Shown piece after piece: positions 1 through 64,000 of a stretch of DNA of 64,000 nucleotides. Every line of letters begins with the position of its first letter. Positions within the stretch are counted from its first letter, which is position 1. Source of the DNA: Nitrososphaeraceae archaeon (GTDB lineage: Archaea; Thermoproteota; Nitrososphaeria; Nitrososphaerales; Nitrososphaeraceae); the NCBI GenBank assembly GCA_031316115.1, contig JALDRC010000001.1:186001-250000 (forward strand), given 5' to 3'. The notes under the pieces are model-generated. The model had not been told where the DNA came from and did no database searches. It saw nothing but the letters and a program-made list of their open reading frames with translations. Both the position numbers and the translations under genes were made by a program.

Positions 1-191
1 ATTCTATTTTTCCATCCAATAGATGGCTCTTCATGAAAATGTAGGTTAAAAAGAGCAGAATTTGCATCGATAATTTCCTCAAATGCTTTTAATAAACTAT
101 TTATTGCAATATAATTATTTTTGTCTAATTCATCTTCTGCAATTTCAACCATAACTTTTGCAAATTTAATATGCCAAAAATATGATGACAA
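1..191 (-). CDS. Unidentified helical protein, C-terminus cut by window edge
   Basis: An open frame on the minus strand begins at a TTG (191-189) and runs off the left end; 63 residues are visible. An internal ATG at 152 is the alternative start. The visible part is mostly alpha-helical, with an acidic helix (AEDELDKNN) followed by a helix ending LFNLHFHEE. No domain is recognised. It starts about 12 bases after the stop of the cysteine-rich gene on its right and lies on the same strand as that gene and hypE, so it probably belongs to the hydrogenase-accessory operon. Its function is unknown. Confidence 0.5.
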   Translation of the reverse strand, partial: MSSYFWHIKFAKVMVEIAEDELDKNNYIAINSLLKAFEEIIDANSALFNLHFHEEPSIGWKNR

Positions 192-203
192 TTTACTTTT
201 TAT

Positions 204-488
204 TTACTTATCAGCTAAATCATTCAGGTTATCATAATCTTTAGGAGTCATTCTAGGAATATCGTCATATTTAGATTCCGAGTAGAACATAGGCACATTA
301 CAATGTAATGGAATATTCTGTTGAAAATCACATTCTTCACAACAAAGACATTCGATTTTTTCAAATGCTCCTTTAATCTGCCATTTCATATCCTTTTCGT
401 GGTGTTGAGGTATATTGTCGTCAACATATTTGCAAATTCGACAGATGAATTTTTTTTTTATATTCAAATTAGAAACCCCTCGAAACAT
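204..488 (-). CDS. Small cysteine-rich, zinc-ribbon-like protein next to hypE
   Basis: A 94-residue protein with a CxxC pair near residue 16 (ICRIC), a second cluster LCCEEC near residue 48 and an HCNVPMF motif near residue 63. This pattern is typical of small zinc-ribbon or rubredoxin-like folds. It lies 39 bases downstream of hypE on the same strand and is probably co-transcribed with it. The position suggests a metal or electron-transfer role in hydrogenase assembly, but that is inference from context. The family was not recognised. A later TTG start that would trim the first seven residues is possible. Confidence 0.6.
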   Translation of the reverse strand: MFRGVSNLNIKKKFICRICKYVDDNIPQHHEKDMKWQIKGAFEKIECLCCEECDFQQNIPLHCNVPMFYSESKYDDIPRMTPKDYDNLNDLADK

Positions 489-527
489 TAGATTTGACCT
501 TCCATCAAGTTTTGAGAGATGTATTCA

Positions 528-1580
528 TCAACATATTCGAGGAATTGGATCTCCTGAAGGCATGGGAATTATTCGATTACCTCCTATTATTGTTTCTAAA
601 ACTGGGATATCAATTTCATTAATTGCTTCTCCAATTATCATGGCATCTTCTCCTTCTTTAGTCTGTTTTATCGTTTGTAATATTTCCTCCGCTTTTTCTG
701 GAATAGCTGAAATACAGACCTTTCCTTCATTTCCAACTTCTAGATAATCAATTCCCAAAAATCCCAATGCTGTTCGTACACTTTCCTTTACAGGAATTTT
801 TTCTTCATAAATTTTTAATCCAATTCCTGACTTTGATGTCCATTCATTTAGAAGATTAGCCAGTCCTCCTCGTGTAGGATCTTTAATGTTTGTTATTCCC
901 CCAATTGCTAGTGCCTTTTCAATTACGCTATTTAAGGGAGAAACATCTGATTTTATATTACTATCAAATCCATAATTATTTCTTGCAGATAAAATTGCTG
1001 TTCCATGGTCACCTAAGGTTCCAGATATTATAATTTTATCTCCTTTCTCAATATTAAAATCGGATAACCAAAGCTTGTTATAATTAGGCCTATATTTTTG
1101 TATTATTTCTAGATTATGTTCTAATAGCTTGCTCTTTTTGCCTATTCCTGTAGTAGTAATAACTAATTTATCGATTGATTTTTTTTCCATGACTTTTGTA
1201 TCTCCTGTAACAACATGAACTTTAGCTTCAGTACAGGTTTCGTGAATACTCATCATTATTCTTTCTAGATCATCTATAGGAAAACCTTCTTCGATAATGA
1301 GACTACATGCGAGAGCAAATGGATCCCCACCCATTACTGAGATATCATTTACTGTTCCCGAAATAGATAATCTACCGATGTCACCTCCAGGAAAGAAAAG
1401 TGGATTAATTGTATAGGAGTCGGTAGAAAAAACTATTCCGTCAATTATTGCTGCATCGTCCAACGCACTTAGCGGAATTTCACAGCTTTTATCCTTAAGA
1501 TTTTTTATAATAGTGTTCTGAATCATTTGTTGCATTATTGCTCCACCTCCCCCATGCATCATTGTAATATTTTTATACAT
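528..1580 (-). CDS. hypE: Hydrogenase maturation protein HypE (carbamoyl dehydratase)
   Basis: HypE dehydrates the carbamoyl group placed on its C-terminal cysteine by HypF, producing the thiocyanate that supplies the cyanide ligands of the [NiFe] site. The 350-residue protein has the AIR-synthase/PurM-like fold. It opens with a glycine-rich segment (MMHGGGGAIMQ), contains the ATP-binding region around FSTDSYTINPLFFPGGD and the DPTRGGLA motif, and ends in the diagnostic PRIC, whose terminal cysteine is the carrier residue. The length is normal. It is divergent from the hydrogenase structural genes, with about 150 bases between them holding both promoters. HypA-D and HypF are not in the window and may lie to the left. 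Confidence 0.95.
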   Translation of the reverse strand: MYKNITMMHGGGGAIMQQMIQNTIIKNLKDKSCEIPLSALDDAAIIDGIVFSTDSYTINPLFFPGGDIGRLSISGTVNDISVMGGDPFALACSLIIEEGFPIDDLERIMMSIHETCTEAKVHVVTGDTKVMEKKSIDKLVITTTGIGKKSKLLEHNLEIIQKYRPNYNKLWLSDFNIEKGDKIIISGTLGDHGTAILSARNNYGFDSNIKSDVSPLNSVIEKALAIGGITNIKDPTRGGLANLLNEWTSKSGIGLKIYEEKIPVKESVRTALGFLGIDYLEVGNEGKVCISAIPEKAEEILQTIKQTKEGEDAMIIGEAINEIDIPVLETIIGGNRIIPMPSGDPIPRIC

Positions 1581-1733
1581 GAATAATGTAAATTATGATT
1601 TGATATTATATCAAGTTCACGAAAAAAAAGGAAATATTACTAAAATCATTAACATTACCATTACAAGTTTCTCCAAATCTTTAGTTTTGGAAATTCATAA
1701 ATAATATAAATAAAACGAGATTAAATTACTATA

Positions 1734-2213
1734 ATGAAATTAAATGTAGGTTGGTTTTCATTTACATGTTGTGAAGATAGTACAATTGTTTTTATAGAAC
1801 TTATGAACGAAAGGTTTTTTGAGTGGAGGAAATTAATCAATTTTAAGTATTTTAGAACTTTCAAGTCAAATAACTCTATAGATGATTTAGATATAGCTTT
1901 TGTAGAAGGCGCTATATCCAGTAGGAAAGAGGAGGAAACATTGAGAAAGATACGAGAAAATTCTAAAAAACTTGTTGCTATTGGTAGCTGCGCATGTACT
2001 GGTAGTCCAGCTAATCAGAGAAATTTCTTTGATGAAAAAACTAAAAATGAAATACAATTTATTTTGGATAGATTTAACCATAAAGAGTTTGTTTTACCGC
2101 TATCGGATCTAGTTAAAGTTGATGATTATATTTCTGGATGTCCCATGGATGAGAAAATATTTCTCGCAAAACTAGATCAATATTTTAAGGAATTTGAATT
2201 AATTAATGCATGA
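1734..2213 (+). CDS. [NiFe] hydrogenase small subunit (proximal cluster protein)
   Basis: A 159-residue protein of the hydrogenase small subunit / NADH dehydrogenase 20-kDa (PSSB) family that would carry one proximal [4Fe-4S] cluster next to the NiFe site. Likely ligands are the adjacent cysteines C12-C13 (FTCCED), C86 or C88 (GSCAC) and C136 (SGCPMD). The short length and single-cluster set fit cytoplasmic group 3/4-like enzymes, not membrane uptake hydrogenases. The CC pair replaces the CxxC of most group 3 proteins and resembles the NuoB arrangement. Its stop overlaps the start of the large subunit by 8 bases, so the two are translationally coupled. No F420- or NAD-binding partner subunit is visible. 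Confidence 0.85.
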   Translation: MKLNVGWFSFTCCEDSTIVFIELMNERFFEWRKLINFKYFRTFKSNNSIDDLDIAFVEGAISSRKEEETLRKIRENSKKLVAIGSCACTGSPANQRNFFDEKTKNEIQFILDRFNHKEFVLPLSDLVKVDDYISGCPMDEKIFLAKLDQYFKEFELINA

Positions 2214-3486
2214 TAATTTAGATATAAATATTGAACAACTAAGTAAAACAGAAGGACATGCAGATTTAGAAGTCAAGATTAGGAAAGGAAAAGTAGAGGA
2301 TGTTAAATTAAAAATAAGCGAAAATAAGAGATTTTATACACAGGCGGTTAGAAAAAGACATTATTCTAGTATCCCTCAATTTGTGTCCCGAATTTGCGGA
2401 ACGTGTAGTATTGCACATCTAACTTGTTGCATAAAAGCAGTAGAAAAATGTTTGGATATTGAACCATCAGAACAAATCCAAATTCAGAGAAAACTTTCAG
2501 TATATGGAATGATGATACGAGATCATGCCTTGCATTTGTATTTTTTTTGTTTACCTGACATCTTTAGTAAAGATTCTATTTTCGATTTTGACTCATCTAA
2601 AGATAATTTAATAAAACAAGCATTTGCAGTGAAGAGTGCAGGAAATAATCTTTCAAAATTGATAGCTGGAAGAGCAGTACATCCAACATTACAAAAGATA
2701 GGTTATTTTTCAAAGATCCCTTCAAAAGAACAAATAAGAGAGATGATTGACCAATTAAAAAAGACGAGAGAACATGTATTTGAATTGATCGAATTATTTT
2801 ATAACAGTAATTTTGAGTTTAGTAGAGAAACTAATTTTATTGCCCTTGACAGCAAAGATTATAGTTTTTTAGATGGTAGTATAGTCACTTCCACCGGATT
2901 AAAAGTGAAAGAAGAAGATTTTTGGAATTATTTAGAACGTATTATAATTCCATATTCTCAAGCTACCGGTTTCAAATTCAGTACTAAAGAATACATGGTT
3001 GGTGCGTTAGCAAGAATGAACCTCAATAAAGATAAGTTATATATAGACTCTAAGAAAGAATTGAATCAATTCTTAAAAGTATTTCCTTCCAATAACATAT
3101 ATTATAATAATTTAGCTCAAGCAATAGAAATATTACATTGTCTTGATCATTCTATCCAACTTTTAGAAACAAATGAGTTCAAATCTCAATCCCCTCCTAA
3201 ATTGACTCTTAAAGGAGAGAGAAGAGGAATAGGAGTTATAGAGGCACCACGAGGGACATTATATCATCATTTAGAAATAAATAGAGCTTCAAAGGTTACA
3301 TATGCAAATTTTGTGATTCCAACTGCACAAAATCAAATAAAAATGGAAAACGATATAAGGTTACTCCTGCCTAAAATATTAAATAAACAGAAACATGAAA
3401 TATATCACGAATTGGAAAAGGTAATTCGAGCGTATGATCCGTGTATGAGTTGTGCAAGTCATTTTCTTAAACTAAAGTGGATCTAA
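2206..3486 (+). CDS. [NiFe] hydrogenase large (catalytic) subunit
   Basis: The catalytic subunit that binds the Ni-Fe(CN)2CO centre for H2 oxidation or evolution. Of its 426 residues, the N-terminal L1 motif RICGTCSIAH (about 62-71) and C-terminal L2 motif DPCMSCASH (411-419) supply the four metal-binding cysteines, so the active site looks complete. The internal PHPT-like segment appears as AVHPTLQKIG. Only seven residues follow the last histidine (FLKLKWI), so the tail removed by the maturation protease would be very short, or no cleavage occurs. The gene overlaps the small subunit upstream and converges with the protease gene, overlapping it by 20 bases. The subgroup cannot be fixed by eye; group 3-like is most likely. 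Confidence 0.92.
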   Translation: MHDNLDINIEQLSKTEGHADLEVKIRKGKVEDVKLKISENKRFYTQAVRKRHYSSIPQFVSRICGTCSIAHLTCCIKAVEKCLDIEPSEQIQIQRKLSVYGMMIRDHALHLYFFCLPDIFSKDSIFDFDSSKDNLIKQAFAVKSAGNNLSKLIAGRAVHPTLQKIGYFSKIPSKEQIREMIDQLKKTREHVFELIELFYNSNFEFSRETNFIALDSKDYSFLDGSIVTSTGLKVKEEDFWNYLERIIIPYSQATGFKFSTKEYMVGALARMNLNKDKLYIDSKKELNQFLKVFPSNNIYYNNLAQAIEILHCLDHSIQLLETNEFKSQSPPKLTLKGERRGIGVIEAPRGTLYHHLEINRASKVTYANFVIPTAQNQIKMENDIRLLLPKILNKQKHEIYHELEKVIRAYDPCMSCASHFLKLKWI

Positions 3487-3862
3487 TTTTTTCCTTTAAT
3501 TGATTCAGGATTTCGGATTTTGGAATACCTTTGATAGGAATTCCAAAAATGACAATATCATCAATCATATTGACTTTTTTCATTAACTTTAACATATATC
3601 CCAAGTCCATATCATGCATTGTATAGAGATGTTTTGAAATTTCTATTCGATCAATATCTCGAATAATAGTTACTTGATCGATATTTTCTACAGAATCAAG
3701 AATATAAATTATAGAACCTTCATTTTCAATGTCTTCGGTAGAATCGAATTCCATAAAATCGATATCTGGAAATTCCTTTTTTAGATTAGGAATTAACTTT
3801 AAAGGAACACTATCGTTGTTTATCAATCGGTTCCCAAAAACAAGAACCCTGTATTTTGGCAT
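3467..3862 (-). CDS. Hydrogenase maturation endopeptidase, HybD/HycI-like
   Basis: A 131-residue protein with the HybD-type fold. It has a beta strand ending in the FGN motif (G10-N11, matching the GN of GNPLxGDDG), an ILDSV strand at the place of the usual nickel-sensing aspartate, and a TMHDMDLGYML segment supplying the conserved histidine. These proteases check for nickel insertion and cut the C-terminal tail of the large subunit. The usual DDG after GN is degenerate (GNRLINND). It is encoded convergently to the large subunit and overlaps its end. Together with the seven-residue tail on the large subunit, this suggests an altered or minimal processing step. Confidence 0.75.
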   Translation of the reverse strand: MPKYRVLVFGNRLINNDSVPLKLIPNLKKEFPDIDFMEFDSTEDIENEGSIIYILDSVENIDQVTIIRDIDRIEISKHLYTMHDMDLGYMLKLMKKVNMIDDIVIFGIPIKGIPKSEILNQLKEKIRSTLV

Positions 3863-3906
3863 AATTAGATTTAGGAACCATTTATTATTATTTTTTTAAG
3901 GATTAA

Positions 3907-4640
3907 GGACTAATGTTAACTTCAAACTAATTCACCTTTTATTTTGAAGAGATTTATTTTTTATATTATCTAAATAAACAAACAGTATGTTCCAATAGTA
4001 TAGATGGACTATTCAATTATTACTAGTCTTTTTAATACATTAATAATAATAATTATAACATTCTATTCTATCCTTCAATTATTGCATTATTATTTGATCA
4101 ATCTCTACTCTATATGAGAATGTGATCGACGTGTTCGATTCAGAAAAATACATGACTGTGGATACCTACGTGCCATCAATGGTGTATATGTGGTTTGTCT
4201 ACTATATTTGGATACTAGAGTGATCATATAAAATTCTCTGAAAACATGTTTCTTTCTTCAGATATATGAAGTTTAATCACAAATCTCTAAACTGGGTCAA
4301 TACAATTCCCCCAAACAAAATTAGATTTCCTATCCAAGATAAGGTTTCATCTATTACACATGTTGTTATGCTTCTCTTAAAAAATCTGTAATCAACCAAC
4401 CTTGAATCCACTTAACTACAGTTCCCATGCCTAGGATATATTTCATAGAGAAAATAAAGTACAAATACAAAAAAGAATGCAATATTATAAATTACAATAC
4501 ACAGAGATATTCTATCTCTGGAAAAACATCAAATCTGTATAGATTAGAAATAGAACAGTCACACCTAAAGGTCTTTAACTACGCACTATATAATTCGTTA
4601 ATGTTTAGAATATCTAGCAAAATTAATTAAAAGATTTTTT
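3907..4640 (-). mobile_element. Decayed IS6-like insertion sequence, copy 1
   Basis: No intact gene is present. The stretch aligns by eye with the IS6-like copies at 7057-7800 and 34186-34906. It shares the start 'ggactaatgttaac' (compare the GG..CTGTTAA ends of the other copies), the TTCACC motif just inside, the 'ttctattctatcctt' block and the 'aacatgtttct' block, all on the minus strand. The transposase frame is destroyed by many indels. Open frames on the plus strand here are antisense to the dead transposase. No target duplication could be recognised, and the right boundary is approximate. Confidence 0.55.
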
Positions 4641-5568
4641 CCATGCAAGTAGATAAAAATTTGATATATGGTCGTGATGAGTTTTTCAAAAGATTTTTGT
4701 TAGAGATCATCATATTTACTTAATGCAACAATTTTTGAAATATCAGATCTTGTAAATCTTTGAATTTTTCTAAATTAGGATGTCTTTAATTTAAATAAAT
4801 CAATTCAGGACCAACAATCATAGATTCTTGTATTTTTTTATATTATTACTCTATTTTTTTTCAATATTTATTCAAATTTTAAAAAAAACGTCTAATAAGA
4901 AATATTTTCATGTTCATTTTTACCATTAAGAATTTAATTTATAATAAATAGATAATTTGTTTTAATCAAAAAAAAATGCAGAGTATTCTACAACCATAAC
5001 TTTATTCACATGTTAAAAAAATATAAAAAAACCAGATTGCTACGTTTTTGACCTGGATAACCTTTAAAATAATGATTTTTTTTTATTTAATTAACAAAAT
5101 TTTTTAAATTGATAGCAAACAAAAAACAAAAAAATCGCAGGTTCTATATAAATATAACAGAAAAATGATACAAACAAACTAATTGTTATACAATCTGATT
5201 GATACAAACAAACTAATTGTTATACAATATGGGTAGATAAAGAAACCAAATGTTATACAATATGGGTAGAGACAAACAAAATCAGTTTAAATAAATATTT
5301 AGATAAAATCACTATTAATCTCCATTGTAATAATTTTATCTCAGAAAAGTCAATGTTATAAGGACAAAAGCCCCTTATCTTTTTTTGATATCTATAAAAC
5401 TCTTGGGATATTCATATAAGTAGCTAAAAACCCAGCTGAATTTTTTATTTATGCGATGAATAAAATTAAATTTGAACTAAATAGAACATCAACCTATATT
5501 ATGATGGATTCTCTTTATCTATCATTTATTGGTTTAACTTTAATTAATCCATCTAATCATTGATCTGA
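4641..5568. other. AT-rich intergenic region without a recognisable gene
   Basis: No coding region is supported on either strand. The stretch is exceptionally rich in A and T runs and contains the 34-bp direct-repeat cluster at 5167-5290, listed separately. A plain intergenic or decayed segment between two dead genes is the simplest reading. Confidence 0.5.
5167..5290. repeat. Direct repeats of about 34 bp (three and a half copies)
   Basis: The unit begins GATACAAACAAACTAATTG and continues TTATACAATATGGGTA. Copies start at 5167, 5201, 5236 and 5269 (the last partial), giving spacings of 34, 35 and 33 bases. The first two are nearly identical and the third carries several substitutions. There are no variable spacers, so this is not a CRISPR array. 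It lies in a noncoding AT-rich stretch and could be an iteron-like protein-binding array or a simple slippage product. Confidence 0.65.
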
Positions 5569-5808
5569 TCAGTCCTGTTCATCTGCAGTTATTCCACCAA
5601 CAAGCGTATCTCCTGTACCCTCACCAGCGCTATCTAATCCATTTATTATGATGTTGTTACAATTTACTTTCTGAAGATTACCCTTTGAAGACTGTTGGTC
5701 TTTTACATATTAATCTTCATAAGATTGTGCAAATGTTGTAGTTGGAATCATTGTTGAAATACTCACAGCAACTAATACTTTAACTAAAAATAAAAGCAAA
5801 ATAACCAT
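5569..5808 (-). pseudogene. Small secreted protein, interrupted by one stop codon
   Basis: From the ATG at 5808 the frame encodes a clear signal peptide (hydrophobic stretch then TTTFAQ, likely cleaved after the AQ region). A TAA follows SYED, and the same frame then continues for about 47 residues, including QKVNCNNIIINGLDSAGEG, to a TGA at 5569. The pattern of signal peptide, one 'NCNN' cysteine and a short Gly/Asn-rich tail matches the small secreted proteins common in Nitrososphaerales; that comparison is from memory. A single nonsense mutation with the frame intact suggests recent inactivation. Confidence 0.55.
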
Positions 5809-5834
5809 ATTTGTATATTAATTTCTGATGAGAA

Positions 5835-6104
5835 TCAGGGATAAATTCCGATTATTTTAGGAGGATAATTATTTATAATATTCAATAGAAGGTATCCGAT
5901 AAATATAATTGAAAATCCTGAAAACATATAAGGAATAATTTTTCTTAAAGTGAATCCATTATGTTTTTTAGGTTTGCAAAATTTGAATACAAGTTTTTCA
6001 ATAATTTTACTAGGCCATTCTATTAATTGATGAGCTCTTAATTTAGAAGATGTGGTAAACTTCAAGTACTCGAAAAAATGTATATCTATTTTTTCCTTTT
6101 GCAT
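5835..6104 (-). CDS. Small single-span membrane protein of unknown function
   Basis: An 89-residue protein with a charged N-terminal half (HFFEYLKF, then a basic patch KFCKPKKH) and one strongly hydrophobic segment at about residues 59-77 (MFSGFSIIFIGYLLLNII). It starts with ATG at 6104. No family is recognised. It lies amid pseudogenes and IS remnants, so it may be a survivor of a decayed locus or spurious; the consistent membrane segment favours a real gene. Confidence 0.4.
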   Translation of the reverse strand: MQKEKIDIHFFEYLKFTTSSKLRAHQLIEWPSKIIEKLVFKFCKPKKHNGFTLRKIIPYMFSGFSIIFIGYLLLNIINNYPPKIIGIYP

Positions 6105-6491
6105 AATATTTATTGATATATATATTTAATTACTTACTTTTAAATTTTGATAGTTTAGAACACGTATGCCAGTAAGTTTTTATAAACCGAGTTAGTTGAA
6201 TCAAAAATTCATACTGGCTCATAATTTATAAGAAATATTTATTGTTCTGCTAACAATAACATATAATCAATCCTTATATTCCAAACATGTATTTGATTGT
6301 CAAAGGATTGTATCTGTCAATGTTGCCGTTGCAGTATGAGCAATTGATATAGTCAAAACCATAGCAGTAATATGGTACAACTATGTAGGATACCCTCTGA
6401 TAGGTAATTATGGATTTATACTGAAGGATCTGGTATGTTGTATCAAAGATTAAATTGACATCCTCTTGAATAATAACAAGTATGTTCAACA

Positions 6492-6596
6492 TTAAATTGA
6501 AGAAATCTTAGTTTTTTCATTGATTATTTTTCTTAACCAATAAGGAATTTCTATATTTCCATGAATAGGATCTGGTATATGTGTTACACTAACCAT
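6492..6596 (-). pseudogene. N-terminal remnant of an HD-domain phosphohydrolase
   Basis: A 34-residue frame starts at the ATG at 6596. It carries IPDPIHGNIEIPYWLRKII, which matches the start of SAMHD1/dGTPase-like HD phosphohydrolases (DPIHG then an amphipathic helix). The frame ends at a TAA at 6492, and no HD motif follows in any frame down to 6240, where the sequence is broken. It is divergent from the dead cytidine deaminase at 6655. Confidence 0.5.
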
Positions 6597-6654
6597 TATC
6601 TACTGATAATTCAATCTAGTTTTGTATAATATATGGAGTTAAAAATGGAAAAGT

Positions 6655-7044
6655 ATGAAAGATGATAAGAGGATAACTCTAATGAAAGCAGCTAGAGATG
6701 CATTGTCTAATTCATACAGTCCTTATTCAAATTTTAAAGTTGGTGCAGCTATTCTTACAAATAATGAGAATATATTTAGTGTCTGTAATATGGAATATAT
6801 ATCATATGGACTTTCAATGTGTGCTTAAAGAGTAGCGTTGTTTAAGGCTGTTTCTGAAGGTTTTAGACAAATAAAATCTATCGCAATAACACCAACTCTT
6901 GATAAACAGGTTTTTCCTTATGGAGCATGTAGCCAAGTATTAGCAGAATTTAACCAGAATATGAAAATATATATTGATAAATCCAATAAAGTATATGATC
7001 TTTCTGACTTAATTCCTAATGTGTTTAATAATAAATTATATTGA
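6655..7044 (+). pseudogene. cdd: Cytidine deaminase pseudogene (nonsense at catalytic Glu)
   Basis: The 130-codon frame from the ATG at 6655 matches tetrameric cytidine deaminase over its full length: YSPYSNFKVGAAI near the start, then SMCA-stop-RVALFKAVSEG and PYGACSQVLAEF. In the functional family these are C-A-E-R and P-C-G-A-C-R-Q-V-L. Here the catalytic glutamate codon is TAA, one zinc ligand (the Cys of PCG) is tyrosine and the Arg of CRQ is serine. The lesions combine a nonsense codon with loss of active-site residues, so the gene is dead and not a readthrough candidate. Confidence 0.85.
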
Positions 7045-7056
7045 TTTGGTACAATT

Positions 7057-7800
7057 ATGGATGCTGTTAAGTTAAGAGTATTTCACCTTCATTTTTTAAT
7101 ACAATAATATTTCTAACTTTCAAATTATAGAGATAAATAAATAATTTCATCCAATTGCATACATGCTGTAGATCACATTTTATGCTACCATTCTTGGTAT
7201 ATGGCTAGTAATCATCAAAACATTCTGTTCTATCCTTAAAGTACTGCATCACTCTTTTAATCAAACTTTTATCCAAATGAGAATGTAATCTATGTTTTAG
7301 ATGTAAAAAGTTACATGCTTGAGGATACCATGTAACACCATAGGTGTAAACTGTATGTCTAACATATTTGGATACAAGAGATCTGATAAAATTCTCTGCT
7401 ACAAACATGTTTCTCTGTTCTGATATATTGATTCCAAGCACAGATCTCTGAAATGGTTTAATACATATCCATAACCAAAATGCTGATTACCAATCTGAAT
7501 AATTGTTTCATCTATAATAAAAGAAGTTACTCTTTTTCTCCTGAAAATCTGTAATGAACCAAAATGTTGAATCCACTCCCAAATTGCAACATAACTTCTA
7601 TTCTTATCCTTAAACAATATTGGGTATTTGGACGTATTCCTTAAACTGAAACCTAGAAAATACAAATATAGAGAATATATTATGACAATAGTGGATATTC
7701 TATTTCTGACAGAGATACAAACATCCTATTATTGTTAGAGTAAAACCTTCATATCTAAGGATCTTTCCTTAAATGCACACAATAGAAGTATAATATTCTT
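7057..7800 (-). mobile_element. Decayed IS6-like insertion sequence, copy 2
   Basis: The terminal-repeat-like start GGATGCTGTTAAGTTAAG at 7057 matches the end of the copy at 34186. Inside are two broken transposase fragments in different frames on the minus strand: 7399-7665, with the DETIIQIG catalytic-Asp segment, and 7205-7441, with KYVRHTVYTYGVTWY, where the second catalytic Asp (TDG in copy 4) is Tyr. The FKDRTECFDDY region carries the Glu-side motif. The frameshift and catalytic loss make it non-autonomous. The right end is not clearly recognisable. Confidence 0.65.
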
Positions 7801-7900
7801 TGTGATTGAATTATGTTATGAAGACACGAAAAATCATAAAACCCTCAATAATTAAAATCAACATCTTAAAATAATACAATTGTTATTTTGGATAATAATT

Positions 7901-9418
7901 ATGAATGTAACAGATTCTAAAACTGTTCTGTTAATAAGTACTATTGGGGTAGCAATTTTTGCAGCAAATACTTTGTTTTTTGTTTTGCCATTTCAAAACG
8001 CTTTTGCCCATCATATACTAAAAGAAATTAAAGTAGCTGAAAGACCCATGTTAATTTCCCTGGATGATCCATTATTGTTTGTATCAAATTTAGGCAAACC
8101 AGTGATATCTGTTATTAGTACGGTTTCTGATCAAGTAATTGGATCTATTAATACTACAAATGGTATAATTGACGTTGAAGGTATTGTAGATAAAAATAAA
8201 GTGTATGTTACTACCTTTCAAACTGGGGAAATCGAAATATATGATCTAACAACAAAGGAACTGATAAAAAAAATCCCCTTACCAGGTTCTATCATACATT
8301 TTCCGCAGAGGTTAGCAGATACTGCGTTGGTAACCTCAACAGTAATTACCGGGGGATCATCTATGGACTATAACCCCAATAATGAAATGTTATATGTAGC
8401 AAACTACAATACAAATGAAATCATAGTTATAGATACAAAAAATAATGATTCAATAGTAAAAACCATAGCTGTTTCTCCACATCCAATAGATGTAAAAATA
8501 GATCCTATTACTAATCAAGTCTTAGTAACAAGTTTTGCCTCCAAAAAATTGACATTTATTTCTGGAGATACAAATGAAATAACTGAAACAATAGATACAG
8601 GTATATCTCCCTGGGGTATTGGTATAGATAAAGGAGAGCATCGTGCATATATTGCTCATCATAATAGTCCTTATATTGCAGTAGTAGATCTTTTAAATAA
8701 AAAAGTAATTAAGCAAATACCAATTGGATTTGAATCACAATCAATAGTAGTCGATGCCAATGAACATAAAGTATATGTATCATTTCATGATATTGACAAA
8801 ATCTTAAAAATTAATGGACAAAATAATGAAATCGAGACGGAAATACAACTAGAAGGCAGAATACCAAACGACATAGCTGTTGATCCCAATTCCCACAAGT
8901 TATATGCATCGATAAAATCTTCTAATGATCTTTTTGTTATGGGTCCAGAATCGTATGCTGTTAGTGTCCCTGTGGTTACAAGAGAACCTCCAATCTTGTT
9001 TGTAGATAATATGATAGTACATGGCCAGGATGTCAAAATAATTAATCCTGTAATTATGGATACTCTTACTCCAGGTGCTGAAGAAAGTTATAATTTAACA
9101 TCTGCTGCTATTTTAGACACTGAAAATAAAACCATATACATGTATGTAACATCTCCTGATGGAGGAAATTTACAAATAAAAATACCAAAAACACTAGTAG
9201 ATTCTATTACTGATATTCCAGCAGAAGGGAATGTAACAAATACCAAAATTACGCTCTTAGTAGATGGGATTAAAACCAAATTCGAAGAACTACCGACATC
9301 GACTAAAATAGATAGTGTTGATAATGGCGAACAACGACAATACACAACAAAAGAGATTTCAGTATTCATTCCGAAAGGGGATAAAAAGATAGAGATTACC
9401 GGAAGGAGTATTTCCTAA
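7901..9418 (+). CDS. Secreted YVTN-type beta-propeller protein
   Basis: A 505-residue protein starting with ATG at 7901. An in-frame TTG at 7880 would add seven residues but lies closer to the TATA-like box. It has an N-terminal hydrophobic signal/anchor (TVLLISTIGVAIFAAN..FVLPF) ending at AFAHH. About six YncE/YVTN repeats follow, with phrases such as MLYVANYNTNEIIVID, RAYIAHHNSPYIAVVD and KVYVSFHDIDKI, forming a seven-bladed-type propeller. The last 150 residues form a separate beta-rich domain. The protein is expected outside the membrane. Propellers of this class serve binding, scaffolding or cell-surface roles, and no catalytic motif is seen. It is transcribed alone. Confidence 0.85.
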   Translation: MNVTDSKTVLLISTIGVAIFAANTLFFVLPFQNAFAHHILKEIKVAERPMLISLDDPLLFVSNLGKPVISVISTVSDQVIGSINTTNGIIDVEGIVDKNKVYVTTFQTGEIEIYDLTTKELIKKIPLPGSIIHFPQRLADTALVTSTVITGGSSMDYNPNNEMLYVANYNTNEIIVIDTKNNDSIVKTIAVSPHPIDVKIDPITNQVLVTSFASKKLTFISGDTNEITETIDTGISPWGIGIDKGEHRAYIAHHNSPYIAVVDLLNKKVIKQIPIGFESQSIVVDANEHKVYVSFHDIDKILKINGQNNEIETEIQLEGRIPNDIAVDPNSHKLYASIKSSNDLFVMGPESYAVSVPVVTREPPILFVDNMIVHGQDVKIINPVIMDTLTPGAEESYNLTSAAILDTENKTIYMYVTSPDGGNLQIKIPKTLVDSITDIPAEGNVTNTKITLLVDGIKTKFEELPTSTKIDSVDNGEQRQYTTKEISVFIPKGDKKIEITGRSIS

Positions 9419-10400
9419 AAGGATATCTCTTAATTTTTTATATAATTCTAAAAATCTATAATTTTTGATAATAGTTTTTTATGATCAAAATAATCAGTAT
9501 GTCAAAAATTTAGACATTATGAATTTTAATATATAAACCTGAATGTTATAATAAAATTCTTCGGAAATCTCTTAAATTGCGATTATAGCTTAAAAAGAGG
9601 GAAGCTATGTAATATACCTGCTATTTTGAAGCAGGTATAAATTTTATACCATCCAATTAGACTTAAACATTTAATTACAATCATAAATCTCCTACTTCTA
9701 TCTTTTCTTGTATCTAAGAAACTAGTCTGTACTACATTTAGTCATTATGAAACTTCAAATTCGTTAGGTTTTTTTAAATCATAGTAACCTTTAAGAGTTA
9801 TCCAATGACCAAAATCGTAAAATCATTAAATGGTATTGAACAAAAGAAACATAATATATGTCAATATAAAACATAAATTCCAAAGGAGTAGAACAAGAAA
9901 TAATCTATAAAGGAAACAATTCTACATTTACTTCTTAAATGATAAGGAAAATTAGTGCATAAAAATATCCTACAAGAATATGGTGTTAAAGAGAACAAAG
10001 TTATGGCATAACAGTTTTAGAAAGTTATTTACAAGATATGAAAAGAAAGATGATAACTGTTGAGTTTGTCTAAGTCTTATTGTTTACACTAGGCAAATTT
10101 TGAGGTAGGCTTAGATTACTAGACATTAAGATATCATTTTTTTATAGTATAACAACTAGAGTAACTAACATTTTTATCATTTTAATTTTAGAACAAAACT
10201 ATTTTTTCTTGTATATTGTTGTGATTTGTTATTAATGTTACTATAAATATATTAAATAACTTTAATAAACTATTTACAATTTGAAATCAAATATACTTAG
10301 AGAAAAGTACAAAAAAGAAATACAATGATATCAGAATTCATGTTATAGACAAAGAACAAAGTTTGAAAACTTTATATTTAAAGTCTTTACAGAGATTGTT
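9419..10400. other. Intergenic region, about 980 bp
   Basis: No open frame with protein-like composition is visible on either strand. The only structure that stands out is the pair of stem-loops at 9585-9639. A promoter for the membrane-protein pair is expected just before 10401: the AT stretch 'tttatatttaaag' at about 10370-10383 is a suitable TATA region. Confidence 0.5.
9585..9639. other. Two adjacent perfect stem-loops
   Basis: Stem 1 pairs ATAGCTT (9585-9591) with AAGCTAT (9602-9608) around a 10-nt loop. Stem 2 pairs TATACCTGCT (9613-9622) with AGCAGGTATA (9630-9639), a perfect 10-bp stem with the loop ATTTTGA. Only four bases separate the two. They lie about 170 bases after the propeller gene, so they could form the 3' end structure of its mRNA or part of a small RNA. 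The strand is undetermined. Confidence 0.5.
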
Positions 10401-10706
10401 ATGAAATTTTTGCTCTCTAAATTTATCCTTTTACATTTTCTTTTTATCATTGTGGTATCCTATAGTAATCAATGTTTCACATTTGTTACAGTGTTTTCAC
10501 AAGAAGATAATAAGAAAGGGTTTGGAATACAAGAAAGGGAACGAGCTAGAATTCACACTGAAAATAATTCTGAGATTGTTAAGAATGACTTTACCGGTTT
10601 CATTCTCATTGGCACAATTATCGCCATTATTGGAGTAAGCTCGTATGCTTTATACAAAATTTATATAATTAGGAGAAAATCAAACAAATCTAAAGTAAAA
10701 AAATAA
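10401..10706 (+). CDS. Small membrane protein, first gene of a membrane pair
   Basis: A 101-residue protein starting at ATG 10401. It has an N-terminal hydrophobic segment (LLSKFILLHFLFIIVVSYS, signal or anchor), a charged extracellular loop with QERERARIHTENN, a second transmembrane helix at about residues 65-86 (FILIGTIIAIIGVSSYALY) and a strongly basic cytoplasmic tail. The topology is bitopic or two-span. The next gene starts 26 bases after its stop and encodes a multi-span membrane protein, so the two probably form an operon. No family is recognised. Confidence 0.6.
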   Translation: MKFLLSKFILLHFLFIIVVSYSNQCFTFVTVFSQEDNKKGFGIQERERARIHTENNSEIVKNDFTGFILIGTIIAIIGVSSYALYKIYIIRRKSNKSKVKK

Positions 10707-10731
10707 TCTTATGGTTTCCAGTTGAAAAAAA

Positions 10732-11247
10732 GTGCTATCGACTTTTAATAATAACACCATATTGCTTTTAGTGATTTTATTTTTGTTATCCATTCAATTC
10801 TCCTATTCTGAGAATCACAACAATAGAAGTCTAATGCATAACAATGCCGATTTATTTGGCTGGATTTCAATCAGCTGTGGATTAATAGCTAATATTCCAT
10901 TTATTCTATATTTACGTGTTAAAAAAATATCAGTCAAAAAGTTAGGTGGAGGAGATAGTTTAACCCGAAATCTTGCCCTTGAACATAGTCCCATCCTTAA
11001 TTTTCATATTGCTTTGAATCTAGTAGGATTTTTTGCAGGATTATTTCATGGAATATTGTTGATACGTGGAATAGATTTTATTTCTATATCATTATCAATT
11101 GTTATAACAACAATTACCGTTAGTGGTATTTTACTAAGATTTGCAAAATTTAGAGTTCTGAACCAATTTAATCGAATGATGCACTCCCATGTCATCTTAT
11201 CAGTTTTACTTGTAATTCTGATAATTCTGCATATATTAATTTCCTAA
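10732..11247 (+). CDS. Multi-span membrane protein, cytochrome b561/ferric-reductase-like
   Basis: A 171-residue protein with an apparent GTG start at 10732 and an N-terminal signal-like segment, followed by about four membrane helices. Several histidines sit in or beside helices: EHSPILNFHIALN, GLFHGILL, MMHSHVILS and LIILHILIS. Paired His residues on successive helices are how b-type haem is held in cytochrome b561 and ferric-reductase-like membrane domains, so a haem-binding electron carrier is plausible. This is inferred from spacing alone. It follows the small membrane protein at 10401 closely. An alternative is a structural membrane protein without haem. Confidence 0.6.
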   Translation: MLSTFNNNTILLLVILFLLSIQFSYSENHNNRSLMHNNADLFGWISISCGLIANIPFILYLRVKKISVKKLGGGDSLTRNLALEHSPILNFHIALNLVGFFAGLFHGILLIRGIDFISISLSIVITTITVSGILLRFAKFRVLNQFNRMMHSHVILSVLLVILIILHILIS

Positions 11248-12016
11248 AAGATTGGTTTTTAATGTTTTAAAAGAATATTTGTTAAATTTTAGATTTATAA
11301 TTGATATCTGATAAAATTTATATAATTTGAATATTAGCTTCCGAATTGAGGAAAAATGTTTGTTAAATTTTTTATGAATCAGATAATTAATAGAGGGCCT
11401 TATATTATCTTCTTAATAAATTTGAAACGCATAATATTCTATCTTAATTCAAAGGGAATTAACTATAGCTAACAGTATTCTAAAAATGCTATCCGAATAA
11501 AATTACAAATAAATATAACGTTCTACTTTAATATATTCTCTGAATCTATCATTTTCTTATTTTAATTAGAATCATTCAAATCTTAAAATTATTCGAACTG
11601 TCCATTTGAGAATAAAAAATAAGGAATACAGGCAAATCCCCTATTAGATGGTCTTAATAATATCAAATTTCCATGGTATTATAACCTGATTTTTTGTAAA
11701 CCTCGATACAGGAATTATTTTGTTCATCAATTATATGGTAGAGCATACAAATAAAATTTGATATAACTCATTTTCCACAAACTGAGATTTTAAATTACTT
11801 CATAAAATTCCCTACAAAAACAACCTACAAATATATATTTTAGATTTTAAAAGAAAGGAAATTTATATTTAGAAATGTCGATGCTTAGTCCATTAAGGTA
11901 TTGCAAAAAATAAATATTCAAAAAAATATGTCAATTTAATAACGAAGCTGATTTTTGTAATTCGTTCTTTTTAGGTCTATTCTTTTTACCAAATTTACAT
12001 TATTTTGTTGGTTTGT
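11248..12016. other. Intergenic region, about 770 bp
   Basis: The region lies between the membrane pair and the convergent Usp gene. Frames are short and AT-driven, and I see no gene, RNA or repeat that can be supported. T-rich runs just after 11247 and near 12000 could serve as transcription termination signals for the two converging genes. Confidence 0.4.
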
Positions 12017-12484
12017 TTATCTTACAATTAACACAGGACAATGAGAATAAGTCATGACTTTAGATGCTACACTTCCTAATAACAATCTCTTAATTCCTGT
12101 CCTCCCCTTGGTACCTATTACAATTAGATCTACATTATTTTTTTCAGAAAACTCAATAATACTAGAAACGATAGAATGAGATTCTATTATCTCAGTTTTT
12201 ATCTGAATTTCTCTTTCCTTGGAATATTTTTTAGAAATATTCTTAATTGAATCAAACCATTCATGTACCTCATCTTTTCTCTCTTCGATTAATTTTTTGG
12301 TTTGTTCAGGTACCTCTGTTCCAAAATAATGTATCCCTTCGCCTATTTCTCCCGGATGTAAAACGTGTAGAATATCTAATTCAGCATTGTACTTAGCAGA
12401 TAATATTATTCCATATTCAGCAGCATTCATGGAAAAGTCTGAACCATCTATTGGGACGAGTATTTTTGAAAATTTCGTTTCCAT
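12017..12484 (-). CDS. Universal stress protein (UspA family)
   Basis: A single-domain Usp of 156 residues, taking the ATG at 12484. Upstream in-frame codons to 12526 would add a 14-residue tail that does not fit the family. It opens with the typical FSKILVPIDGSDFS strand and ends with the nucleotide-binding loop GTKGRTGIKRLLLGS followed by the C-terminal strand CPVLIVR. The GxxG-9x-G(S) motif is complete, so it should bind ATP. It is cytoplasmic and probably part of a stress response. Two further Usp genes lie at 16547 and 20839; the three are clearly diverged paralogues. Confidence 0.93.
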   Translation of the reverse strand: METKFSKILVPIDGSDFSMNAAEYGIILSAKYNAELDILHVLHPGEIGEGIHYFGTEVPEQTKKLIEERKDEVHEWFDSIKNISKKYSKEREIQIKTEIIESHSIVSSIIEFSEKNNVDLIVIGTKGRTGIKRLLLGSVASKVMTYSHCPVLIVR

Positions 12485-12644
12485 AATTTTCTTTCCATAA
12501 TTTCTATAATATAAGGTAAATCCCAATCAAAGATAAATATTCAACTATTTTTATACATCTATGATGCATATTTGTGTTTATTCCATGCTTGTTCTGAAGC
12601 ATTCATCCATTAACCTTAACAACGGCCTAAATCTTTTAAGTTAA

Positions 12645-12857
12645 TTATAAATCTAGTTTCAAGTATTTAACAAAATTTTTATCTGGCAAATTCACAAAGC
12701 TGAATTCTTTTTCGATTTCCTTTTCTATGGTTTGAATGTCTGCCTGTGATATTCCAGTATCCTTGGTAGTAGAAAGAAATGGTAATATCAGCCCATATCC
12801 AGAAAGGTATCTAGATAGGCCTTTCTGGTATGTCTTGAATATGGGCTGAATGAACTA
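12645..12857 (-). pseudogene. C-terminal remnant of an unidentified gene
   Basis: The minus-strand frame closed by a TAA at 12645 runs about 70 codons with protein-like composition: GLILPFLSTTKDTGISQAD, then IQTIEKEIEKEFSFVNLPD and a KYLKLDL end. It has no usable start codon and is cut by a TAG upstream. Immediately upstream another frame (ATG near 12942) reads MTLQDLRMICNPYSLKIKG and stops within 43 codons. Both look like pieces of a decayed gene of the integrated element. The family is unknown. Confidence 0.4.
12789..12848. repeat. Interrupted inverted repeat
   Basis: CAGCCCATAT (12789-12798) and CCAGAAAGG (12799-12807) are repeated in inverted order as CCTTTCTGG (12820-12828) and ATATGGGCTG (12839-12848), with a 12-base loop and a 10-base insertion (TATGTCTTGA) in the right arm only. 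It lies within decayed coding sequence. Confidence 0.7.
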
Positions 12858-13084
12858 AGGGTATGTCATGTTTGGCAGATGCAATACCTTTGATCTTGAG
12901 AGAATATGGATTGCATATCATTCTCAAGTCTTGTAAGGTCATAATATTTCCTCCATGTTTTATTTAACCATGTTAGAACTTGGTTAACTCATGATTCTTT
13001 TACTTGTTGTAGATGTACATTTCTATTGTTATTAGTAGATGAAACTTGCTTTAGTTTTTCCTTCATATCTTCTACGACCTCCAT

Positions 13085-13445
13085 AGTCACTTTAGTTATT
13101 CAAGAATCATTAAAAAATCCATTTTATGGTTGTAAATATCTTTTATCAATGCTTAAGAAGCCAATCTCTCTTGACAATTCCTGTCTTTTTCGTCTCGGAG
13201 GCTATCAACCAATTGTTTCTATGATTTTGTCCAACCTTTTGATTTATCTAGAATATTGGTAATGTAGTAGTTCATGTGTGATTCTAGAATCTTTTTTGTC
13301 TAGTCTTTCAAATTATAGAAATCTTTTGATAAAGTAGGTTCACTTATCTGTAGCATTTTCGAAACATCTGCTTGATTCAAATCGTTAACTTATGATTCTT
13401 GTTTCTCATTGCTTCTCCATTTTAGGCTTTCTTTATGTTTGTAGG
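13085..13445 (-). pseudogene. Helix-turn-helix protein with in-frame stops
   Basis: On the minus strand one frame reads LNQADVSKMLQISEPTLSK, a convincing helix-turn-helix, followed by DFYNLKD and a TAG. The same frame continues with KKILESHMNYYITNILDK to a second TAG, KQLVDSLRDEKDR to a TAA, then ALIKDIYNHKMDFL. Three stops without loss of frame, plus a one-base shift before the HTH, show a relatively young pseudogene. The HTH followed by a long helical region resembles thaumarchaeal terminase-small-subunit-like regulators found in integrated elements (family recollection, not verified). Confidence 0.6.
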
Positions 13446-13644
13446 TGGTTTACCATATCAGATATTTATTCAATGATAGTTGACCTTGAAGACAATAGCG
13501 ATAATGAAAAATAAATTATTATTGGTTCTCTTTTCTTTCTTCTTTATCCCACAATCATATTAGATGAGTTCCAATTCCATCCCACGGTGTTGTGAATACA
13601 CACTTTTTTACGATATTTTGCATTTTATTAATAGTGATTTGTAC

Positions 13645-13848
13645 TCATTCCCATGGATTTCCTAATGGAGAAATATCATAATCCCATTTCTTCTGTATAA
13701 TCTGGATCATTCCAATATTTGGTTGCAACAGTTCTTCAGGGTGCTTATCTTTAGCATGCCTCAAATAATCTTGTTCTGTATCAAATTGTTTAGGACAATA
13801 GTAACACTTGATTGATTGATTATTTTCATTATTATTATTTTTATTCAT
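13645..13848 (-). CDS. Small C2H2 zinc-finger protein
   Basis: A 67-residue protein from the ATG at 13848; an upstream TTG at 13878 is possible. After an Asn-rich N-terminus it carries one classical finger: C-x2-C, then twelve residues including the hydrophobic F and L, then H-x4-H (CYYCPKQF..YLRHAKDKH). It ends IQKKWDYDISPLGNPWE. Single C2H2 fingers of this size occur in archaeal chromosomes and in archaeal viruses and plasmids, usually as presumed DNA-binding regulators. Its neighbours are remnants of an integrated element, which suggests it came with that element. Confidence 0.7.
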   Translation of the reverse strand: MNKNNNNENNQSIKCYYCPKQFDTEQDYLRHAKDKHPEELLQPNIGMIQIIQKKWDYDISPLGNPWE

Positions 13849-13879
13849 TTCAAATACAATATAATTATTACAAAACAAC

Positions 13880-14399
13880 TACTTAATCATGTCATTACTT
13901 TTATTCATTTATCTCTGTAAGACTCCCTTTTCTTTTGGTGCTTGTGTCTTTACTCTTCTGTAACCATAATGTAGACACACAAGTGAAGTTACCTTCTACA
14001 TCATTGTTTCAGTATACCTTTGCTATTTCAATTTGTTGTCTTTGTTTTGCTTCATCTTCATGTTATTCTTGAAATTCAGCTTTACAAAAAGAGAATGCTA
14101 ATTTTGTTCAATGCTTTGGAGCATCAGGTCATTCTGAGATCAGGTCAAGAACATAGAAAGTGAAATGTCCTAAAGGGCAGCAGATTTAATCTTAGATATG
14201 CTACAAATTGGAGAAGGAATTGAAGCAATTCAAGAGATTATTTCAAATAATAATGTAAGGAAAAAGATGTTTGAATAATCGTAATAGAAATTATCAATCA
14301 GCATAACAAAATAGATACAATGTTGGACATAAAGAAAAATTAAATACAAAAAGAAACTTGAAATATTTTTAGAAAATTTTCCTATATTTATTTCTAATA
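13880..14399 (-). pseudogene. Decayed coding remnants next to the IS481 element
   Basis: No intact gene. On the minus strand one frame reads CKAEFQE-stop-HEDEAKQRQQ, then IEIAKVY-stop-NNDVEGNFTCVST, a protein-like sequence with several stops. On the plus strand a fragment near 14192-14278 reads LDMLQIGEGIEAIQEIIS and ends in TAA. These are probably leftovers of the same integrated element as the helix-turn-helix pseudogene. Families are not recognised. Confidence 0.35.
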
Positions 14400-14415
14400 T
14401 CTAAAAAAATTTAAA

Positions 14416-15361
14416 TGTATTATCCCACCACATGTGTTACACTCCTATTATATACTTGTACTGGTGTCATGTAGTTCAATGACATATGTACTCTTTTGTT
14501 ATTATAGTATTTAATAAATTGTTCATGTCTTTTGAATCTAGGTCTTTCTAAATCATATGTACGATGCCATCTCTCTATCTTTCCTAGTGTAGTAGGTTTT
14601 CCTATACCACCCATAATATGTTGTATATCATTTTCCTTGCAGAAAGAATCAAAATCTGATTGCAATGTAGAATGTGAATTATAGAATTGTGAACCATGGT
14701 CTGTTAGTATCTGTAATGGTTTTCCATATTTTCTGATTGTGCGTTTTAAGAGGTAAATAATTTTGTCTGATGTACCTTCTATACATTTGATAGATGATAA
14801 TACATATCTACTGTGATCATCGAAAATAGATATCAACCATTTTCCTTCGTTTTCTATAACTTTCAGGTCAATTTGCCATAATTCATTTGGAAATTTACGC
14901 TCAAATCGTATGTATTTTCTTTTATTTCTGGGTTTAGTGATAGGATTGTTGTTTAATCCATTTTTGCATAAAATTCTGTATACTGTCATATGACCGACCT
15001 TTAGGTTGTATTGATTTGTAAGAGTTCCCTGTATTTTGTGTGGACAGTAATTGTATTTCTTTCTTAAATGTACTATTTTCTGTTCTATCTTTTTATCTAT
15101 CTTATGGATTGTATGTGGTCTTTTAGATCTATCTTTTAGTCCATCCAATCCCTCTTTTTTGTACCTGTTCCAGTATCTATAGAAACTCATTCTGGATATG
15201 CGTATATGTTTACAGATGTCAGTTACTTTCCATCCTTCGAGTTTACGTCTTATACACCATCTTCTTATCTTTTCTAAATCTCTTTTATACTGCATCTGGT
15301 GTAACAACACTCCTTACTCTCGCCAAGTAAAAGAGTGTAACAGATGTTATGGGATAATACA
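14416..15361 (-). mobile_element. Intact IS481-family insertion sequence with target duplication
   Basis: A 946-bp element bounded by imperfect inverted repeats of about 30 bp: the left end begins TGTATTATCCCACCACATG and the right end, read inward, begins TGTATTATCCCATAACATC. Both continue into TGTTACACTC. The element is flanked by a perfect 16-bp direct repeat, TCTAAAAAAATTTAAA, at 14400-14415 and 15362-15377, which is the target-site duplication. It holds one complete DDE transposase gene. The intact ends, duplication and gene indicate a recent insertion. The right end lies only 39 bp before the YCII-like gene. Confidence 0.9.
14420..15295 (-). CDS. IS481-type DDE transposase
   Basis: A 291-residue transposase from the ATG at 15295; an in-frame TTG at 15310 would add five residues. 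The N-terminal half has two helix-turn-helix regions (GWKVTDICKHIRISRMSFY and YNYCPHKIQGTLTNQY). The C-terminal half is an RNase-H-like integrase core with D in LWQIDLKVI, D in QILTDHGSQFY and E in LGKIERWHRTY, followed by YNNKRVHMSLNYMTPVQVY, which is typical of IS481. All three catalytic residues are present and the frame is intact, so it is probably active. Confidence 0.95.
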   Translation of the reverse strand: MQYKRDLEKIRRWCIRRKLEGWKVTDICKHIRISRMSFYRYWNRYKKEGLDGLKDRSKRPHTIHKIDKKIEQKIVHLRKKYNYCPHKIQGTLTNQYNLKVGHMTVYRILCKNGLNNNPITKPRNKRKYIRFERKFPNELWQIDLKVIENEGKWLISIFDDHSRYVLSSIKCIEGTSDKIIYLLKRTIRKYGKPLQILTDHGSQFYNSHSTLQSDFDSFCKENDIQHIMGGIGKPTTLGKIERWHRTYDLERPRFKRHEQFIKYYNNKRVHMSLNYMTPVQVYNRSVTHVVG

Positions 15362-15400
15362 TCTAAAAAAATTTAAATGATTAGTTCATATGATATTGTA

Positions 15401-15694
15401 ATGAGATTTCTTGTAACTACTGAAGTTTTTGAAACTATTCATAATCAAGATGATTTAAAACGACATCAAGACTTAATTAGCTCACAAATTAAAACAATAA
15501 TGAATTCAGGAAAACTAGTTAGCGGAGGACAATTTTCTGATAAGCGTGGTCATTTTTTTGTAATAGATGTAGAAAACGAAGTGGAGTTATTAGAATTATT
15601 AGGCAGAAATTTCTTAGATTCTTGTAAAGTTGAAAGCCATCCTATTGTATCTTTTGAAGATCTTTTTGCATTCTTCCAAAGACATCCTCCATAA
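15401..15694 (+). CDS. Small YCII/muconolactone-isomerase-like ferredoxin-fold protein
   Basis: A 97-residue protein using the ATG at 15401. An upstream in-frame ATG at 15377 lies inside the duplicated target site of the adjacent IS and is less likely. It shows the beta-alpha-beta-beta pattern of dimeric alpha/beta-barrel proteins: MRFLVTTEVFE, a helix, then GKLVSGGQFSDKRGHFFVIDV, a helix, and a final strand VESHPIVSFEDL. No catalytic residue can be assigned. The IS insertion 39 bp upstream may have replaced its promoter. Confidence 0.6.
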   Translation: MRFLVTTEVFETIHNQDDLKRHQDLISSQIKTIMNSGKLVSGGQFSDKRGHFFVIDVENEVELLELLGRNFLDSCKVESHPIVSFEDLFAFFQRHPP

Positions 15695-15776
15695 AATTTA
15701 TGTAACCTTTCTATCTTGTATTTTTTGAAAATATTAGATTATTCTTCTTGAGATACTTCTGTTATCAAATCAAGTT

Positions 15777-15911
15777 TTATTTTGAATTTTCATAATATCT
15801 TTTTATTGCTTCCATCTCTGATGCTTCTAACAAACAATAAAAAATATTTGATTCTCTATTAAAGAAGATGTTGATATGTCTGACCCCAAATTCATCAGTA
15901 AATGTATTCAT
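15777..15911 (-). pseudogene. DUF4242/nickel-binding-like protein fragment, probably frameshifted
   Basis: A 44-residue frame starts at ATG 15911. It reads TDEFGVRHINIFFNRESN then FYCLLEASEMEAIKRYYEN, which matches the C-terminal half of DUF4242 (SCO4226-like) proteins: a strand, then the CLFEAPDxEAI helix. Just upstream, a different frame carries DHKMHEIDEETT, which could be the missing N-terminal part, so a frameshift probably split the gene. A short genuine gene is less likely because half the fold would be absent. Confidence 0.4.
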
Positions 15912-15946
15912 AATTAGGTTGTTTCCTCATCTATCTCGTGCATTTT

Positions 15947-16099
15947 ATGATCCAAAAATACAGGTATCAGAAACTAAATCACACACCAAACAAAATTACT
16001 TTAACATTTAGGATAGTTCTAGGTATGGTATTCATAGTAGGTTTAGTATTACTCTGGGGTGAATACGAATGTAATTTAGTAGTAGATTCCAAACATTGA
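15947..16099 (+). CDS. Small single-span membrane protein (50 residues)
   Basis: ATG at 15947, TGA at 16097. The N-terminus is basic and polar (MIQKYRYQKLNHTPNK), followed by one hydrophobic helix (FRIVLGMVFIVGLVLLW) and a short polar tail with one cysteine (GEYECNLVVDSKH). Positive-inside topology is clear. No family is recognised. It is too short for firm support; the membrane-protein logic is the only evidence. Confidence 0.4.
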   Translation: MIQKYRYQKLNHTPNKITLTFRIVLGMVFIVGLVLLWGEYECNLVVDSKH

Positions 16100-16546
16100 C
16101 AAAAAATGTTTTCAAATACCTCATTAGTCTAGTGAGTTAATAATGGAAAAATAATAACATATACAAGAAATACATAACCACAATGATAACGTTGCGTTAT
16201 GTAGCTTTTGGAAATTAATTTGAGTAGTACTTGCCCAGGTTATTCGATGCTTATGGTATTTTTTCTAATTCTGAAGTTTAGATAATAATTCATTTTTAAA
16301 TCTTCATGTATTTCTTTCAGGTGCCTTGACGTTGAAATTATTTTCCCAATATTCGTATGCCGTGCGATGGGTGTTCAAATCATTGTAGTAAAGAATAGTT
16401 CTTGGATAATTTGTAATATTATTATTTTCCACCAGAAATCTGGAATAGATATCACATATTATAGAGATTTATCTGATGGGTCAGAGTCATCAAATGACAC
16501 TTAAATTTTAAAATATTTTAACAATCTCAATTTTTTATCTTACTTG
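16100..16546. other. Intergenic region, about 450 bp
   Basis: No supportable gene or RNA. Short minus-strand frames such as TSRHLKEIHEDLKMNYYLN look protein-like but have neither start nor continuation, and may be decayed sequence. Confidence 0.35.
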
Positions 16547-17011
16547 CTAATGAACCAGCATCACAGGACAGTGTGCAATTTCAGAAACACTTCTAGATAC
16601 ACTTCCAAGCAATGTAATAGATTTTGAACCTTTTTTACTTGTACTTCCAATTATAATCATATCAACATCCTCATGTTTTGCTACTCGTACTATGTCAGTA
16701 GCAGGAGAGCCTACACTGATTTCTATTTTTGCTGGAATTTTCTTTTGTTTTATACCTTCGACCCTATCTTTTAACATGTTTTCGGCTCCTGTTCTAAGAA
16801 CATGAATTAGTTCTTCTTTTGCCTGTCTTAAGGATCTTCCTTTGATAAACGAAAGTAATGCACTAGGAGGTGAAAACCTGTCATCTACAACATATAAAAG
16901 AAGCAGCTCGGATTGAAATAACTCTGCAAATTTCACTGCTTCTTGCAACGCTTTATCTGCGATCTCAGATCCATCATGTGGAACTAAAATTTTAGAAAAT
17001 TCTTTCTTCAC
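16547..17011 (-). CDS. Universal stress protein (UspA family)
   Basis: A 154-residue single Usp domain with a GTG start at 17011. It begins KKEFSKILVPHDGSEIAD, has the central helix KRSLRQAKEELIHVL-like region, and ends with GSTSKKGSKSITLLGS followed by CPVMLVH. The nucleotide-binding loop is the usual GxxG-9x-G(S) shape with Ser at the first variable position. It lies next to the P-type ATPase gene on the same strand, about 490 bp downstream of its stop, so the two are probably separate transcripts. Confidence 0.92.
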   Translation of the reverse strand: MKKEFSKILVPHDGSEIADKALQEAVKFAELFQSELLLLYVVDDRFSPPSALLSFIKGRSLRQAKEELIHVLRTGAENMLKDRVEGIKQKKIPAKIEISVGSPATDIVRVAKHEDVDMIIIGSTSKKGSKSITLLGSVSRSVSEIAHCPVMLVH

Positions 17012-17498
17012 AAAAAGAATTACTAGAGAGGCAATATTTTATGCTTTGTGAATTTTTATTTATACAATTTGTAACCAAATACTCGGCTATTTTGTTAAAT
17101 TCAACCACTCTTTCATCCTCATAATCATAATGGAATTAATTTTTATAAATGCAGTAAATCTAAAAGAATTGATTAATCTCAATCCAATTGAATTTTGAAG
17201 GATGTATTTTTTATACTTCGCCTATTCTGGGTAGTAAATATGAAAAGAGTTAGTTAGTGTTGTTCCAACTGATACTTGTTATTGATTGACTGTTTTGTAA
17301 CAATTCTTTTTTTCTTAATATTAAATATATCAAAATGAATAAATTTGAAACTTTTATAAATTCTACGTTATCAAGTCTTAATAGTCATAAGGCTTTTAAT
17401 AATATTTTTTTAATTCAATAATTGCATTGTATTAATTGTACACGCAGTTTAAGTTCTAATCGCCAAGGATATATGCAATCAATAATATTTTCAGAGAA
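17012..17498. other. Intergenic region, about 490 bp
   Basis: The gap between the ATPase and Usp genes, both on the minus strand. It contains AT-rich stretches suited to a Usp promoter and an ATPase terminator. No gene or structured element can be supported. Confidence 0.35.
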
Positions 17499-20444
17499 TT
17501 ATTCTAGGATATTTCTATCTTTTCCTTTCCGCGTCCTTATCTTTTTATAAATCTCAATTATTATATATGAGGTGATAGAAATTATTATAATTCTAAGCCA
17601 TGAATCAATATTCATTGGAACACTTTCAAAAGTTAGATTCATTATGGGATTATATGTGTAGAAGATTTGTAACAAAACCATTATAATAATTCCTACTATA
17701 ACCCATTTATTTGAAAAAATCCCCAGTTGAAAGATCGTTTTATAAAGTGACCTACTATTAAGAAGATAAGTTATTTCAATCATTACAAGAGTGTTAACTG
17801 AAACAGTTCTTGCCAATTCAAGATTGTTTGATATACTCAATTCCCATGTAAATAAAAAATATACAGACATAGCCATAATAGTCATAGTAATCAAAATTCT
17901 TTCCATCATCTCCTTGTTAAGAAGAGAATATTTTGGAGACCTTGGAGGGCGTTTCATTATATCTTTTTCCTTGGGCTCAAATATCAACATCAATCCTAAT
18001 GCTAATGAAGTAGTCATATTTATCCACAATATTTGTATTGGAACTATAGGTAAAGCTAATCCTGTAAAAAACGCCGCTAATATGATTAGTGATTCTCCAA
18101 AATTAGTAGGAAGTGTCCAAGCAAGAAATTTTATTAAATTATCAAAAATCCCTCTTCCTTCTTCAACAGCGGTTTTAATAGAAGCAAAATTATCGTCAGT
18201 TAATACCATATCTGATGACTCCTTAGCTACATCAGTTCCCGTTACTCCCATGGCGATACCGATATCTGCTTGTTTTAACGCAGGAGCATCGTTTACCCCG
18301 TCTCCAGTCATAGCAACTACATGACCTTTTGTTTGTAATGCTTTAACCAATGATAATTTTTGATTTGGAGAGACACGGGCGAAAACATTTGTTTTTTCAG
18401 CGATGTTAACTAATTCAACCTCTGAATATTTTTCTAAATCATTACCTGTGACTGCTTTAATAGATTTATGTATTACAGGGTTATTCGAATTTAAATCCAG
18501 ATTTTTATCATCTGATATATCATCCATGAATCCTATTTTTTGATAGGTATTGTACTTGTATGTTTTTTGAGCTGAACTCACTAAGCCTAATTGCTTTGCT
18601 ATAGCTATTGCAGTATGCAAATTATCACCTGTAATCATTTTTACATCGATTCCTGCTGTATGACAGGATTTTATTGATTCAATTACTTCTTGCCTTGGTG
18701 GATCGAGCATAGCAACAAAACCTAGGAAATTCAAATCTGTTCTGATATCTGTATGGGTTATTTCAAGGCTCTCACTTTCAGTGATTTCCTTCTTTGCAAA
18801 AGCAATGATTCTTAGTCCTTTTTTTGCCATTGATTCTGATTGTTTTTTTATAGTTTCAGAAATCTCTGGAGTTAATTCCTCTGTTGTAGTAAAAATATTT
18901 CCATTTAAAACATCTACAAAATCATAAGAAAAAGTTTTGCAAAGATTGAGGATCTTTCCAAGCGATCCTTTGACAAAAATTATCTTTTTTGCATGAGATT
19001 TATCTTTACTATCCTCGTAAGATTCAATATGATTATAGTTCAGAGTTGCCATATATCGTTGGTGTGATTCAAAAGGAATTGCATCTATACGTGGAAATTC
19101 TTGATATAATATGTGTTCATTGTATCCTGCTTTCCTTGCCAAAACTACTAATGAACCTTCAGTAGGATCTCCTTTTATTTTCCATTGTCCTGTTTCTTCT
19201 TTTGTCAATTGAGAATCGTTACACACACATCCTGCAATTAGACATTCGGAAAGAGTATTTTTAACCGGTATGTCTTTTTGCTTTTTTATATAATATGGGA
19301 GTAGATTTGGAAAATAATTTTCATCAAATGGATATGCCTTATCGGTACAAATGATCTCCCCTTCTGGTAAATATCCTAGTCCAGTAACTTTATATTTATT
19401 CCCACCTGCTACCATCTCTGTCACAGTCATCTGGTTTTCAGTAAGGGTACCTGTTTTATCAGAACATATCACAGTAGTACTTCCAAGAGTTTCTACCGCA
19501 GGCAATTTACGAATTATAGTATTATTTTTTGCCATTCGATTGACTCCTATTGAAAGTGTAATTGTTAATGCTGCTGGTAAGCCTTCTGGAATGGCTGCGA
19601 CGGCCAGAGCAACCGAGAACATAAACATATCAATAAAAGGATGATTCTGAACAGTGCCGGCAATAAAGGTTAACCCAACAAATGCTGCAATTACAACTAA
19701 TAATAACTTGCTCAAACTAGATAACTTACGTGCTAACGGAGTAGTAACATCTTCTGCTGAAGTTAAGCTCTGCGAAATTTTTCCTGTTTCAGTTTTGTCT
19801 CCTATGTTTACAACTATTCCCATACCATAACCATATGTTACCAATGTACCAGCAAATGCCATGTTATGTCTATCTGCAACAATCGTATCTAGTTTGAGAA
19901 CTTTTGAAGTTTTTTCAATTGGAATGGATTCTCCAGTTAATGATGATTCATCAATCTTTAATTCTCTTGTTTTTATTAGTCTAATATCGGCTGGAACTTT
20001 ATCACCAGATTTTAAAATGATAATATCTCCCACAACTAGATCTTGTGAATGGATAGTTAGTTTATGTCCATTTGCTCTAATAACTGTGGCTTCTGTAATA
20101 ATTATTTTAGATAAAGCATCTATAGCTTTACTTGCTTTGAACTCTTGAATAAATCCTACAATTGTATTTACTATTACAACACCAAATATTACAGATGAAT
20201 CTACCCATTCTTGGAGTAATGCTGTAATGAATCCAGCAATAACTAAAATATATACAAATGGTTGTCTAAATTGAGATAAAAAAAGCTCTAATTTGGTTAC
20301 TTCTTTTTTCTTAGAAATTATATTAGGACCATCTGTTTGTTGCCTTCGGAGTATTTCTTCGCGAGATAAACCATTGTCAATATTAGTTTTAAAAAGATGA
20401 CATAGTTCTGTACTAGAAAGTGTATGCCAATCCTTAAACTCCAA
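17499..20444 (-). CDS. Cation-transporting P-type ATPase (P2 type, Ca2+-like)
   Basis: A 981-residue ion pump with a full P-type ATPase layout. It has an N-terminal cation-ATPase domain ([10 protein letters not shown]), a TGES actuator motif near residue 173, the membrane motif PEGLPA near 285, and the phosphorylation motif DKTGTLT near 330. An N-domain and the hinge motif [11 protein letters not shown] near 715 follow, then the C-terminal four-helix extension. PEGLPA and the C-terminal helices place it in P2A/P2B, related to Ca2+ pumps, rather than heavy-metal P1B pumps (no CPC, no N-terminal metal site). The substrate is therefore probably Ca2+ or another light cation. Transcribed alone; a Usp gene is divergent upstream. 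Confidence 0.93.
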
Positions 20445-20838
20445 AGTTAGTATAGTACAATAAATGAATTTAATATACTATTCACAAAATATTGAGAAAA
20501 TTACAGTATTAAAACTAAAACAAGGTTCGATTAATCAAAATTTTACTATCATAAATTATACTTAGATATATTGCTAATAAAATTTTCAATATCTGTAATG
20601 AACCCTGTTTTAGACGATAAGCTATTGATATTACAAAATTATCATAATTAAGTTTCCATCTGATAGATATTTTACCAAGGATAAATAATTCAAATCTTTT
20701 TAATCACACAGCAATATAAAATGAAGTAATTCAAAAAAAGACAAATAAAAATATGTAATTTATTAAAATTAGAAGATAAATATCAAAGTTTATTATATTG
20801 ACCATCGATTTAAATACCTTTTATAAATAAAATTAAGT
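20445..20838. promoter_or_regulatory. Divergent promoter region, ATPase / Usp
   Basis: A 394-bp AT-rich gap between the leftward ATPase gene and the rightward Usp gene. The segment 'ccttttataaataaaatt' at about 20817-20834, directly before the Usp ATG, is a good TATA-type element. No operator repeat was recognised. Shared stress control of both genes is possible but unproven. Confidence 0.4.
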
Positions 20839-21324
20839 ATGTCATTCAAAAATATACTTGTCCCATTTGATTTTGACCCTTCCTCAGAACTTGCAGTAGA
20901 ATATGCTAGAAAAATTGGAAAACGTGTTACTGACGTACAAATCATGATCTTTCATGTGATCAAAGATATAACTACACCAGGAACTATAACTTCATTTGAT
21001 CAACCTGTGTATTCATATAGAACCGGAGAAATACTTTCTCCCTCAGCTTACGTTAAAGAAATGTATTATGAATTGAAATCGAAGGCTATAACAAAACTAG
21101 AAGTAGCAAAAAAAGAATTTGATAAAGAAGGAATATCTTGTCAAATCATAATAGAACAGGGGGATCCAAAACAAAAAATATTACAATACTTACAAGGTAT
21201 AAAAATTGATTTAATTATTATGGGAACTTCTAGAAGAAAAGGTGTATCAAAAATCTATGCATTAGGAAGTGTTGCGAGATTTATTTCTGAAAATGTAACT
21301 TGCCCAGTAATTTTAATTCATTAA
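20839..21324 (+). CDS. Universal stress protein (UspA family)
   Basis: A 161-residue Usp from the ATG at 20839. The start MSFKNILVPFDFDPSSELA and the end GTSRRKGVSKIYALGS then CPVILIH are diagnostic. It is longer in the middle than the other two (an insertion with VYSYRTGEILSPSAYVKEM). It is divergent from the P-type ATPase. It is cytoplasmic, likely binds nucleotide, and probably answers stress or ion imbalance; the last point is context only. Confidence 0.93.
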   Translation: MSFKNILVPFDFDPSSELAVEYARKIGKRVTDVQIMIFHVIKDITTPGTITSFDQPVYSYRTGEILSPSAYVKEMYYELKSKAITKLEVAKKEFDKEGISCQIIIEQGDPKQKILQYLQGIKIDLIIMGTSRRKGVSKIYALGSVARFISENVTCPVILIH

Positions 21325-21647
21325 ACAGTGATATAAGAATAAAAACAAATGACTTACATATAGTATTCATAGTAATCAAAAAAAATCGTTTTAATTATTA
21401 GTGAAAATAGATTTGAGAAATCATAAAATATTTAAGAATTATTCTAAACTGTTTTAGGAGTATGAGGTAATAGTTTGAAAGTTAATTGAAAAAAATATGT
21501 TTTTAATTAAATTCTCGCCTTGTAAATTTACCGCTAATAATATGTTTAAACTAAAACCTGTCTATTATTTTAATCTATAAATCCAAGATTTTTTTACTTG
21601 CAATGAATACTAACTCTTTAAATATTTAAAAATATTATTTTCATAAA
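21325..21647. other. Intergenic region, about 320 bp
   Basis: No gene seen. The last part, 'ctctttaaatatttaaaaat' at about 21613-21632, is a suitable TATA region for the CBS gene that follows. Confidence 0.35.
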
Positions 21648-22706
21648 TTGTATTCTACAAAATTTCAAAATTCTAATTCTGATAATGATATTATTTCGAT
21701 ATTTCCAGATATACTGAACAGATCAAATCTATCTGTGAGTACAAATGCTAGTTTATTTCAAATAGCTACATTTTTTGCAATAGGTCCTAATATATATGCT
21801 AATGGAATAGTAGTAACTGATAGGTTTTCAAATCATACAAAATCGACAAAAGAAAACAATTCAACAGAAGACAATACAAATGATGAGAGTGTTGTAGGAA
21901 TAGTTGGAGGTAAAGATGTTATCTTAAATATTATCAACCCTCAGTTATTTGAACCTAAGTCATATTATCCTGCATGTTTATATGAAAAAAAAGGAATCAA
22001 TATAATGCGAAAAATAGTCAACGATGAAATAGTAGGGATTAATACTACATTAAATGAAATTTTAGAAATATTTAGAAGAACAAAGTTTGCTTTTATACCA
22101 ATAATAGAATCAATCAAAGTCGACAACAGAGATGGTAATGCTTTGTTCCATAAGCTTAAAGGAGTCTTAACTGTTAGGGATTTTTTAAGATTATTTATAG
22201 ACACAAAAATCAATATGAACGTCAAAAGTATTAAAAAATATGAAATAAACAATATAGAAACAATAAAAAATAGTCATGTTAGTAGAATATCCTCAGATCT
22301 GATCTCAGTAAGAGAAGATGAATTTTTAAAAGATGCTATTTCTCTTATGATAAACAAAGGAGTTAGAAATTTAGGTATAATTGATAATAATTCAAAATTC
22401 TCGGGTATAATTAATGATAGAGACATTGTTGAGTTTCTTCTTAATCCTGCATTAAGAGTTATTGCAGGATGTAACCAAGATTCTATAAATACTGGTGAAT
22501 CAAATAGTAACAATGATAGTAAAATACTTGATGAGGTTAAAATTAAAAATAATGTTGAAATTTCCTCAGTGAGAGAAATAGATGAGAATATGTTGATAAA
22601 GAAGGCAGCGGAACTCTTATTGGACTCTACAAATCCTTATCTGGTACTTAAAGGAGGAGGTAGAATAGTTACTCCTTGGGATATCGTTATGAAAGATATT
22701 ATTTGA
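21648..22706 (+). CDS. Four-CBS-domain regulatory protein
   Basis: A 352-residue protein starting with TTG at 21648. It is built of two Bateman modules. Four CBS repeats can be seen: one around NASLFQIATFFAIGP, one around NTTLNEILEIFRRTKFAFIPII, one at LISVREDEFLKDAISLM..VRNLGII and a weaker one at ENMLIKKAAELLLDS. A low-complexity Asn/Ser/Glu linker (SNHTKSTKENNSTEDNTND) interrupts repeat 1, and another precedes repeat 4. CBS pairs bind adenine nucleotides and sense energy state. No fused enzyme or DNA-binding domain is present. Confidence 0.8.
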   Translation: MYSTKFQNSNSDNDIISIFPDILNRSNLSVSTNASLFQIATFFAIGPNIYANGIVVTDRFSNHTKSTKENNSTEDNTNDESVVGIVGGKDVILNIINPQLFEPKSYYPACLYEKKGINIMRKIVNDEIVGINTTLNEILEIFRRTKFAFIPIIESIKVDNRDGNALFHKLKGVLTVRDFLRLFIDTKINMNVKSIKKYEINNIETIKNSHVSRISSDLISVREDEFLKDAISLMINKGVRNLGIIDNNSKFSGIINDRDIVEFLLNPALRVIAGCNQDSINTGESNSNNDSKILDEVKIKNNVEISSVREIDENMLIKKAAELLLDSTNPYLVLKGGGRIVTPWDIVMKDII

Positions 22707-23050
22707 AAGGTAAGAAATAAAAAAATACTATGATATAAAAAATACTCTAGTATTATGGAATATTTTAAGTATATTTGCATTATGTTTAGTACTTTTTTAA
22801 AGATTTCTTGAATTTTTGGAAACTAGGTATTATTTTTACTCCTTTTAGGAAAATATTTTTTCTACTATATAATTTTATATTTAAGTACAAAAGAAATAGA
22901 GAAGTTTTCTATTTCTATAAATTTAAGAATTAAGAAATTCTCATTTTGAAATATGCAAAAACATAACTTTTTTTGAATAGTTAAAAAACTGGAAAGAACG
23001 TCTAAATGATTTCTAAAACGATTGATCGCTACTTTATTTAAAATAAAATA
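22707..23050. other. Intergenic region between convergent genes
   Basis: About 340 bp between the converging CBS and cupredoxin genes. T- and A-rich runs probably hold both terminators. No gene or repeat can be supported. Confidence 0.35.
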
Positions 23051-24043
23051 TTAATTTTTTTCTGAATTGACAACAAATCCAGCACCTTTTAATAGAGTAC
23101 CAATATCGTGATCATTTCCAAAATAGATTCCTTCTTCTGCAAAGGTAGTTTCTATAACCTTTCCACCACCCGGAGGAATTGTGACTTCATAAACTTGGTT
23201 CATTGTATTATTATCTTGAGTAAACCCTCTGTTGCTGTTATCTATCATACCCCCAGCAAAATTAAATGTAATTCCATTTCTTGGGCCAGCATTGATGATA
23301 TACCATCTGGTTAATTCTCCTGTCTTTACATTAAATATATCGGCTTGATCATTTAGAGGTATTTTTACTATTGTACCCATTACAGGAAAATATTTAAAAG
23401 CCAAACCGTTTGTTAAAATAAGATCCGGTTGATTTTGCATAAATTTATCCATATCAAAGGACCCTACAGTTCCATTATTTTCTTTAAATAAACCCGGAGC
23501 ACTATCATTATAGATCTCATTGAATGAAATAAAAAACTCTATAGCAGGAATTTCATTTTTCGGATGAATTACTAGACTGCCAAACATCCCACTAGAAATG
23601 TGTTCCCAAATACCATTCAGATTGTCACCATCACAATGGTATACAAAAACCCCAGGATTCTCAGCTGTTATTTGCCAATTTTTGCTTTCTCCTGGTTTTA
23701 TAGCTCCAGATATCGCCTCAATAGGTTTTCCAATTCCATGAAAATCTATACTATGTACTATATCATCTGCATTCTTTAGGGTAAAATTCAAAATATCATC
23801 TTGAGTTAGTTCAATGGTAGGACCTGGGATTGTACCATTATATGTTAGTGCCTGATAAAAAATACCTCCGGGATATAACATATTAGAAGGAGCTATTTGC
23901 AAAACTTTCTCAGAAGTAACTAAAATAATGTTTTTTGATATCTCTACATTTGAAATTGCAAATGAATCTTGATATCCATTGAAAATCAAAACCACCGATA
24001 ATAAAAAAAAAGAAACAACCGTCACTACCCCATGTTCTTTCAT
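23051..24043 (-). CDS. NirK-like two-domain cupredoxin, secreted, T2 site incomplete
   Basis: A 330-residue protein with an N-terminal signal (VSFFLLSVVLIFNGYQDSFA) and two cupredoxin domains in the NirK arrangement. Domain 1 keeps all type 1 copper ligands: the His of HSIDFH near residue 96, the Cys of YHCDG near 137, and the His and Met of WEHISSGM near 146 and 151. It also keeps two type 2 His (second His of HSIDFH, His of YHC) and the Asp equivalent to the catalytic AspCAT. In domain 2, where NirK has SFHVIGEIFD with the third type 2 His, this protein has TFNFAGGMID: Asn replaces His. Nitrite reduction is therefore doubtful. The neighbouring small secreted protein is probably co-transcribed. 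Confidence 0.82.
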   Translation of the reverse strand: MKEHGVVTVVSFFLLSVVLIFNGYQDSFAISNVEISKNIILVTSEKVLQIAPSNMLYPGGIFYQALTYNGTIPGPTIELTQDDILNFTLKNADDIVHSIDFHGIGKPIEAISGAIKPGESKNWQITAENPGVFVYHCDGDNLNGIWEHISSGMFGSLVIHPKNEIPAIEFFISFNEIYNDSAPGLFKENNGTVGSFDMDKFMQNQPDLILTNGLAFKYFPVMGTIVKIPLNDQADIFNVKTGELTRWYIINAGPRNGITFNFAGGMIDNSNRGFTQDNNTMNQVYEVTIPPGGGKVIETTFAEEGIYFGNDHDIGTLLKGAGFVVNSEKN

Positions 24044-24130
24044 AAAAAATTATTGGTCAATGTGGTAGAAATATGTTTTTGTTCAGGGGTTGTGTTTCCA
24101 TTAATTGCAGATTTTAAATTCTGTTGTAAA

Positions 24131-24535
24131 TCACTTACATGGAATAGGCGGAGACATTGTTGCAGTAAACATCTTTTTACCTTCATCTGGAATTCCATCT
24201 GCATTTGAATCATCAAAAAATTGTACTGAATAATTGCTTTCTTCTAACTCAGACAAGTGTGTAAATTCATTGAACCCACCTGTACTATTTGTGTCAAAGT
24301 AACCAAATATAAATCCGGATTCAACCTTAGGAGAAACTACAATCCACGATACTGTGCTATTAGGTTCAAATCCGTTAACATTTAACCTTGCATTTATATC
24401 AAGTGTACCACATTCATAATTAATTTTTACTTTAGGTTCTTCGGACTGAGCCATAATATTAAATATAGTTAAAGAAAATATAAGAGACAAGATTACAGGA
24501 ATAAGTAGAACTTTTAGCATCCTTACTTTCACCAT
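24131..24535 (-). CDS. Small secreted protein upstream of the NirK-like gene
   Basis: A 134-residue exported protein (ATG at 24535; a GTG one codon upstream is possible). It has a signal peptide of about 30 residues (MLKVLLIPVILSLIFSLTIF, ending near IMAQ), then an all-beta domain with two cysteines (near the start and four residues from the end) that could form a disulphide. A DSNADGIPDEGK loop resembles a calcium-binding DxNxDGxxD loop. It lies 87 bp upstream of the NirK-like gene on the same strand, suggesting co-expression. No named family is recognised. Confidence 0.65.
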   Translation of the reverse strand: MVKVRMLKVLLIPVILSLIFSLTIFNIMAQSEEPKVKINYECGTLDINARLNVNGFEPNSTVSWIVVSPKVESGFIFGYFDTNSTGGFNEFTHLSELEESNYSVQFFDDSNADGIPDEGKKMFTATMSPPIPCK

Positions 24536-24538
24536 CAC

Positions 24539-25056
24539 ACCTTGTTCAATTCATAGCATATAATGAATTCACTAACAAAGAAGTTCATTATCTTCATTTA
24601 TCATATTTAAATTTGAAGCTCATGTATATTAGGATATTGCTAACAAGCCGTGGTTATTATGTATAAAAAAATCTAAATTCCATCAATTATAATGGTTAAA
24701 TTTATGGAATAGGACAATATGATCTAAATATCTAAACATAAAGATATTTTAGAAAGTCTTTTTTCCATGTTCATGTATAATTTAATAATATTTTGAAGTA
24801 AAAAATATATTGAAATCAGTCGGGACAAAATAAAGCATTTAGGTATCGTACAATTTTTATAGAGAAATCATATATTTCAAATTAACAATATTAATCAAAA
24901 AGATTACAGATTTTAATATGCTATACTTTTAATTTTATAAAATTTTTGATTTCAACTTCAATTATTATCTGAATAAAATAAATGATTTTAGATAAAATAG
25001 CTTTTTTCGGTTTTGAAATATGAATCTTTTTATCTTTTTCTGAATACATCTTTTTC
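24539..25056. promoter_or_regulatory. Divergent intergenic region before the carboxylase operon
   Basis: 518 bp between the leftward secreted-protein gene and the rightward carboxylase operon. It is strongly AT-rich. The segment 'gaatctttttatctttttctg' at about 25022-25042 lies at promoter distance from the ATG at 25057. No operator-like palindrome was recognised. Confidence 0.35.
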
Positions 25057-26589
25057 ATGGATTTTGAATTGCAAAGAAGAAGGAAAGAACATTTATCTGG
25101 AGGGGGTAAAGAAAAATTTGAAGGTCGTAAAAAAAAGGGAAAGTTAAATGCATTTGAAAGAATAAATTTGATATTTGATTCAGGAAAATTTACTGAAATT
25201 GACTCATTTGTAACTCACGAATGTGTAGACTTTAATATGGATAAAAAAAAAATTTTAGGAGATGGAGTAGTTACTGGTTATGGAAACATAGATGATAGAC
25301 TAATGTATATTTTTTCTCATGATTTTACAGCATTTGGTGGATCTTTAGGCTTAGCATTTTCAAGAAAAATCTGCAAGATCATGGACCTTGCTTTAAAACA
25401 AGGGGCACCTATTATCGGAGTGAATGATTCTGGAGGGGCAAGAATTCAAGAAGGAGTAGAAAGTTTAGCAGGTTATGCAAATATTTTTCATAGAAATGTT
25501 AAAGCATCTGGAGTTGTGCCTCAAATATCATTAATTATGGGACCTTGTGCAGGAGGTGCGGTTTATTCTCCTGCATTAACAGATTTCATTATTATGACTA
25601 AAGGAGCCTTCATGTTTGTGACTGGACCTGAGGTAGTTAAAGAAGTTACTAATGAAAATGTCACCTTTGAGCAATTAGGCGGGTCAGTTATTCATAACGA
25701 AAAAAGTGGAGTAGCCCACTTTTTAGCAGAGGATGAACAGGATTGTTTTAAGATTTTGAGAATGCTTTTATCCTTTCTGCCTTCAAATAACTTGGAAAAT
25801 CCTCCCAAAATAGAATCTAATGATGATCCTTACAGAAAAGTTTCCGAACTTGATTCGATTTTGCCTTCCAGTTCAAATATCCCTTATGATATGGAAGACA
25901 TTATAAGAAAAATAGTCGATAACGCTTTCTTCCTAGAAATCCAAAAACATTGGGCTAGAAATATTATCATAGGATTTGCCAGATTAGATGGTAATCCTAT
26001 AGGAATTGTTGCTAATAATCCAGATACTCTGGCCGGAGTATTAGATATTGATGCATGTGATAAAGCTACAAGATTTGTAAGGTTTTGTGACTGTTTTAAT
26101 ATTCCTATAGTTTCCTTAGTAGATGTACCTGGTTTTCTTCCAGGCACTGATCAAGAATGGAAAGGAATAATTCGTCATGGTTCTAAATTATTATTTGCCT
26201 TTTCAGAAGCTACAGTTCCCAGATTTACGGTAATTACAAGAAAAGCCTATGGAGGAGCATACTGCGTGATGAACAGTAAACATATAGGATCTGATTATAA
26301 TTTTGCTTGGCCAAATGCGGAAATAGCAGTAATGGGAGCTGAGGGAGCATGCAATATAATATGGAAAAAAGAACTAAGAGATTCTAGTAATCCAGATATA
26401 AAAAGATCGGAATTAGTAGAAAAATATAAAATTAAATTTAGTAATCCATACATTGCTGCATCAAAAGGATATATAGATGAAGTAATTGAACCCAACGAGA
26501 CACGATTTAGATTGATCTCAGGATTTAATTCAATTTATCGTAAAAGAGAAGACCGTCCAAAGAGAAAACATGGAAATATACCAGTTTAA
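25057..26589 (+). CDS. pccB: Acetyl/propionyl-CoA carboxylase, carboxyltransferase subunit
   Basis: A 510-residue PccB-type carboxyltransferase that moves CO2 from carboxybiotin to acetyl-CoA or propionyl-CoA. It has the paired crotonase-fold halves, with NDSGGARIQEGVESLAGYA and GPCAGGAVYSPALTDF in the N-terminal half (oxyanion holes and the acyl-CoA pocket) and PGFLPGTDQEWKGIIRHG and RKAYGGAYCVMNSK in the C-terminal half. It is the first gene of a set with biotin carboxylase and carrier, and in Nitrososphaeria this enzyme works in the 3-hydroxypropionate/4-hydroxybutyrate cycle. A 174-bp gap to the next gene suggests a second promoter. Confidence 0.95.
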   Translation: MDFELQRRRKEHLSGGGKEKFEGRKKKGKLNAFERINLIFDSGKFTEIDSFVTHECVDFNMDKKKILGDGVVTGYGNIDDRLMYIFSHDFTAFGGSLGLAFSRKICKIMDLALKQGAPIIGVNDSGGARIQEGVESLAGYANIFHRNVKASGVVPQISLIMGPCAGGAVYSPALTDFIIMTKGAFMFVTGPEVVKEVTNENVTFEQLGGSVIHNEKSGVAHFLAEDEQDCFKILRMLLSFLPSNNLENPPKIESNDDPYRKVSELDSILPSSSNIPYDMEDIIRKIVDNAFFLEIQKHWARNIIIGFARLDGNPIGIVANNPDTLAGVLDIDACDKATRFVRFCDCFNIPIVSLVDVPGFLPGTDQEWKGIIRHGSKLLFAFSEATVPRFTVITRKAYGGAYCVMNSKHIGSDYNFAWPNAEIAVMGAEGACNIIWKKELRDSSNPDIKRSELVEKYKIKFSNPYIAASKGYIDEVIEPNETRFRLISGFNSIYRKREDRPKRKHGNIPV

Positions 26590-26763
26590 AAATTATCAGG
26601 AAAAATAAAGTATTTGATTGGAATGTTACTTTAAGAATCATAAATACATTAATTTTTTAATCAATAGAAATTTTCCTATGAATACGTATATTTTATAACC
26701 AAAGTTATAGAAAAAATTTGGATAATAAATATTTTAAAGGGTTTGATAATAAGCCTTCTATAA

Positions 26764-28239
26764 TTGAGGATTCTTATAGCCAACAGAGGAGAAATTGCCA
26801 TTAGAATTGCAAAAACATGTAAAAAACTTGGTTTGATACCCTGTGGTATTTTTTCGGATGGAGATAAAGAATCTTTACATAGAAAATATTGTGATGAGGT
26901 TATAAATATCGGTGGTTATATGGCAAATGAAAGTTATCTATGTATTGATAAGATAATCGATGCTGCTAAAAAGCTTGGCTGTGAAATGATTCATCCAGGC
27001 TATGGATTTCTCTCAGAGAATGAACATCTTGTTAAAAGATGTAATAAAGAAGGAATAGTTTTCATAGGACCTTCATACGTTGCTATGAAACTATCAGGTG
27101 ACAAGGTTAAAACAAGAGAAATAGCATCAAAAGTTGCTCGAACTGTAGAAGGAGAGGAAGTAGAGAATGAAGAAAATGCTCTAAAGGTAGCAGAAAGAAT
27201 TGAATATCCGGTAATTCTCAAAGCGGCAGAAGGAGGCGGAGGAAGAGGTTTGAGGATAGCAAGATCTAGTGATGAATTGATTAATCTATACCAGATATCT
27301 AAAAATGAAGCTCAAATTAGCTTTGGCTCAAATAGAATTTACATTGAAAAATATCTTGAAAATCCAAGACATATTGAAGTTCAGATACTATCAGACAAAG
27401 AAAATATCATTCATCTTGGGGAAAGAGAATGTTCTATTCAGAGACGATACCAAAAACTAATAGAAGAAACACCAGCACCTAACTTACCGGATGAAATAAG
27501 ACAGGATATTACTTTTACAGCAACAAAAATAATCAAGGAAATTGGTTATGAAAATGCAGGTACTGTTGAATTTCTGTTTAAAGATCAAAAATTTTATTTT
27601 ATGGAGCTTAATGCTAGGATTCAAGTAGAACATCCCATAACAGAAGAGGTTACTGGGATCGATATAGTAGAACAGCAAATCAAAATCGCTAATGGAGAAG
27701 GACTAAACATTGATCAAACAGACATACATATCAAAGGAAATGCAATAGAATGTAGGATAAACGCTGAAAATCCGCTGAGTTTTTCACCCTATCCAGGTAA
27801 AGTTGAAAAATTCATTCTTCCTCAACAAGAAGGCATAAGGATTGATACAGCAGTAATGGGAGGATATTCTATCCCATTATTCTATGATTCACTCATTGCA
27901 AAATTGATATGTTTTGGCCCTAACAGAAATACGGCAATTAGCCGTATGAAAAATGCACTTCAATCTTTTAGAATTATTGGAATTCCATCGACAATTCCAT
28001 TTCATTTATCTGCAATGAATGACAAGAGATTTCTAGAAGGAGCATATAATACCTCATTCATAGACCAAATGAAATATTTCTCTCCTAAAGAGGGAGAAAT
28101 TGCTGCCGCAATTTTTGCAATGATCCCTAGAAAGATTACGTTTTTAAAAAATTTATATCAGACAGATCCATGGTTTCAAAAAACTAATGATTTAGATCAT
28201 CTAAGTAATTATCAAGATAATTGGAGATGGTATAGTTGA
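26764..28239 (+). CDS. accC: Biotin carboxylase subunit of acyl-CoA carboxylase
   Basis: A 491-residue ATP-grasp enzyme that carboxylates biotin with bicarbonate and ATP. It starts with TTG at 26764 (RILIANRGEIAIRIAKTCKK). It has the glycine-rich ATP loop EGGGGRGLRIA, the ERECSIQRRYQKLIEE motif, and the catalytic segment FMELNARIQVEHPITEEVTG with its Glu/Asn metal ligands and Arg. All biotin carboxylase motifs are intact and the length is normal. It overlaps the biotin carrier gene by 4 bases, so the two are coupled. A TATA-like element 'ttttataacca' at about 26691-26701 precedes it. Confidence 0.96.
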   Translation: MRILIANRGEIAIRIAKTCKKLGLIPCGIFSDGDKESLHRKYCDEVINIGGYMANESYLCIDKIIDAAKKLGCEMIHPGYGFLSENEHLVKRCNKEGIVFIGPSYVAMKLSGDKVKTREIASKVARTVEGEEVENEENALKVAERIEYPVILKAAEGGGGRGLRIARSSDELINLYQISKNEAQISFGSNRIYIEKYLENPRHIEVQILSDKENIIHLGERECSIQRRYQKLIEETPAPNLPDEIRQDITFTATKIIKEIGYENAGTVEFLFKDQKFYFMELNARIQVEHPITEEVTGIDIVEQQIKIANGEGLNIDQTDIHIKGNAIECRINAENPLSFSPYPGKVEKFILPQQEGIRIDTAVMGGYSIPLFYDSLIAKLICFGPNRNTAISRMKNALQSFRIIGIPSTIPFHLSAMNDKRFLEGAYNTSFIDQMKYFSPKEGEIAAAIFAMIPRKITFLKNLYQTDPWFQKTNDLDHLSNYQDNWRWYS

Positions 28240-28667
28240 AAATAAAAGTAAATGACAATGAATATAATGTAGAAATTGAAAATGAAAAAATTGTCGTTAA
28301 CAATCATGAAATAAATTTAAAAATAGACCAAGACAAAATAAATTTAGATAATAAAATATTTTATTTAGACTTTGTAGAAGAAGGTGAACCTTCGTTAATG
28401 ATCATTAATGGATCAGCCTATGTCATATCAAAAAAATTTTCTTTTCAGGAATTAAATAAGGAGATACGATCTCCTATCAACGGTAAGGTCACAGATTTAT
28501 TAGTACATGTGGATGAGGCTGTAAAAAAGGATCAAACAATACTAGTTATTGAAGCGATGAAAATGGAAAATCAAATAAAGTCACATTTGAATGGAGTTAT
28601 TAAAAAGATTTCTGTAGTAAAGAATCAATTAGTCAAAAAGGGAGATGTTATTATAACATTTCATTAG
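28236..28667 (+). CDS. accB: Biotin carboxyl carrier protein
   Basis: A 143-residue carrier starting with TTG at 28236. The N-terminal half is a charged beta-rich region (DNEYNVEIENEKIVV). From about residue 75 it has the biotinyl domain, beginning IRSPINGKVTDLLVHVDEAV, with the biotin attachment motif EAMKM near 105-109 (biotin on the Lys) and the closing strand VKKGDVIITF. It carries carboxybiotin between the biotin carboxylase and the carboxyltransferase encoded just upstream. Confidence 0.94.
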   Translation: MKIKVNDNEYNVEIENEKIVVNNHEINLKIDQDKINLDNKIFYLDFVEEGEPSLMIINGSAYVISKKFSFQELNKEIRSPINGKVTDLLVHVDEAVKKDQTILVIEAMKMENQIKSHLNGVIKKISVVKNQLVKKGDVIITFH

Positions 28668-28819
28668 AACTAATCCTTAAATTGTTGATATGATAGTAAT
28701 ACAAATAAATGATATTACTACGATTAAAATAAATATATTTATAGATACTATATTATGGAATGTTAAAGGCCATTACAGATTCAATAACGAATAGTAATTC
28801 ATTTCTTTAACATTATATT

Positions 28820-28945
28820 TATTATTTAGGGCAGCTCATATTCTATTCTAAGCAAGATACCACCATAGATATTTACGGTATGTCTACCATACTTTGATAC
28901 AAGAGATCGGATAAACTTCTACATAACTAAATATCAGATTTAAGT
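28820..28945 (-). mobile_element. Short remnant of the IS6-like element, copy 3
   Basis: The stretch 'ataccaccatagatatttacggtatgtctaccatactttgatacaagagat' aligns with the transposase region around 34439-34508 and 7322-7390 in the same orientation (the segment encoding KYGKHTVYTDGG in copy 4). About 120 bp are recognisable, without ends or reading frame. The rest of 28668-29041 shows nothing else beyond the Hsp20 promoter. Confidence 0.5.
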
Positions 28946-29041
28946 CACAATAATTAGAATATTTATCTTTGTGTATTTTGTATGTCTGTGCAATGCAGTT
29001 AATACATAAAGGATAAATAATCAAAATCAGAAAACTTATAC

Positions 29042-29560
29042 ATGAGCAAACCTCAATCTTATCCAAAAAAAAAAGTGAAAGAGGATCATTTCCTTCCAAC
29101 TGGAATGGATGACATTTTTGACAATTTTAGAAGAGATATTGAAAATGCTTTTTCGCCTTGGCGTAGATCTGTTTGGGATTTAAGTTTTCCAAGATTTTCT
29201 GTAGAAGATGAAGATTTAGAAATTAGATTACCTCTTTGTGACCTTGTAGACAAAGGGAACAAATATGAGATATCGTTAGAAGTACCTGGAATAGACAAAG
29301 AGAAAATCAAAATAAACGCCAAGAAGAATTCTCTTATGGTATCTGGAGAACAAACGGAAAAGAAAGAAGAGAAAAAAGAAAATTATATTCACAATGAAAG
29401 ATCATACAAGTCATTCGAAAGAGAAATACCTCTTCCTGAGGAAGTAATAGCCTCAAAGGCAGAGGCAGAGATGAAAAATGGTGTGTTACATGTAACTATT
29501 CCCAAAAAAGAACCAAAGAAACTAGAAGACACAGAAGTAACAACTGTAAATATAAAATAA
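29042..29560 (+). CDS. Small heat shock protein, Hsp20/alpha-crystallin family
   Basis: A 172-residue ATP-independent holdase chaperone that would form oligomers in the cytoplasm. An N-terminal region with PTGMDDIFDNFRRDIENAF is followed by the alpha-crystallin domain: LPLCDLVDKGNKYEISLEVPG, IDKEKIKINAKKNSLMVSGE, and SYKSFEREIPLPEEV, ending with the GVLHVTIPKKE strand. The C-terminal I/V-x-I motif is present in altered form (VTTVNIK). Typical size. It begins with ATG at 29042 and is monocistronic, probably heat- or stress-inducible. Confidence 0.93.
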   Translation: MSKPQSYPKKKVKEDHFLPTGMDDIFDNFRRDIENAFSPWRRSVWDLSFPRFSVEDEDLEIRLPLCDLVDKGNKYEISLEVPGIDKEKIKINAKKNSLMVSGEQTEKKEEKKENYIHNERSYKSFEREIPLPEEVIASKAEAEMKNGVLHVTIPKKEPKKLEDTEVTTVNIK

Positions 29561-29675
29561 TTTTTTATTGCACAACAAGAGAAGAATGCAATATTTTGAA
29601 TAATAAAGTAGTTACAATGCATTATTTAGACTATTTCGAATAAAATCTATATTTTTATAATGTTTGCTTACAATT

Positions 29676-30791
29676 ATGTCTGTGAAAAAATTTTTTAAAA
29701 AAAGAATAAACTATGGTGAACAAGAAGAGATCTTTAACAGGATTTTGAATCTCACCAAGAGTAAATTAACAAATAAAGAAATAAAAGAAAAATTATCCAT
29801 CTCTAATCAACAATTTAGAAGATATACTGCTGAGTTAGTAGATAAAGGTTTGTTGAAAAATTATGGATCAAATGGGAAATATTTACTTACGGCAAAAGGC
29901 AATATCCAACTTAAGGAAAGTCTAGAGAATACTGGAGAGAAAAAGTTTTTGCTAGATGCATATGATCTCAGTAGAGAAATAATTTCTTTGAAACCAGACG
30001 ATACTCTGTTGGATGTAAGAAATTTTATGCTTAGGTATAATATAAGTAGAATTATTATATCAAAAAATCAAAAACCTGTTGGTATTATCACAGAAAAAGA
30101 CATATCCAATTATTTGTATGAAACTTATACAGAAAAGAAACTTTCAGAAGTCTTGGTAAGGGAGATAATGAAAAAAAACTTGCTTACTGTAAGTGTAAAT
30201 TCAGAAATAAAGTATTGTACTTCTTTAATGTTAAAAAATAATTTAAGCTCAATTATACTCATCGACGATCTAGGAAGACAACAAGGAATAGTCACAAAAT
30301 CTGATCTAGTAGAACTATTTGCCTACCATTATGGCAATCAATATAATCTAAAAGATTGGATGACTTCAAAAGTGCATACTGTAGACCCACTAGAAAATAT
30401 ACACATGATACTATTATTAATGAATATTCACAACATATCAAGAATAGTTGTAGTACAAAATGGTTCACCGATTGGAATAATAACCGCTCGTGATTTATTA
30501 CCTATTAGTTTTTTATTTCAACGTAAAATTAACTATTCAGTATCTCAAAATACACGACAACAGAGACAACCATACATTCCTACAAGATTAAATTCGATAA
30601 TATTGGCAGAAAATGTAATGAATGAACCTATAACCGTTCTAGCTGAATCAGATCTTGCTCTAGCAGCTAAAATAATGATAAGAAATGAGATAAGCGGGCT
30701 ACCTGTTGTCAATCAAAAAAATAAATTGGTTGGAATTATAACTAAAACAGATATTGTAAAAGCATTGGATAAAATACTCCGTGAAAAATAA
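29676..30791 (+). CDS. Winged-helix regulator with four CBS domains
   Basis: A 371-residue protein using the ATG at 29676; an upstream in-frame TTG at 29664 is possible. The first 90 residues form a winged helix (LTNKEIKEKLSISNQQFRR as recognition region, then GLLKNYGSNGKYLLTAKG as wing) of the archaeal wHTH type. Four CBS repeats follow (SREIISLKPDD..; EIMKKNLLTVSV..; WMTSKVHTVDPLEN..; VMNEPITVLAESD..), each ending near GIIT-x-D. It is a likely transcription regulator that reads adenine nucleotide levels. It sits between Hsp20 and the NAD-salvage genes, but its targets are unknown. Confidence 0.85.
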   Translation: MSVKKFFKKRINYGEQEEIFNRILNLTKSKLTNKEIKEKLSISNQQFRRYTAELVDKGLLKNYGSNGKYLLTAKGNIQLKESLENTGEKKFLLDAYDLSREIISLKPDDTLLDVRNFMLRYNISRIIISKNQKPVGIITEKDISNYLYETYTEKKLSEVLVREIMKKNLLTVSVNSEIKYCTSLMLKNNLSSIILIDDLGRQQGIVTKSDLVELFAYHYGNQYNLKDWMTSKVHTVDPLENIHMILLLMNIHNISRIVVVQNGSPIGIITARDLLPISFLFQRKINYSVSQNTRQQRQPYIPTRLNSIILAENVMNEPITVLAESDLALAAKIMIRNEISGLPVVNQKNKLVGIITKTDIVKALDKILREK

Positions 30792-30879
30792 ACTACTTTT
30801 TTTAATTTTAAATAATTATTTGTAACTTAAAACTTGTATTATTATGTTTATAAGAAGGTATTACTATAGAAGATAGACT

Positions 30880-32241
30880 TTGAACAGTTCTACGTTTGAT
30901 TGTAGGGATGATCTGTGTTTAGCTACAGATTTTTATGAATTGACTATGGCATTAGGTTATTTTAACTCTGGAATCAAAGACACTGTTGGAATATTTGAAA
31001 TGTTTGTAAGGAAGCTTCCAAATAATAGAAATTATTTGGTTATTTCAGGGTTAGAACAAGTAATATCATATCTGACGAATCTAAAATTTAATCCTAATCA
31101 AATTAATTTTCTAAAGTCAATTGAACAATTCGAAAATAATCAAGATTTCCTAAATTATTTGAAAAGTTTTAGATTTACTGGAAACTTTTGGGCAGTACCT
31201 GAAGGGACTATTCTATTTCCAAATGAACCAATTTTAAGAATTGAGGCTCCTATTATCGAGTCACAAATTGTTGAAACTTATATTTTATCTATGGTTAATT
31301 TTCAGTCACTTATTTCGTCAAAGGCATCTAGAATAGTCGATTCTGCAAAAGGCAAACCAGTTATTGAATTTGGATTTAGACGTGCACATGGGCCGTCAGC
31401 AGCGTTATTTGCTAGTAGAGCTAGTTTTATTGCTGGATGTAAAAGTACATCAAATACTCTTGCTTCTTATCGTTACAGAATTCCGATGAGTGGGACTATG
31501 GCTCACTCATTTATAATGAGTTTTGATCAAGAAGTAGAGGCTTTTAAAAATTTTGTTTCCTTTTTTCCTGATGGTTTTTTATTGGTAGATACATATGATT
31601 CTGAAAAAGCAGTAAAAAAAATTATCGGAGAGAAAATAAAATGTAAAGGTATAAGGATCGATAGTGGAGATTTATTTTATTTATGTAAAAGAATAAGAAA
31701 GATTTTAGATTCTAACGATTATAAAGAGACAAAGATTATAGTGAGTGGTGATCTCAATGAATACATAATAAAAAAATTACTCGATAAAAAAATTCCAATA
31801 GATTATTTTGGAGTAGGTACAGAATTGGTAACATCAAGAGATGATCCCGCTCTAAACGGTGTTTATAAATTAGTTGCTATAAAAAAACCCAGTAAGGGCA
31901 ATAGATATGAGATGCAGTATAAGATGAAAAAATCGTTAAATAAAATATCGGTTCCAGGACCTAAACAGATCTATCGCATAATAAAAAATAACCAGATCTA
32001 TAAAGATATTGTGGCCTTGGATCACGAGAAGGTAAAATTTGGGAAACCTCTTTTGATTCAATTTATTAAGGATGGTGTACTAACAAAGAAAAATCTACCT
32101 AGACTAGAGGAGATAAATAAACATTATGAGTACCAGATGAATATCTTGCCTAAAAAGTTTAAAGATATTAATAAAACAATAAATATATTTCCAGTATGCA
32201 TTAGCACCGAATTAAAAAAAATTATCAAGGCACTGGAATGA
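30880..32241 (+). CDS. pncB: Nicotinate phosphoribosyltransferase
   Basis: A 453-residue enzyme that converts nicotinate and PRPP to nicotinate mononucleotide in NAD salvage. It starts with TTG at 30880. It has the N-terminal TDFYELTMALGYF, the EFGFRRAHGP catalytic loop with the autophosphorylated-His region, the MAHSFIMSF segment, the GIRIDSGDLFYL phosphate region and YFGVGTELVTS (PRPP binding). The length fits. Nicotinamidase follows 208 bp downstream on the same strand, so the two genes together recycle nicotinamide to NaMN. Confidence 0.95.
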   Translation: MNSSTFDCRDDLCLATDFYELTMALGYFNSGIKDTVGIFEMFVRKLPNNRNYLVISGLEQVISYLTNLKFNPNQINFLKSIEQFENNQDFLNYLKSFRFTGNFWAVPEGTILFPNEPILRIEAPIIESQIVETYILSMVNFQSLISSKASRIVDSAKGKPVIEFGFRRAHGPSAALFASRASFIAGCKSTSNTLASYRYRIPMSGTMAHSFIMSFDQEVEAFKNFVSFFPDGFLLVDTYDSEKAVKKIIGEKIKCKGIRIDSGDLFYLCKRIRKILDSNDYKETKIIVSGDLNEYIIKKLLDKKIPIDYFGVGTELVTSRDDPALNGVYKLVAIKKPSKGNRYEMQYKMKKSLNKISVPGPKQIYRIIKNNQIYKDIVALDHEKVKFGKPLLIQFIKDGVLTKKNLPRLEEINKHYEYQMNILPKKFKDINKTINIFPVCISTELKKIIKALE

Positions 32242-32449
32242 AGATTTCTGTATACCATTTGATTCTAGATATTGATTTAGAATAAATAATTTAATACCGA
32301 CTTTTCCAATCAATAATGATTTTCTAGGATAGCAATAAAATAGCTTTTATCTGAAATGTAAATTAATTTTTAATTAAAAAAATATTGATCAAACCATATT
32401 TTTAATGGTAAATGGTATAAATACCTTATAATGTATTAATTTATCAAAT

Positions 32450-33022
32450 TTGACTAGACGTTGTGCTATATTAGTTGCAGATATGTTAAACGATTTTGTT
32501 TATGGAAAGTTAGGCTCACCTAGTGTAAAAAAGTTAATACCTAAACTCAAATCATTAATTGACTCTGCAAGAGAATGTAGAATCCCTGTTATATTTTGTA
32601 ATGATTCTCATAGCACCTCAGATAGAGAACTAAAAATATGGGGACCTCATGCGATGAAAGGTACTGAAGGCGCTGAAGTAATAAAAGAACTCACACCACA
32701 ATATGGGGACCATGTTATTTTAAAAAATACATATAGTGCATTTCATAAAACTAAACTAAGAAAAGTTCTTGATAGTCTTTACAATGGAAAGGGAGTAGAA
32801 GAGATTATTCTGACTGGGATCTACACAGATATCTGTATTAAACATACAGTTTATGATGCATTTCTCGATGGTTATGATATTATTGTCCCAGAAAATGGAG
32901 TTTGTTCTTTTACACTTCAAAAACACAGAGATGCTCTTGATTATATGAAAAATAATTATTCTATTAAAATCGAGAAAATAGACGATATTATTGATGAGTT
33001 GAATAAATCAAAAAAGAAATAA
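32450..33022 (+). CDS. pncA: Nicotinamidase/isochorismatase-family hydrolase
   Basis: A 190-residue cysteine hydrolase starting at TTG 32450. It has the catalytic Asp in LVADMLNDFVYG, the Lys in HVILKNTYSAF and the nucleophile Cys in GIYTDICIKHTVYDA, preceded by the cis-peptide region; metal-binding residues lie around FCNDSHS. It probably deaminates nicotinamide to nicotinate, feeding PncB encoded upstream. Members of this superfamily with other substrates exist, but the neighbouring pncB makes nicotinamidase the best call. Confidence 0.88.
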   Translation: MTRRCAILVADMLNDFVYGKLGSPSVKKLIPKLKSLIDSARECRIPVIFCNDSHSTSDRELKIWGPHAMKGTEGAEVIKELTPQYGDHVILKNTYSAFHKTKLRKVLDSLYNGKGVEEIILTGIYTDICIKHTVYDAFLDGYDIIVPENGVCSFTLQKHRDALDYMKNNYSIKIEKIDDIIDELNKSKKK

Positions 33023-33144
33023 CTCAGTCAAAAAATATTTGTTATTTCTTTTGTAATTATTATTTTGGTACTTAATATCATCTTTGGATACCAATTCTTT
33101 TTTATATTACAATATTATTTCTTTATTTATAAGAGGAAATGTTA

Positions 33145-33531
33145 TCATATTTCATATAATATTTCTTCGATAGAAGGTTCTAAATTCTGTTTTTCCTTAT
33201 TATTTAATAGAAATACTACAAACTTGTCCTTATCATAATTTAATGGTAATATAGCCAAAATGGATGTAGAGGATTCTAATGTAACACATAACACTTCGCT
33301 AGGGTAAGAAATATCATTCAGATCGCAATTTTGGATAAATGTAAAAATCTCATACCAGCAGGGATATTTTAATAGTCTAGGGTAAGGAGATAAGTCTGTA
33401 AAGGAATGCTTACTTGCTCCTGTAAGTAACTTGGCATTAGGATTAATTATACCTACAAAAATTATTTTACTATTTTTATTTAGGATCTTCGAACAAATTC
33501 TTTTCATAACATGTCTTTCATCCATCGCCAA
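33145..33531 (-). CDS. Conserved thaumarchaeal protein, roadblock-like, paralogue of 45160 gene
   Basis: A 128-residue protein of unknown function. It reads KIIFVGIINPNAKLLTGASKH, then a helix, then SEVLCVTLESSTSILAILPL, and ends with an acidic helix. The order (strand VGII.., a G-centred turn, a helix, long strands) resembles the gene at 45160 (IRYAGILNEFGRTLVGKMKSG) and thaumarchaeal DUF6659-type proteins; the DUF number is recollection and not verified. These may be small signalling or structural alpha/beta proteins. No signal peptide or catalytic motif is seen. Confidence 0.6.
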   Translation of the reverse strand: MAMDERHVMKRICSKILNKNSKIIFVGIINPNAKLLTGASKHSFTDLSPYPRLLKYPCWYEIFTFIQNCDLNDISYPSEVLCVTLESSTSILAILPLNYDKDKFVVFLLNNKEKQNLEPSIEEILYEI

Positions 33532-34177
33532 TTATCAAATTTATTCCAATAGATTAAAAAATATTGTGTACGCTGCATTGCTCTGAGGGTATGAAAATAG
33601 AAGATAACCAAGATATTTCAGATGTTCTTTGAGCTATGAATTACTTGATTTATCATCAAAAAAATCCAAAAATTAACTCAAAATCTTTGTGAATATACTT
33701 TTATTTAAATACTATTTGCAGTTGTTGGGTTATTTAGAAGAGCAAAGAAAAGGTGTTGTGAAGTTCAACAATCCAGTCTATAAATCTTTGGTATTTTTTT
33801 ACAGATAATATCAAAGGATGAATTTGAAACTAGTAAAAGACATTATTCTGAGAGGTTAATTATCTTAGAAGGCAGTAGTAACATAGATAATATTTGGTTA
33901 AAAAAAATAAGCATAGAACAATAATAAAAATTATAGTTTTAATAATTCGTTTGAAAAGTTTTCACTCATTTGGTGTTTTTAATTTTGTCTATAAATATAA
34001 TTTACTATTATCTCGAAAGTAATAGTCAAACAATTGAATTGAAAAAATAGTTACAAATTATGGAAAATGATTTTACGTTTTTCCTGAAAATATATTTTAT
34101 TTACCAAGTTCAAAAACACTGATAAATTAATTTAATATAAAAGAGGATAACAGGGAGTAAAAATTGTCTTTTTATAA
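33532..34177. other. Intergenic region before the IS6 element
   Basis: About 650 bp with no supportable gene or RNA. Short frames are AT-driven. The right end contributes the left half of the IS6 target duplication (34178-34185). Confidence 0.35.
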
Positions 34178-34185
34178 CATCAGTG

Positions 34186-34906
34186 GGCTCTGTTAAGATA
34201 AGATAATATTCACCTCCTTTAACCAAAAATTATTGTTATTATTTGTTATTACATCGTTATACATAGAAGTAAAGAATTGTATCCAGTTATGAACATGAAA
34301 TAGATTACATTCAATTTGCTTACAAGGATAGTAATCATCAAATGATTCAATTCTATCTTTAAAATACTGGTTTGCTCTTTCCATCAAACTTTTTTCTATT
34401 GAAGAATGTAGATAGTGTTTTAATTCAATTACATGACACGCTTCCTCGTACCATGTACCGCCATCTGTATAGACAGTATGTTTTCCATATTTTGTAACTA
34501 ATGATCTAATGAATTTTTCTGCAACAAGCATGTTTCTCTCTTCAGAAATATAGATTCTGAAAGCACCGAAGAGTTAATTGGTTCTATACATATCCATAAC
34601 CAAAAATGTTGACTACCAATCTGAATAATTGTTTCATCTATAATAAAAGCAGTTACCCTTTTTCTTTTGTAGATCTGACAGGAACCAAACCTTTGTATCC
34701 AATTCCAAACAGAAACATGACTCCTTTTATCATCTCTAAATACTACCAATGCTTTAGATGTAAACTGCGTAGACTCACCAAGAAATGCAGATAAAGAAAT
34801 ACATTACAATAAAAGAAGCTGTTCTATTTCTTTCAAATTTGATTTGATTCATACGATAAATATAAAGTTCTTAGCTATAGCTGTTTCTGCTTAAGTTAAC
34901 AGAACC
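34186..34906 (-). mobile_element. IS6-family insertion sequence with 8-bp target duplication, transposase broken
   Basis: A 721-bp element. The ends are GGCTCTGTTAAG at the left and, read inward from the right, GGTTCTGTTAACTTAAG; the shared GG-TCTGTTAA matches the form of IS6 terminal repeats. It is flanked by a perfect 8-bp duplication CATCAGTG (34178-34185 and 34907-34914), the size expected for IS6. It contains one transposase gene split by a frameshift. This copy defines the ends used to recognise the decayed copies at 3907, 7057 and 28820. Confidence 0.9.
34193..34749 (-). pseudogene. Frameshifted IS6-type DDE transposase
   Basis: The N-terminal part (34749 leftward) has VSVWNWIQRFG and DETIIQIGSQHF, with the first catalytic Asp. 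Its frame passes the break near 34560 and ends at 34498. The second part (34531-34193) holds HTVYTDGGTWYEEAC, with the second Asp, and MERANQYFKDRIESFDDYYPC, with the Glu region. Joining the two frames restores a near-complete IS6 transposase, but the first 40 residues also look degraded. It is not functional alone. Confidence 0.75.
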
Positions 34907-34947
34907 CATCAGTGCATCTTAAAAATAAAGTTATGTTTTAATGAATT

Positions 34948-35493
34948 TTAGAACGGTATATAATCATGTGACCATATTTCATTTACTTTACTGACAAAAG
35001 ATTCATCATAAAGTGGATATTCATTAGTTACGAGAATTGGTGACTGGTTTATTGCTTGTGATATGAATTTAATAATGTCAGTAAAAGATATTATACCTAC
35101 GATTCTGTTTTCAACATCCACAACTGGTAGTCTTTTGACCTTCTTCATAGCCATAAATTCAATAGCATCTCTTATAGAATTAGTAGAGTTGATAGTTATT
35201 AACGGTTTAGTAGCGATTTCACCTGCTGCACTATGTTGCAAAATCTCACCTTTACCTAAAAATTTTACTACATCTCTTTCAGTAATTATTCCTGCTCTGT
35301 ACAATAAGTTTTCATGTTGTCTACTAAAATATATATAACTATTTTCTTTATACAAATCTTTTTCTACGATAATAATACTTCCTATTTTTTTTTCATACAT
35401 TGTTTTACAAATAATTTTTATATTTTGATCATCAGATTGAATTTCTACATCCTTTGACATGATTGAAGTAACTGGAGTTTGATCTAGACTCAT
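34948..35493 (-). CDS. Two-CBS-domain protein
   Basis: A 181-residue Bateman module. CBS1 runs from PVTSIMSKDVEIQSDDQN to AGIITERDVV with an insertion (DLYKENSYIYFSRQHEN); CBS2 runs from IATKPLITINSTNSIRDA to IVGIISFTDIIKFI. A short C-terminal tail with NEIWSHDYIPF follows. It likely senses adenine nucleotides and regulates a partner in trans. Transcribed alone, 42 bp past the right end of the IS6 element. Confidence 0.88.
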   Translation of the reverse strand: MSLDQTPVTSIMSKDVEIQSDDQNIKIICKTMYEKKIGSIIIVEKDLYKENSYIYFSRQHENLLYRAGIITERDVVKFLGKGEILQHSAAGEIATKPLITINSTNSIRDAIEFMAMKKVKRLPVVDVENRIVGIISFTDIIKFISQAINQSPILVTNEYPLYDESFVSKVNEIWSHDYIPF

Positions 35494-35726
35494 ACTAGAT
35501 TTATTATCTTTAGCTTAATAAGGCTTTTATGATTACTTTGCATTAATGTGCAGTCACCTTTTAAATAAAAAATTATTAACTTTATCTAGTTAGGAAATTA
35601 TTAATGATGTAAGCTCTTGATAATGCGCATTATTGGGTAGCCGAGTATTAAAACTCCATATTTTTAATTGCTTTATCAATGAATTATCAATACATTTTTA
35701 ACTCTTGTTTCGATAATTCCCACTAA

Positions 35727-36332
35727 ATGCGAGATTCTTACTACTTTGATCCCTTACAGAAGCCAAAAAAACGAAAGACTAGGTGTATCACATTTAGAAT
35801 TGATGAGGGGGTAGTAGAGGAATTAACGAAGGAATCTGAACAAAAAGAGGTTTCATTAAATGTTTTAGTCAATCAAATATTGAAAAGATATTCTGAATGG
35901 GATAGATATGAAAATAAGATTGGAGTTATTCCTGTACCGAAAGTCATGTTAACTAAATTAATAAACAAGTCACTAGCAATAGCAAAGGATTCGGGCTTAA
36001 CTAATATAGAAGAAATGAAGAAGGCCCTTATTGCTGAGGCTGTAGAAATAGCTTATTTATCGTTGAAAGAATCTGTGTTATTTATGAGAAGCGATTTTAA
36101 TCTTTTTAGTGTCCTATATATCTTAGAGGAATACATGAAGGTATGTGGTCTCAATTCTGAACACAAATTCGATGAAGGAAGAAGACATATATTTACACTT
36201 CAACATGATATGGGCGAGAACTGGTCAATATTTTCAAAAGAATTATTAGAAAAAATCTTTGTAGAATTAGCACAGGTGAAAACTCATATCACATACACCA
36301 ACAACACAGTAATAGCAGAAGTTTTGCTATAA
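35727..36332 (+). CDS. Ribbon-helix-helix-like protein with C-terminal helical domain
   Basis: A 201-residue protein from ATG 35727. After a basic start (KPKKRKTR) it has CITFRIDEGVVEELTKESE then KEVSLNVLVNQILKRY, the strand-helix-helix pattern of ribbon-helix-helix DNA-binding domains. Residues 65-201 form a helical and beta-rich domain (FMRSDFNLFSVLYILEEYM; FTLQHDMGENWSIFSKELL) that resembles a sensor or dimerisation domain. A DNA-binding regulator is likely. It is divergent from the CBS protein on its left. The C-terminal family was not recognised. Confidence 0.65.
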   Translation: MRDSYYFDPLQKPKKRKTRCITFRIDEGVVEELTKESEQKEVSLNVLVNQILKRYSEWDRYENKIGVIPVPKVMLTKLINKSLAIAKDSGLTNIEEMKKALIAEAVEIAYLSLKESVLFMRSDFNLFSVLYILEEYMKVCGLNSEHKFDEGRRHIFTLQHDMGENWSIFSKELLEKIFVELAQVKTHITYTNNTVIAEVLL

Positions 36333-36398
36333 ACAAATCGAAAAACTGATTGCAATGCAAACATCCAAGTTAAATAATCTTAAAATAAAATAATATGC

Positions 36399-36772
36399 AT
36401 GTCGATGAGACAGAGAGAGAAAGAAACTATAGATAGATTTTTTTCCTTATTAGATAACAGGGATGTTTATGGTCTCATTGATTTATTTGATGATAATTGT
36501 ATTGTGAAAGAACCATTTAGCAAAATGAATGGTTTAAAAAAAAAAATTTGAAAAGCTTTTTTGAGGTTTTTTTCAATACAAATAAAGATATCAAAAGAGA
36601 TGTGTTTTTTTCCGAAATGAATAATTTTAATAAAACCAACAAAATTGAAACTGATGTTACCTTTTACAAGGGAGGTATTATACATGCAAAATTTATTTTT
36701 ACAATAAAAAATAATTATCATTTAGACAATGAAATGTATAAAATTGAGGGTTTAAAGATAGAATTCCTTTAA
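36399..36772 (+). pseudogene. SnoaL/NTF2-like protein broken at an 11-A run
   Basis: From the ATG at 36399 the frame gives EKETIDRFFSLLDNRDVYG, LIDLFDDNCIVKEPFSKMNG, then enters 11 consecutive A's (36536-36546) and stops at a TGA. A second frame from 36548 continues with KSFFEVFFNTNKDIKR and ends properly with KIEGLKIEFL at 36772. The two halves together make a normal 124-residue SnoaL-like (NTF2-fold) protein. One extra A, or a -1 slip on the A run, would join them. It may be a sequencing indel, a fresh pseudogene or a slippage site. Confidence 0.65.
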
Positions 36773-37670
36773 TTTGAAGATTTAAAATAACTTTATAATT
36801 ATTTCAAAATTGAATACAGTTCTTAAATATGAAAGTAAAAAATATAATCTGTATTGAAAATAAACCTCTGGCGACAAGAGGCGATATCTAGGTCACATCA
36901 GGATTGTTACTTTTGCGAGATTCTTATGTACTTTAAAAAATATTAAAATTTGTTTTATAATAACTCAATTAGGTTTAATGGTAATAATGATGTCTGATCA
37001 TTTGTGATAAAGTCACTCTCGATAAAAGATTTTATTTGCTTGAAAAAATCAGATTTACGTGACTTTGGTATCATAAATGAGTAATATCTACCATAATTGT
37101 CTAACTTGCTTTAAATATTGATACTTAACCTTGATTTTTCATTCATTATTAAAAAAAACTAGCTTGTTTACGTTTATCTATTTAGGTCCAATAAAAAAGA
37201 TATAGATTAGTGCCGGAAATCGATTGTTACAGAGCAAAATGTGATTAAATAATCTTGTCACGATAAATATTTATAAGATGAGTTAGTCAAAATCTCTATG
37301 GTATGTGTCTTTTGCAACTTATGTTTTATTTTATCCCCTAATGATGAATTTTTATTTATTAGAAAAAGAAAGTCTTGGATGAAAAATAATTAATGGATTC
37401 ATCAGATAACCAGAATTATATTATTATAGAAATAGTAAAAACTTTATAACTTGCTAATTTTTTTATCAAAGTAATTCAAATGTTTTTAGGAAAGATTAAT
37501 AAAAAAAATAGTAGTTAGAAAATATTATTATATGATAATACTAGTATATATACATCCAAAAAATTTAATAAGTCAAAATAAAACTTAACTAAGAAGAAAA
37601 TCAAATGTACTCCATTTAATAACTAATAATAATAGCCTAGGGAACTCAAAAGAAAATTAATTTTTAAAAT
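36773..37670. other. Intergenic region, about 900 bp
   Basis: There is no large gene. The stretch contains a short hairpin CCTCTGGCGACAAGAGG at about 36868-36884 and one possible 31-residue leaderless gene at 37298, listed separately. The left end carries the SnoaL terminator region. Confidence 0.35.
37298..37393 (+). CDS. Possible 31-residue CxxCxxC microprotein
   Basis: ATG at 37298, TAA at 37391. The sequence starts MVCVFCNLCFILSPNDEF and ends with a basic tail RKRKSWMKNN. Three cysteines at positions 3, 6 and 9 could bind a metal. A good TATA-like box (AAATATTTATAAG, 37265-37277) lies about 25 bp before the ATG, as expected for a leaderless archaeal gene. With only 31 codons this may be chance. 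Confidence 0.25.
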   Translation: MVCVFCNLCFILSPNDEFLFIRKRKSWMKNN

Positions 37671-39836
37671 TTATTTATTTGATGTTTTTGAATTGTATAG
37701 ATATTTTTCAAGATCTTCCTTGTTGTCTATTGGAATAGAACAGGTAAAATCTTTGCAAACATAAACAATTTCTTTTGATTGATTTACTTCTTTTGATGGT
37801 ATTTCTTTATTTTTGAGTATGGGACAAATATTTTCGGAAATTAATTGTTTATAGTTTTCTGAATCCTTATCTACAACTATCGAGATTTTATTAGGAATAA
37901 ATTCTTCTGATATCCATGAAGTCAGAGAATCATTTGTTGTTTTATCTTTTAATCTATTATTTTTTATTATTATTACTTCTATTGGTTTCTGAACGAATAG
38001 ATAAACCGAAATCAATATTTGTCCAAATCCAAAGGGATTTTCTATAGCTGCTGTAAGACAAGATTTTATAATTGAAACAGCCTTATCATAATATTCATTT
38101 TTTTGTGTAATAAAGTGAAGTCTTAGTAGAGCATAAGCAGCCATTGAATTTCCACTTGGCACGGCTAGATCATAAAAATTCTTTGTTCTCAATATTAACT
38201 CTTCGTGATCATCAGAAGTTGAATAAAAATTACCATCGTCGTTATCCCAAAAATGGGAAATCATCGCGTTAGTATATCCAATAGCCTTTTCAAGATAGGG
38301 AAATGCCGAATCAGCTTCAAAACAGTCTAAAAGGGAATTAATATAGTAAGCATAATCATCTAAATAGGCGTTTAATTTTGATTTTCCGTCCTTATATGTA
38401 TGATTTAATCGAAATTCTCCTAAAGAGAATTTTTCTTCAATAAAAGTTATGGTTTTTTTTGCGATATTAAGGTATTCCAAATTTCCTGTTATATTGTAAG
38501 CTGAAACAAATGAAGAAATCATCAATGAATTCCAGGAAATAAGAATTTTTTCATCTTTACCTGGAGGTTCCCTCCTTATTCGATAATCTAGTAACAAATT
38601 TAGAGAATCATCTATTAATTGTCTAGTTTCTGTAAGGGAGAGTTGATATTTCTTTGCAAGTAGATCCAAAGATTTTGTTATATTTAAAATATTTTTACCT
38701 TCAAAGTTTCCTCCTTGAGATATACCGAAATAATCACAAAATATTTCCGATATTTTTTCATGTTTTAAGATTTTCTCTATTTCATCCCTTTTCCAAACAT
38801 AATATTTTCCTTCTTCCCCTTCAGAATCAGCATCTTGTGAAGAAAAGAAACCAGATGGTTTTCCGTTATCTGTAAATGTCATTTCCCTAGTAATATAGTT
38901 ACAAGTTTTCACCACAATCTCCCGGTATTTTTCTTTTTTAGTTATCTGGTATAACTCGGCAAATAATTGTACTAACAAAGCGTTATCATATAACATTTTT
39001 TCGAAATGAGGTACAAGCCATTTCTGGTCTGTTGAATAGCGTGCGAAACCTCCCCCGACGTGATCGTGGATACCCCCTGAGGCAATCTTGTTAGCAGTAA
39101 ACTCTACGAAATGTAGAAATTGGCTATTTTGCGAAAAATGATAATATCTTAAAAGAAACAACAAATTTGTGGTATTAGGGAATTTAGGAGCTTGACCAAA
39201 TCCGCCATGAATAGGATCGGCTATTTGAAGTAAATTGATTGCAGATTCATCTAGAATGGATTTTTCTATTTCTTTTAAACTGCCCTTGACGAGGTTACCA
39301 GACGACTCTATGAGTGAATTCATGAATTCTTTTGTCGCTCTTTCGATATCGTTTTTCTTTTGTTTATACGTGGTTGATAAGGTTTCAAGAATGGTAGCGA
39401 ATCCTGGTATACCATACCTAGAATATTTTGGAAAATAAGTTCCAACATAGAATGGCTTTTGATCAGGAGTAAGAAAAACCGACAATGGCCAACCGCCATT
39501 ACCTGTCGCTAATTGACACACTTTCTGATAAATCTCATCTATATCTGGTCGTTCTTCTCGATCAACCTTAATATTTACAAAGTTTGTATTCAAAATTTGA
39601 GCTATCTCTTCATCCTCAAAGGATTCATGAGCCATAACATGGCACCAATGACATGCACTGTAACCTACACTAAGAAAAATTGGTTTATCTTCACTTTTAG
39701 ACTTGTTTAGTGATTCTTCATTCCAAGGATACCATTGAACTGGATTATACGCATGTTGAAGTAGGTAAGGACTAGATTCAAGGATTAGTTTATTTGGTTG
39801 ATTCCCTTTTTTTTCAGCGTTTGAATGTCTTTCCAA
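37671..39836 (-). CDS. DUF255 thioredoxin-fold protein (YyaL/SSP411 family)
   Basis: A 721-residue protein. The N-terminal thioredoxin-like domain begins with [22 protein letters not shown] and carries [20 protein letters not shown], with the CxxC-type pair near residue 62. The rest is a long (alpha/alpha)6-barrel-like region with [40 protein letters not shown] and [16 protein letters not shown] motifs, all conserved in the family. The full family length is present. Its biochemical role is not settled; a redox or carbohydrate-linked function has been proposed from the fold. Transcribed alone. Confidence 0.92.
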
Positions 39837-39957
39837 TAAGATTTTACTATGTTTACCGTACTTTTAACTGTATTGAGATAGAGATTATACAGCAATAGAA
39901 ATAGTTAATTTAAGTATATTATGTACAATGAAAAAATCGAAAACAAGTTTTTAATTG

Positions 39958-40257
39958 CTAGTTAGCTGATTTATTATGTTTTGCGAATTCTCTTAAAGAA
40001 GGTGGGATTTCGCTCTCTGCTCCGGTTATTTCCTCCGCTGGTGGCATATTGTATTTCTCTCTCAGCGTAGCTTGTTGTTCTTTTAAAATATCATTAGAAA
40101 AAGTAGGTCCAATATAGCCAAATGTTGCCCACAAAATATAAACTATAATAAGAGAACCAGCCATGACAGAAAGGGGAATACCATAATCTTTTATTTTTTT
40201 TCGTTTGTCTTCAGAGTCTGGTAATTTTTTTTCGTTTTGGCCCACTTTGATACACAA
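39958..40257 (-). CDS. Small single-span membrane protein of unknown function
   Basis: A 99-residue protein (TTG at 40257; GTG at 40245 is the alternative start). It has a basic N-terminus (NEKKLPDSEDKRKKIKD), one membrane helix (IPLSVMAGSLIIVYILWATF), and an extracytoplasmic tail with GYIGPTFSNDILKEQQATL and PPAEEITGAESEIPP. The layout resembles small subunits attached to membrane complexes. It lies between the DUF255 gene and the ferredoxin fusion on the same strand. No family is recognised. Confidence 0.55.
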   Translation of the reverse strand: MCIKVGQNEKKLPDSEDKRKKIKDYGIPLSVMAGSLIIVYILWATFGYIGPTFSNDILKEQQATLREKYNMPPAEEITGAESEIPPSLREFAKHNKSAN

Positions 40258-40429
40258 TTGAAAAGATCATATTAACATTTATTTTTATCTACTAGAGAAT
40301 ATTAATAAATATAGAAAAGTCTATTCTAAAGTATACAGAGCAAAGTAATATTATTACTTATATTTTATATCATTAATAGTGAAAAAACATTCAAAATTAA
40401 AAAAGACAAAAACCAAAAAAATTGATGAA

Positions 40430-41449
40430 TTATTTCTGAAAAATCTTGATTGCTTGAGGAGGACAGACATTTTCACATGCTAAACAGAAAATACAATCCT
40501 TCTCTCTAGCCATAATAGGTTTCTTATCTGAACCGGGATGTCCGGGTGTTTCTAACCATTCATATACATTAACAGGACATGCTTCTATACAAGCACCATC
40601 ACCTATACAAATGTCAAAATCTACACACACGCTATCTCCCCATATACCCAATTGTCCTGGAGGATCTACCGGACCCCAAACAGATATTCCTTTGAACTTG
40701 CCGGTTTTTTGACGACTAGATTTGAATGATGTATCTATTGGTCCTTCTACTTTGGAATAATCTGTACCTGAACCGGTTAGGGATATAGAAGTATCAGCAG
40801 TCGATGCAGGAACAGAGGTTGGGGGAGATGTAGTCTTGGCAGGTCTAATATCAGATGTAGCTATTTCTTGAGATAAGGATGCAGATGCTGCGGGTGGCGG
40901 TGGTGGGTTTAAACTTCTAATCTTTGGATTAGTTGCCAACGGAGTCAAATCATTTAATTTTTCTATAGATTTTTCTAAAGATAACTTTTCAATTTTCTGA
41001 TAATGAGAAACTAATTTATCACCTATAGAAGTATTTCTTAAAATAGTATCAATAACCATTTTGGCTTTTTCATTAGCTTTCTGACGATAATTCTTTACCC
41101 AATAAAAGTCCCCGAACTTCTCGATTGGTTGTATCTGATAAATCAGATCGATAACTTCTCCAGTTACTACTTCTACAACAATATCAATATTAGTAGAAAG
41201 TTCTTTTCCTGTCAGAGGATCAATGTCGCTCTCTTTCCAATCATATTTTGCGTATATTCTATCAGCATATCTATCTACCTTAAAGCCATTCTTTTTTATT
41301 TCATTTGCTATATTGGTTATTGTGGATTCATCAGTTAAATTAACTGGCAATCTAAATATACCTAATCTATAACTATGCAGAGGATATACTCCTCGTTTAG
41401 TTACCTCCGATAACATTACCCATACTCTATCTTTTAATAAGACAGACAT
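40430..41449 (-). CDS. Fusion protein with C-terminal zinc-type ferredoxin, copy 1
   Basis: A 339-residue protein. Residues 1-175 form an unrecognised alpha/beta domain (MSVLLKDRVWVMLSEVTKRG, HSYRLGIFRLPVN, VEVVTGEVIDLIYQI), followed by a Pro/Ala/Ser-rich linker (PPPPPAASASL, residues about 180-225). From about residue 220 a ferredoxin domain follows with two 4Fe-4S motifs (CIGDGACIEACPVNVYEW and CIFCLACENVCPPQAI), like Sulfolobus and Thermoplasma ferredoxins. It is a soluble electron carrier with a partner-binding module. The last 117 residues are nearly identical to those of the gene at 54320, also at DNA level. Confidence 0.88.
   Translation of the reverse strand: MSVLLKDRVWVMLSEVTKRGVYPLHSYRLGIFRLPVNLTDESTITNIANEIKKNGFKVDRYADRIYAKYDWKESDIDPLTGKELSTNIDIVVEVVTGEVIDLIYQIQPIEKFGDFYWVKNYRQKANEKAKMVIDTILRNTSIGDKLVSHYQKIEKLSLEKSIEKLNDLTPLATNPKIRSLNPPPPPAASASLSQEIATSDIRPAKTTSPPTSVPASTADTSISLTGSGTDYSKVEGPIDTSFKSSRQKTGKFKGISVWGPVDPPGQLGIWGDSVCVDFDICIGDGACIEACPVNVYEWLETPGHPGSDKKPIMAREKDCIFCLACENVCPPQAIKIFQK
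40443..40790. repeat. Near-identical ferredoxin cassette, copy 1
   Basis: About 350 bp identical by eye except for roughly a dozen mismatches to 54342-54689 in the same orientation. It covers the ferredoxin domain of the fusion gene but not its N-terminal part. The first 88 bp of the shared stretch have no mismatch. See finding. Confidence 0.85.
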
Positions 41450-42444
41450 TTTATAAAATATCTAAACTACAAAAACCTAAAAGGGTTTCGATTGAGATGT
41501 ATTAGTATTATCCAATTTGGTAATCTTATATTGATTCATTTTCTGATGATCCTTAATAAAGTATAATCGAAAATCTTTAAATTATTTTTGATATTCAATT
41601 TTGGCTACCTTTCTGAGAAATTTATCACTTAAAACATAGTTATATTAAATAATCTATGTCTATCAGCTGTTTATCTAAAACTAGTTTTTATTTTGTTTTA
41701 AAGATTGCTGGCTTGTTAGTTAATCAAATTACCTTCGTATTACTAGACTATACAAATAACTGTCAATAGCCATCTCAGTTAAAAAATATCGATATAAATG
41801 CATGGATATTTTTTGATTCAGAACTGATAAATAGAGAAATTTGTATTGTAGCATTAATAAAATTTGAGATGGCAAGACTTTTTTTGATTCTCATAATTAG
41901 TATTATTTAGACCCAATCAGATGAATTTTAACAAATGGTGTTGGTGAATTTTTTGTTCGAGGCATTTTCAAACCTCTGTATTTTAAATTTTCAACAATAT
42001 ATTATTAATGTAATATTATTTTAGTAAAATAATATTCCAAGTTATTACAAGAATCATGTATAACTCTTAGACATTATAGTAATAAGTAGAGTGATGTTTT
42101 TATTGATTAATGTTCACAGATATATTTACCATTTAAATTCGACATCATTATTTTCAATCTAAAAATTCATTACAGTTTACAGTAGTATAAACTTTAGTTA
42201 TTTTGTACATCGTACTTTCTCACATGGTAATAATAATTATATTTCTCTTGTTTAGGTTCTAAGATTCCAATTGTTACCATAATAAATATGATATTTTTAT
42301 TTTGTATCTATTATAACAATAATCAGAAGATGAATTAAGAAATCCAAATAATCCTGTTATTCCTCAAGTTATCATAAATCAAATAAATACTTTCCTTAAA
42401 TATAATAAAACACTTAAATTATCAAAAAATAAGGTTTTTTTAGA
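41450..42444. other. Intergenic region, about 1 kb, upstream of tRNA-Ala
   Basis: No supportable protein gene. The segment is AT-rich with several poly-T/A stretches and holds the promoters of the ferredoxin gene (left) and the tRNA (right; the A/T-rich block 'taaatataataaaacact' at about 42396-42413 is a suitable TATA region). Confidence 0.4.
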
Positions 42445-42537
42445 GGGCCGATAGTTTAGCCCGGTAGAATACCTGCCTTGCATGCCTAAAAGCAGAGGAG
42501 ACGTAGGGGGTCGTGGGTTCGAATCCCACTCGGTCCA
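42445..42537 (+). tRNA. tRNA-Ala (anticodon UGC) with a 19-nt intron
   Basis: The acceptor stem GGGCCGA pairs with TCGGTCC, giving the G3:U70 wobble that identifies tRNA-Ala. The D-arm has A14, GG18-19 and A21 in place (AGCCCGGTA loop). The anticodon stem CCTGC (42472-42476) pairs with GTAGG (42503-42507). The T-arm GTGGG-TTCGAAT-CCCAC is perfect. The mature loop is CT-TGC-A-C, anticodon UGC at 42479-42481. An intron of about 19 nt follows A37 (42483-42501), at the canonical archaeal 37/38 position. The discriminator is A; CCA is not encoded. Confidence 0.95.
42483..42501 (+). other. tRNA-Ala intron, canonical position
   Basis: Nineteen bases (TGCCTAAAAGCAGAGGAGA) interrupt the anticodon loop directly after nucleotide 37. 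Removing them restores a 7-nt loop. Splicing would need the archaeal tRNA endonuclease. The exact bulge-helix-bulge could not be drawn with certainty, so the boundaries may shift by one or two bases. Confidence 0.8.
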
Positions 42538-42569
42538 CTTGAATTAATTAACATTTGCGTACTCTTAAA

Positions 42570-43514
42570 TTACATCATATTTTCTTTTTCTTCTAATAGT
42601 TTTTGAATAATCTTTTCAGCTATTATATTTGAAGCCAGTTCTTGAGCCTCTTTCGTTTGAGCTCCAATATGTGGCGAACATATAATGTTTGGTAATTGTA
42701 TCAATCTATTATTAGTTGTAGGTTCTTTTTGAAACACGTCCAATGCCGCACCTGCTATTCTATGATTTAACAATGCATCATATAATGCATCCTCATCAAC
42801 AACATCTCCTCGAGAAGTATTGATAAAATACGCTGATGATTTCATTTTGGCAAAAAATTTATCATTAAACATATTCTTTGTTTCAGGTAAAGATGGAACA
42901 TGACATGAAATAAAATCAGAGCTTTCAACAAGTGTCTGTAAATCAGTTATTATCATTCCCACTTCTTTTACAAATTCTCGATCTATTGGAACAGGATCAT
43001 AACCAATCAGATTCATACGAAGAGATCTAGCTAGTCTTCCGAGATTTCTTCCAATGCTTCCCACCCCTATTATACCAAGATATTTTCCTCTTAATTCCGT
43101 TCCATTCAACTCATTTTTTATCCAATTTCCTTTTTTTGTTTCTGCATCTGCTAATAATATTTTTCTTGATAGATTTATCATAAAACCTATAACCAACTCA
43201 GATACAGAGTTCATTGCAGCCTCAGGGGAATTCAATACAGAAATTTGTCTTTTATTAGCTTCTTCTGTATCAATGTTATCTAAACCCACGCCTACTCTTG
43301 CGATAATCTTTACATTTTTAGCCGCTTCAATGACTTGTTTAGTTATTTTTGTTCTACTTCTTACAATTATTATCTCATATTTACCAACTTCTTTAAGAAG
43401 ATCTTCGGTAGTAATTTTTGGATTGTTTGTAATTTTTAATCCTTTTTTTGATAGAATTGAAATTCCAATATCGTCAATCGGATCACAAATTAGTACATTA
43501 TTAACTAGGCTCAC
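42570..43514 (-). CDS. serA: D-2-hydroxyacid dehydrogenase, phosphoglycerate dehydrogenase-like
   Basis: A 314-residue NAD-dependent dehydrogenase without an ACT domain. It has the N-terminal substrate domain (NVLICDPIDDIGISIL), the Rossmann motif LGIIGVGSIGRNLGRLARS near residue 145, the catalytic Arg in VARVGVGLDNIDT-adjacent INTSRGDVVDEDAL, the Glu near AALDVFQKEP and the catalytic His in SPHIGAQTKEAQ. The best assignment is 3-phosphoglycerate dehydrogenase of serine synthesis; glyoxylate or other 2-hydroxyacid dehydrogenases cannot be excluded. It is encoded opposite to the tRNA. Confidence 0.88.
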   Translation of the reverse strand: MSLVNNVLICDPIDDIGISILSKKGLKITNNPKITTEDLLKEVGKYEIIIVRSRTKITKQVIEAAKNVKIIARVGVGLDNIDTEEANKRQISVLNSPEAAMNSVSELVIGFMINLSRKILLADAETKKGNWIKNELNGTELRGKYLGIIGVGSIGRNLGRLARSLRMNLIGYDPVPIDREFVKEVGMIITDLQTLVESSDFISCHVPSLPETKNMFNDKFFAKMKSSAYFINTSRGDVVDEDALYDALLNHRIAGAALDVFQKEPTTNNRLIQLPNIICSPHIGAQTKEAQELASNIIAEKIIQKLLEEKENMM

Positions 43515-43577
43515 ATCAAAAATCTTATTTAATTCAAATATAATTATTACTTAACTTTCTCCAAGAAATGATACTGA

Positions 43578-43967
43578 TTAATATCCATTTGTTCTTGATA
43601 TAATTTCACCTGTGATGTGATCAACATAATATGTGCTATTAACAGGAATTAATTTAACTTCCCAGCCATAATGATTACCTGTTGTAAAGGTACCAGAAGT
43701 TTTTCCAATAGATGGTCCAATTTTTTTTGTAATATTATCTGCCGAATATAATTCTCCAGTTCCTTTTATAAAAACGAACCTGATTTTTGCATCTTGGATT
43801 TGATCTTGTGTAAGATTATTCTCATTTTGTACTATAGATATAGCTATATTTTGGGGGATAGCTTGAAAATTTAAAGATGGTTTACTCAAAGAATCTGACA
43901 ATGCTAAGTAAACAATGAATGCAAAAGCTATTCCAATTCCGATAGAAATTATTAATTTAACTAACAT
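43578..43967 (-). CDS. Membrane-anchored PepSY-like protein
   Basis: A 129-residue protein with an N-terminal membrane helix (LIISIGIGIAFAFIVYLAL) followed by one external domain ending YYVDHITGEIISRTNGY, the closing strand typical of PepSY/YpeB-like domains. These inhibit or modulate proteases or redox proteins at the cell surface. It follows the dehydrogenase gene in the opposite direction of transcription order (upstream of it on the minus strand) with a 63-bp gap, so co-transcription is possible but functional linkage is unclear. Confidence 0.6.
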   Translation of the reverse strand: MLVKLIISIGIGIAFAFIVYLALSDSLSKPSLNFQAIPQNIAISIVQNENNLTQDQIQDAKIRFVFIKGTGELYSADNITKKIGPSIGKTSGTFTTGNHYGWEVKLIPVNSTYYVDHITGEIISRTNGY

Positions 43968-44050
43968 AACAAAAAGATAAACTTGATGTCAATTTAATCC
44001 TAGTTGATTATTAATAAGATTAATAATAAGATTGTATCATCTGTTGAATA

Positions 44051-44524
44051 TTGATAACTATTGAGGAAAAGATGCAAGCTCTAGGTATTACATTACCGCT
44101 GGTTCCTAGACCGGCAGGTTCTTATGTACCAGTTGTTCAAATCAATGACCTTGTATACGTATCTGGACAAATTCCTATTGACACTAATGCTGAACCACCT
44201 TTTGTAAAATACAAAGGAAAAATTGGGCAAGATACAACATTAGAAAAAGGTCAACAGGCTGCTTTGCTTTGTACTCTTAATGTACTTTCGCTAATAAAAA
44301 ATCATCTAAGGAGCTTGGATAGAATCAAACAAGTGGTTAAAGTTGCAGGATATATTAACTCTATTCCAACTTTTTCAGATCATCCTAAAGTTATAAATCC
44401 TGCCTCAGAATTAATAATGAATATTTTTGGGGATAAAGGTAAACATACTAGATTAGCGATAGGCGTGGGAAGCTTGCCTTTAGAGAGTGTTGTGGAGATA
44501 GAATACATTTTTCAAGTGTTTTAG
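44051..44524 (+). CDS. RidA/YjgF-family protein
   Basis: A 157-residue protein starting at TTG 44051. It matches the RidA family: LVPRPAGSYVPVVQINDLVYVSGQIP (N-terminal strand and turn), a middle helix with LNVLSLIKNHLRSL, KVAGYINSIP, and a C-terminal IGVGSLPLESVVEIEYIFQV, where the reactive-enamine arginine of canonical RidA (R in RxxV) is replaced. It is of the longer AldR-type subgroup, probably an imine/enamine deaminase or a non-catalytic relative. It lies upstream of L15e. Confidence 0.85.
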   Translation: MITIEEKMQALGITLPLVPRPAGSYVPVVQINDLVYVSGQIPIDTNAEPPFVKYKGKIGQDTTLEKGQQAALLCTLNVLSLIKNHLRSLDRIKQVVKVAGYINSIPTFSDHPKVINPASELIMNIFGDKGKHTRLAIGVGSLPLESVVEIEYIFQVF

Positions 44525-44645
44525 GCATGCAGATTTTTCCAAAAGTTTTTCCAAACATGGCATTAGTCATACATTTCAAATTTGTAATATTAGCAGAAAA
44601 GAAATTCTTATATAACCTTCTCAAAGATTTTTAATAATATAATAG

Positions 44646-45101
44646 ATGTACAAATACCTAGCTAAAACTTGGATTAATATGTGGAAAACCAATAGTGATG
44701 AGCTAAAAGCTAGAGCTATTGGTTGGAGAAGAGAACTTGCAATTCATAGAATTAACAAACCTACTAGAATAGATAGAGCTAGAAGACTTGGTTACAAAGC
44801 CAAGCAAGGGATTGTAGTTATACGAGCAAGAGTAGGAAGAGGAGGTATGAGAAAACAAAGGCCAACCGCTGGTAGAAGACCAAAACACAGTGGTGTTGTA
44901 CGAATCAAACAAGCTACAAATATGAGATTAGTCGCAGAAAGAAGGGTTAATGAGAAATTTCCAAATTTAGAGATCTTAGGTTCATATTTTTTGTATAAAG
45001 ATGGAAAACATTCATGGTATGAGGTGATCATGGCTGATCCCAATCATCCATCTGTTTCTCATGACAAAGAGATGCGAAGTAAATTAAATACTTTTCATTG
45101 A
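44646..45101 (+). CDS. rpl15e: Large ribosomal subunit protein L15e
   Basis: A 151-residue archaeal/eukaryotic L15e. The sequence is diagnostic: basic start MYKYLAKTWINMWK, RIDRARRLGYKAKQGIVVIR, the GRGGMRKQRPTAGRRPKHSG block and the ending MADPNHPSVSHDK. L15e binds 23S rRNA. The length is slightly shorter than in Crenarchaeota. It is transcribed rightwards on its own, with the roadblock-like gene convergent. A TATA-like element 'ctcaaagatttttaataata' at about 44620-44639 precedes the ATG. Confidence 0.97.
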   Translation: MYKYLAKTWINMWKTNSDELKARAIGWRRELAIHRINKPTRIDRARRLGYKAKQGIVVIRARVGRGGMRKQRPTAGRRPKHSGVVRIKQATNMRLVAERRVNEKFPNLEILGSYFLYKDGKHSWYEVIMADPNHPSVSHDKEMRSKLNTFH

Positions 45102-45159
45102 TTAATTTATTAAATAACTTTAGTTATGGTTTCCTAAAATAAACAAAAATTAATAAACT

Positions 45160-45564
45160 TTAGGAATCAGCAGAATGTCTTAGTTTTTCTGTTATCGAAT
45201 TGATGATTTCATTTAGTTCTTGAGAAGGTATGCTTCTTTCAATAGTAAGATAATAAATTAGTTGGTTTTTGATAAAACTAATAATATTTACTTTCTCGCT
45301 TTGGAACAGAATGAATTCGGTTTGTCCTATAGAATTTTGATAATTCTTTCTAAGATTAAAAATCATCGAATGAATAAAAAACTCATTTCTTGCCTCTGTA
45401 TGGCTTAATAAAGGCACTAATCCTGATTTCATCTTTCCAACAAGGGTTCTTCCGAATTCATTTAGGATTCCTGCGTAACGAATTTTGTCATTTAAAGTCA
45501 GTAATTTATTACATTCTTCCTTTAATTCTTCTTTTCTTTCTAAATCTCTGTTATTCTTATTCAT
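45160..45564 (-). CDS. Conserved thaumarchaeal protein, roadblock-like, paralogue of 33145 gene
   Basis: A 134-residue protein with an N-terminal charged coiled-coil helix (DLERKEELKEECNKLLTLN), then KIRYAGILNEFGRTLVGKMK, NEFFIHSMIFNLRKNY and a strand TEFILFQSEKVNIISFI, ending in a helix. It shares the strand-turn-helix layout and VGI/AGI motif with the gene at 33145. No named function; possibly a small alpha/beta signalling module. The start at 45564 is the ATG preceding a clean helix. Confidence 0.6.
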   Translation of the reverse strand: MNKNNRDLERKEELKEECNKLLTLNDKIRYAGILNEFGRTLVGKMKSGLVPLLSHTEARNEFFIHSMIFNLRKNYQNSIGQTEFILFQSEKVNIISFIKNQLIYYLTIERSIPSQELNEIINSITEKLRHSADS

Positions 45565-45641
45565 TATTTATAATCAAAATTGAAAATATTATTATAAATA
45601 TGTTTTATCGGTGGAAAAACCTCATACTTATGTAATTTGTC

Positions 45642-46301
45642 TCAGTAATTGCCCTTTATAAGAGCGATTTTTTTTAAGAGATTGATTGCATCTAGTTCTT
45701 TGATACTTGTTCTGTTTTTAGAGATGAATTCTTGAAAATTCTTGAGGTATTCTTCTTTATGAGGATATTTATTAATTGATTTATTTATGATAATATCGTA
45801 GTTTCTGAAAGGAAAATAGATATTCTTTGCGATTTTCGTCATAATGAATTTAGTATCTTTGTCTATGATCCCTTTTTTGAGAGCATGAAATAAGTTATAT
45901 CGAATGTCTATCATAGCTTCGGATAGAAGATTATATTCGTTATCAAATGTTACTGCTACTTCATCATCTGCATTAATTATGTTTTTTTTATATAATTCAA
46001 ACACTTGTCCATAACCTTTCATTCCGAATTTCTCCAATTCTACAGCACGTAAAGCACCTAGACTAGATGCACCGTATACTTGAAAATTAGGTTTTTGTAT
46101 TACCTGAAATACCTCTATAGGGGTCGGAGGATAATCTTGTAAAAATACCCCATCGATCAGTATGATAATTCTTTTTTCAGAGTACATAGTGAGATTTATA
46201 AAATCACCTTTTTTGGCTGGAGGTACAAAATCAGCTTCGATTAACTTCCTTGCTTTTTCCAGTGAAAGACTTGGACCCAAGAATATAATAGGAAGATTCA
46301 T
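45642..46301 (-). CDS. TfuA-like protein, partner of YcaO
   Basis: A 219-residue TfuA-domain protein. Markers are the N-terminal IIFLGPSLSLEKARKLI, FVPPAKKGDFINLT, the IILIDGVFLQDYPPTPIEVF segment and QVYGASSLGALRAVELEKFG. TfuA domains work with YcaO enzymes: in methanogens the pair installs a thioamide in methyl-coenzyme M reductase, where TfuA delivers sulphur. The start codon overlaps the YcaO stop codon by 4 bases (ATGA), so the two are translationally coupled. There is no mcr gene here, so the substrate must differ; the adjacent small peptide at 47690 is a candidate. Confidence 0.9.
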   Translation of the reverse strand: MNLPIIFLGPSLSLEKARKLIEADFVPPAKKGDFINLTMYSEKRIIILIDGVFLQDYPPTPIEVFQVIQKPNFQVYGASSLGALRAVELEKFGMKGYGQVFELYKKNIINADDEVAVTFDNEYNLLSEAMIDIRYNLFHALKKGIIDKDTKFIMTKIAKNIYFPFRNYDIIINKSINKYPHKEEYLKNFQEFISKNRTSIKELDAINLLKKIALIKGNY

Positions 46302-47602
46302 TTAAAAAATCTCCTAGCTCGCCATCCCATCATTGATTTTGTAAATTTAAATGTTTCTAAGCCGGGTATTATTGCTCTAACTACTGGAATTCCCAATTTT
46401 TCATTGGTCAGATCAACAATAATGGCTTTATCAATACCTGCATTTTTTAATTTTGATAAAATTAAATTGATATCGTCAAGTATATCATCATTATTCCAGC
46501 TCGTAATTTCTTTAAAGTCAATCATTTCTGTGGATGGAATAAATTGCCAGGAAAATTTATCATCAGAATTGTCTTGTCCATAACGAATTTTCCTCAAATC
46601 ATCCCGTGCCCCCTGTATATTTGCAGCACGAGTTTGAGACACTTCTGTAATAGCTCTTAATAATGCTAATCTTTTATCAGGATGTGTACCATGACCTTCT
46701 GCTAAATATCCATAATCATGAGATATCCATTCTACACATGATACATTAAAAGTTGGAATAGCTATATCGGAAGTAACATCTTTTACAATCAATTTAATAT
46801 TATATTTTTTGAAGCGTTTAATCAACTTCATAATAGGCGCGAAATCAATATTGGATAAATCAACATCTGGGAAGATGTGATTATAGTCCTTAAAATTATC
46901 TTTGGAGATTGGACTAACGTTGTATCCTTGAAATCTAAGGTTACTAGACAGGTTATACAAGATATGAAATGGGATGGCACTGCATCTTAATTGAGCCAAA
47001 CTAACCGCATCTCTTTCAATAATCTCACAAAAAGAATGACAAACCGCTTCCTCCAATACATTACCGGAAGCCAATCCATTTGTATGGTGGAAACTAAATG
47101 GATTTATTGCTGGATATGTAGCGGTATATCTGAATAATGCTAATGAAGATGGAATTAGGATTTCTTCATTGTTGATTAGATCAAATCCTTCGACATAATC
47201 CATTATCATTTCATTCTGATAATCATAGGATAATGGTTCTACTACTTCTTCTGGGTGTAAAACATTATATTTTTGTCGCAATTCTTGATATGTACCTCTA
47301 ATCATTTTTTTCTGGCAAGATTTCGGAAGGGAGGAATACCTTTCAATAGTCTCCATCAATGCGCTTGTTTTGGCATGAGTTTTTGTATGTCCTTTGCCAC
47401 TATAAACCCAAATGTAATCATCAGTTCCAGGTAATACACTAGAATAATTTGGAATATACAATTTATCCATATATGTGATATCGGAAATTCTAGTAAGACC
47501 AATTTGTTTGACCAATCTAGAGACATGACTTAGAGTTGTTTCAGCTGGAATTATTCGAGATGTTCCATTAGAATTCCATTTCTTCCGACTTTGAAGATAC
47601 AA
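46298..47602 (-). CDS. YcaO-domain enzyme (thioamide/azoline-forming ATPase)
   Basis: A 434-residue YcaO protein from a TTG at 47602. The ATP-binding motifs are intact: AKTSALMETIERYSS near residue 80, SFCEIIERDAVSL near 195 and ITEVSQTRAANIQGARD near 325. YcaO enzymes phosphorylate a backbone amide oxygen to form azolines, thioamides or amidines. The C-terminus ends RARRFFK without the PxPxP of azoline-forming YcaOs, which with the coupled TfuA gene favours thioamidation. A TTAAAT-type TATA box about 24 bp upstream suits a leaderless transcript. Genes for an E1-like or ocin-ThiF partner are absent. Confidence 0.93.
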   Translation of the reverse strand: MYLQSRKKWNSNGTSRIIPAETTLSHVSRLVKQIGLTRISDITYMDKLYIPNYSSVLPGTDDYIWVYSGKGHTKTHAKTSALMETIERYSSLPKSCQKKMIRGTYQELRQKYNVLHPEEVVEPLSYDYQNEMIMDYVEGFDLINNEEILIPSSLALFRYTATYPAINPFSFHHTNGLASGNVLEEAVCHSFCEIIERDAVSLAQLRCSAIPFHILYNLSSNLRFQGYNVSPISKDNFKDYNHIFPDVDLSNIDFAPIMKLIKRFKKYNIKLIVKDVTSDIAIPTFNVSCVEWISHDYGYLAEGHGTHPDKRLALLRAITEVSQTRAANIQGARDDLRKIRYGQDNSDDKFSWQFIPSTEMIDFKEITSWNNDDILDDINLILSKLKNAGIDKAIIVDLTNEKLGIPVVRAIIPGLETFKFTKSMMGWRARRFFK

Positions 47603-47689
47603 TTTGAAAAAAATAGGATTTAATGTTCATATCAAGCTTGCGAAAGTTGCATTAAGATTATATACTACCTGTAACATATTTAAAATAGT

Positions 47690-47866
47690 TTGAGTTCCCG
47701 TCAGAAGGAAGCAGAAATAATTAGTGAGATTCTGCTAAAAGCTGCTAGTGAACCAGAGTTTAGAAATATACTTATAAAAGATTCTTCATCAATCCTAGAA
47801 AAATATGATATATCAAATGAGGCAAAGTATATAATTAAAAAAAGTATTAATGATTTAACACAATAA
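47690..47866 (+). CDS. Putative RiPP precursor peptide (NHLP/Franean1_4349-like leader)
   Basis: A 58-residue gene with a TTG start at 47690 and TAA at 47864. A TATA box (TTATATAC, about 47658-47665) at leaderless distance supports the start. Residues 9-31 read EIISEILLKAASEPEFRN then ILIKD, followed by SSSILEKYDISNEAKY. This is the 'DPEFRxxLxxDPxxxLxxxGL' signature of NHLP and Franean1_4349-type precursors and of the nitrile hydratase alpha-derived leaders. The remaining tail, IIKKSINDLTQ, would be the core if it is a precursor. It has no Cys, so backbone thioamidation is more likely than cyclodehydration. It faces the YcaO gene divergently, 87 bp away. Confidence 0.6.
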   Translation: MSSRQKEAEIISEILLKAASEPEFRNILIKDSSSILEKYDISNEAKYIIKKSINDLTQ

Positions 47867-47948
47867 CTATTTGATTTAAATACTCCTATAGTTTAACAGC
47901 ATAAATAAAAAACTCCGAATATAATCAAATAATAACGATAAAATGAAA

Positions 47949-48098
47949 TGTACCCCGCCTCTGACTCACAACTATTCATAGATAGCCATATACATTTAGT
48001 ATATTCCTCCTAGCGCTTTTTAACGGGGTTGACCATGTTATAACTCTATGAATATGAATCGCTGTGCGATTCAGTCCCAAAGGTTATATCCATGGTAA
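47949..48098 (-). ncRNA. Candidate structured RNA of about 150 nt
   Basis: On the minus strand a TATA-like box (TTTTATATAAC, about 48116-48127) lies at promoter distance before a folded stretch. Domain 1 (48096 to 48032) has nested perfect stems: ACCATG/CATGGT, TATAAC/GTTATA and apical GAATCGC/GCGATTC with a 10/11-nt internal loop. Domain 2 (48029 to 47952) is closed by ACCCCG/CGGGGT and contains the hairpin ATATAC-TAAAT-GTATAT. ACA directly follows domain 2, then a T-rich stretch. Such base pairing is unusual for this AT-rich intergenic DNA. An H/ACA-like guide is possible, but no kink-turn was found. The opposite strand folds equally. Confidence 0.5.
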
Positions 48099-48420
48099 TC
48101 AGTATCTCTCGTTTGTTATATAAAATAATTTTGAAATCCAGTAAATAGATATACCACAGGAATAACTTTCTCTTTCGGTATCATGTATGATATTTAATAA
48201 AAGCTTAAGATATACTTCTCTATTATAACAAAGTGATTTAGTTAATATTAATCTAATATTTACGGTCTAAAAATTATTAATTAGAACTATTTTCCTATTT
48301 AACATACCATTTAATCTATAATCCTCTTATTTTGAGCACTGTCTTACTCTTTACTTTTATTTTCATCTAGGGAGTAAATAACAAGCCCAAACAAAAGAAC
48401 AAATTAATATCCGAACGATA

Positions 48421-50109
48421 TTATTTTATGTCCTTTATGATTTCACTCAAATCTATCTCTAATATTGAAATTGGGACTCGTATATTATAATCACTTATTA
48501 TTTTAGGAGAAACTTCTCCAATTATCCCTATATTATGATCTTGGAAAAATACGTTAGCCGATCGTCCATTTATAAAAAGAATATGTTTTAATGGTTTAGT
48601 CTGTATTTCTTTGTCAAATGTTATTTTGAATATAGATCTAAGTAGAGATCTGATTTGAGTAAAATCAGTATTGTTAGATGATATTGATAGAGCTAAATTC
48701 CATTTTTCAGTCATATTTTCATCAATTCTGAAGATCTTACCTATCTCAAATATTTTTTGAGGATATTCTTCATGAATATTGTGAGAAAGGTTCTTCATAA
48801 GAGAAGGAATGAGACTTGCTCTTAAAAATTCATGTTCACTACTTTTACTTTCATGAACTTTAAGTAAATGATTATTTTTTTCATTATATGTTTCTTCTAT
48901 TTCTATACCTTTTTGATCCACAAGACTAAAATTTAATACTTCCTGAAATCCAAAACCAATGATGGTTTTCCTTAACTCCCTAAAAAATTCACTTACAGGA
49001 TCCTCTATGCCAGCTGAAATTTTAAAAGATGGAAGATTAGGTTCTAAGTTATATATGCCATATCCTAGGGAGACCTCTTCCACAACATCTATAGGGTTTC
49101 TAATATCAGTCCTATATTGCGGTATAATACATTTTAGTTCTTTATTTTTAAGCTTTATTGCATCTATCCTGACTTTTTTCAATGAACTTATAATTTCATG
49201 AGTTGAAAGATTTAACCCTAAAATGCTATTGATATAATCCTCTTTGACACGTACAAATTTATTAGTAAGTTTTTTTAGAGGAAAGAATGTCTTCGTTCTA
49301 TATTCGGATACAGGGCCGGATATTATTTTAAATTTCTCATCGTAAAAATAGCAAAATAAAATGGATATTATATTCCTAGCTATTTCCAAATCCGTAGCAG
49401 TAACTTCGACTAAAAGATTTTGAGTTTCGAGTGTAACCTTAGTCCTTTCGCTATTAATTATCGGTGGAAATGAAACAATATCGTTATTTTGATCTACAAG
49501 GATAGGATATTTTTTAAAATCCTTTATTAAATGACTATATTTTTTTCCTTTAGGCAATATATCTAGGATCTGATTTAAGCTATATCTGTTAGATTCATCT
49601 AATGGGATAAATTCTCTTTCCTTATCAGAAGTAGAATACCTCAGAGGAAATTTCATTTTATTTAAATCATGAATTCCTATAGAAGCTTTTCTTCTTCCTC
49701 TACCTATTCCGTTGTGAAGATCCTCTTGCATCGAAATAATTTGTTCCATTAAATCTTGGTTTATTTCTTTATTCTTTGCTACAAAAAATAGAATATATGG
49801 TCTTATTTTTTTTACAGATTTATCTACCTCAATTTTATAATGCGAACTAATTGAATAATCAAATTTTGGTATACCTAATTCTCTATTCAAAAATCCCTTC
49901 AATGATCTGAATATACCTAGGTCAGTTGAATAATCTGGTCGGTTTGGATTATATTCGATTCTCACAATATCATCCTCGATCCCTTCTATATCCAGTCCTA
50001 AAAATGGAATGTTATCTAAAATCTTCGAAAGTGAGTAATTAGGGAACGATGATTTAATTTTGGTTTTTTTTAGATTTACAACTGGAATTTTTGAACACCT
50101 CTCAGCCAA
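48421..50109 (-). CDS. pheT: Phenylalanyl-tRNA synthetase beta subunit
   Basis: A 562-residue archaeal-type PheT, the non-catalytic subunit of the (alpha-beta)2 enzyme with the B3/B4 editing domain. Visible features are SKILDNIPFLGLDIEGIEDD near the start, EYNPNRPDYSTDLGIFRSL, the B3/B4 region (GIGRGRRKASIGIHDL), and motif-like sequences near the C-terminal catalytic-fold domain (EFLRASLIPSLMKNLSHN; KIFEIGKIFRI). The TTG start at 50109 overlaps pheS by 34 bases; a downstream start is possible but the overlap is common in archaea. It forms one operon with pheS. Confidence 0.95.
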   Translation of the reverse strand: MAERCSKIPVVNLKKTKIKSSFPNYSLSKILDNIPFLGLDIEGIEDDIVRIEYNPNRPDYSTDLGIFRSLKGFLNRELGIPKFDYSISSHYKIEVDKSVKKIRPYILFFVAKNKEINQDLMEQIISMQEDLHNGIGRGRRKASIGIHDLNKMKFPLRYSTSDKEREFIPLDESNRYSLNQILDILPKGKKYSHLIKDFKKYPILVDQNNDIVSFPPIINSERTKVTLETQNLLVEVTATDLEIARNIISILFCYFYDEKFKIISGPVSEYRTKTFFPLKKLTNKFVRVKEDYINSILGLNLSTHEIISSLKKVRIDAIKLKNKELKCIIPQYRTDIRNPIDVVEEVSLGYGIYNLEPNLPSFKISAGIEDPVSEFFRELRKTIIGFGFQEVLNFSLVDQKGIEIEETYNEKNNHLLKVHESKSSEHEFLRASLIPSLMKNLSHNIHEEYPQKIFEIGKIFRIDENMTEKWNLALSISSNNTDFTQIRSLLRSIFKITFDKEIQTKPLKHILFINGRSANVFFQDHNIGIIGEVSPKIISDYNIRVPISILEIDLSEIIKDIK

Positions 50110-51617
50110 CCTAGATTATTGTTATACAAATCTCTGACATCAGATAAATTGTATTTAAGCATAGCTATTCTCTCTATACCACCTCCCCATGCCAGAACTG
50201 GATTTTTAATTCCCAAAGGTTCGATAACTTCAGGTCTAAAGATACCCATACCGAAAAGTTCTATCCATTTATCCAATCTTTCGTTATATATCATGGATTG
50301 TAATGAAGGTTCAGTGTATGGAAAGAATGTGGGCCAGAATTTTACTTTCGTGATGCCGATTTTTTTGTAAAATTCCAATTGTATACCCATCAAGTCCCTA
50401 AGTGATATATTATGACCTGTAACAACACCTTCAATTTGATGGAATTCAACCAGGTGCTTATACGAGACCTTTTCATTTCTAAAAACTCTTCCGATAGTGA
50501 AAAGTTTTGATTCAACTGGATTTTTTTTTGCTAGATACTGCAAGGTAACAGGAGTAGTATGTGTTCTTAATACTGCTCTTCTCGCTTCGCTAGTTTTCCA
50601 TTCATAATTCCAACCTTTTTTATGTGCCTCAGAAACATTTCTAACAATTCTTCTATTTTCTAGTCCATCATTTTTTTCAAATCTTAGATAAAATGTATCT
50701 TGCATTTCTCTTGCAGCATGATCCTGGGGAGTAAATAGTGCATCAAAATTCCAGAAAGAAGATTGTATATAATTTCCCTCAATTTCTACAAATCCAAGAC
50801 TAACAAATGCTTCTCGAATTTCTTCTATAAGATCAATTAGAGGATTAGTCCTTCCCGGAAATAATAATGGAGTATTTGATTCGACATCCAGAGGTCTAAA
50901 AACAATGTTTTTCCATTTTCCTGAAACAAGCATATCTGAAGTCAATGAATGATCATAATTTCCATCTGTGGAATCTAGACTGCTTTTTTCAGATTCCAGA
51001 ATGGATTGAACTCTCTCTCCTTCTTCGGTTAACCTAATAAATTCTTCAGATTTCTTTAACATTACAAATTGTGGTCGTTTTTTTAAAATCTCAAGGGTTG
51101 TCAATTCATCAGAGGATAAATCATGCTCACTCAAAATATTATTTTCATAAATTTTTTGTAATAATGCTTCTTCAGAACTAAATTTAGGATCTTTTAAAAT
51201 TTCTATAACATTGGCTCCGGTTTTTTCATCTTTTTTGATTTGGATCCATTTGTTTGTTTTCGCTTTAAATACGGCTATATTTATTTCAGATTGAGTTACT
51301 TTCCCTGTCTTTAAGATTTCTGAAATCGTTGAATATCCATCTTTGATAGTTTCTAATAATCGTCTTTCAGGAAGACCATCATTGATTGATTTGATCCCGA
51401 AAGTTCCTAGTGAAATTATATTATGTTGGCTTTCATATGAACTAATTAAATTTTTGAATTTTAACCACTCCAAACCCCTTCTGATTTGATCAATATTTAG
51501 ATCTGTAGATATTTTCAGTGAATTTATCGAAGATCCACTCTTATTTTTTATTGATTTAATTATTTTCTTTTCGATTGGATGTAGTGTCTTTATATTGCTA
51601 TCGTCCAATTTTTTCAA
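50076..51617 (-). CDS. pheS: Phenylalanyl-tRNA synthetase alpha subunit
   Basis: A 513-residue catalytic subunit, archaeal/eukaryotic type, with an N-terminal part of three winged-helix-like tRNA-binding domains (IRRGLEWLKFKNLISSYE and similar). The catalytic class II core follows: motif 1 region NPLIDLIEEIREAFVSLGFVE, motif 2 TRTTP-type VLRTHTTPVTLQYL and RVFRNEKVS, and motif 3 GGGIERIAMLKY near the C-terminus. A TTG start at 51617 gives KKLDDSNIKTLHPIEKKI. It is upstream of and overlaps pheT, and is divergent from trpS across a short palindromic gap. Confidence 0.96.
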   Translation of the reverse strand: MKKLDDSNIKTLHPIEKKIIKSIKNKSGSSINSLKISTDLNIDQIRRGLEWLKFKNLISSYESQHNIISLGTFGIKSINDGLPERRLLETIKDGYSTISEILKTGKVTQSEINIAVFKAKTNKWIQIKKDEKTGANVIEILKDPKFSSEEALLQKIYENNILSEHDLSSDELTTLEILKKRPQFVMLKKSEEFIRLTEEGERVQSILESEKSSLDSTDGNYDHSLTSDMLVSGKWKNIVFRPLDVESNTPLLFPGRTNPLIDLIEEIREAFVSLGFVEIEGNYIQSSFWNFDALFTPQDHAAREMQDTFYLRFEKNDGLENRRIVRNVSEAHKKGWNYEWKTSEARRAVLRTHTTPVTLQYLAKKNPVESKLFTIGRVFRNEKVSYKHLVEFHQIEGVVTGHNISLRDLMGIQLEFYKKIGITKVKFWPTFFPYTEPSLQSMIYNERLDKWIELFGMGIFRPEVIEPLGIKNPVLAWGGGIERIAMLKYNLSDVRDLYNNNLGWLRGVQKFQL

Positions 51618-51641
51618 CAGTTCAGAATGAAAATTATTTTT

Positions 51642-51657
51642 AAACGTTTAAACGTTT
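51642..51657. promoter_or_regulatory. 16-bp perfect palindrome between pheS and trpS
   Basis: AAACGTTTAAACGTTT reads identically on both strands and is also a direct repeat of AAACGTTT. It lies in the 61-bp divergent gap of pheS and trpS, overlapping where promoters of both must sit. This is the type of sequence a dimeric regulator could use to control both tRNA synthetases together. No known archaeal operator was recognised. Confidence 0.5.
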
Positions 51658-51678
51658 GTAATTTGTCTAAATAAAAAT

Positions 51679-52890
51679 GTGGTAAATCGCTTTATAAGAG
51701 ACGAGAAAGATAATTCTATTAAACATCAATATCAGAATTATTCCGATAATAAAACAGACCACTCTAGTGAAAATATTATAATTACTCCATGGGAAGTACA
51801 TGGAGATTTTGAAGATGAAAATTATTCAAAATTGATAGAAAAATTTGGTACTCAACATATATCGCTAGATTTAATCAATAAAATTAAAAAAATTACAGGT
51901 GAGGTTCATCCTCTGATTAAATTTCGGTATTTTTTTTCACATCGCGATCTTGATTGGATATTAAATAAATACGAGAATGGTGAACAATTTTATCTGTATA
52001 CTGGGAGGGGCCCATCGGGATTAGTCCATATGGGCCATCTTTTGCCTTGGATATTTACAAAATATTTGCAAGAAAAATTTAATTCAAAATTAATTTTTCA
52101 AATTACTGATGATGAAAAATTTCTGTATAACATGAATTTCGACAGAAACAGAATCAAAAATTATGTTCTAGAAAATATTTTGGATGTTATAGCAATAGGT
52201 TTCAATCCGGAGTTAACTAAAATAATTGTTGATACGGAGCATATCAAATCTTTATATCCCATTGCAATTGAAATTGCAAAAAAAATTACTTTCTCTACGG
52301 CAAAATCTGTATTCGGATTTAATAACATGACAAATATAGGAATGATTGGATTTCCTCCAATTCAGGCAGCACCTTGTTTTCTTCCAACGGTATTGGAAAA
52401 TAAACCAACCCCAGTTCTAATTCCTGCAGCAATAGACCAAGATCCTTACTGGAGAATTACAAGAGACGTAGCAGAAAAACTCGGATATTACAAACCTGCC
52501 CAAATACATAGTAAATTTTTGCCTGGATTATCAAACTTGACAAAAATGTCATCATCAAAGCCTGAAACTGCTATATTTACGACTGATGAGCCAGAGGTGG
52601 TAAGAAAAAAAGTAATGTCTTCTTTTACTGGTGGTCAACCAACAGTAGAACTTCAAAAAAAATTAGGGGCAAATCCTGATATTTGTCCAGTATTTTGGTA
52701 TTTAAAGTATTTTTTTGATACCGAAAAAAAATCCATAGAAAGATTCTATAGATGCAGGAGTGGTAATTTATTATGTGGAGAATGTAAAAATGAATTAGCC
52801 AATGAATCAGTGATATTTATAAAAGATTTTAAAAAAAGAAGGGAAAAAGCCCGTGATAAGATCGCTGAATTCATGTTTGAAAGTAGGTAA
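51679..52890 (+). CDS. trpS: Tryptophanyl-tRNA synthetase
   Basis: A 403-residue class I synthetase of the archaeal/eukaryotic type. It has a GTG start at 51679, and a first 60 residues rich in polar amino acids. The catalytic domain contains TGRGPSGLVHMGHLLPW (HIGH signature as HMGH), FQITDDEKFLYN, PAAIDQDPYWRITRDVAEKLG and KMSSSKPETA (KMSKS signature) with FTGGQPT nearby. The length is normal for the family. Downstream, after a 5-bp gap, is an unknown 102-residue gene, probably co-transcribed. Confidence 0.95.
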   Translation: MVNRFIRDEKDNSIKHQYQNYSDNKTDHSSENIIITPWEVHGDFEDENYSKLIEKFGTQHISLDLINKIKKITGEVHPLIKFRYFFSHRDLDWILNKYENGEQFYLYTGRGPSGLVHMGHLLPWIFTKYLQEKFNSKLIFQITDDEKFLYNMNFDRNRIKNYVLENILDVIAIGFNPELTKIIVDTEHIKSLYPIAIEIAKKITFSTAKSVFGFNNMTNIGMIGFPPIQAAPCFLPTVLENKPTPVLIPAAIDQDPYWRITRDVAEKLGYYKPAQIHSKFLPGLSNLTKMSSSKPETAIFTTDEPEVVRKKVMSSFTGGQPTVELQKKLGANPDICPVFWYLKYFFDTEKKSIERFYRCRSGNLLCGECKNELANESVIFIKDFKKRREKARDKIAEFMFESR

Positions 52891-52895
52891 CTAAT

Positions 52896-53204
52896 GTGAG
52901 AGTAAGCGAAACAGTTTCCTGTTTAGATAAATATGAGAAGGAAAAATTATCTAGGCTATTTTCAGTACAAAAGAATGGTAAAATAGCTGTTATAGACATT
53001 ATCAATATTATAGAAAACGAATTAATAATATTGTTGTATGATAAATCATGCCACAGTGTAACAATGGAAGATAAATATTCGGCGTTAAAACTCTTTAATT
53101 TATTTAAGGGAATTAAAGATGGAACTAGGGAATTTGTTGAACTTCAGGATTCGCCTTTAAATAAAGTGCTTTTAATAACAAATTCCATAAGAACAGTTAA
53201 ATAA
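52896..53204 (+). CDS. Small protein of unknown function in the trpS operon
   Basis: A 102-residue protein starting with GTG at 52896, five bases after the trpS stop. It reads MRVSETVSCLDKYEKEKLSRL, a strand-helix region KIAVIDIINIIENELIILLYD, then SVTMEDKYSALKLFNLFKG. An alpha-helical protein without a recognised domain. Its last 60 bases lie opposite the 3' end of the gene carrying the 23-bp repeats. The tight coupling to trpS suggests a translation-related or neutral role. Fully hypothetical. Confidence 0.6.
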   Translation: MRVSETVSCLDKYEKEKLSRLFSVQKNGKIAVIDIINIIENELIILLYDKSCHSVTMEDKYSALKLFNLFKGIKDGTREFVELQDSPLNKVLLITNSIRTVK

Positions 53205-53755
53205 TTAACGATACTGCTATGGATTAAAAAATAATTGGTAATTTTTTTGGTTTTTCTTTGAGATCTTGTTTGGTTTTTCTTTGAGATCTTGTTTGGTTTT
53301 TCTTTGAGATCTTGTTTGGTTTTTCTTTGAGATCTTGTTTGGTTTTTCTTTGAGATCTTGTTTGGTTTTTCTTTGAGATCTCTATTCATAACTACCTGAT
53401 GATATCTTTTAACAAGATAATATCGCTCTAGTGATTGTAATAACAATTGTTGAACCTTTCTAAAATATAGACTAGTTGAATATGGCATCATTTCTATATT
53501 TTTTTCAATTACAAATAATACATATGGTATGACCCTTGCTGAAATATAGATGTGAAATTTCATAGACAATATCTTATCCTGTACAAAGTCAAGATCTTTA
53601 GTCGAAATTTCAGGAATAACTTTTTGAGATATATTTTTGATCCTCTTATACCATAAATCTAAAGTTGCAGGATCTAATCCAAACTTTAAATCTTCAATAG
53701 TTTGTTCAAATTTTATAGAGGCAAAATTGAGAGAACTGTATAGTGACAATATCAT
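53144..53755 (-). CDS. Hypothetical protein with coding 23-bp tandem repeats
   Basis: A 203-residue protein. Residues 1-125 look like an ordinary helical protein (LYSSLNFASIKFEQTIEDLKF; ARVIPYVLFVIEKNIEMMP; FRKVQQLLLQSLERYYLVKRYH) with no recognised family. From about residue 126 it enters the tandem repeat, where the frame cycles through KEKPNKIS, KKNQTRSQ and RKTKQDL. After the repeats the present frame runs on to a stop at 53144, overlapping the antisense trpS-operon gene. The other two frames stop within 14 codons. The real C-terminus thus depends on the repeat copy number. Confidence 0.6.
   Translation of the reverse strand: MILSLYSSLNFASIKFEQTIEDLKFGLDPATLDLWYKRIKNISQKVIPEISTKDLDFVQDKILSMKFHIYISARVIPYVLFVIEKNIEMMPYSTSLYFRKVQQLLLQSLERYYLVKRYHQVVMNRDLKEKPNKISKKNQTRSQRKTKQDLKEKPNKISKKNQTRSQRKTKKITNYFLIHSSIVNYLTVLMEFVIKSTLFKGES
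53249..53382. repeat. Perfect 23-bp tandem repeat, nearly six copies
   Basis: The unit GGTTTTTCTTTGAGATCTTG plus TTT starts at 53249, 53272, 53295, 53318, 53341 and 53364 without mismatch; the last copy diverges after GAGATCT. 23 is not a multiple of three, so successive copies are read in different frames on the minus strand, and no frame of the unit contains a stop. See finding. Confidence 0.95.
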
Positions 53756-53805
53756 GAATAAAAATTACATTGATTTAATTTAATTGATAAAAAAAAATTG
53801 TCCTC

Positions 53806-54282
53806 TTAATCGTATAAAATATTTCCATATTCATCAATTTCACCCTTACGAATCCTTGTTGAAGATAGTGGTTTTCCGTCGCTTGAGTTCACCATTCTTA
53901 TTACTGAAATTTTTAAAGGCTTGAAATTTTTTATGCACCTTATTTTATTTACTTCAGAGATTTTTTCAAATGTGTCTTCACTTACCACGATAGCTTCGAT
54001 ATCATTGGAAGTTAAAATTGGTCCAAATTCATCATCTAACCTAACTATCTCATAATTTCTATTTGCAAAATTTATTGAAATCGCTTTATTTAGGTTTTCC
54101 AAACGTCTACTATAATCATGTTTAATGTCGATATTTACCTTATACTTTTTTACAAACTGGTCACTTGTCAGACCTATGATTACTTTTTGTCCAATTCTAA
54201 AGGATTCTGATAGTAAATTTAAATGCCCTTGATGAATACAATCAAAAGTTCCACCAGTAGCAACTAAACTAAACCTGTGCAA
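53806..54282 (-). CDS. coaD: Phosphopantetheine adenylyltransferase, archaeal type
   Basis: A 158-residue nucleotidyltransferase from a TTG at 54282. The longer frame to 54375 overlaps the upstream ferredoxin gene and lacks family similarity. It has LVATGGTFDCIHQGHLNLL, with the HxGH-type nucleotide motif, IGLTSDQFVKKYKVN, and the closing KPLSSTRIRKGEID, whose STR motif binds ATP. It converts 4'-phosphopantetheine and ATP to dephospho-CoA. Archaeal CoaD differs from the bacterial type and this matches the archaeal form. The ferredoxin gene lies just upstream. Confidence 0.9.
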   Translation of the reverse strand: MHRFSLVATGGTFDCIHQGHLNLLSESFRIGQKVIIGLTSDQFVKKYKVNIDIKHDYSRRLENLNKAISINFANRNYEIVRLDDEFGPILTSNDIEAIVVSEDTFEKISEVNKIRCIKNFKPLKISVIRMVNSSDGKPLSSTRIRKGEIDEYGNILYD

Positions 54283-54319
54283 AATTGTTATTGTAACTCT
54301 TTTGTTATTTTTGGAATAT

Positions 54320-54928
54320 TTATCCTGTTTGCTTTTGATAGATCTTGATTGCTTGAGGAGGACAGACATTTTCACATGCTAAACAGAAAATACAATCCTT
54401 CTCTCTAGCCATAATAGGTTTCTTATCTGAACCTGGGTGTCCGGGTGTTTCTAACCATTCATATACATTAACAGGGCATGCTTCTATACAAGCACCATCA
54501 CCTATACAAATGTCAAAATCTACACACACGCTATCTCCCCATATACCTAGTTGTCCTGGAGCATCTACCGGACCCCAAACAGATATTCCTTTGAACTTGC
54601 CAGTTTTTTGACGACTAGATTTGAATGATGTATCTATCGGTCCTTCTACTTTTGAATAATCTGTACCTGATCCGGTTAGAGATATGGATGTTTCTCCAAG
54701 TTGTTGAGATTCCATTGCTATTCCGGATCTCGGAGATTCAGTTACTGTACTCACCGTGTTAGTTTGAACCATTGTACTTGGAATATCTTTTATTGATTGT
54801 GCTGAGATTAATTTTTCCCTCTTCATAACGCATAGCTGTTCATGTACTTCCTTCATACTGCCCAATGTGACTGGATTTGTATGTATAAGAAGGGAACCAC
54901 AATCAGCACAAACATATTGTTGGGACAC
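54320..54928 (-). CDS. Zinc-ribbon and zinc-type ferredoxin fusion, copy 2
   Basis: A 202-residue protein with a GTG start at 54928. The first 40 residues hold a CxxC zinc-ribbon half (YVCADCGSLLIHTNP), then a Ser/Thr-rich linker. From residue 78 onward it is nearly identical to the C-terminal domain of the fusion protein at 40430 (same CIGDGACIEACP and CIFCLACENVCP cluster motifs), ending QAIKIYQKQTG. The 2x[4Fe-4S] ferredoxin is intact, while its attached modules differ between the two genes. Located just upstream of coaD on the same strand. Confidence 0.88.
   Translation of the reverse strand: MSQQYVCADCGSLLIHTNPVTLGSMKEVHEQLCVMKREKLISAQSIKDIPSTMVQTNTVSTVTESPRSGIAMESQQLGETSISLTGSGTDYSKVEGPIDTSFKSSRQKTGKFKGISVWGPVDAPGQLGIWGDSVCVDFDICIGDGACIEACPVNVYEWLETPGHPGSDKKPIMAREKDCIFCLACENVCPPQAIKIYQKQTG
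54342..54689. repeat. Near-identical ferredoxin cassette, copy 2
   Basis: The second copy of the 350-bp stretch at 40443-40790, same orientation relative to its gene. Mismatches are few and mostly silent or conservative (for example CCG/CCT in the EAP region). Similarity stops at the linker, so only the ferredoxin domain is shared. Confidence 0.85.
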
Positions 54929-55161
54929 ATCTTAATATTCTAATTAGTCATTTATCAATATTTGGTTAGAGTTTATCAAAAATATATTTGTAGAAATCCT
55001 TTTGCATGAAATGATCTATCGCTGCTATTATTGTCAAAGTTAATATTTATATGAAATCCTATGAATAATGCCATAACATGAAATTGATATAAATCTTGAG
55101 TTAGAGTTTGATAGTTTGAATTGACTTTATAGTTTGCATGTTGCATTAAAACCTAGAATTA

Positions 55162-55923
55162 TTGACTAGTTCATGTTTTATCATTAGAATAAAATACTTG
55201 CAATTTAAAGAAATATTGCTACAAGTGTTTGGGTTGGGATATTCTTATTGGGGAGAGGTTATCACAGTCTTACGGGAAATTATACCGGTTTATGATAAGG
55301 TCAATAAAGTTATTTCTTTAGGTAAAGACGAATCATATCGACTATTTGGTATAAGTGACAATATACATGCTGGTGATCTCATATTGGATGCAGGTTCAGG
55401 TTATGGAAATATGTCAATGACGGCTCTACAATGTACAAATAATCAGGTGGGAATAGTTATGTTCGATCCAATTTTAGAAATGCTAAAAAATCCGAAAAAT
55501 AGGAATTCAGAGCAAATCTATCTAAAAACATCTGGAATCTTTGAATTTTTACCTTTTAGAAACGAGACGTTTGATGTTGTAATGTGTGGCTACTCATTAA
55601 GAGATGCTATTGAACTCCAAAATGCCATTGCAGAAGTACATAGAATATTAAAAACAGGAGGTAGATTCGTCGTAGTAGATCTGGGAAAACCTGATTTACT
55701 GTTCACAAGAATTGGTGTAAATTTTTATCTAAAATATATTTTAAGATTATTAGCTTTTTTGACTGCAGGAGAAAGTGGATTGAGATTTAAGACATTATAT
55801 GGAACTTACAAAAAATGGCCAAAAAATAAAATCTTATTCTCCCTGCTCTCGGCTAAGTTTTCAAATGTTGAGTTTAAAAAGAAGATGCTCGGAGCATCTG
55901 TAATTATATCTGCAACAAAGTAA
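55162..55923 (+). CDS. Class I SAM-dependent methyltransferase, UbiE-like
   Basis: A 253-residue methyltransferase from a TTG at 55162. A 70-residue N-terminal part is followed by the SAM-binding motif I LILDAGSGYGNMSM, motif II-like VGIVMFDPILEML, FLPFRNETFDVVMCGYSLRD (motif III/post II, as in UbiE/MenG) and RFVVVDLGKPDL. UbiE-like enzymes methylate quinone rings, so menaquinone or another lipid is the likely substrate. Geranylgeranyl reductase, a lipid and quinone chain reductase, is encoded nearby. The N-terminal stretch could be shorter if the start is downstream. Confidence 0.85.
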   Translation: MTSSCFIIRIKYLQFKEILLQVFGLGYSYWGEVITVLREIIPVYDKVNKVISLGKDESYRLFGISDNIHAGDLILDAGSGYGNMSMTALQCTNNQVGIVMFDPILEMLKNPKNRNSEQIYLKTSGIFEFLPFRNETFDVVMCGYSLRDAIELQNAIAEVHRILKTGGRFVVVDLGKPDLLFTRIGVNFYLKYILRLLAFLTAGESGLRFKTLYGTYKKWPKNKILFSLLSAKFSNVEFKKKMLGASVIISATK

Positions 55924-56341
55924 AACACTTATGTAATACTTGAATTTTTTATTATCAGTTATAAAATTTTTATGATAAATATATTTTATTTCTAGAAAAC
56001 ATTTAGTTTATTTGGTCGTGAATTCGAAATAGGTGATCTCAATCATATAATTGTCTTATCAACCCATAATATTTTTTGGTTACAACAATTTTACAAATAA
56101 TCCAAAAATGTATTATTTTGTTTTATAATTTTTATTGGTAATAGAGGAGATGATAACCAACTATCTAAAATGATATGAGGTATTATCAAATGAGAATTAG
56201 ATTAATAGTTCAGTATTAAATATTTGGGTTTCAATAAATAATATATCATCAGGAAAACTGATTAGGTATTATTATTGAATCGATGTCAAGATTTAATAGT
56301 TTTAGAAATTAGATCTTGTAATCATGATGGTAGTGGTTATT
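55924..56341. other. Intergenic region between the methyltransferase and GGR genes
   Basis: About 420 bp between converging transcription units. No gene recognised apart from the small membrane ORF at 56342. T-rich runs after 55923 can terminate the methyltransferase transcript. Confidence 0.35.
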
Positions 56342-56452
56342 TCATGCTTTGAAAATTTGCCTAGTTACCAATATTATTCCAATTATTGGAAACAATGAAA
56401 TAAAAATATACGGAAAGATTGCCAAATAAACGGAGGGTTCAAATATTTCCAT
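56342..56452 (-). CDS. 36-residue single-span membrane protein after GGR
   Basis: ATG at 56452, TGA at 56342. It starts 20 bases after the geranylgeranyl reductase stop on the same strand. The sequence begins MEIFEPSVYLAIFPYIFIS, continues through a second hydrophobic stretch LFPIIGIILV and ends with a basic TRQIFKA. It is mostly one membrane helix with a Pro/Glu start. Its position suggests a tiny membrane partner of the reductase; no family is recognised. Confidence 0.4.
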   Translation of the reverse strand: MEIFEPSVYLAIFPYIFISLFPIIGIILVTRQIFKA

Positions 56453-56472
56453 ATAAATCCAGAGTTTTTCGG

Positions 56473-57930
56473 TTATTTAAATCTAGAATATGCTTCGTTA
56501 AGATACAGATCCAATTTATTCTTCCATGCCGGAAATTTATCTGGACCATTAGGATAATTAAAATAATGTTCTACAAGTTGTTTATTCAATTGCGATGTAA
56601 ATTTCAAATCTTCTGCCAATGTCTTATTTAATGCACCTCTGATTAACATCCCGATTTTATCTAGCTTACCGAATTCAGGGTGTTCTCCCCCGGTTATTTT
56701 TTCGATATCGAATTTTGATAAAAAGTATTTCATTCCATAATCTATTTGATCATTTGTAAGAGTTTGGAGTAATCTGCGAAAAACTTCTAATCCAGCAGTT
56801 TTATACCCATAATCATTTATAAAGTCCTTGTTATATTTCCAGAGAGTTTTTTCAGAAAAATCTGATGCTTCAATTGCTTCTACCGCGTCTTTCCCGGCTA
56901 TTGTTGCGGCTATAATGGCTGGACCTATTCCTCCTGCATCCAATGGTTTTGGCATCCAAGCCGAATCACCGACTAGCATATATCCATTGGCTACTAAGCA
57001 ATCATTTTGCCTCCTTACTGATACTTGCCATGTTCCCCATGTGTTGCCCTCGTCTTCCTGACCATCAGGCAATACAGGTTCCGAGATAATTGGGTTTATC
57101 TTGACATATTCATCAATTAAATTTTTTAAATTTTTACTAGTCCCAAATTTTTTGTTGTAGAGATTAAATGCCTTTTGTTGAACTCCTAAACCGATATTGA
57201 CTTTGTTTTCTCCTTTAGGAAAAACCCAAGCATAACCCCCTGGGGCTAATAACTGATCTAGATGTATAATACAGTAATCTGGATCAAAATATGTCTTATC
57301 TTGATTGACTGGTTTAAAATTATAGATGTATCTTCCAGTAGATTCTAAATCATCCCTATTGATTTTCTTCTGAATTGAGGAATTTATAGGCAGGTTATTT
57401 CGTAGGACAGATGTCACACCTGTACAATCTATAGTCAATTTAGCTGTTTTCTTGAAAACTTCTCTAGTTTTTAGATTTTCTCCCTCTACCCCTATTATAT
57501 AATTATTATCTGCAATAAGTGATCTCAAGGCTATATTGTCCATCACCTTGATTCCCATTTTTAATACATCATTTAACTGACGTTGAGGTAAAACTCTCCT
57601 ATTCAGTATATAACCATCACCGTCAAAAGATATTCCTGTTTCATGATTTGGAGAATATGCTATCACTCCCTTTACTGGATGTTCTATTTCAGGAGAGCCC
57701 CATGATACACCAATTCGATTTGTCATATAATCCACACTATTTTTACCAACAGCATCTCCGCAAATCCATCCATTCACAGTTTTTTTTCCTAAATCAGAAT
57801 AAGAATTCCTATCGATAACAACTATATTCAATGATTGATTAGAATAAAAGGCAGCAGAGGTAGCAACAATTAGACCTGATAATCCCCCACCTGCAATTAT
57901 GATATCATAATCATATTTATTGTGCGACAT
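56473..57930 (-). CDS. Geranylgeranyl reductase family FAD-dependent enzyme
   Basis: A 485-residue flavoprotein from the ATG at 57930. It has the FAD dinucleotide motif IIIAGGGLSGLIVATSAAF, NRRVLPQRQLNDVL, the family segment APGGYAWVFPKGENKVNIGLG, and MLVGDSAWMPKPLDAGGIGPAIIA near residue 330, all features of digeranylgeranylglycerophospholipid reductase-like enzymes. It saturates the isoprenoid chains of archaeal ether lipids or the quinone side chain. The length is normal. A 36-residue membrane gene lies just downstream. Confidence 0.92.
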   Translation of the reverse strand: MSHNKYDYDIIIAGGGLSGLIVATSAAFYSNQSLNIVVIDRNSYSDLGKKTVNGWICGDAVGKNSVDYMTNRIGVSWGSPEIEHPVKGVIAYSPNHETGISFDGDGYILNRRVLPQRQLNDVLKMGIKVMDNIALRSLIADNNYIIGVEGENLKTREVFKKTAKLTIDCTGVTSVLRNNLPINSSIQKKINRDDLESTGRYIYNFKPVNQDKTYFDPDYCIIHLDQLLAPGGYAWVFPKGENKVNIGLGVQQKAFNLYNKKFGTSKNLKNLIDEYVKINPIISEPVLPDGQEDEGNTWGTWQVSVRRQNDCLVANGYMLVGDSAWMPKPLDAGGIGPAIIAATIAGKDAVEAIEASDFSEKTLWKYNKDFINDYGYKTAGLEVFRRLLQTLTNDQIDYGMKYFLSKFDIEKITGGEHPEFGKLDKIGMLIRGALNKTLAEDLKFTSQLNKQLVEHYFNYPNGPDKFPAWKNKLDLYLNEAYSRFK

Positions 57931-57936
57931 AAACAA

Positions 57937-58577
57937 GATTTTTGAGAATTTACAATATTTATAGTTAATTTAATTCTCATTTATTACAAATTAATTATAT
58001 CTTTAGTAATTCTTGGCAGAAATTATGAAAAGATCTTATTTTTAAGTAATTGTTAATATACTGATGGATTTATTTTTTTTTGATCTGAAATTCTATAATG
58101 TGGGTATAAAAACAAAGTATTTCATACAATAGGATAATTTGATATTCTTCTGATTAACCTTATAACGATCCAAAATCAATGTTATGTAAATTTAGTGAAA
58201 TGAGTGTAAAAAATATAAGAAATTCAATTGTAAAATATTGGTTTCATAAAGTTTAATCCACTTTGTGATATGTGAAATTCATATTTTAGGTAGAAAAATC
58301 TCATAATAATATTAAACCTCTGTTTTTTGCAAATTTCTGATTATTAATTCAGATTTGATATCTGGTTTAAATTTCATAATACAGTTCAGTATTTTTTTTA
58401 CATTTAAAAAATTAAGGGATAATGACCAATTTGGATACAGGGAATAATTTAGATATACCCTATAGTAAAAGGAAACCTTTCTTTGTTTTTGTACCGATTG
58501 TAAGACAATTTACTAATAACAGACATCCACAAATCTTTGATTTTAGTGAATATCAATTTGGATTTAATTGCAGTTAT
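57937..58577. other. Intergenic region, about 640 bp
   Basis: Between the GGR start and the end of the small gene at 58578, both on the minus strand. No gene or repeat seen; only A/T-rich DNA with the GGR promoter. Plus-strand frames near 58422 are antisense noise over the neighbouring 3' end. Confidence 0.35.
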
Positions 58578-58877
58578 TTAAGTCAAAAGATACTTGTAAC
58601 GTTTTTCTACTTCTTTATTATCACCTTTTAATACGGAAGTGATTTCTTCTTCTAACAATTTTTTTGCATATATCTTAAAATTATTGCCTTGTTCGGTATT
58701 TGGGTAAAACGAAAGAGTGTATTCAAAATGCCTCATAAATTCTGCTACTTTTTCTCTAAATTCCTGGATTGACGGATAACCACTGTTTAGTATTTTATAC
58801 CACGATGCAGCACATGCTGTTGAATATAATTTTGCCAGGTCTTCTATAAGTCGTTCGATCTCGAAAAAGTCTTGCAT
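58578..58877 (-). CDS. Small helical protein downstream of TFB
   Basis: A 99-residue protein using the ATG at 58877; the upstream ATG at 58916 would add 13 residues over a TATA-like stretch. The sequence, EIERLIEDLAKLYSTACAA then PSIQEFREKVAEFMRHFEYT, is all-alpha. Nothing suggests a catalytic role. It lies 56 bp downstream of TFB on the same strand. Likely a conserved thaumarchaeal hypothetical; no domain recognised. Confidence 0.55.
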   Translation of the reverse strand: MQDFFEIERLIEDLAKLYSTACAASWYKILNSGYPSIQEFREKVAEFMRHFEYTLSFYPNTEQGNNFKIYAKKLLEEEITSVLKGDNKEVEKRYKYLLT

Positions 58878-58933
58878 AGATTTTTTTAGATTAAAATCAT
58901 ATATATATGAAATCAATTTAACTGAAGAGATTT

Positions 58934-60049
58934 TTACCTTGCTTGTGGCTTTATAGTAATAATTATTTTTGAGCTACATAGTATCTCTTTGCATCTATTT
59001 CTGATAGTAACCTCAGTAACCCCAGCCAATCCAGACACATCGATCTGAAGAAGATTCATTCCCAATAGAACAGCTGCTAAATAAATATATGCAGCGGCTA
59101 TTCCATTTGGGGATTTGCCATCTGCCATCAAGTTATTTGACGTTTTGTGAGCTAATTCTATTGCTAATCTTTCTATTCTAGTTTCGAGTTTGGCTAAATT
59201 AATTAGCTTTGCAATATAGTTATCTATTGATAATCTTGAAAAAACGAAGATGTTTTCTGGTCTATAATGGGTAATCTCAGAATTATCGATATTGTCAGAT
59301 TTTAAGTTTGATTTTGTATGATCTAAACGGGTATCAATCATGGTAGAATATTCGCGTGTATCATTTAGTTCTGATTTTATGTGATCATCTTTTGTAAGTT
59401 TATGACTATATATACCTAATTCCATAGACATTAGCCTATAATATTTGGAAGCTAGTTTTAGGCTAGATTTATCATTTGAAGGCATACCCGTAGCACATAC
59501 TATTTCTTCAAGAGAACGTACAATGGAACATCTTTTGCATGCTAGATAGATTGTTGCAGACGCTATACAAGATACCGATTTACCTTTTGCTTCATTGTTT
59601 TTTTCATATGTACGATAAATCATTGCAGCCGTTTCGATTAAAATTTTTGGGAGTGAAAGATTTGAACATGTTTCGCTTATTTTTGACAAAACATTTGATA
59701 ACCTCCGTTCTTTAGAAGAGGAAACCCTTATTCTAGAATGCCATTTCCTAATACTAGTCATTTGTTCCGCTACGGCATAATTAATTGACTTGCCAACGTA
59801 ATCCTTTGATGCCGGGCCAATTTCTGTTCGTAATCCATAATCATGTTGCGAAAAGCTCATTGCGCCACTCGCACGAGTGTTACGATTTTTTTCTTCAAAA
59901 TCTTTAGAAATAGATTCTGGTCCATAATCATTAACTTCATCTAACACGACATATCCACATCTTTCACATAAAAATTCCCCTTTACTAAAATCATGAATTA
60001 GATGTGAATTACACTCAGGACATTTATTACAATATTCTAAATACTCCAT
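58934..60049 (-). CDS. tfb: Transcription initiation factor IIB (TFB)
   Basis: A 371-residue TFB, which bridges TBP-bound promoters and RNA polymerase. The zinc ribbon has CPEC at residues 10-13 and CERC at 28-31. The B-reader/linker follows (DYGLRTEIGPASKDYVGKS), then two cyclin folds (ASATIYLACKRCSIVRSLEEI and IAAAYIYLAAVLLGM). A roughly 60-residue polar insertion (DDHIKSELNDTREYSTMIDT and onward) separates or extends the second fold, making this longer than the usual 300-residue TFB. Located in the minus-strand information-processing block, 3 bp after gar1. Confidence 0.94.
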   Translation of the reverse strand: MEYLEYCNKCPECNSHLIHDFSKGEFLCERCGYVVLDEVNDYGPESISKDFEEKNRNTRASGAMSFSQHDYGLRTEIGPASKDYVGKSINYAVAEQMTSIRKWHSRIRVSSSKERRLSNVLSKISETCSNLSLPKILIETAAMIYRTYEKNNEAKGKSVSCIASATIYLACKRCSIVRSLEEIVCATGMPSNDKSSLKLASKYYRLMSMELGIYSHKLTKDDHIKSELNDTREYSTMIDTRLDHTKSNLKSDNIDNSEITHYRPENIFVFSRLSIDNYIAKLINLAKLETRIERLAIELAHKTSNNLMADGKSPNGIAAAYIYLAAVLLGMNLLQIDVSGLAGVTEVTIRNRCKEILCSSKIIITIKPQAR

Positions 60050-60052
60050 TTC

Positions 60053-60370
60053 CTATTTATCCCTTGATTTTCTCTTTATTTTCTTTGAATTAGAATGATA
60101 CTGAATTTTTGAATTTGACTTGTATATTTTGTTTCCACTTATAGGATTAAATTTATCATCTTTCAATATTATTGATGCATATGGAGATTTTACTGGTCCT
60201 ATTAGTTCATTTAACCAACCTATGTTCTTACCAGATGAATTAAAAAGCAAAGTGTTGTGATTTATGCTTACATTTTCATCAATTTTTATAATTAACCTCC
60301 CGCTTTTAGCTTTATGGAGTACTATACCAACTTCTGACAATGCCAAGTGGTTTGTATTACTCATTTTCAT
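60053..60370 (-). CDS. gar1: H/ACA RNP protein Gar1
   Basis: A 105-residue Gar1-like protein. The six-stranded barrel is recognisable by SEVGIVLHKAKSGRLIIKID, GKNIGWLNELIGPVKSPYASI (the GPV-x-PY motif) and a basic C-terminal tail (KKIKRKSRDK). It binds Cbf5 and supports pseudouridylation guided by H/ACA RNAs. ATGs at 60370 and 60364 are both possible starts. It is the gene before TFB in the same strand, a conserved archaeal neighbourhood. Confidence 0.88.
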   Translation of the reverse strand: MKMSNTNHLALSEVGIVLHKAKSGRLIIKIDENVSINHNTLLFNSSGKNIGWLNELIGPVKSPYASIILKDDKFNPISGNKIYKSNSKIQYHSNSKKIKRKSRDK

Positions 60371-60418
60371 ATCCTTCGGTCAAAAAATATTTATAAAATT
60401 GATAAAAAAGAAAACTTT

Positions 60419-60727
60419 TCAATTTTTTTTCATTTTCCTTCTTGAAGAGATTTTAGATGCCAACATTTGCATTATCTCATTCTTTTTCTTGTTTATTTTA
60501 GGTATCATAACATATCCCGATCTTACAAAAGATCTCCTTGGATATCTTGCATGATCGTTCGATTTATCGCTTGTAATATTTAACCCACTGTCTGATACTG
60601 CTTGTAAAAGTTCAGAAATAGTCGGATCAAATATGGCATGTTCCTTTTGGATTCTCCTTCCCTTCCTTCGAGAAAGATTTTTGTTAAAGTAATCTAGCCA
60701 AATTATAAAATGATCATAATCTTTCAC
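60419..60727 (-). CDS. srp19: Signal recognition particle protein SRP19
   Basis: A 102-residue SRP19, which binds 7S RNA and prepares it for SRP54. It is identified by HFIIWLDYFNKNLSRRKGRR, then ISELLQAVSDSGLNITSD and ARYPRRSFVRSGYVMIPK. A typical length and charge pattern. Its SRP RNA is not in this window. Part of the dense minus-strand block with S8e and gar1. Confidence 0.92.
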   Translation of the reverse strand: MKDYDHFIIWLDYFNKNLSRRKGRRIQKEHAIFDPTISELLQAVSDSGLNITSDKSNDHARYPRRSFVRSGYVMIPKINKKKNEIMQMLASKISSRRKMKKN

Positions 60728-60811
60728 TAAGGTTGATAAATATCATAACCTATTTTAATATTCATATAATAGTTAAGTTTCAATCTCCAAATCTAGAAAA
60801 AAACTTAAATC

Positions 60812-61204
60812 TCAAGTAGCCTCCTTAATTATTACTCCGTTTATGGTTCCAACCTGTCCTGGTCTAGAAACTATCTTTACATGGCCTAATTCTGTTTCTA
60901 CTATTGCGCCTTTACTTAATACTCCTCTTCTTTCATAATCCTTATTAGCTGGATTTTTTAGAGTTTTGAGGATTTTGGTCTTTATTGTTTTTTTATTTTC
61001 ATTGTCACTCACATTTACAAATTCTGAGCTTTTTACAGCCATCTTATAGTTTCTACCCCTAACACGTCTAGTTATGATATTTTCCGAACCTAAAACAGGT
61101 TCATTAGGATATCTATCTATTTCATGCTTTCTTCGTGATCTATAAGGATTTAATCTTGCTCCAGTATATTTTCTACCACCTAAACTCTCGATAGATTTAC
61201 GCAT
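60812..61204 (-). CDS. rps8e: Small ribosomal subunit protein S8e
   Basis: A 130-residue S8e. The N-terminal basic region SLGGRKYTGARLNPYRSRRK, the central VRGRNYKMAVKSSEFVNVSD, and the C-terminal GVLSKGAIVETELGHVKIVSRPGQVG are diagnostic for the archaeal/eukaryotic S8e family. It binds 16S rRNA. Located in the operon-like block between ScpB and SRP19. Confidence 0.95.
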   Translation of the reverse strand: MRKSIESLGGRKYTGARLNPYRSRRKHEIDRYPNEPVLGSENIITRRVRGRNYKMAVKSSEFVNVSDNENKKTIKTKILKTLKNPANKDYERRGVLSKGAIVETELGHVKIVSRPGQVGTINGVIIKEAT

Positions 61205-61236
61205 TAAATTCGATTAAAGTGATCTATATTTAATAT

Positions 61237-61752
61237 TTAGGATTTAGGAGTCAAGTTATTTTTTATTATATTTATATCTGAAATACCAAAATAATCCTGG
61301 AATTTTCTAGTGGTTTTATAGACTTTTAATCTGCCTACATTTTCATGTTCAACGAAACCGAGCTGTTCTAGATATTTGACGTGTGTATAAGCTTGAGTTC
61401 CTCTTATATACACTAATCTTTTTGAGGTTATTGGTTGTTCATATAAGATGTACGATAGTGTTTTTAACATTGCAGATGAAAGAAGAGGTTGTTTTGCAAA
61501 TTTCTTAATTATCGGTAAATAACTTGGTTTTAATTGAAAAACATATTTACCGTCATTTAATTCTTGAATCTCTAGAGCATGAAAAACTGAATTGACTTTT
61601 TTTATCATGTCTGATAATATTTTTTTAACCTTTTCATTTGAATTGATATTAGTTGCTTTATTAAGTTCTTCCAAAGACATTGGTCTTCCTGATGAATAAA
61701 GTGCAGCTTCAATTCTAGCAATTATTTCTTTTTCCGGAAGAACGTTGTTCAA
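61237..61752 (-). CDS. scpB: Segregation and condensation protein ScpB
   Basis: A 171-residue ScpB (kite protein) of the SMC complex. Its two winged helices are seen as EIIARIEAALYSSGRPMSLEELN and LKTLSYILYEQPITSKRLVYIRG, with VKYLEQLGFVEHENVGRLK as the second wing and DYFGISDI near the end. It pairs with ScpA, encoded next to it, and a SMC ATPase. Length and order are normal. Co-transcribed with scpA. Confidence 0.9.
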   Translation of the reverse strand: MNNVLPEKEIIARIEAALYSSGRPMSLEELNKATNINSNEKVKKILSDMIKKVNSVFHALEIQELNDGKYVFQLKPSYLPIIKKFAKQPLLSSAMLKTLSYILYEQPITSKRLVYIRGTQAYTHVKYLEQLGFVEHENVGRLKVYKTTRKFQDYFGISDINIIKNNLTPKS

Positions 61753-61791
61753 AACTAGGATTTATTGAACAGAGATTTATATTAAGATTAG

Positions 61792-62472
61792 TCAGTTTAA
61801 TATTTTTCTTATTTCGATATCATCTGATTCATCTGGTTGTATTAATTCGATCTTATTTTTCATTGCCAAATGCAATATACACATAAAAAATCTCACCACT
61901 TCTATAGATTCCATCCTTCTTACAAAATCACTAAAAATAATAATTTCGTTAATTTCTAAGGCATCTAAAAGGTAATTTTCATGCTCTTCTAGAATTTTTT
62001 CAAATTTAACAAAATATTGATCAAAATCAAAATTTTCAATTGGTTCTAACTTTACCTGATTGCGAGCCTTAGTAATAGGATTGGATAAATCAGTAATCAT
62101 GTTTTGAAGAACCTGGAGCAAATCTTCAAGTGAAACAGGAGAAGTTGATGTAAGTCTGAATGGAAAGCTTATAGGGTTTATATTAGGAATTTCTTTGTCT
62201 TCGATGTTTTCTGGAATTTTTCGCTCTAAAGAAATCTTTTCTAGTTTAAAAATACTTTCCACTTTTAGCCTATAAATCAATGAAGATGACCAAATAGCTA
62301 TACCACATACTCGTAAATCCTTTTTCCCACTGGAATTAATTATATCTAAAAGGAGCTGAAGTAGACTTGAGATATCTATATCCCATACATTTTGCTTTCC
62401 TAAAAGAGAGGTATTAAATAATATGTTTAGTGGAGGTTCTGAAAGAGATTGATTTGTATTTTCAGGATTCAA
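61792..62472 (-). CDS. scpA: Segregation and condensation protein ScpA (kleisin)
   Basis: A 226-residue kleisin that closes the SMC ring. The N-terminal region has QNVWDIDISSLLQLLLDIINS and DLRVCGIAIWSSSLIYRLK. The C-terminal winged-helix region contains FDFDQYFVKFEKILEEH, FSDFVRRMESIEVVRFFMCILHLAM and the closing QPDESDDIEIR. It sits directly upstream of scpB on the same strand and downstream of rpoK. Confidence 0.9.
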   Translation of the reverse strand: MNPENTNQSLSEPPLNILFNTSLLGKQNVWDIDISSLLQLLLDIINSSGKKDLRVCGIAIWSSSLIYRLKVESIFKLEKISLERKIPENIEDKEIPNINPISFPFRLTSTSPVSLEDLLQVLQNMITDLSNPITKARNQVKLEPIENFDFDQYFVKFEKILEEHENYLLDALEINEIIIFSDFVRRMESIEVVRFFMCILHLAMKNKIELIQPDESDDIEIRKILN

Positions 62473-62528
62473 TAGCCAATTATCCCCTGAGAAAATTAAA
62501 AGGATGTTGTTTATTTATAGGATGATAA

Positions 62529-63083
62529 TTAAGATTTCATCCAATCAATCGGAATGTCTTGATATAAACCGTTGGGTAAGATCCTACGGATAGATATAGG
62601 CAAAGCTTTGGATTCTAGTTCCATTAAAGCAAGTGAAATAGAGCTTCTACTAATGTTATCATTTAGGTTTATCATTAGAGGTGCTCCAAAAGATAATTGT
62701 AATGCCCTTGCGCCAGTGATTCTTGCCTTTTCAAATCTAGTTAATCTTTTAGGACCAATGAGAATTTCTTTATCTTTAGGAATAACTTCACTTAACTCAA
62801 ATTCTCTCTCGTCATATTCAACAAACTTTTCTGATCTTGTACTAATTGCATCTTCTGTGGCAGCAAGATCTAAATTGTTTTCTTCACCTTTTTTCGAAGC
62901 TAAGTCATTATCTGTGGAAGTAACCTTTTTAATTTTTTTTGTTTTGGCCTTAGTTTTTGTGGTTTTTGTTTTTAGATTTGATACCGCAATTTTGTTTTCA
63001 TTTATATCTGTATTTTCCTCTGGTTCAACTTTATCATTATCCATATTATTTTTTTTCTCATCATTCAATATCTTGTTAACCAA
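62529..63083 (-). CDS. rpoK: RNA polymerase subunit K/Rpb6 with long N-terminal extension
   Basis: A 184-residue RpoK. The core is the conserved Rpb6 domain from about residue 112: KRLTRFEKARITGARALQLS, FGAPLMINL, ISRSSISLALMELESKALPI and IRRILPNGLYQDIPIDW. The first 110 residues form an unusual acidic then Lys/Thr-rich extension (TKTTKTKAKTKKIKK), absent from typical archaeal RpoK of about 60-90 residues. The extension may contact DNA or other factors, or reflect an early start codon; the in-frame MDNDKVEPEENTDINE start is an alternative. Leads the scpA-scpB operon. Confidence 0.85.
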   Translation of the reverse strand: MVNKILNDEKKNNMDNDKVEPEENTDINENKIAVSNLKTKTTKTKAKTKKIKKVTSTDNDLASKKGEENNLDLAATEDAISTRSEKFVEYDEREFELSEVIPKDKEILIGPKRLTRFEKARITGARALQLSFGAPLMINLNDNISRSSISLALMELESKALPISIRRILPNGLYQDIPIDWMKS

Positions 63084-63168
63084 GAACAGTGCAAAAGCTT
63101 ATTAGAATATAATTAAACGTTGCGAATTTAAGCAATCGCTATAAAGGCCTTCTAAATATAGATACGCA

Positions 63169-63582
63169 TTGATAGAAGGTGCTAGGAATAATAAATTTTC
63201 AGTATCCAGGATTCCTATAGAGATCGCCATAGAAAAAAAAGGAATAATTAAAGCTCAACTTATCCGTCATTTGGCCCCTTTAACAATTTCAGAAATATTA
63301 AAAAATCTACCACTAAAAGGGAATGCTTACTCTCATCTTAATAGATTTTATTATTTACCTACTAATTTAGAATTAGGGGCCGAAAAACAAAAAAATGTCT
63401 TTAATAGTGGAGATATATCATACTTACCTTCAAACGGTGCTATTTGTTTTTTTGTTGCTGAAACAGAAACCTCTCTAATGAATTATATCGGAAAAATTAT
63501 ATCTAATATGGATATCCTTAGAAAATTAGAATCGACGGATATCCTGACTGTACGTGAAGATAGTGTTTTAGCTACTGACTAG
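63169..63582 (+). CDS. Cyclophilin-like fold protein (TM1367-like)
   Basis: A 137-residue protein starting with TTG at 63169. It matches TM1367/DUF369-like cyclophilin-fold proteins: IAIEKKGIIKAQLIRHLAPLT, EILKNLPLKGNAYSHL, then GDISYLPSNGAICFFVA with the GxIxFF strand. These look like small relatives of cyclophilin with unclear activity. It is encoded opposite to and overlapping the S25e 3' end by 15 bp. Confidence 0.75.
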   Translation: MIEGARNNKFSVSRIPIEIAIEKKGIIKAQLIRHLAPLTISEILKNLPLKGNAYSHLNRFYYLPTNLELGAEKQKNVFNSGDISYLPSNGAICFFVAETETSLMNYIGKIISNMDILRKLESTDILTVREDSVLATD

Positions 63583-63885
63583 AGAATAGATTCGATGACC
63601 ACTATAACCACCTATTCTAGTAACTTTTCCCTTGCTTTCTAAATTTTTAATATAGTTGTTCGCTACAGAAATCTTTACACCTAATGTCTTTGAAATTGCT
63701 TGAATAGTTATTGATTTCATGCCTTGTAATTTACTCGTATCATTAAGGTCATCTATAAAAACAGAAGATTTTTGTCTTTGAGCCTTAGATATAGGTTTAG
63801 CTTCCTCTTTCTTAGGTTTAGCAGAGGCTTCCTTATTTTGCTTTGGATTAGATTTGGTAGTTGGTTTTTTTTTTACTCCACCCAT
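63568..63885 (-). CDS. rps25e: Small ribosomal subunit protein S25e
   Basis: A 105-residue S25e. A Lys-rich N-terminal tail (KKKPTTKSNPKQNKEASAK) is followed by the winged-helix core SITIQAISKTLGVKISVAN, NYIKNLESKGKVTRIGGYSGH, ending RIYSLVSS. Typical for archaeal S25e. A TATA-like stretch ('ttataaattatata') at about 63911-63924 lies upstream. Convergent with the cyclophilin-like gene. Confidence 0.9.
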   Translation of the reverse strand: MGGVKKKPTTKSNPKQNKEASAKPKKEEAKPISKAQRQKSSVFIDDLNDTSKLQGMKSITIQAISKTLGVKISVANNYIKNLESKGKVTRIGGYSGHRIYSLVSS

Positions 63886-64000
63886 ATTTAGATCCCAGAT
63901 AACCCATTTTATAAATTATATAGAAATAATAATCTATAATCTCAATTAGAACTAAGAATACTTTAAAAGATATTTTTTATTAGATTGATTATTGGATTTT

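Follow-up and report, generated by a model that had tools for sequence, protein, structure and literature searches.

A leader-like small protein as candidate partner and substrate of a YcaO-TfuA pair in an archaeon without detectable McrA

Elsewhere, YcaO-TfuA pairs put sulfur in place of a backbone oxygen of the methane-making enzyme McrA, on a glycine. In the excerpts of the literature on which we draw, the methanogen YcaO clade includes homologues from ammonia-oxidising archaea (Nayak 2017, PMC5589413), and TfuA works with a thiocarboxylated ThiS-like carrier (PMC13063428). According to the same partial text, the YcaO of E. coli also has a folded protein, and not a RiPP core, as the target of its thioamidation; it differs from the pairs considered here in having no TfuA, in belonging to another YcaO subfamily and in acting on a ribosomal substrate, uL16 (PMC13063428). 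YcaO partners are likewise known for the NHLP precursors (PMC4603692, PMC2887384, both in extract), which the excerpted Haft 2010 (PMC2887384) characterizes by homology in the leader, a Gly-Gly site, a correlation with ABC transport and a C-terminal region that is hypervariable and in which heterocyclisable residues abound. In Actinobacteria, a small gene of the nitrile-hydratase-leader type stands beside the TfuA gene (RiPPER network 7, PMC6511847, in extract), much as we find below; the likeness is one of description alone, and those clusters are bacterial and their small genes encode the precursor peptides of gene clusters.

For the archaea of interest here, the extracts of a 2021 mining study count eight thaumarchaeal TfuA clusters (PMC8120280), while TfuA goes unmentioned in the main-text portions of a 2025 archaeal RiPP survey (PMC12144867). 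Among the open-licence PubMed Central papers found, taken in extract, none named a substrate for the pair of ammonia-oxidising archaea, and searches of them turned up no earlier description of the peptide family reported below or of its mutual exclusion with McrA.

The window, a stretch of 64,000 nucleotides from a Nitrososphaeraceae archaeon, carries such a pair. According to the ORF listing and translation, ycaO (47602-46298, minus strand) encodes 434 residues and overlaps by an ATGA with tfuA (46301-45642, minus strand; 219 residues), as a sequence-only reading of this DNA had reported; the two genes adjoin and the YcaO motif residues are kept, as is characteristic of YcaO-TfuA pairs. A Pfam search of the 3.16-Mb genome returned this ycaO as the single YcaO gene, matched as two stretches. 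The pair resembles that of methanogens, YcaO scoring 276.7 bits against the McrA-glycine thioamidation model TIGR03266 and TfuA 209 bits against NF033432, but both remain under the equivalog cut-offs (365 and 235.2 bits, respectively). Against NF040716, the model of the E. coli YcaO subfamily, YcaO reached 36.2 of 700 bits. The closest solved structures by sequence are MJ1094 (6pe3) for YcaO and 6xp8 for TfuA. Next to the pair lies a gene weakly resembling DUF6659 (45160-45564, minus strand; E 0.0067, 17 of 27 bits), and lookalikes, judged by eye, stand beside ycaO-tfuA at loci where the peptide gene is elsewhere (L091 4326-4742, L097 3592-3966). We found no Rfam match at 45000-48500 and no tRNA within 43000-51000.

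Divergently from ycaO, and 87 bp from its start, lies the small gene of 58 codons with a TTG start that the sequence-only reading had pointed out (47690-47866, plus strand). The intergenic region between them (47603-47689) holds its promoter, with a TATA-like box, TATATA (47659-47664), starting 31 nt 5' of the TTG. Of 37 loci (the window and L110-L145), 32 have a TATA-like box that starts between -36 and -22, whereas 200 shuffles of the same upstream stretches gave 11.7 loci on average and 19 at most; the five loci without one are of the g10 type (L141-L145). The aligned start is TTG at all 36 named loci, and TTG at 34, ATG at five and GTG at one locus of a 40-locus set of relatives, which includes the window and has genomes in common with the 36. 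Together with the position of the box, these counts indicate that the TTG start is itself conserved, and it is probably leaderless.

Relatives of the small gene were collected by single-sequence and profile searches and by a scan of named genome contigs, the source of the 36 loci. Their titles read Nitrososphaerales, Nitrososphaeraceae, Nitrososphaera, Nitrosocosmicus or Nitrosopolaris, except for two MAGs titled Nitrosopumilus, whose peptides resemble those of Nitrosocosmicus. Family members are 55-62 residues long; the window protein is free of cysteine, as had been noted for its presumed core, and five of 35 members have one. The reading frame is under purifying selection, with NG86 dN/dS values of 0.06-0.15 among five same-genus relatives and of 0.04-0.05 between the window and four of them, synonymous sites being near saturation. 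Genus g8 (Nitrosopolaris-type) has extra copies unlinked to ycaO (L146, L147, L148, L149, L150 and L164), some of full length and others truncated or cut by contig ends. We considered whether these could be precursors with other cores and rejected the idea, as the full ones end within 0-2 residues of the same place.

The supposition that the peptide belongs with the YcaO-TfuA pair was borne out by the distribution of the two. Among 400 genomes of the window's class, 63 carry both peptide and YcaO, three the peptide only, five YcaO only and 329 neither, at thresholds of E <= 1e-10 for the peptide and E <= 1e-20 for YcaO; G282, with a partial gene, and G343, with a broken frame, were scored as YcaO-positive, and 23 of the 89 genomes reached at a peptide E <= 0.1 had weak matches alone (E at least 5.6e-4) and were not counted. 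The three peptide-only genomes are 67, 69 and 72% complete. Where YcaO was found alone, the gene lies 54 and 361 bp from the contig start (G250 and G012, respectively), the genome is 66% complete (G371) or YcaO is a distant one (G289 and G291). Contig ends or incompleteness may explain the missing peptide in G012, G250 and G371.

Homologues of the peptide were indeed found beside other ycaO-tfuA pairs; together with the codon-level conservation of its frame, this means that two of the three conditions that would have refuted the sequence-only reading turned out in favour of it. In the 68 genomes with both genes, these lie at most 900 bp apart in 48, 1.0-1.7 kb apart in five, all of family f2, and apart in 15; according to the printed strands, all 48 close pairs are divergent. 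Of the separated cases, 14 belong to g12 and one to g4; three have the genes more than 0.9 Mb apart on one contig and 12 have them on different contigs. That both genes are kept after separation argues against mere hitch-hiking. The Fisher p-values of the linkage data (1.8e-63 and 3.3e-8) overstate the association because they treat genomes as independent; since genomes share ancestry and presence follows few clades, the counts of peptide, YcaO and McrA represent few independent events. In G008, G016, G023, G028 and G033 the small gene adjoins the same DNA-glycosylase-like gene, as judged by eye.

The distribution of McrA is complementary to that of the peptide. McrA was not found in the window's genome, in agreement with the sequence-only reading, and the methanogen controls were positive. 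In 349 genomes of the phylum, TfuA was detected in 34 (E <= 1e-20) and the peptide in nine (E <= 1e-5), eight of which are among the 34; the ninth match (G630, E 4.3e-7) falls inside an ORF of 428 residues that looks recombinase-like by eye, and was dropped as probably due to chance. All 26 remaining TfuA-positive, peptide-negative genomes of the phylum have McrA. So do G289 and G291, members of family f13 in the window's order, in which YcaO, TfuA and McrA are present and the peptide is absent, bringing the count to 28 of the 28 such genomes tested. Conversely, the peptide occurs where McrA is absent: none of the 20 peptide-positive genomes tested has it (0/1, 0/8 and 0/11), these being 20 of the 68 with both genes. 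From coordinates, tfuA and mcrA are at most 10 kb apart in 16 of the 26 McrA genomes, so that the substrate of the pair is its neighbour there, and the peptide profile found no match in the surroundings of ycaO-tfuA in 16 McrA-genome loci. This mutual exclusion suggests that the small protein occupies the place that McrA has elsewhere.

What kind of protein is it? The sequence-only reading had seen in it the leader signature of NHLP, nitrile-hydratase-derived and Franean1_4349-type precursors. For the window protein alone the match to the NHLP leader model TIGR03793 is weak (E 0.022), but across the family the signature is clear: at E <= 0.1, 34 of the 35 members hit the Os1348 model (best 2.8e-6), 32 hit TIGR03793 (best 5.9e-5) and 25 the Franean1_4349 model, the individual matches shown all falling under the curated cut-offs. 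By these profiles, the relation to NHLP and Os1348 proteins appears to be one of clan-level homology, not of membership. Against solved structures, the family profile retrieved nitrile hydratase alpha chains (best 1v29, E 3.5e-7), the NHLP peptide 9cjx (E 0.0098) and the LigA-type domain of gallate dioxygenase (3wku, E 0.014). An AlphaFold2 model from a shallow alignment of 37 sequences predicts helices at residues 3-20, 22-30, 32-36 and 43-57 (mean pLDDT 88, pTM 0.70). Fold searches with it were weak and carry little weight (best Foldseek E 1.7, Z at most 5.4); the proteusin precursor 8tb1 was among the matches (Z 3.7). Nitrile hydratase alpha chains and LigA-type domains thus share profile matches and, at weak scores, a helical arrangement with the small protein, but they are parts of metalloenzymes and not stand-alone proteins of 58 residues. 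We regard the small protein as a leader domain and little else.

A further set of differences lies in YcaO itself. We compared 44 chosen loci, including 14 of the 26 McrA genomes and both f13 genomes, in trees and in a YcaO comparison. In the trees of both YcaO and TfuA the peptide type and the McrA type split with full support; the trees are midpoint-rooted, hence the direction of change is not given. The YcaOs of this clade and those of 16 McrA genomes have 69 nearly invariant positions in common, among them the two ExxER stretches, which presumably have a role in ATP binding; at 13 positions the residue switches. The clade also has an insertion at residues 210-243 (46874-46975, minus strand), each column of which is occupied in at least 80% of 22 clade YcaOs and in at most 20% of 16 McrA-genome YcaOs; as a guess, it is a possible docking element. 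We ruled it out as a feature specific to the peptide because six paralogous YcaOs without TfuA carry it too. Taken against the methanogen system, then, the window pair has 69 YcaO positions in common, but it falls into separate tree clades, has a 34-residue insertion in YcaO and is accompanied by a small NHLP-clan protein in a genome without McrA.

The paralogues just mentioned, 53-57% identical, occur in genus g10 and in G018 (L099 5129-6517, L100 5402-6961, L101 5489-6889, L102 641-2071, L103 503-1885, L104 615-2033 and L105 1533-2951). No TfuA was found beside them in the six loci searched. By eye, their flanks hold copies of a protein whose motif resembles PFGxTYGEWSARWWQWxxSIPK, and one copy gave no match when scanned against Pfam; this protein is possibly another family of YcaO partners.

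Considering all the above, our main reading, to which we give a probability of about 0.5, is that the small protein is a new substrate of YcaO-TfuA: a dedicated, leader-only partner that most likely carries the thioamide itself. Nitrososphaeraceae, the Nitrosocaldaceae-like family f2 and a third related family, f3, keep a methanogen-type pair without McrA, and it would work there with a dedicated helical protein, a stand-alone NHLP/Os1348-type leader domain devoid of a core, which would take the place of McrA as substrate. TfuA would bring sulfide from a ThiS-like carrier, for which ThiS-like genes of the window genome could serve, and YcaO would activate a backbone amide with ATP; thioamide chemistry is likely for the window pair, given its relatives. 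The product would be a small folded protein bearing a thioamide that presumably stays in the cell, being neither cleaved nor exported. We put forward more tentatively that a leader has here become the product, a free-standing NHLP-type domain turned into a folded, conserved protein with a backbone thioamide. As to the position modified, the conserved non-helical stretches 20-22 and 37-42 would, as a guess from the model, offer the most accessible backbone.

Several points speak against the small protein as substrate. It has no free core and no conserved glycine, the residue modified in McrA, and most of its conserved backbone is helical in the model, so that YcaO could hardly reach it. In addition, G012, G250 and G371 have YcaO without peptide, the g8 copies are unlinked, and the YcaO insertion is found in paralogues without TfuA.

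In the main rival, the coreless leader acts in trans, as a subunit of the enzyme: it would bind and activate YcaO-TfuA or dock the pair on a third protein, the one that bears the thioamide. We consider this possible and well worth keeping in mind, without expecting it to hold. The small protein is a recognition-type domain on its own, evenly conserved and with no variable part, which would suit an adaptor, as would the clade-specific insertion in YcaO, and, in the excerpts available, E. coli YcaO modifies its folded ribosomal protein via tertiary structure (PMC13063428). However, no third conserved gene accompanies the unit among the nearby genes of the loci inspected, and McrA-type pairs need no adaptor, as the silence of the peptide profile in 16 McrA-genome loci illustrates.

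The sequence-only reading itself had proposed a RiPP, in which the C-terminal tail (IIKKSINDLTQ) would receive the thioamide and, once cut off, be set free as a natural product or signal. The clan homology to RiPP leaders favors it, as do the nitrile-hydratase-type precursors beside TfuA genes in Actinobacteria (PMC6511847, in extract) and the genes for secreted proteins that come after the small gene in part of the genomes (Nitrosocosmicus, part of Nitrososphaera, G008 and f2). Nevertheless, its core found no support. No Gly-Gly site occurs in 35 and 37 sequences of two alignments, A1, which holds 35 of the 40 collected peptides, and A3, the 37 rows of a scan in which the invariance at residues 13-21 is partly by construction, since the scan pattern fixed those residues. 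In A1, on which we rely for entropies, the mean column entropy is 1.75 bits at residues 2-12, 1.34 at 13-44 and 1.60 at 45-58; no hypervariable part emerged, the C-terminal end being slightly above the middle and below the start. The combined share of cysteine, serine, threonine and glycine is 0.15 over the last 15 residues and 0.13 elsewhere. The last 14 residues sit in the predicted helix 43-57, meaning that the model is folded to the end, and the tail is not conserved, its final DLTQ becoming DDFK, DGFR, KEQL, LTSN or FNEI in other genera and families. Unlike NHLP-type precursors, with which it has leader homology, the small protein is thus conserved throughout, has neither Gly-Gly site nor hypervariable core, and is single-copy in most genomes. 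Judged by eye, no ABC-type exporter stands beside the unit of the window, and neither an exporter nor a protease is conserved there in the loci inspected. A classical RiPP with a hidden core meets the same evidence from alignments, entropy, Gly-Gly count and model, and we regard the RiPP proposal as unlikely.

The surroundings of the small gene were searched for a core or a substrate encoded separately. When the interval from the peptide gene to pheT was inspected by eye at six loci of the same genus, no second small, core-bearing ORF stood out, and the conserved stretch there looks non-coding. Secreted proteins as the real substrate were also rejected, their genes being absent downstream in the window and in its genus. 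In the f2 locus L106 (7496-10963), ycaO and the small gene have an SBF-family transporter between them, and behind the small gene come genes that look secreted, one of them containing BNR repeats; at L107 (4330-5610) a secreted-looking gene lies 17 bp behind the small gene; and in three f2 loci permease-like genes, identified by eye, stand 3' of tfuA. A conserved element of about 85 nt (window about 47949-48030, minus strand) fills part of the space that separates the stop of pheT from that of the small gene; it is matched with at most three mismatches in 16 of 37 loci (the window and L110-L145) and in none of nine others. By eye it is guide-RNA-like, with a G+C stem, CCCCG/CGGGG, followed by ACA; Rfam gave no match to it, RNAalifold proposed 12 pairs with no two-sided change, and its folding z-scores are weak.

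Least probable of all, we believe, is that the small protein is linked to the pair and functionally separate, regulating it or sharing its promoter region while the pair acts elsewhere, for example on a ribosomal protein: the genes are divergent rather than in one operon, and g8 has unlinked extra copies, some truncated, but both genes are kept in the 15 genomes where they lie apart, the small protein was not found where the pair serves McrA, and the clan to which it belongs is made up of leaders that serve modification enzymes.

The joint occurrence of the genes, the persistence of both once they are apart and the exclusion with McrA together name one small protein family as the partner of the pair, and the role of YcaO-TfuA in ammonia-oxidising archaea becomes testable, directly by mass spectrometry. 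Should the small protein carry a thioamide, a RiPP leader can become a modified resident protein; a thioamidated leader would add a third kind to the protein thioamidations of McrA and uL16, and a modification system of the methanogen type would have been directed to a new target in ammonia-oxidising archaea without McrA. If it is instead an adaptor, it points to another protein that bears the thioamide, in organisms that matter for nitrogen in soils.

Follow-up and report, generated by a model that had tools for sequence, protein, structure and literature searches.

We found an array of perfect 23-bp repeats near the 3′ end of a small, conserved archaeal gene, and we consider it likely, from comparison with related genomes, that this array is a recent lineage-specific minisatellite expansion within a weakly constrained Lys-rich tail and not a regulated switch. 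The array lies in the window, a 64,000-nt stretch of the genome referred to here as G000; this genome encodes archaeal AmoA, and thus the organism is an ammonia-oxidizing archaeon.

Results

A perfect 23-bp array in the tail of a conserved gene

Tandem Repeats Finder identified the array at positions 53246-53381 (136 bp) with a period of 23, 5.9 copies, 100% matches and 0 indels, which was the top score in the window. This result confirms the assertion of a preliminary description of this DNA that nearly six perfect copies lie inside a gene; the array had been placed at 53249-53382, with its start set 3 bp too late. The array has the form of a coding minisatellite, in that tandem units in the range of ~10-100 bp recur at high identity within the open reading frame (ORF) of a real gene, with the array itself located past the conserved domain. 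The principal features of the locus are as follows:

53144-53755, minus strand: host ORF, which encodes 203 aa with the array at its present length and is conserved over residues 1 to ~111 (ORF list, family searches, alignment)
53246-53381, minus strand: 23-bp minisatellite, 5.9 perfect copies, with gene-strand unit CAAGATCTCAAAGAAAAACCAAA (Tandem Repeats Finder, genome search, frame calculation)
52896-53204, plus strand: converging conserved 102-aa ORF next to trpS, with no Pfam or NCBIfam match (ORF list)

The host ORF and the converging 102-aa ORF overlap by 61 bp. The 102-aa protein belongs to a small archaeal family found throughout both the genus and the taxonomic family (syntenic loci L039-L043 and L049).

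In 464 kb of the G000 genome, this is the only perfect array with a period of at least 10 and at least three copies. The 23-bp unit is confined to one genomic site (whole-genome search allowing up to 3 mismatches) and has no exact match in the genome contigs database, ruling out a dispersed or mobile repeat; a scan of the same database for related loci also recovered nothing. We rejected a CRISPR array, since there are no spacers, as well as plasmid iterons, since the neighbors are trpS, a PPAT-like gene and a ferredoxin gene, with no replication gene. Other repeats were noted in passing. A second, imperfect array in the window (5166-5280; 34 bp × 3.4 copies, 81% matches) lies where there is no ORF of at least 60 aa, and locus L051 (same numbering as G000:C1) carries a 72-bp unit in three copies at 97% (6835-7049) and a cluster of 27-bp repeats (18295-18694), each with a period divisible by three.

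The conserved part of the host protein precedes the array. An initial search matched the first ~110 residues in 31 of 41 genomes, and a profile search of 70 genomes from the same taxonomic family recovered 41 intact copies of the gene. All invariant columns of a 16-sequence alignment fall within these residues; in G000 the conserved domain is open and retains all 13 of them, which makes it probable that the cells still produce the protein. The conserved part matched no Pfam or NCBIfam model above cut-off, and an apparent resemblance to a riboflavin transporter was discarded, as the full ORF scored 17.8 bits where the cut-off is 27.9 and the hit disappeared when the tail was removed. The predicted structural model is mostly helical (mean pLDDT 83.6) and had no PDB match with E ≤ 0.001, while a profile search of solved structures returned only a designed bundle at E 0.2. 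Some relatives carry a second, diverged paralog of the host protein (24-30% identical) (G008:C36:14434-14712; G016:C1:1110784-1111098; G023:C6 and C21; G057; G072).

Copy number sets the reading frame beyond the array

The preliminary description stated that no frame of the unit has a stop, and this is borne out in all three frames on the gene strand. The gene-strand unit contains only two Ts, each followed by C, and thus no stop codon can arise within it; on the plus strand, there is one stop per 23-codon cycle of the array. This openness is unremarkable and within what chance produces: of random 23-mers drawn from long ORFs of the G000 genome, 14.5% are open in all three frames, as are 21.5% of the sequences obtained by shuffling the unit itself. 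Moreover, a frame-shifting array of at least three copies can survive in a long ORF only if it is open in all frames.

We calculated the frame beyond the array for ~1 to 13 copies and obtained three classes of C-terminus, which are distinguished by these features:

53144-53245, minus strand: stretch that the present frame reads after leaving the array; 61 bp of this tail lie antisense to the 102-aa gene (ORF list, frame calculation)
53224-53226, minus strand: TAA stop for the class of copy numbers to which a lone partial copy belongs (frame calculation)
53217-53219, minus strand: TAG of the third copy-number class (frame calculation)
53226-53231, minus strand: gene-strand T6 tract shortly after the array, where the host transcript possibly ends (sequence)

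In the 203-aa product of the present class, the last ~34 residues lie past the array, and ~20 of these are encoded antisense to the 102-aa neighbor. One unit more or fewer brings translation to the TAA or the TAG, at most 14 codons past the array. Only the present class reads through the T6 tract into the neighbor, and the stops of the other two lie at this tract or shortly after it; the long frame would be marked by peptides from ITNYFLIHSSIVNYLTVLMEFVIK, and the other classes by products ending in KKLPIIF or NQKNYQLFFNP. Thus, the calculation agrees with the earlier statements that the present tail runs antisense into the neighboring gene and that the other frames stop within 14 codons. The arithmetic behind the proposal that gain or loss of a unit swaps the C-terminus is likewise correct: over this range, a change in copy number would alter both frame and product, as at a contingency locus.

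The tail is a genus-level addition to a gene that is being lost

The preliminary description had proposed asking whether the ortholog lacks repeats and where it stops. Outside the genus, orthologs from the same family end at ~111-114 aa, before the array, and more distant orthologs in the order end at up to ~129 aa. Stop-to-stop frames in the other 40 intact copies of the family span 111-165 codons, compared to 206 in G000. Thus, the array lies wholly past the usual end of the protein. Among the relatives, a Lys-rich tail of this kind occurs only in the congeners G003 and G004 (~30 residues, 35-41% K+R, compared to 41% in the G000 repeat tail), and Tandem Repeats Finder detected no array in either tail. 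The tail has also diverged more than the core, as the DNA identity between G003 and G004 is 85% in the core and 65% in the tail.

In the other three of the five congeners (G001, G002 and G005), a broken copy of the host gene still occupies its place, flanked by the PPAT-like gene and the 102-aa gene. No congener carries the repeat at this spot. In G005, the gene is split over frames and contains stops; in G002, there are nine stops in the matched stretch; in G001, the first part alone is recognizable. The congeners are draft genomes, but these lesions are too many for simple sequencing errors. The broken copies, each in the interval from the PPAT-like gene to the 102-aa gene, are at L041, L042 (also L037) and L049. 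Loss of the host protein, which is small and widely conserved, appears to be repeated: the family had no match in the five genomes of genus g10, and only weak matches were seen in genus g6.

When the G000 tail was collapsed to a single unit plus its 3′ flank, it matched the single-copy tail of G004 at 22 of 25 columns (p ~0.005 against Markov-resampled sequences, for a match that is short and A-rich); no significant match to the G003 tail was found. The G004 frame that matches the present G000 3′ flank (KKTKKNT) is the coding frame. The repeat-free congener tails, the lower conservation of the tail, the broken copies and the G004 match together indicate that the expansion most likely took place in the G000 lineage, within a weakly constrained Lys-rich tail that already existed. 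The earlier suggestion that the repeat is recent fits as well, as the copies are perfect and the congeners are free of repeats at this spot.

T tracts on the opposite strand

The Lys codons AAA and AAG are TTT and CTT on the opposite strand. There, T-rich sequence follows the converging gene, beginning with this feature:

53242-53248, plus strand: T7 tract, the first of seven T5+ tracts after the converging-gene stop, possibly a U-tract terminator (sequence, tract count)

The 180 nt that follow the 102-aa stop codon contain seven T5+ tracts, compared to a mean of 1.36 at convergent gene ends in the G000 genome. All five congeners, including those with a broken host gene, have three to seven such tracts there, whereas 13 relatives outside the genus, whose base composition differs from that of the genus, have none to two. 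No intrinsic hairpin terminator (a GC-rich stem with a T run) was found in 52800-53900. RNAs with at least two U4 tracts are bound by aCPSF1, an archaeal termination factor, and additional tracts improve binding (PMC8716108); the stretch here exceeds this minimum of two. By analogy, the T-rich stretch may serve as the terminator of the converging transcript.

Discussion

Alternative explanations for the array

We considered that the array might be a length and frame switch, in which slippage varies the copy number and yields three C-termini, one of them long and antisense into the neighbor, so that the protein differs between cells. Every unit shifts the frame and the array is open in all three classes, and variants of repeat-bearing ORFs in three frames are known from SSR1 and SSR2 of Mycobacterium avium subsp. 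paratuberculosis (PMC10581078), which, apart from general papers on phase variation, was the only example that a literature search for a close precedent returned. Yet the array was seen in a single genome at a single copy number, no congener keeps it, three of the five have a broken gene, the repeat sits outside the conserved domain in a tail that is absent outside the genus, and all-frame openness arises by chance in 14-21% of units. Thus, the length-switching device offered in the preliminary description finds no support, and we regard it as very doubtful. A quite unlikely alternative is that the array is real but the assembly has the wrong number of units, with the long antisense frame being an artifact. 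A perfect array of 136 bp is near the limit of short-read assembly, and it is the present class alone, out of three, that passes the T6 tract into the neighbor. However, chance alone would give such a class one time in three, the array lies within a 578-kb contig of an assembly with 20 contigs and 98.8% completeness, and the frame corresponding to the present 3′ flank is coding in G004.

Alternatively, it might be the T-rich strand that matters, if the array multiplied U-tracts that terminate the trpS/102-aa transcript and the Lys-rich tail were a by-product. The abundance of tracts here and in all five congeners relative to those outside the genus, the excess over other convergent ends, and the preference of aCPSF1 for more U4 tracts (PMC8716108) are all in its favor. 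Nonetheless, a single unit would still leave two T5+ tracts, and thus the expansion is not needed for termination. Furthermore, the tail in the broken G005 copy is no better conserved than the core (78% vs. 82%), and no extra conservation of the T-rich tail was thus seen where the gene is broken. We therefore consider this explanation unlikely. Finally, the array might act as a tunable element on both strands, in which copy number re-frames or lengthens the basic tail and also adds terminating U-tracts, adjusting both genes; we view this combination as extremely improbable.

Expansion in a weakly constrained tail

The explanation we favor is the recent expansion in the Lys-rich tail. Replication slippage or unequal recombination would have multiplied a 23-bp A-rich stretch in the C-terminal tail, probably disordered, of this small protein, which is conserved in archaea; the tail itself is a dispensable, genus-level add-on under weak constraint. 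A change in copy number would alter the last residues of the protein, most likely as noise, and the expansion is probably neutral. The frame-shifting repeat could have grown without visible cost because the tail is weakly constrained and the gene is being lost in the genus. That this is the most striking perfect array in the 464 kb leaves some room for a special cause.

The locus resembles several known systems in part. Like prokaryotic coding minisatellites or VNTRs, it consists of perfect head-to-tail copies in an ORF, likely grown by slippage, in a low-complexity tail, but its period of 23 is not a multiple of three and each copy shifts the frame. As at the frame-switching contingency loci of phase variation, gaining or losing copies would move the downstream sequence into another frame and give the protein a different C-terminus; in contrast to those loci, this one has a long unit, located C-terminal to the conserved domain, in a gene that is decaying in the genus. 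The several T5+ tracts soon after the stop of a converging gene recall archaeal U-tract terminators, which depend on aCPSF1 (PMC8716108), except that the tracts in G000 lie in a repeat and in the coding tail of another gene.

The locus shows how a frame-shifting minisatellite can persist: behind a conserved domain, in a T-poor, Lys-rich tail, with all frames open, in a gene that is being lost. It also provides a caution, in that all-frame openness of one short unit is weak evidence of design, as about one in six random units passes. The significance beyond this locus is small. If its copy number is variable, the array could serve for simple strain typing within this group of ammonia oxidizers.
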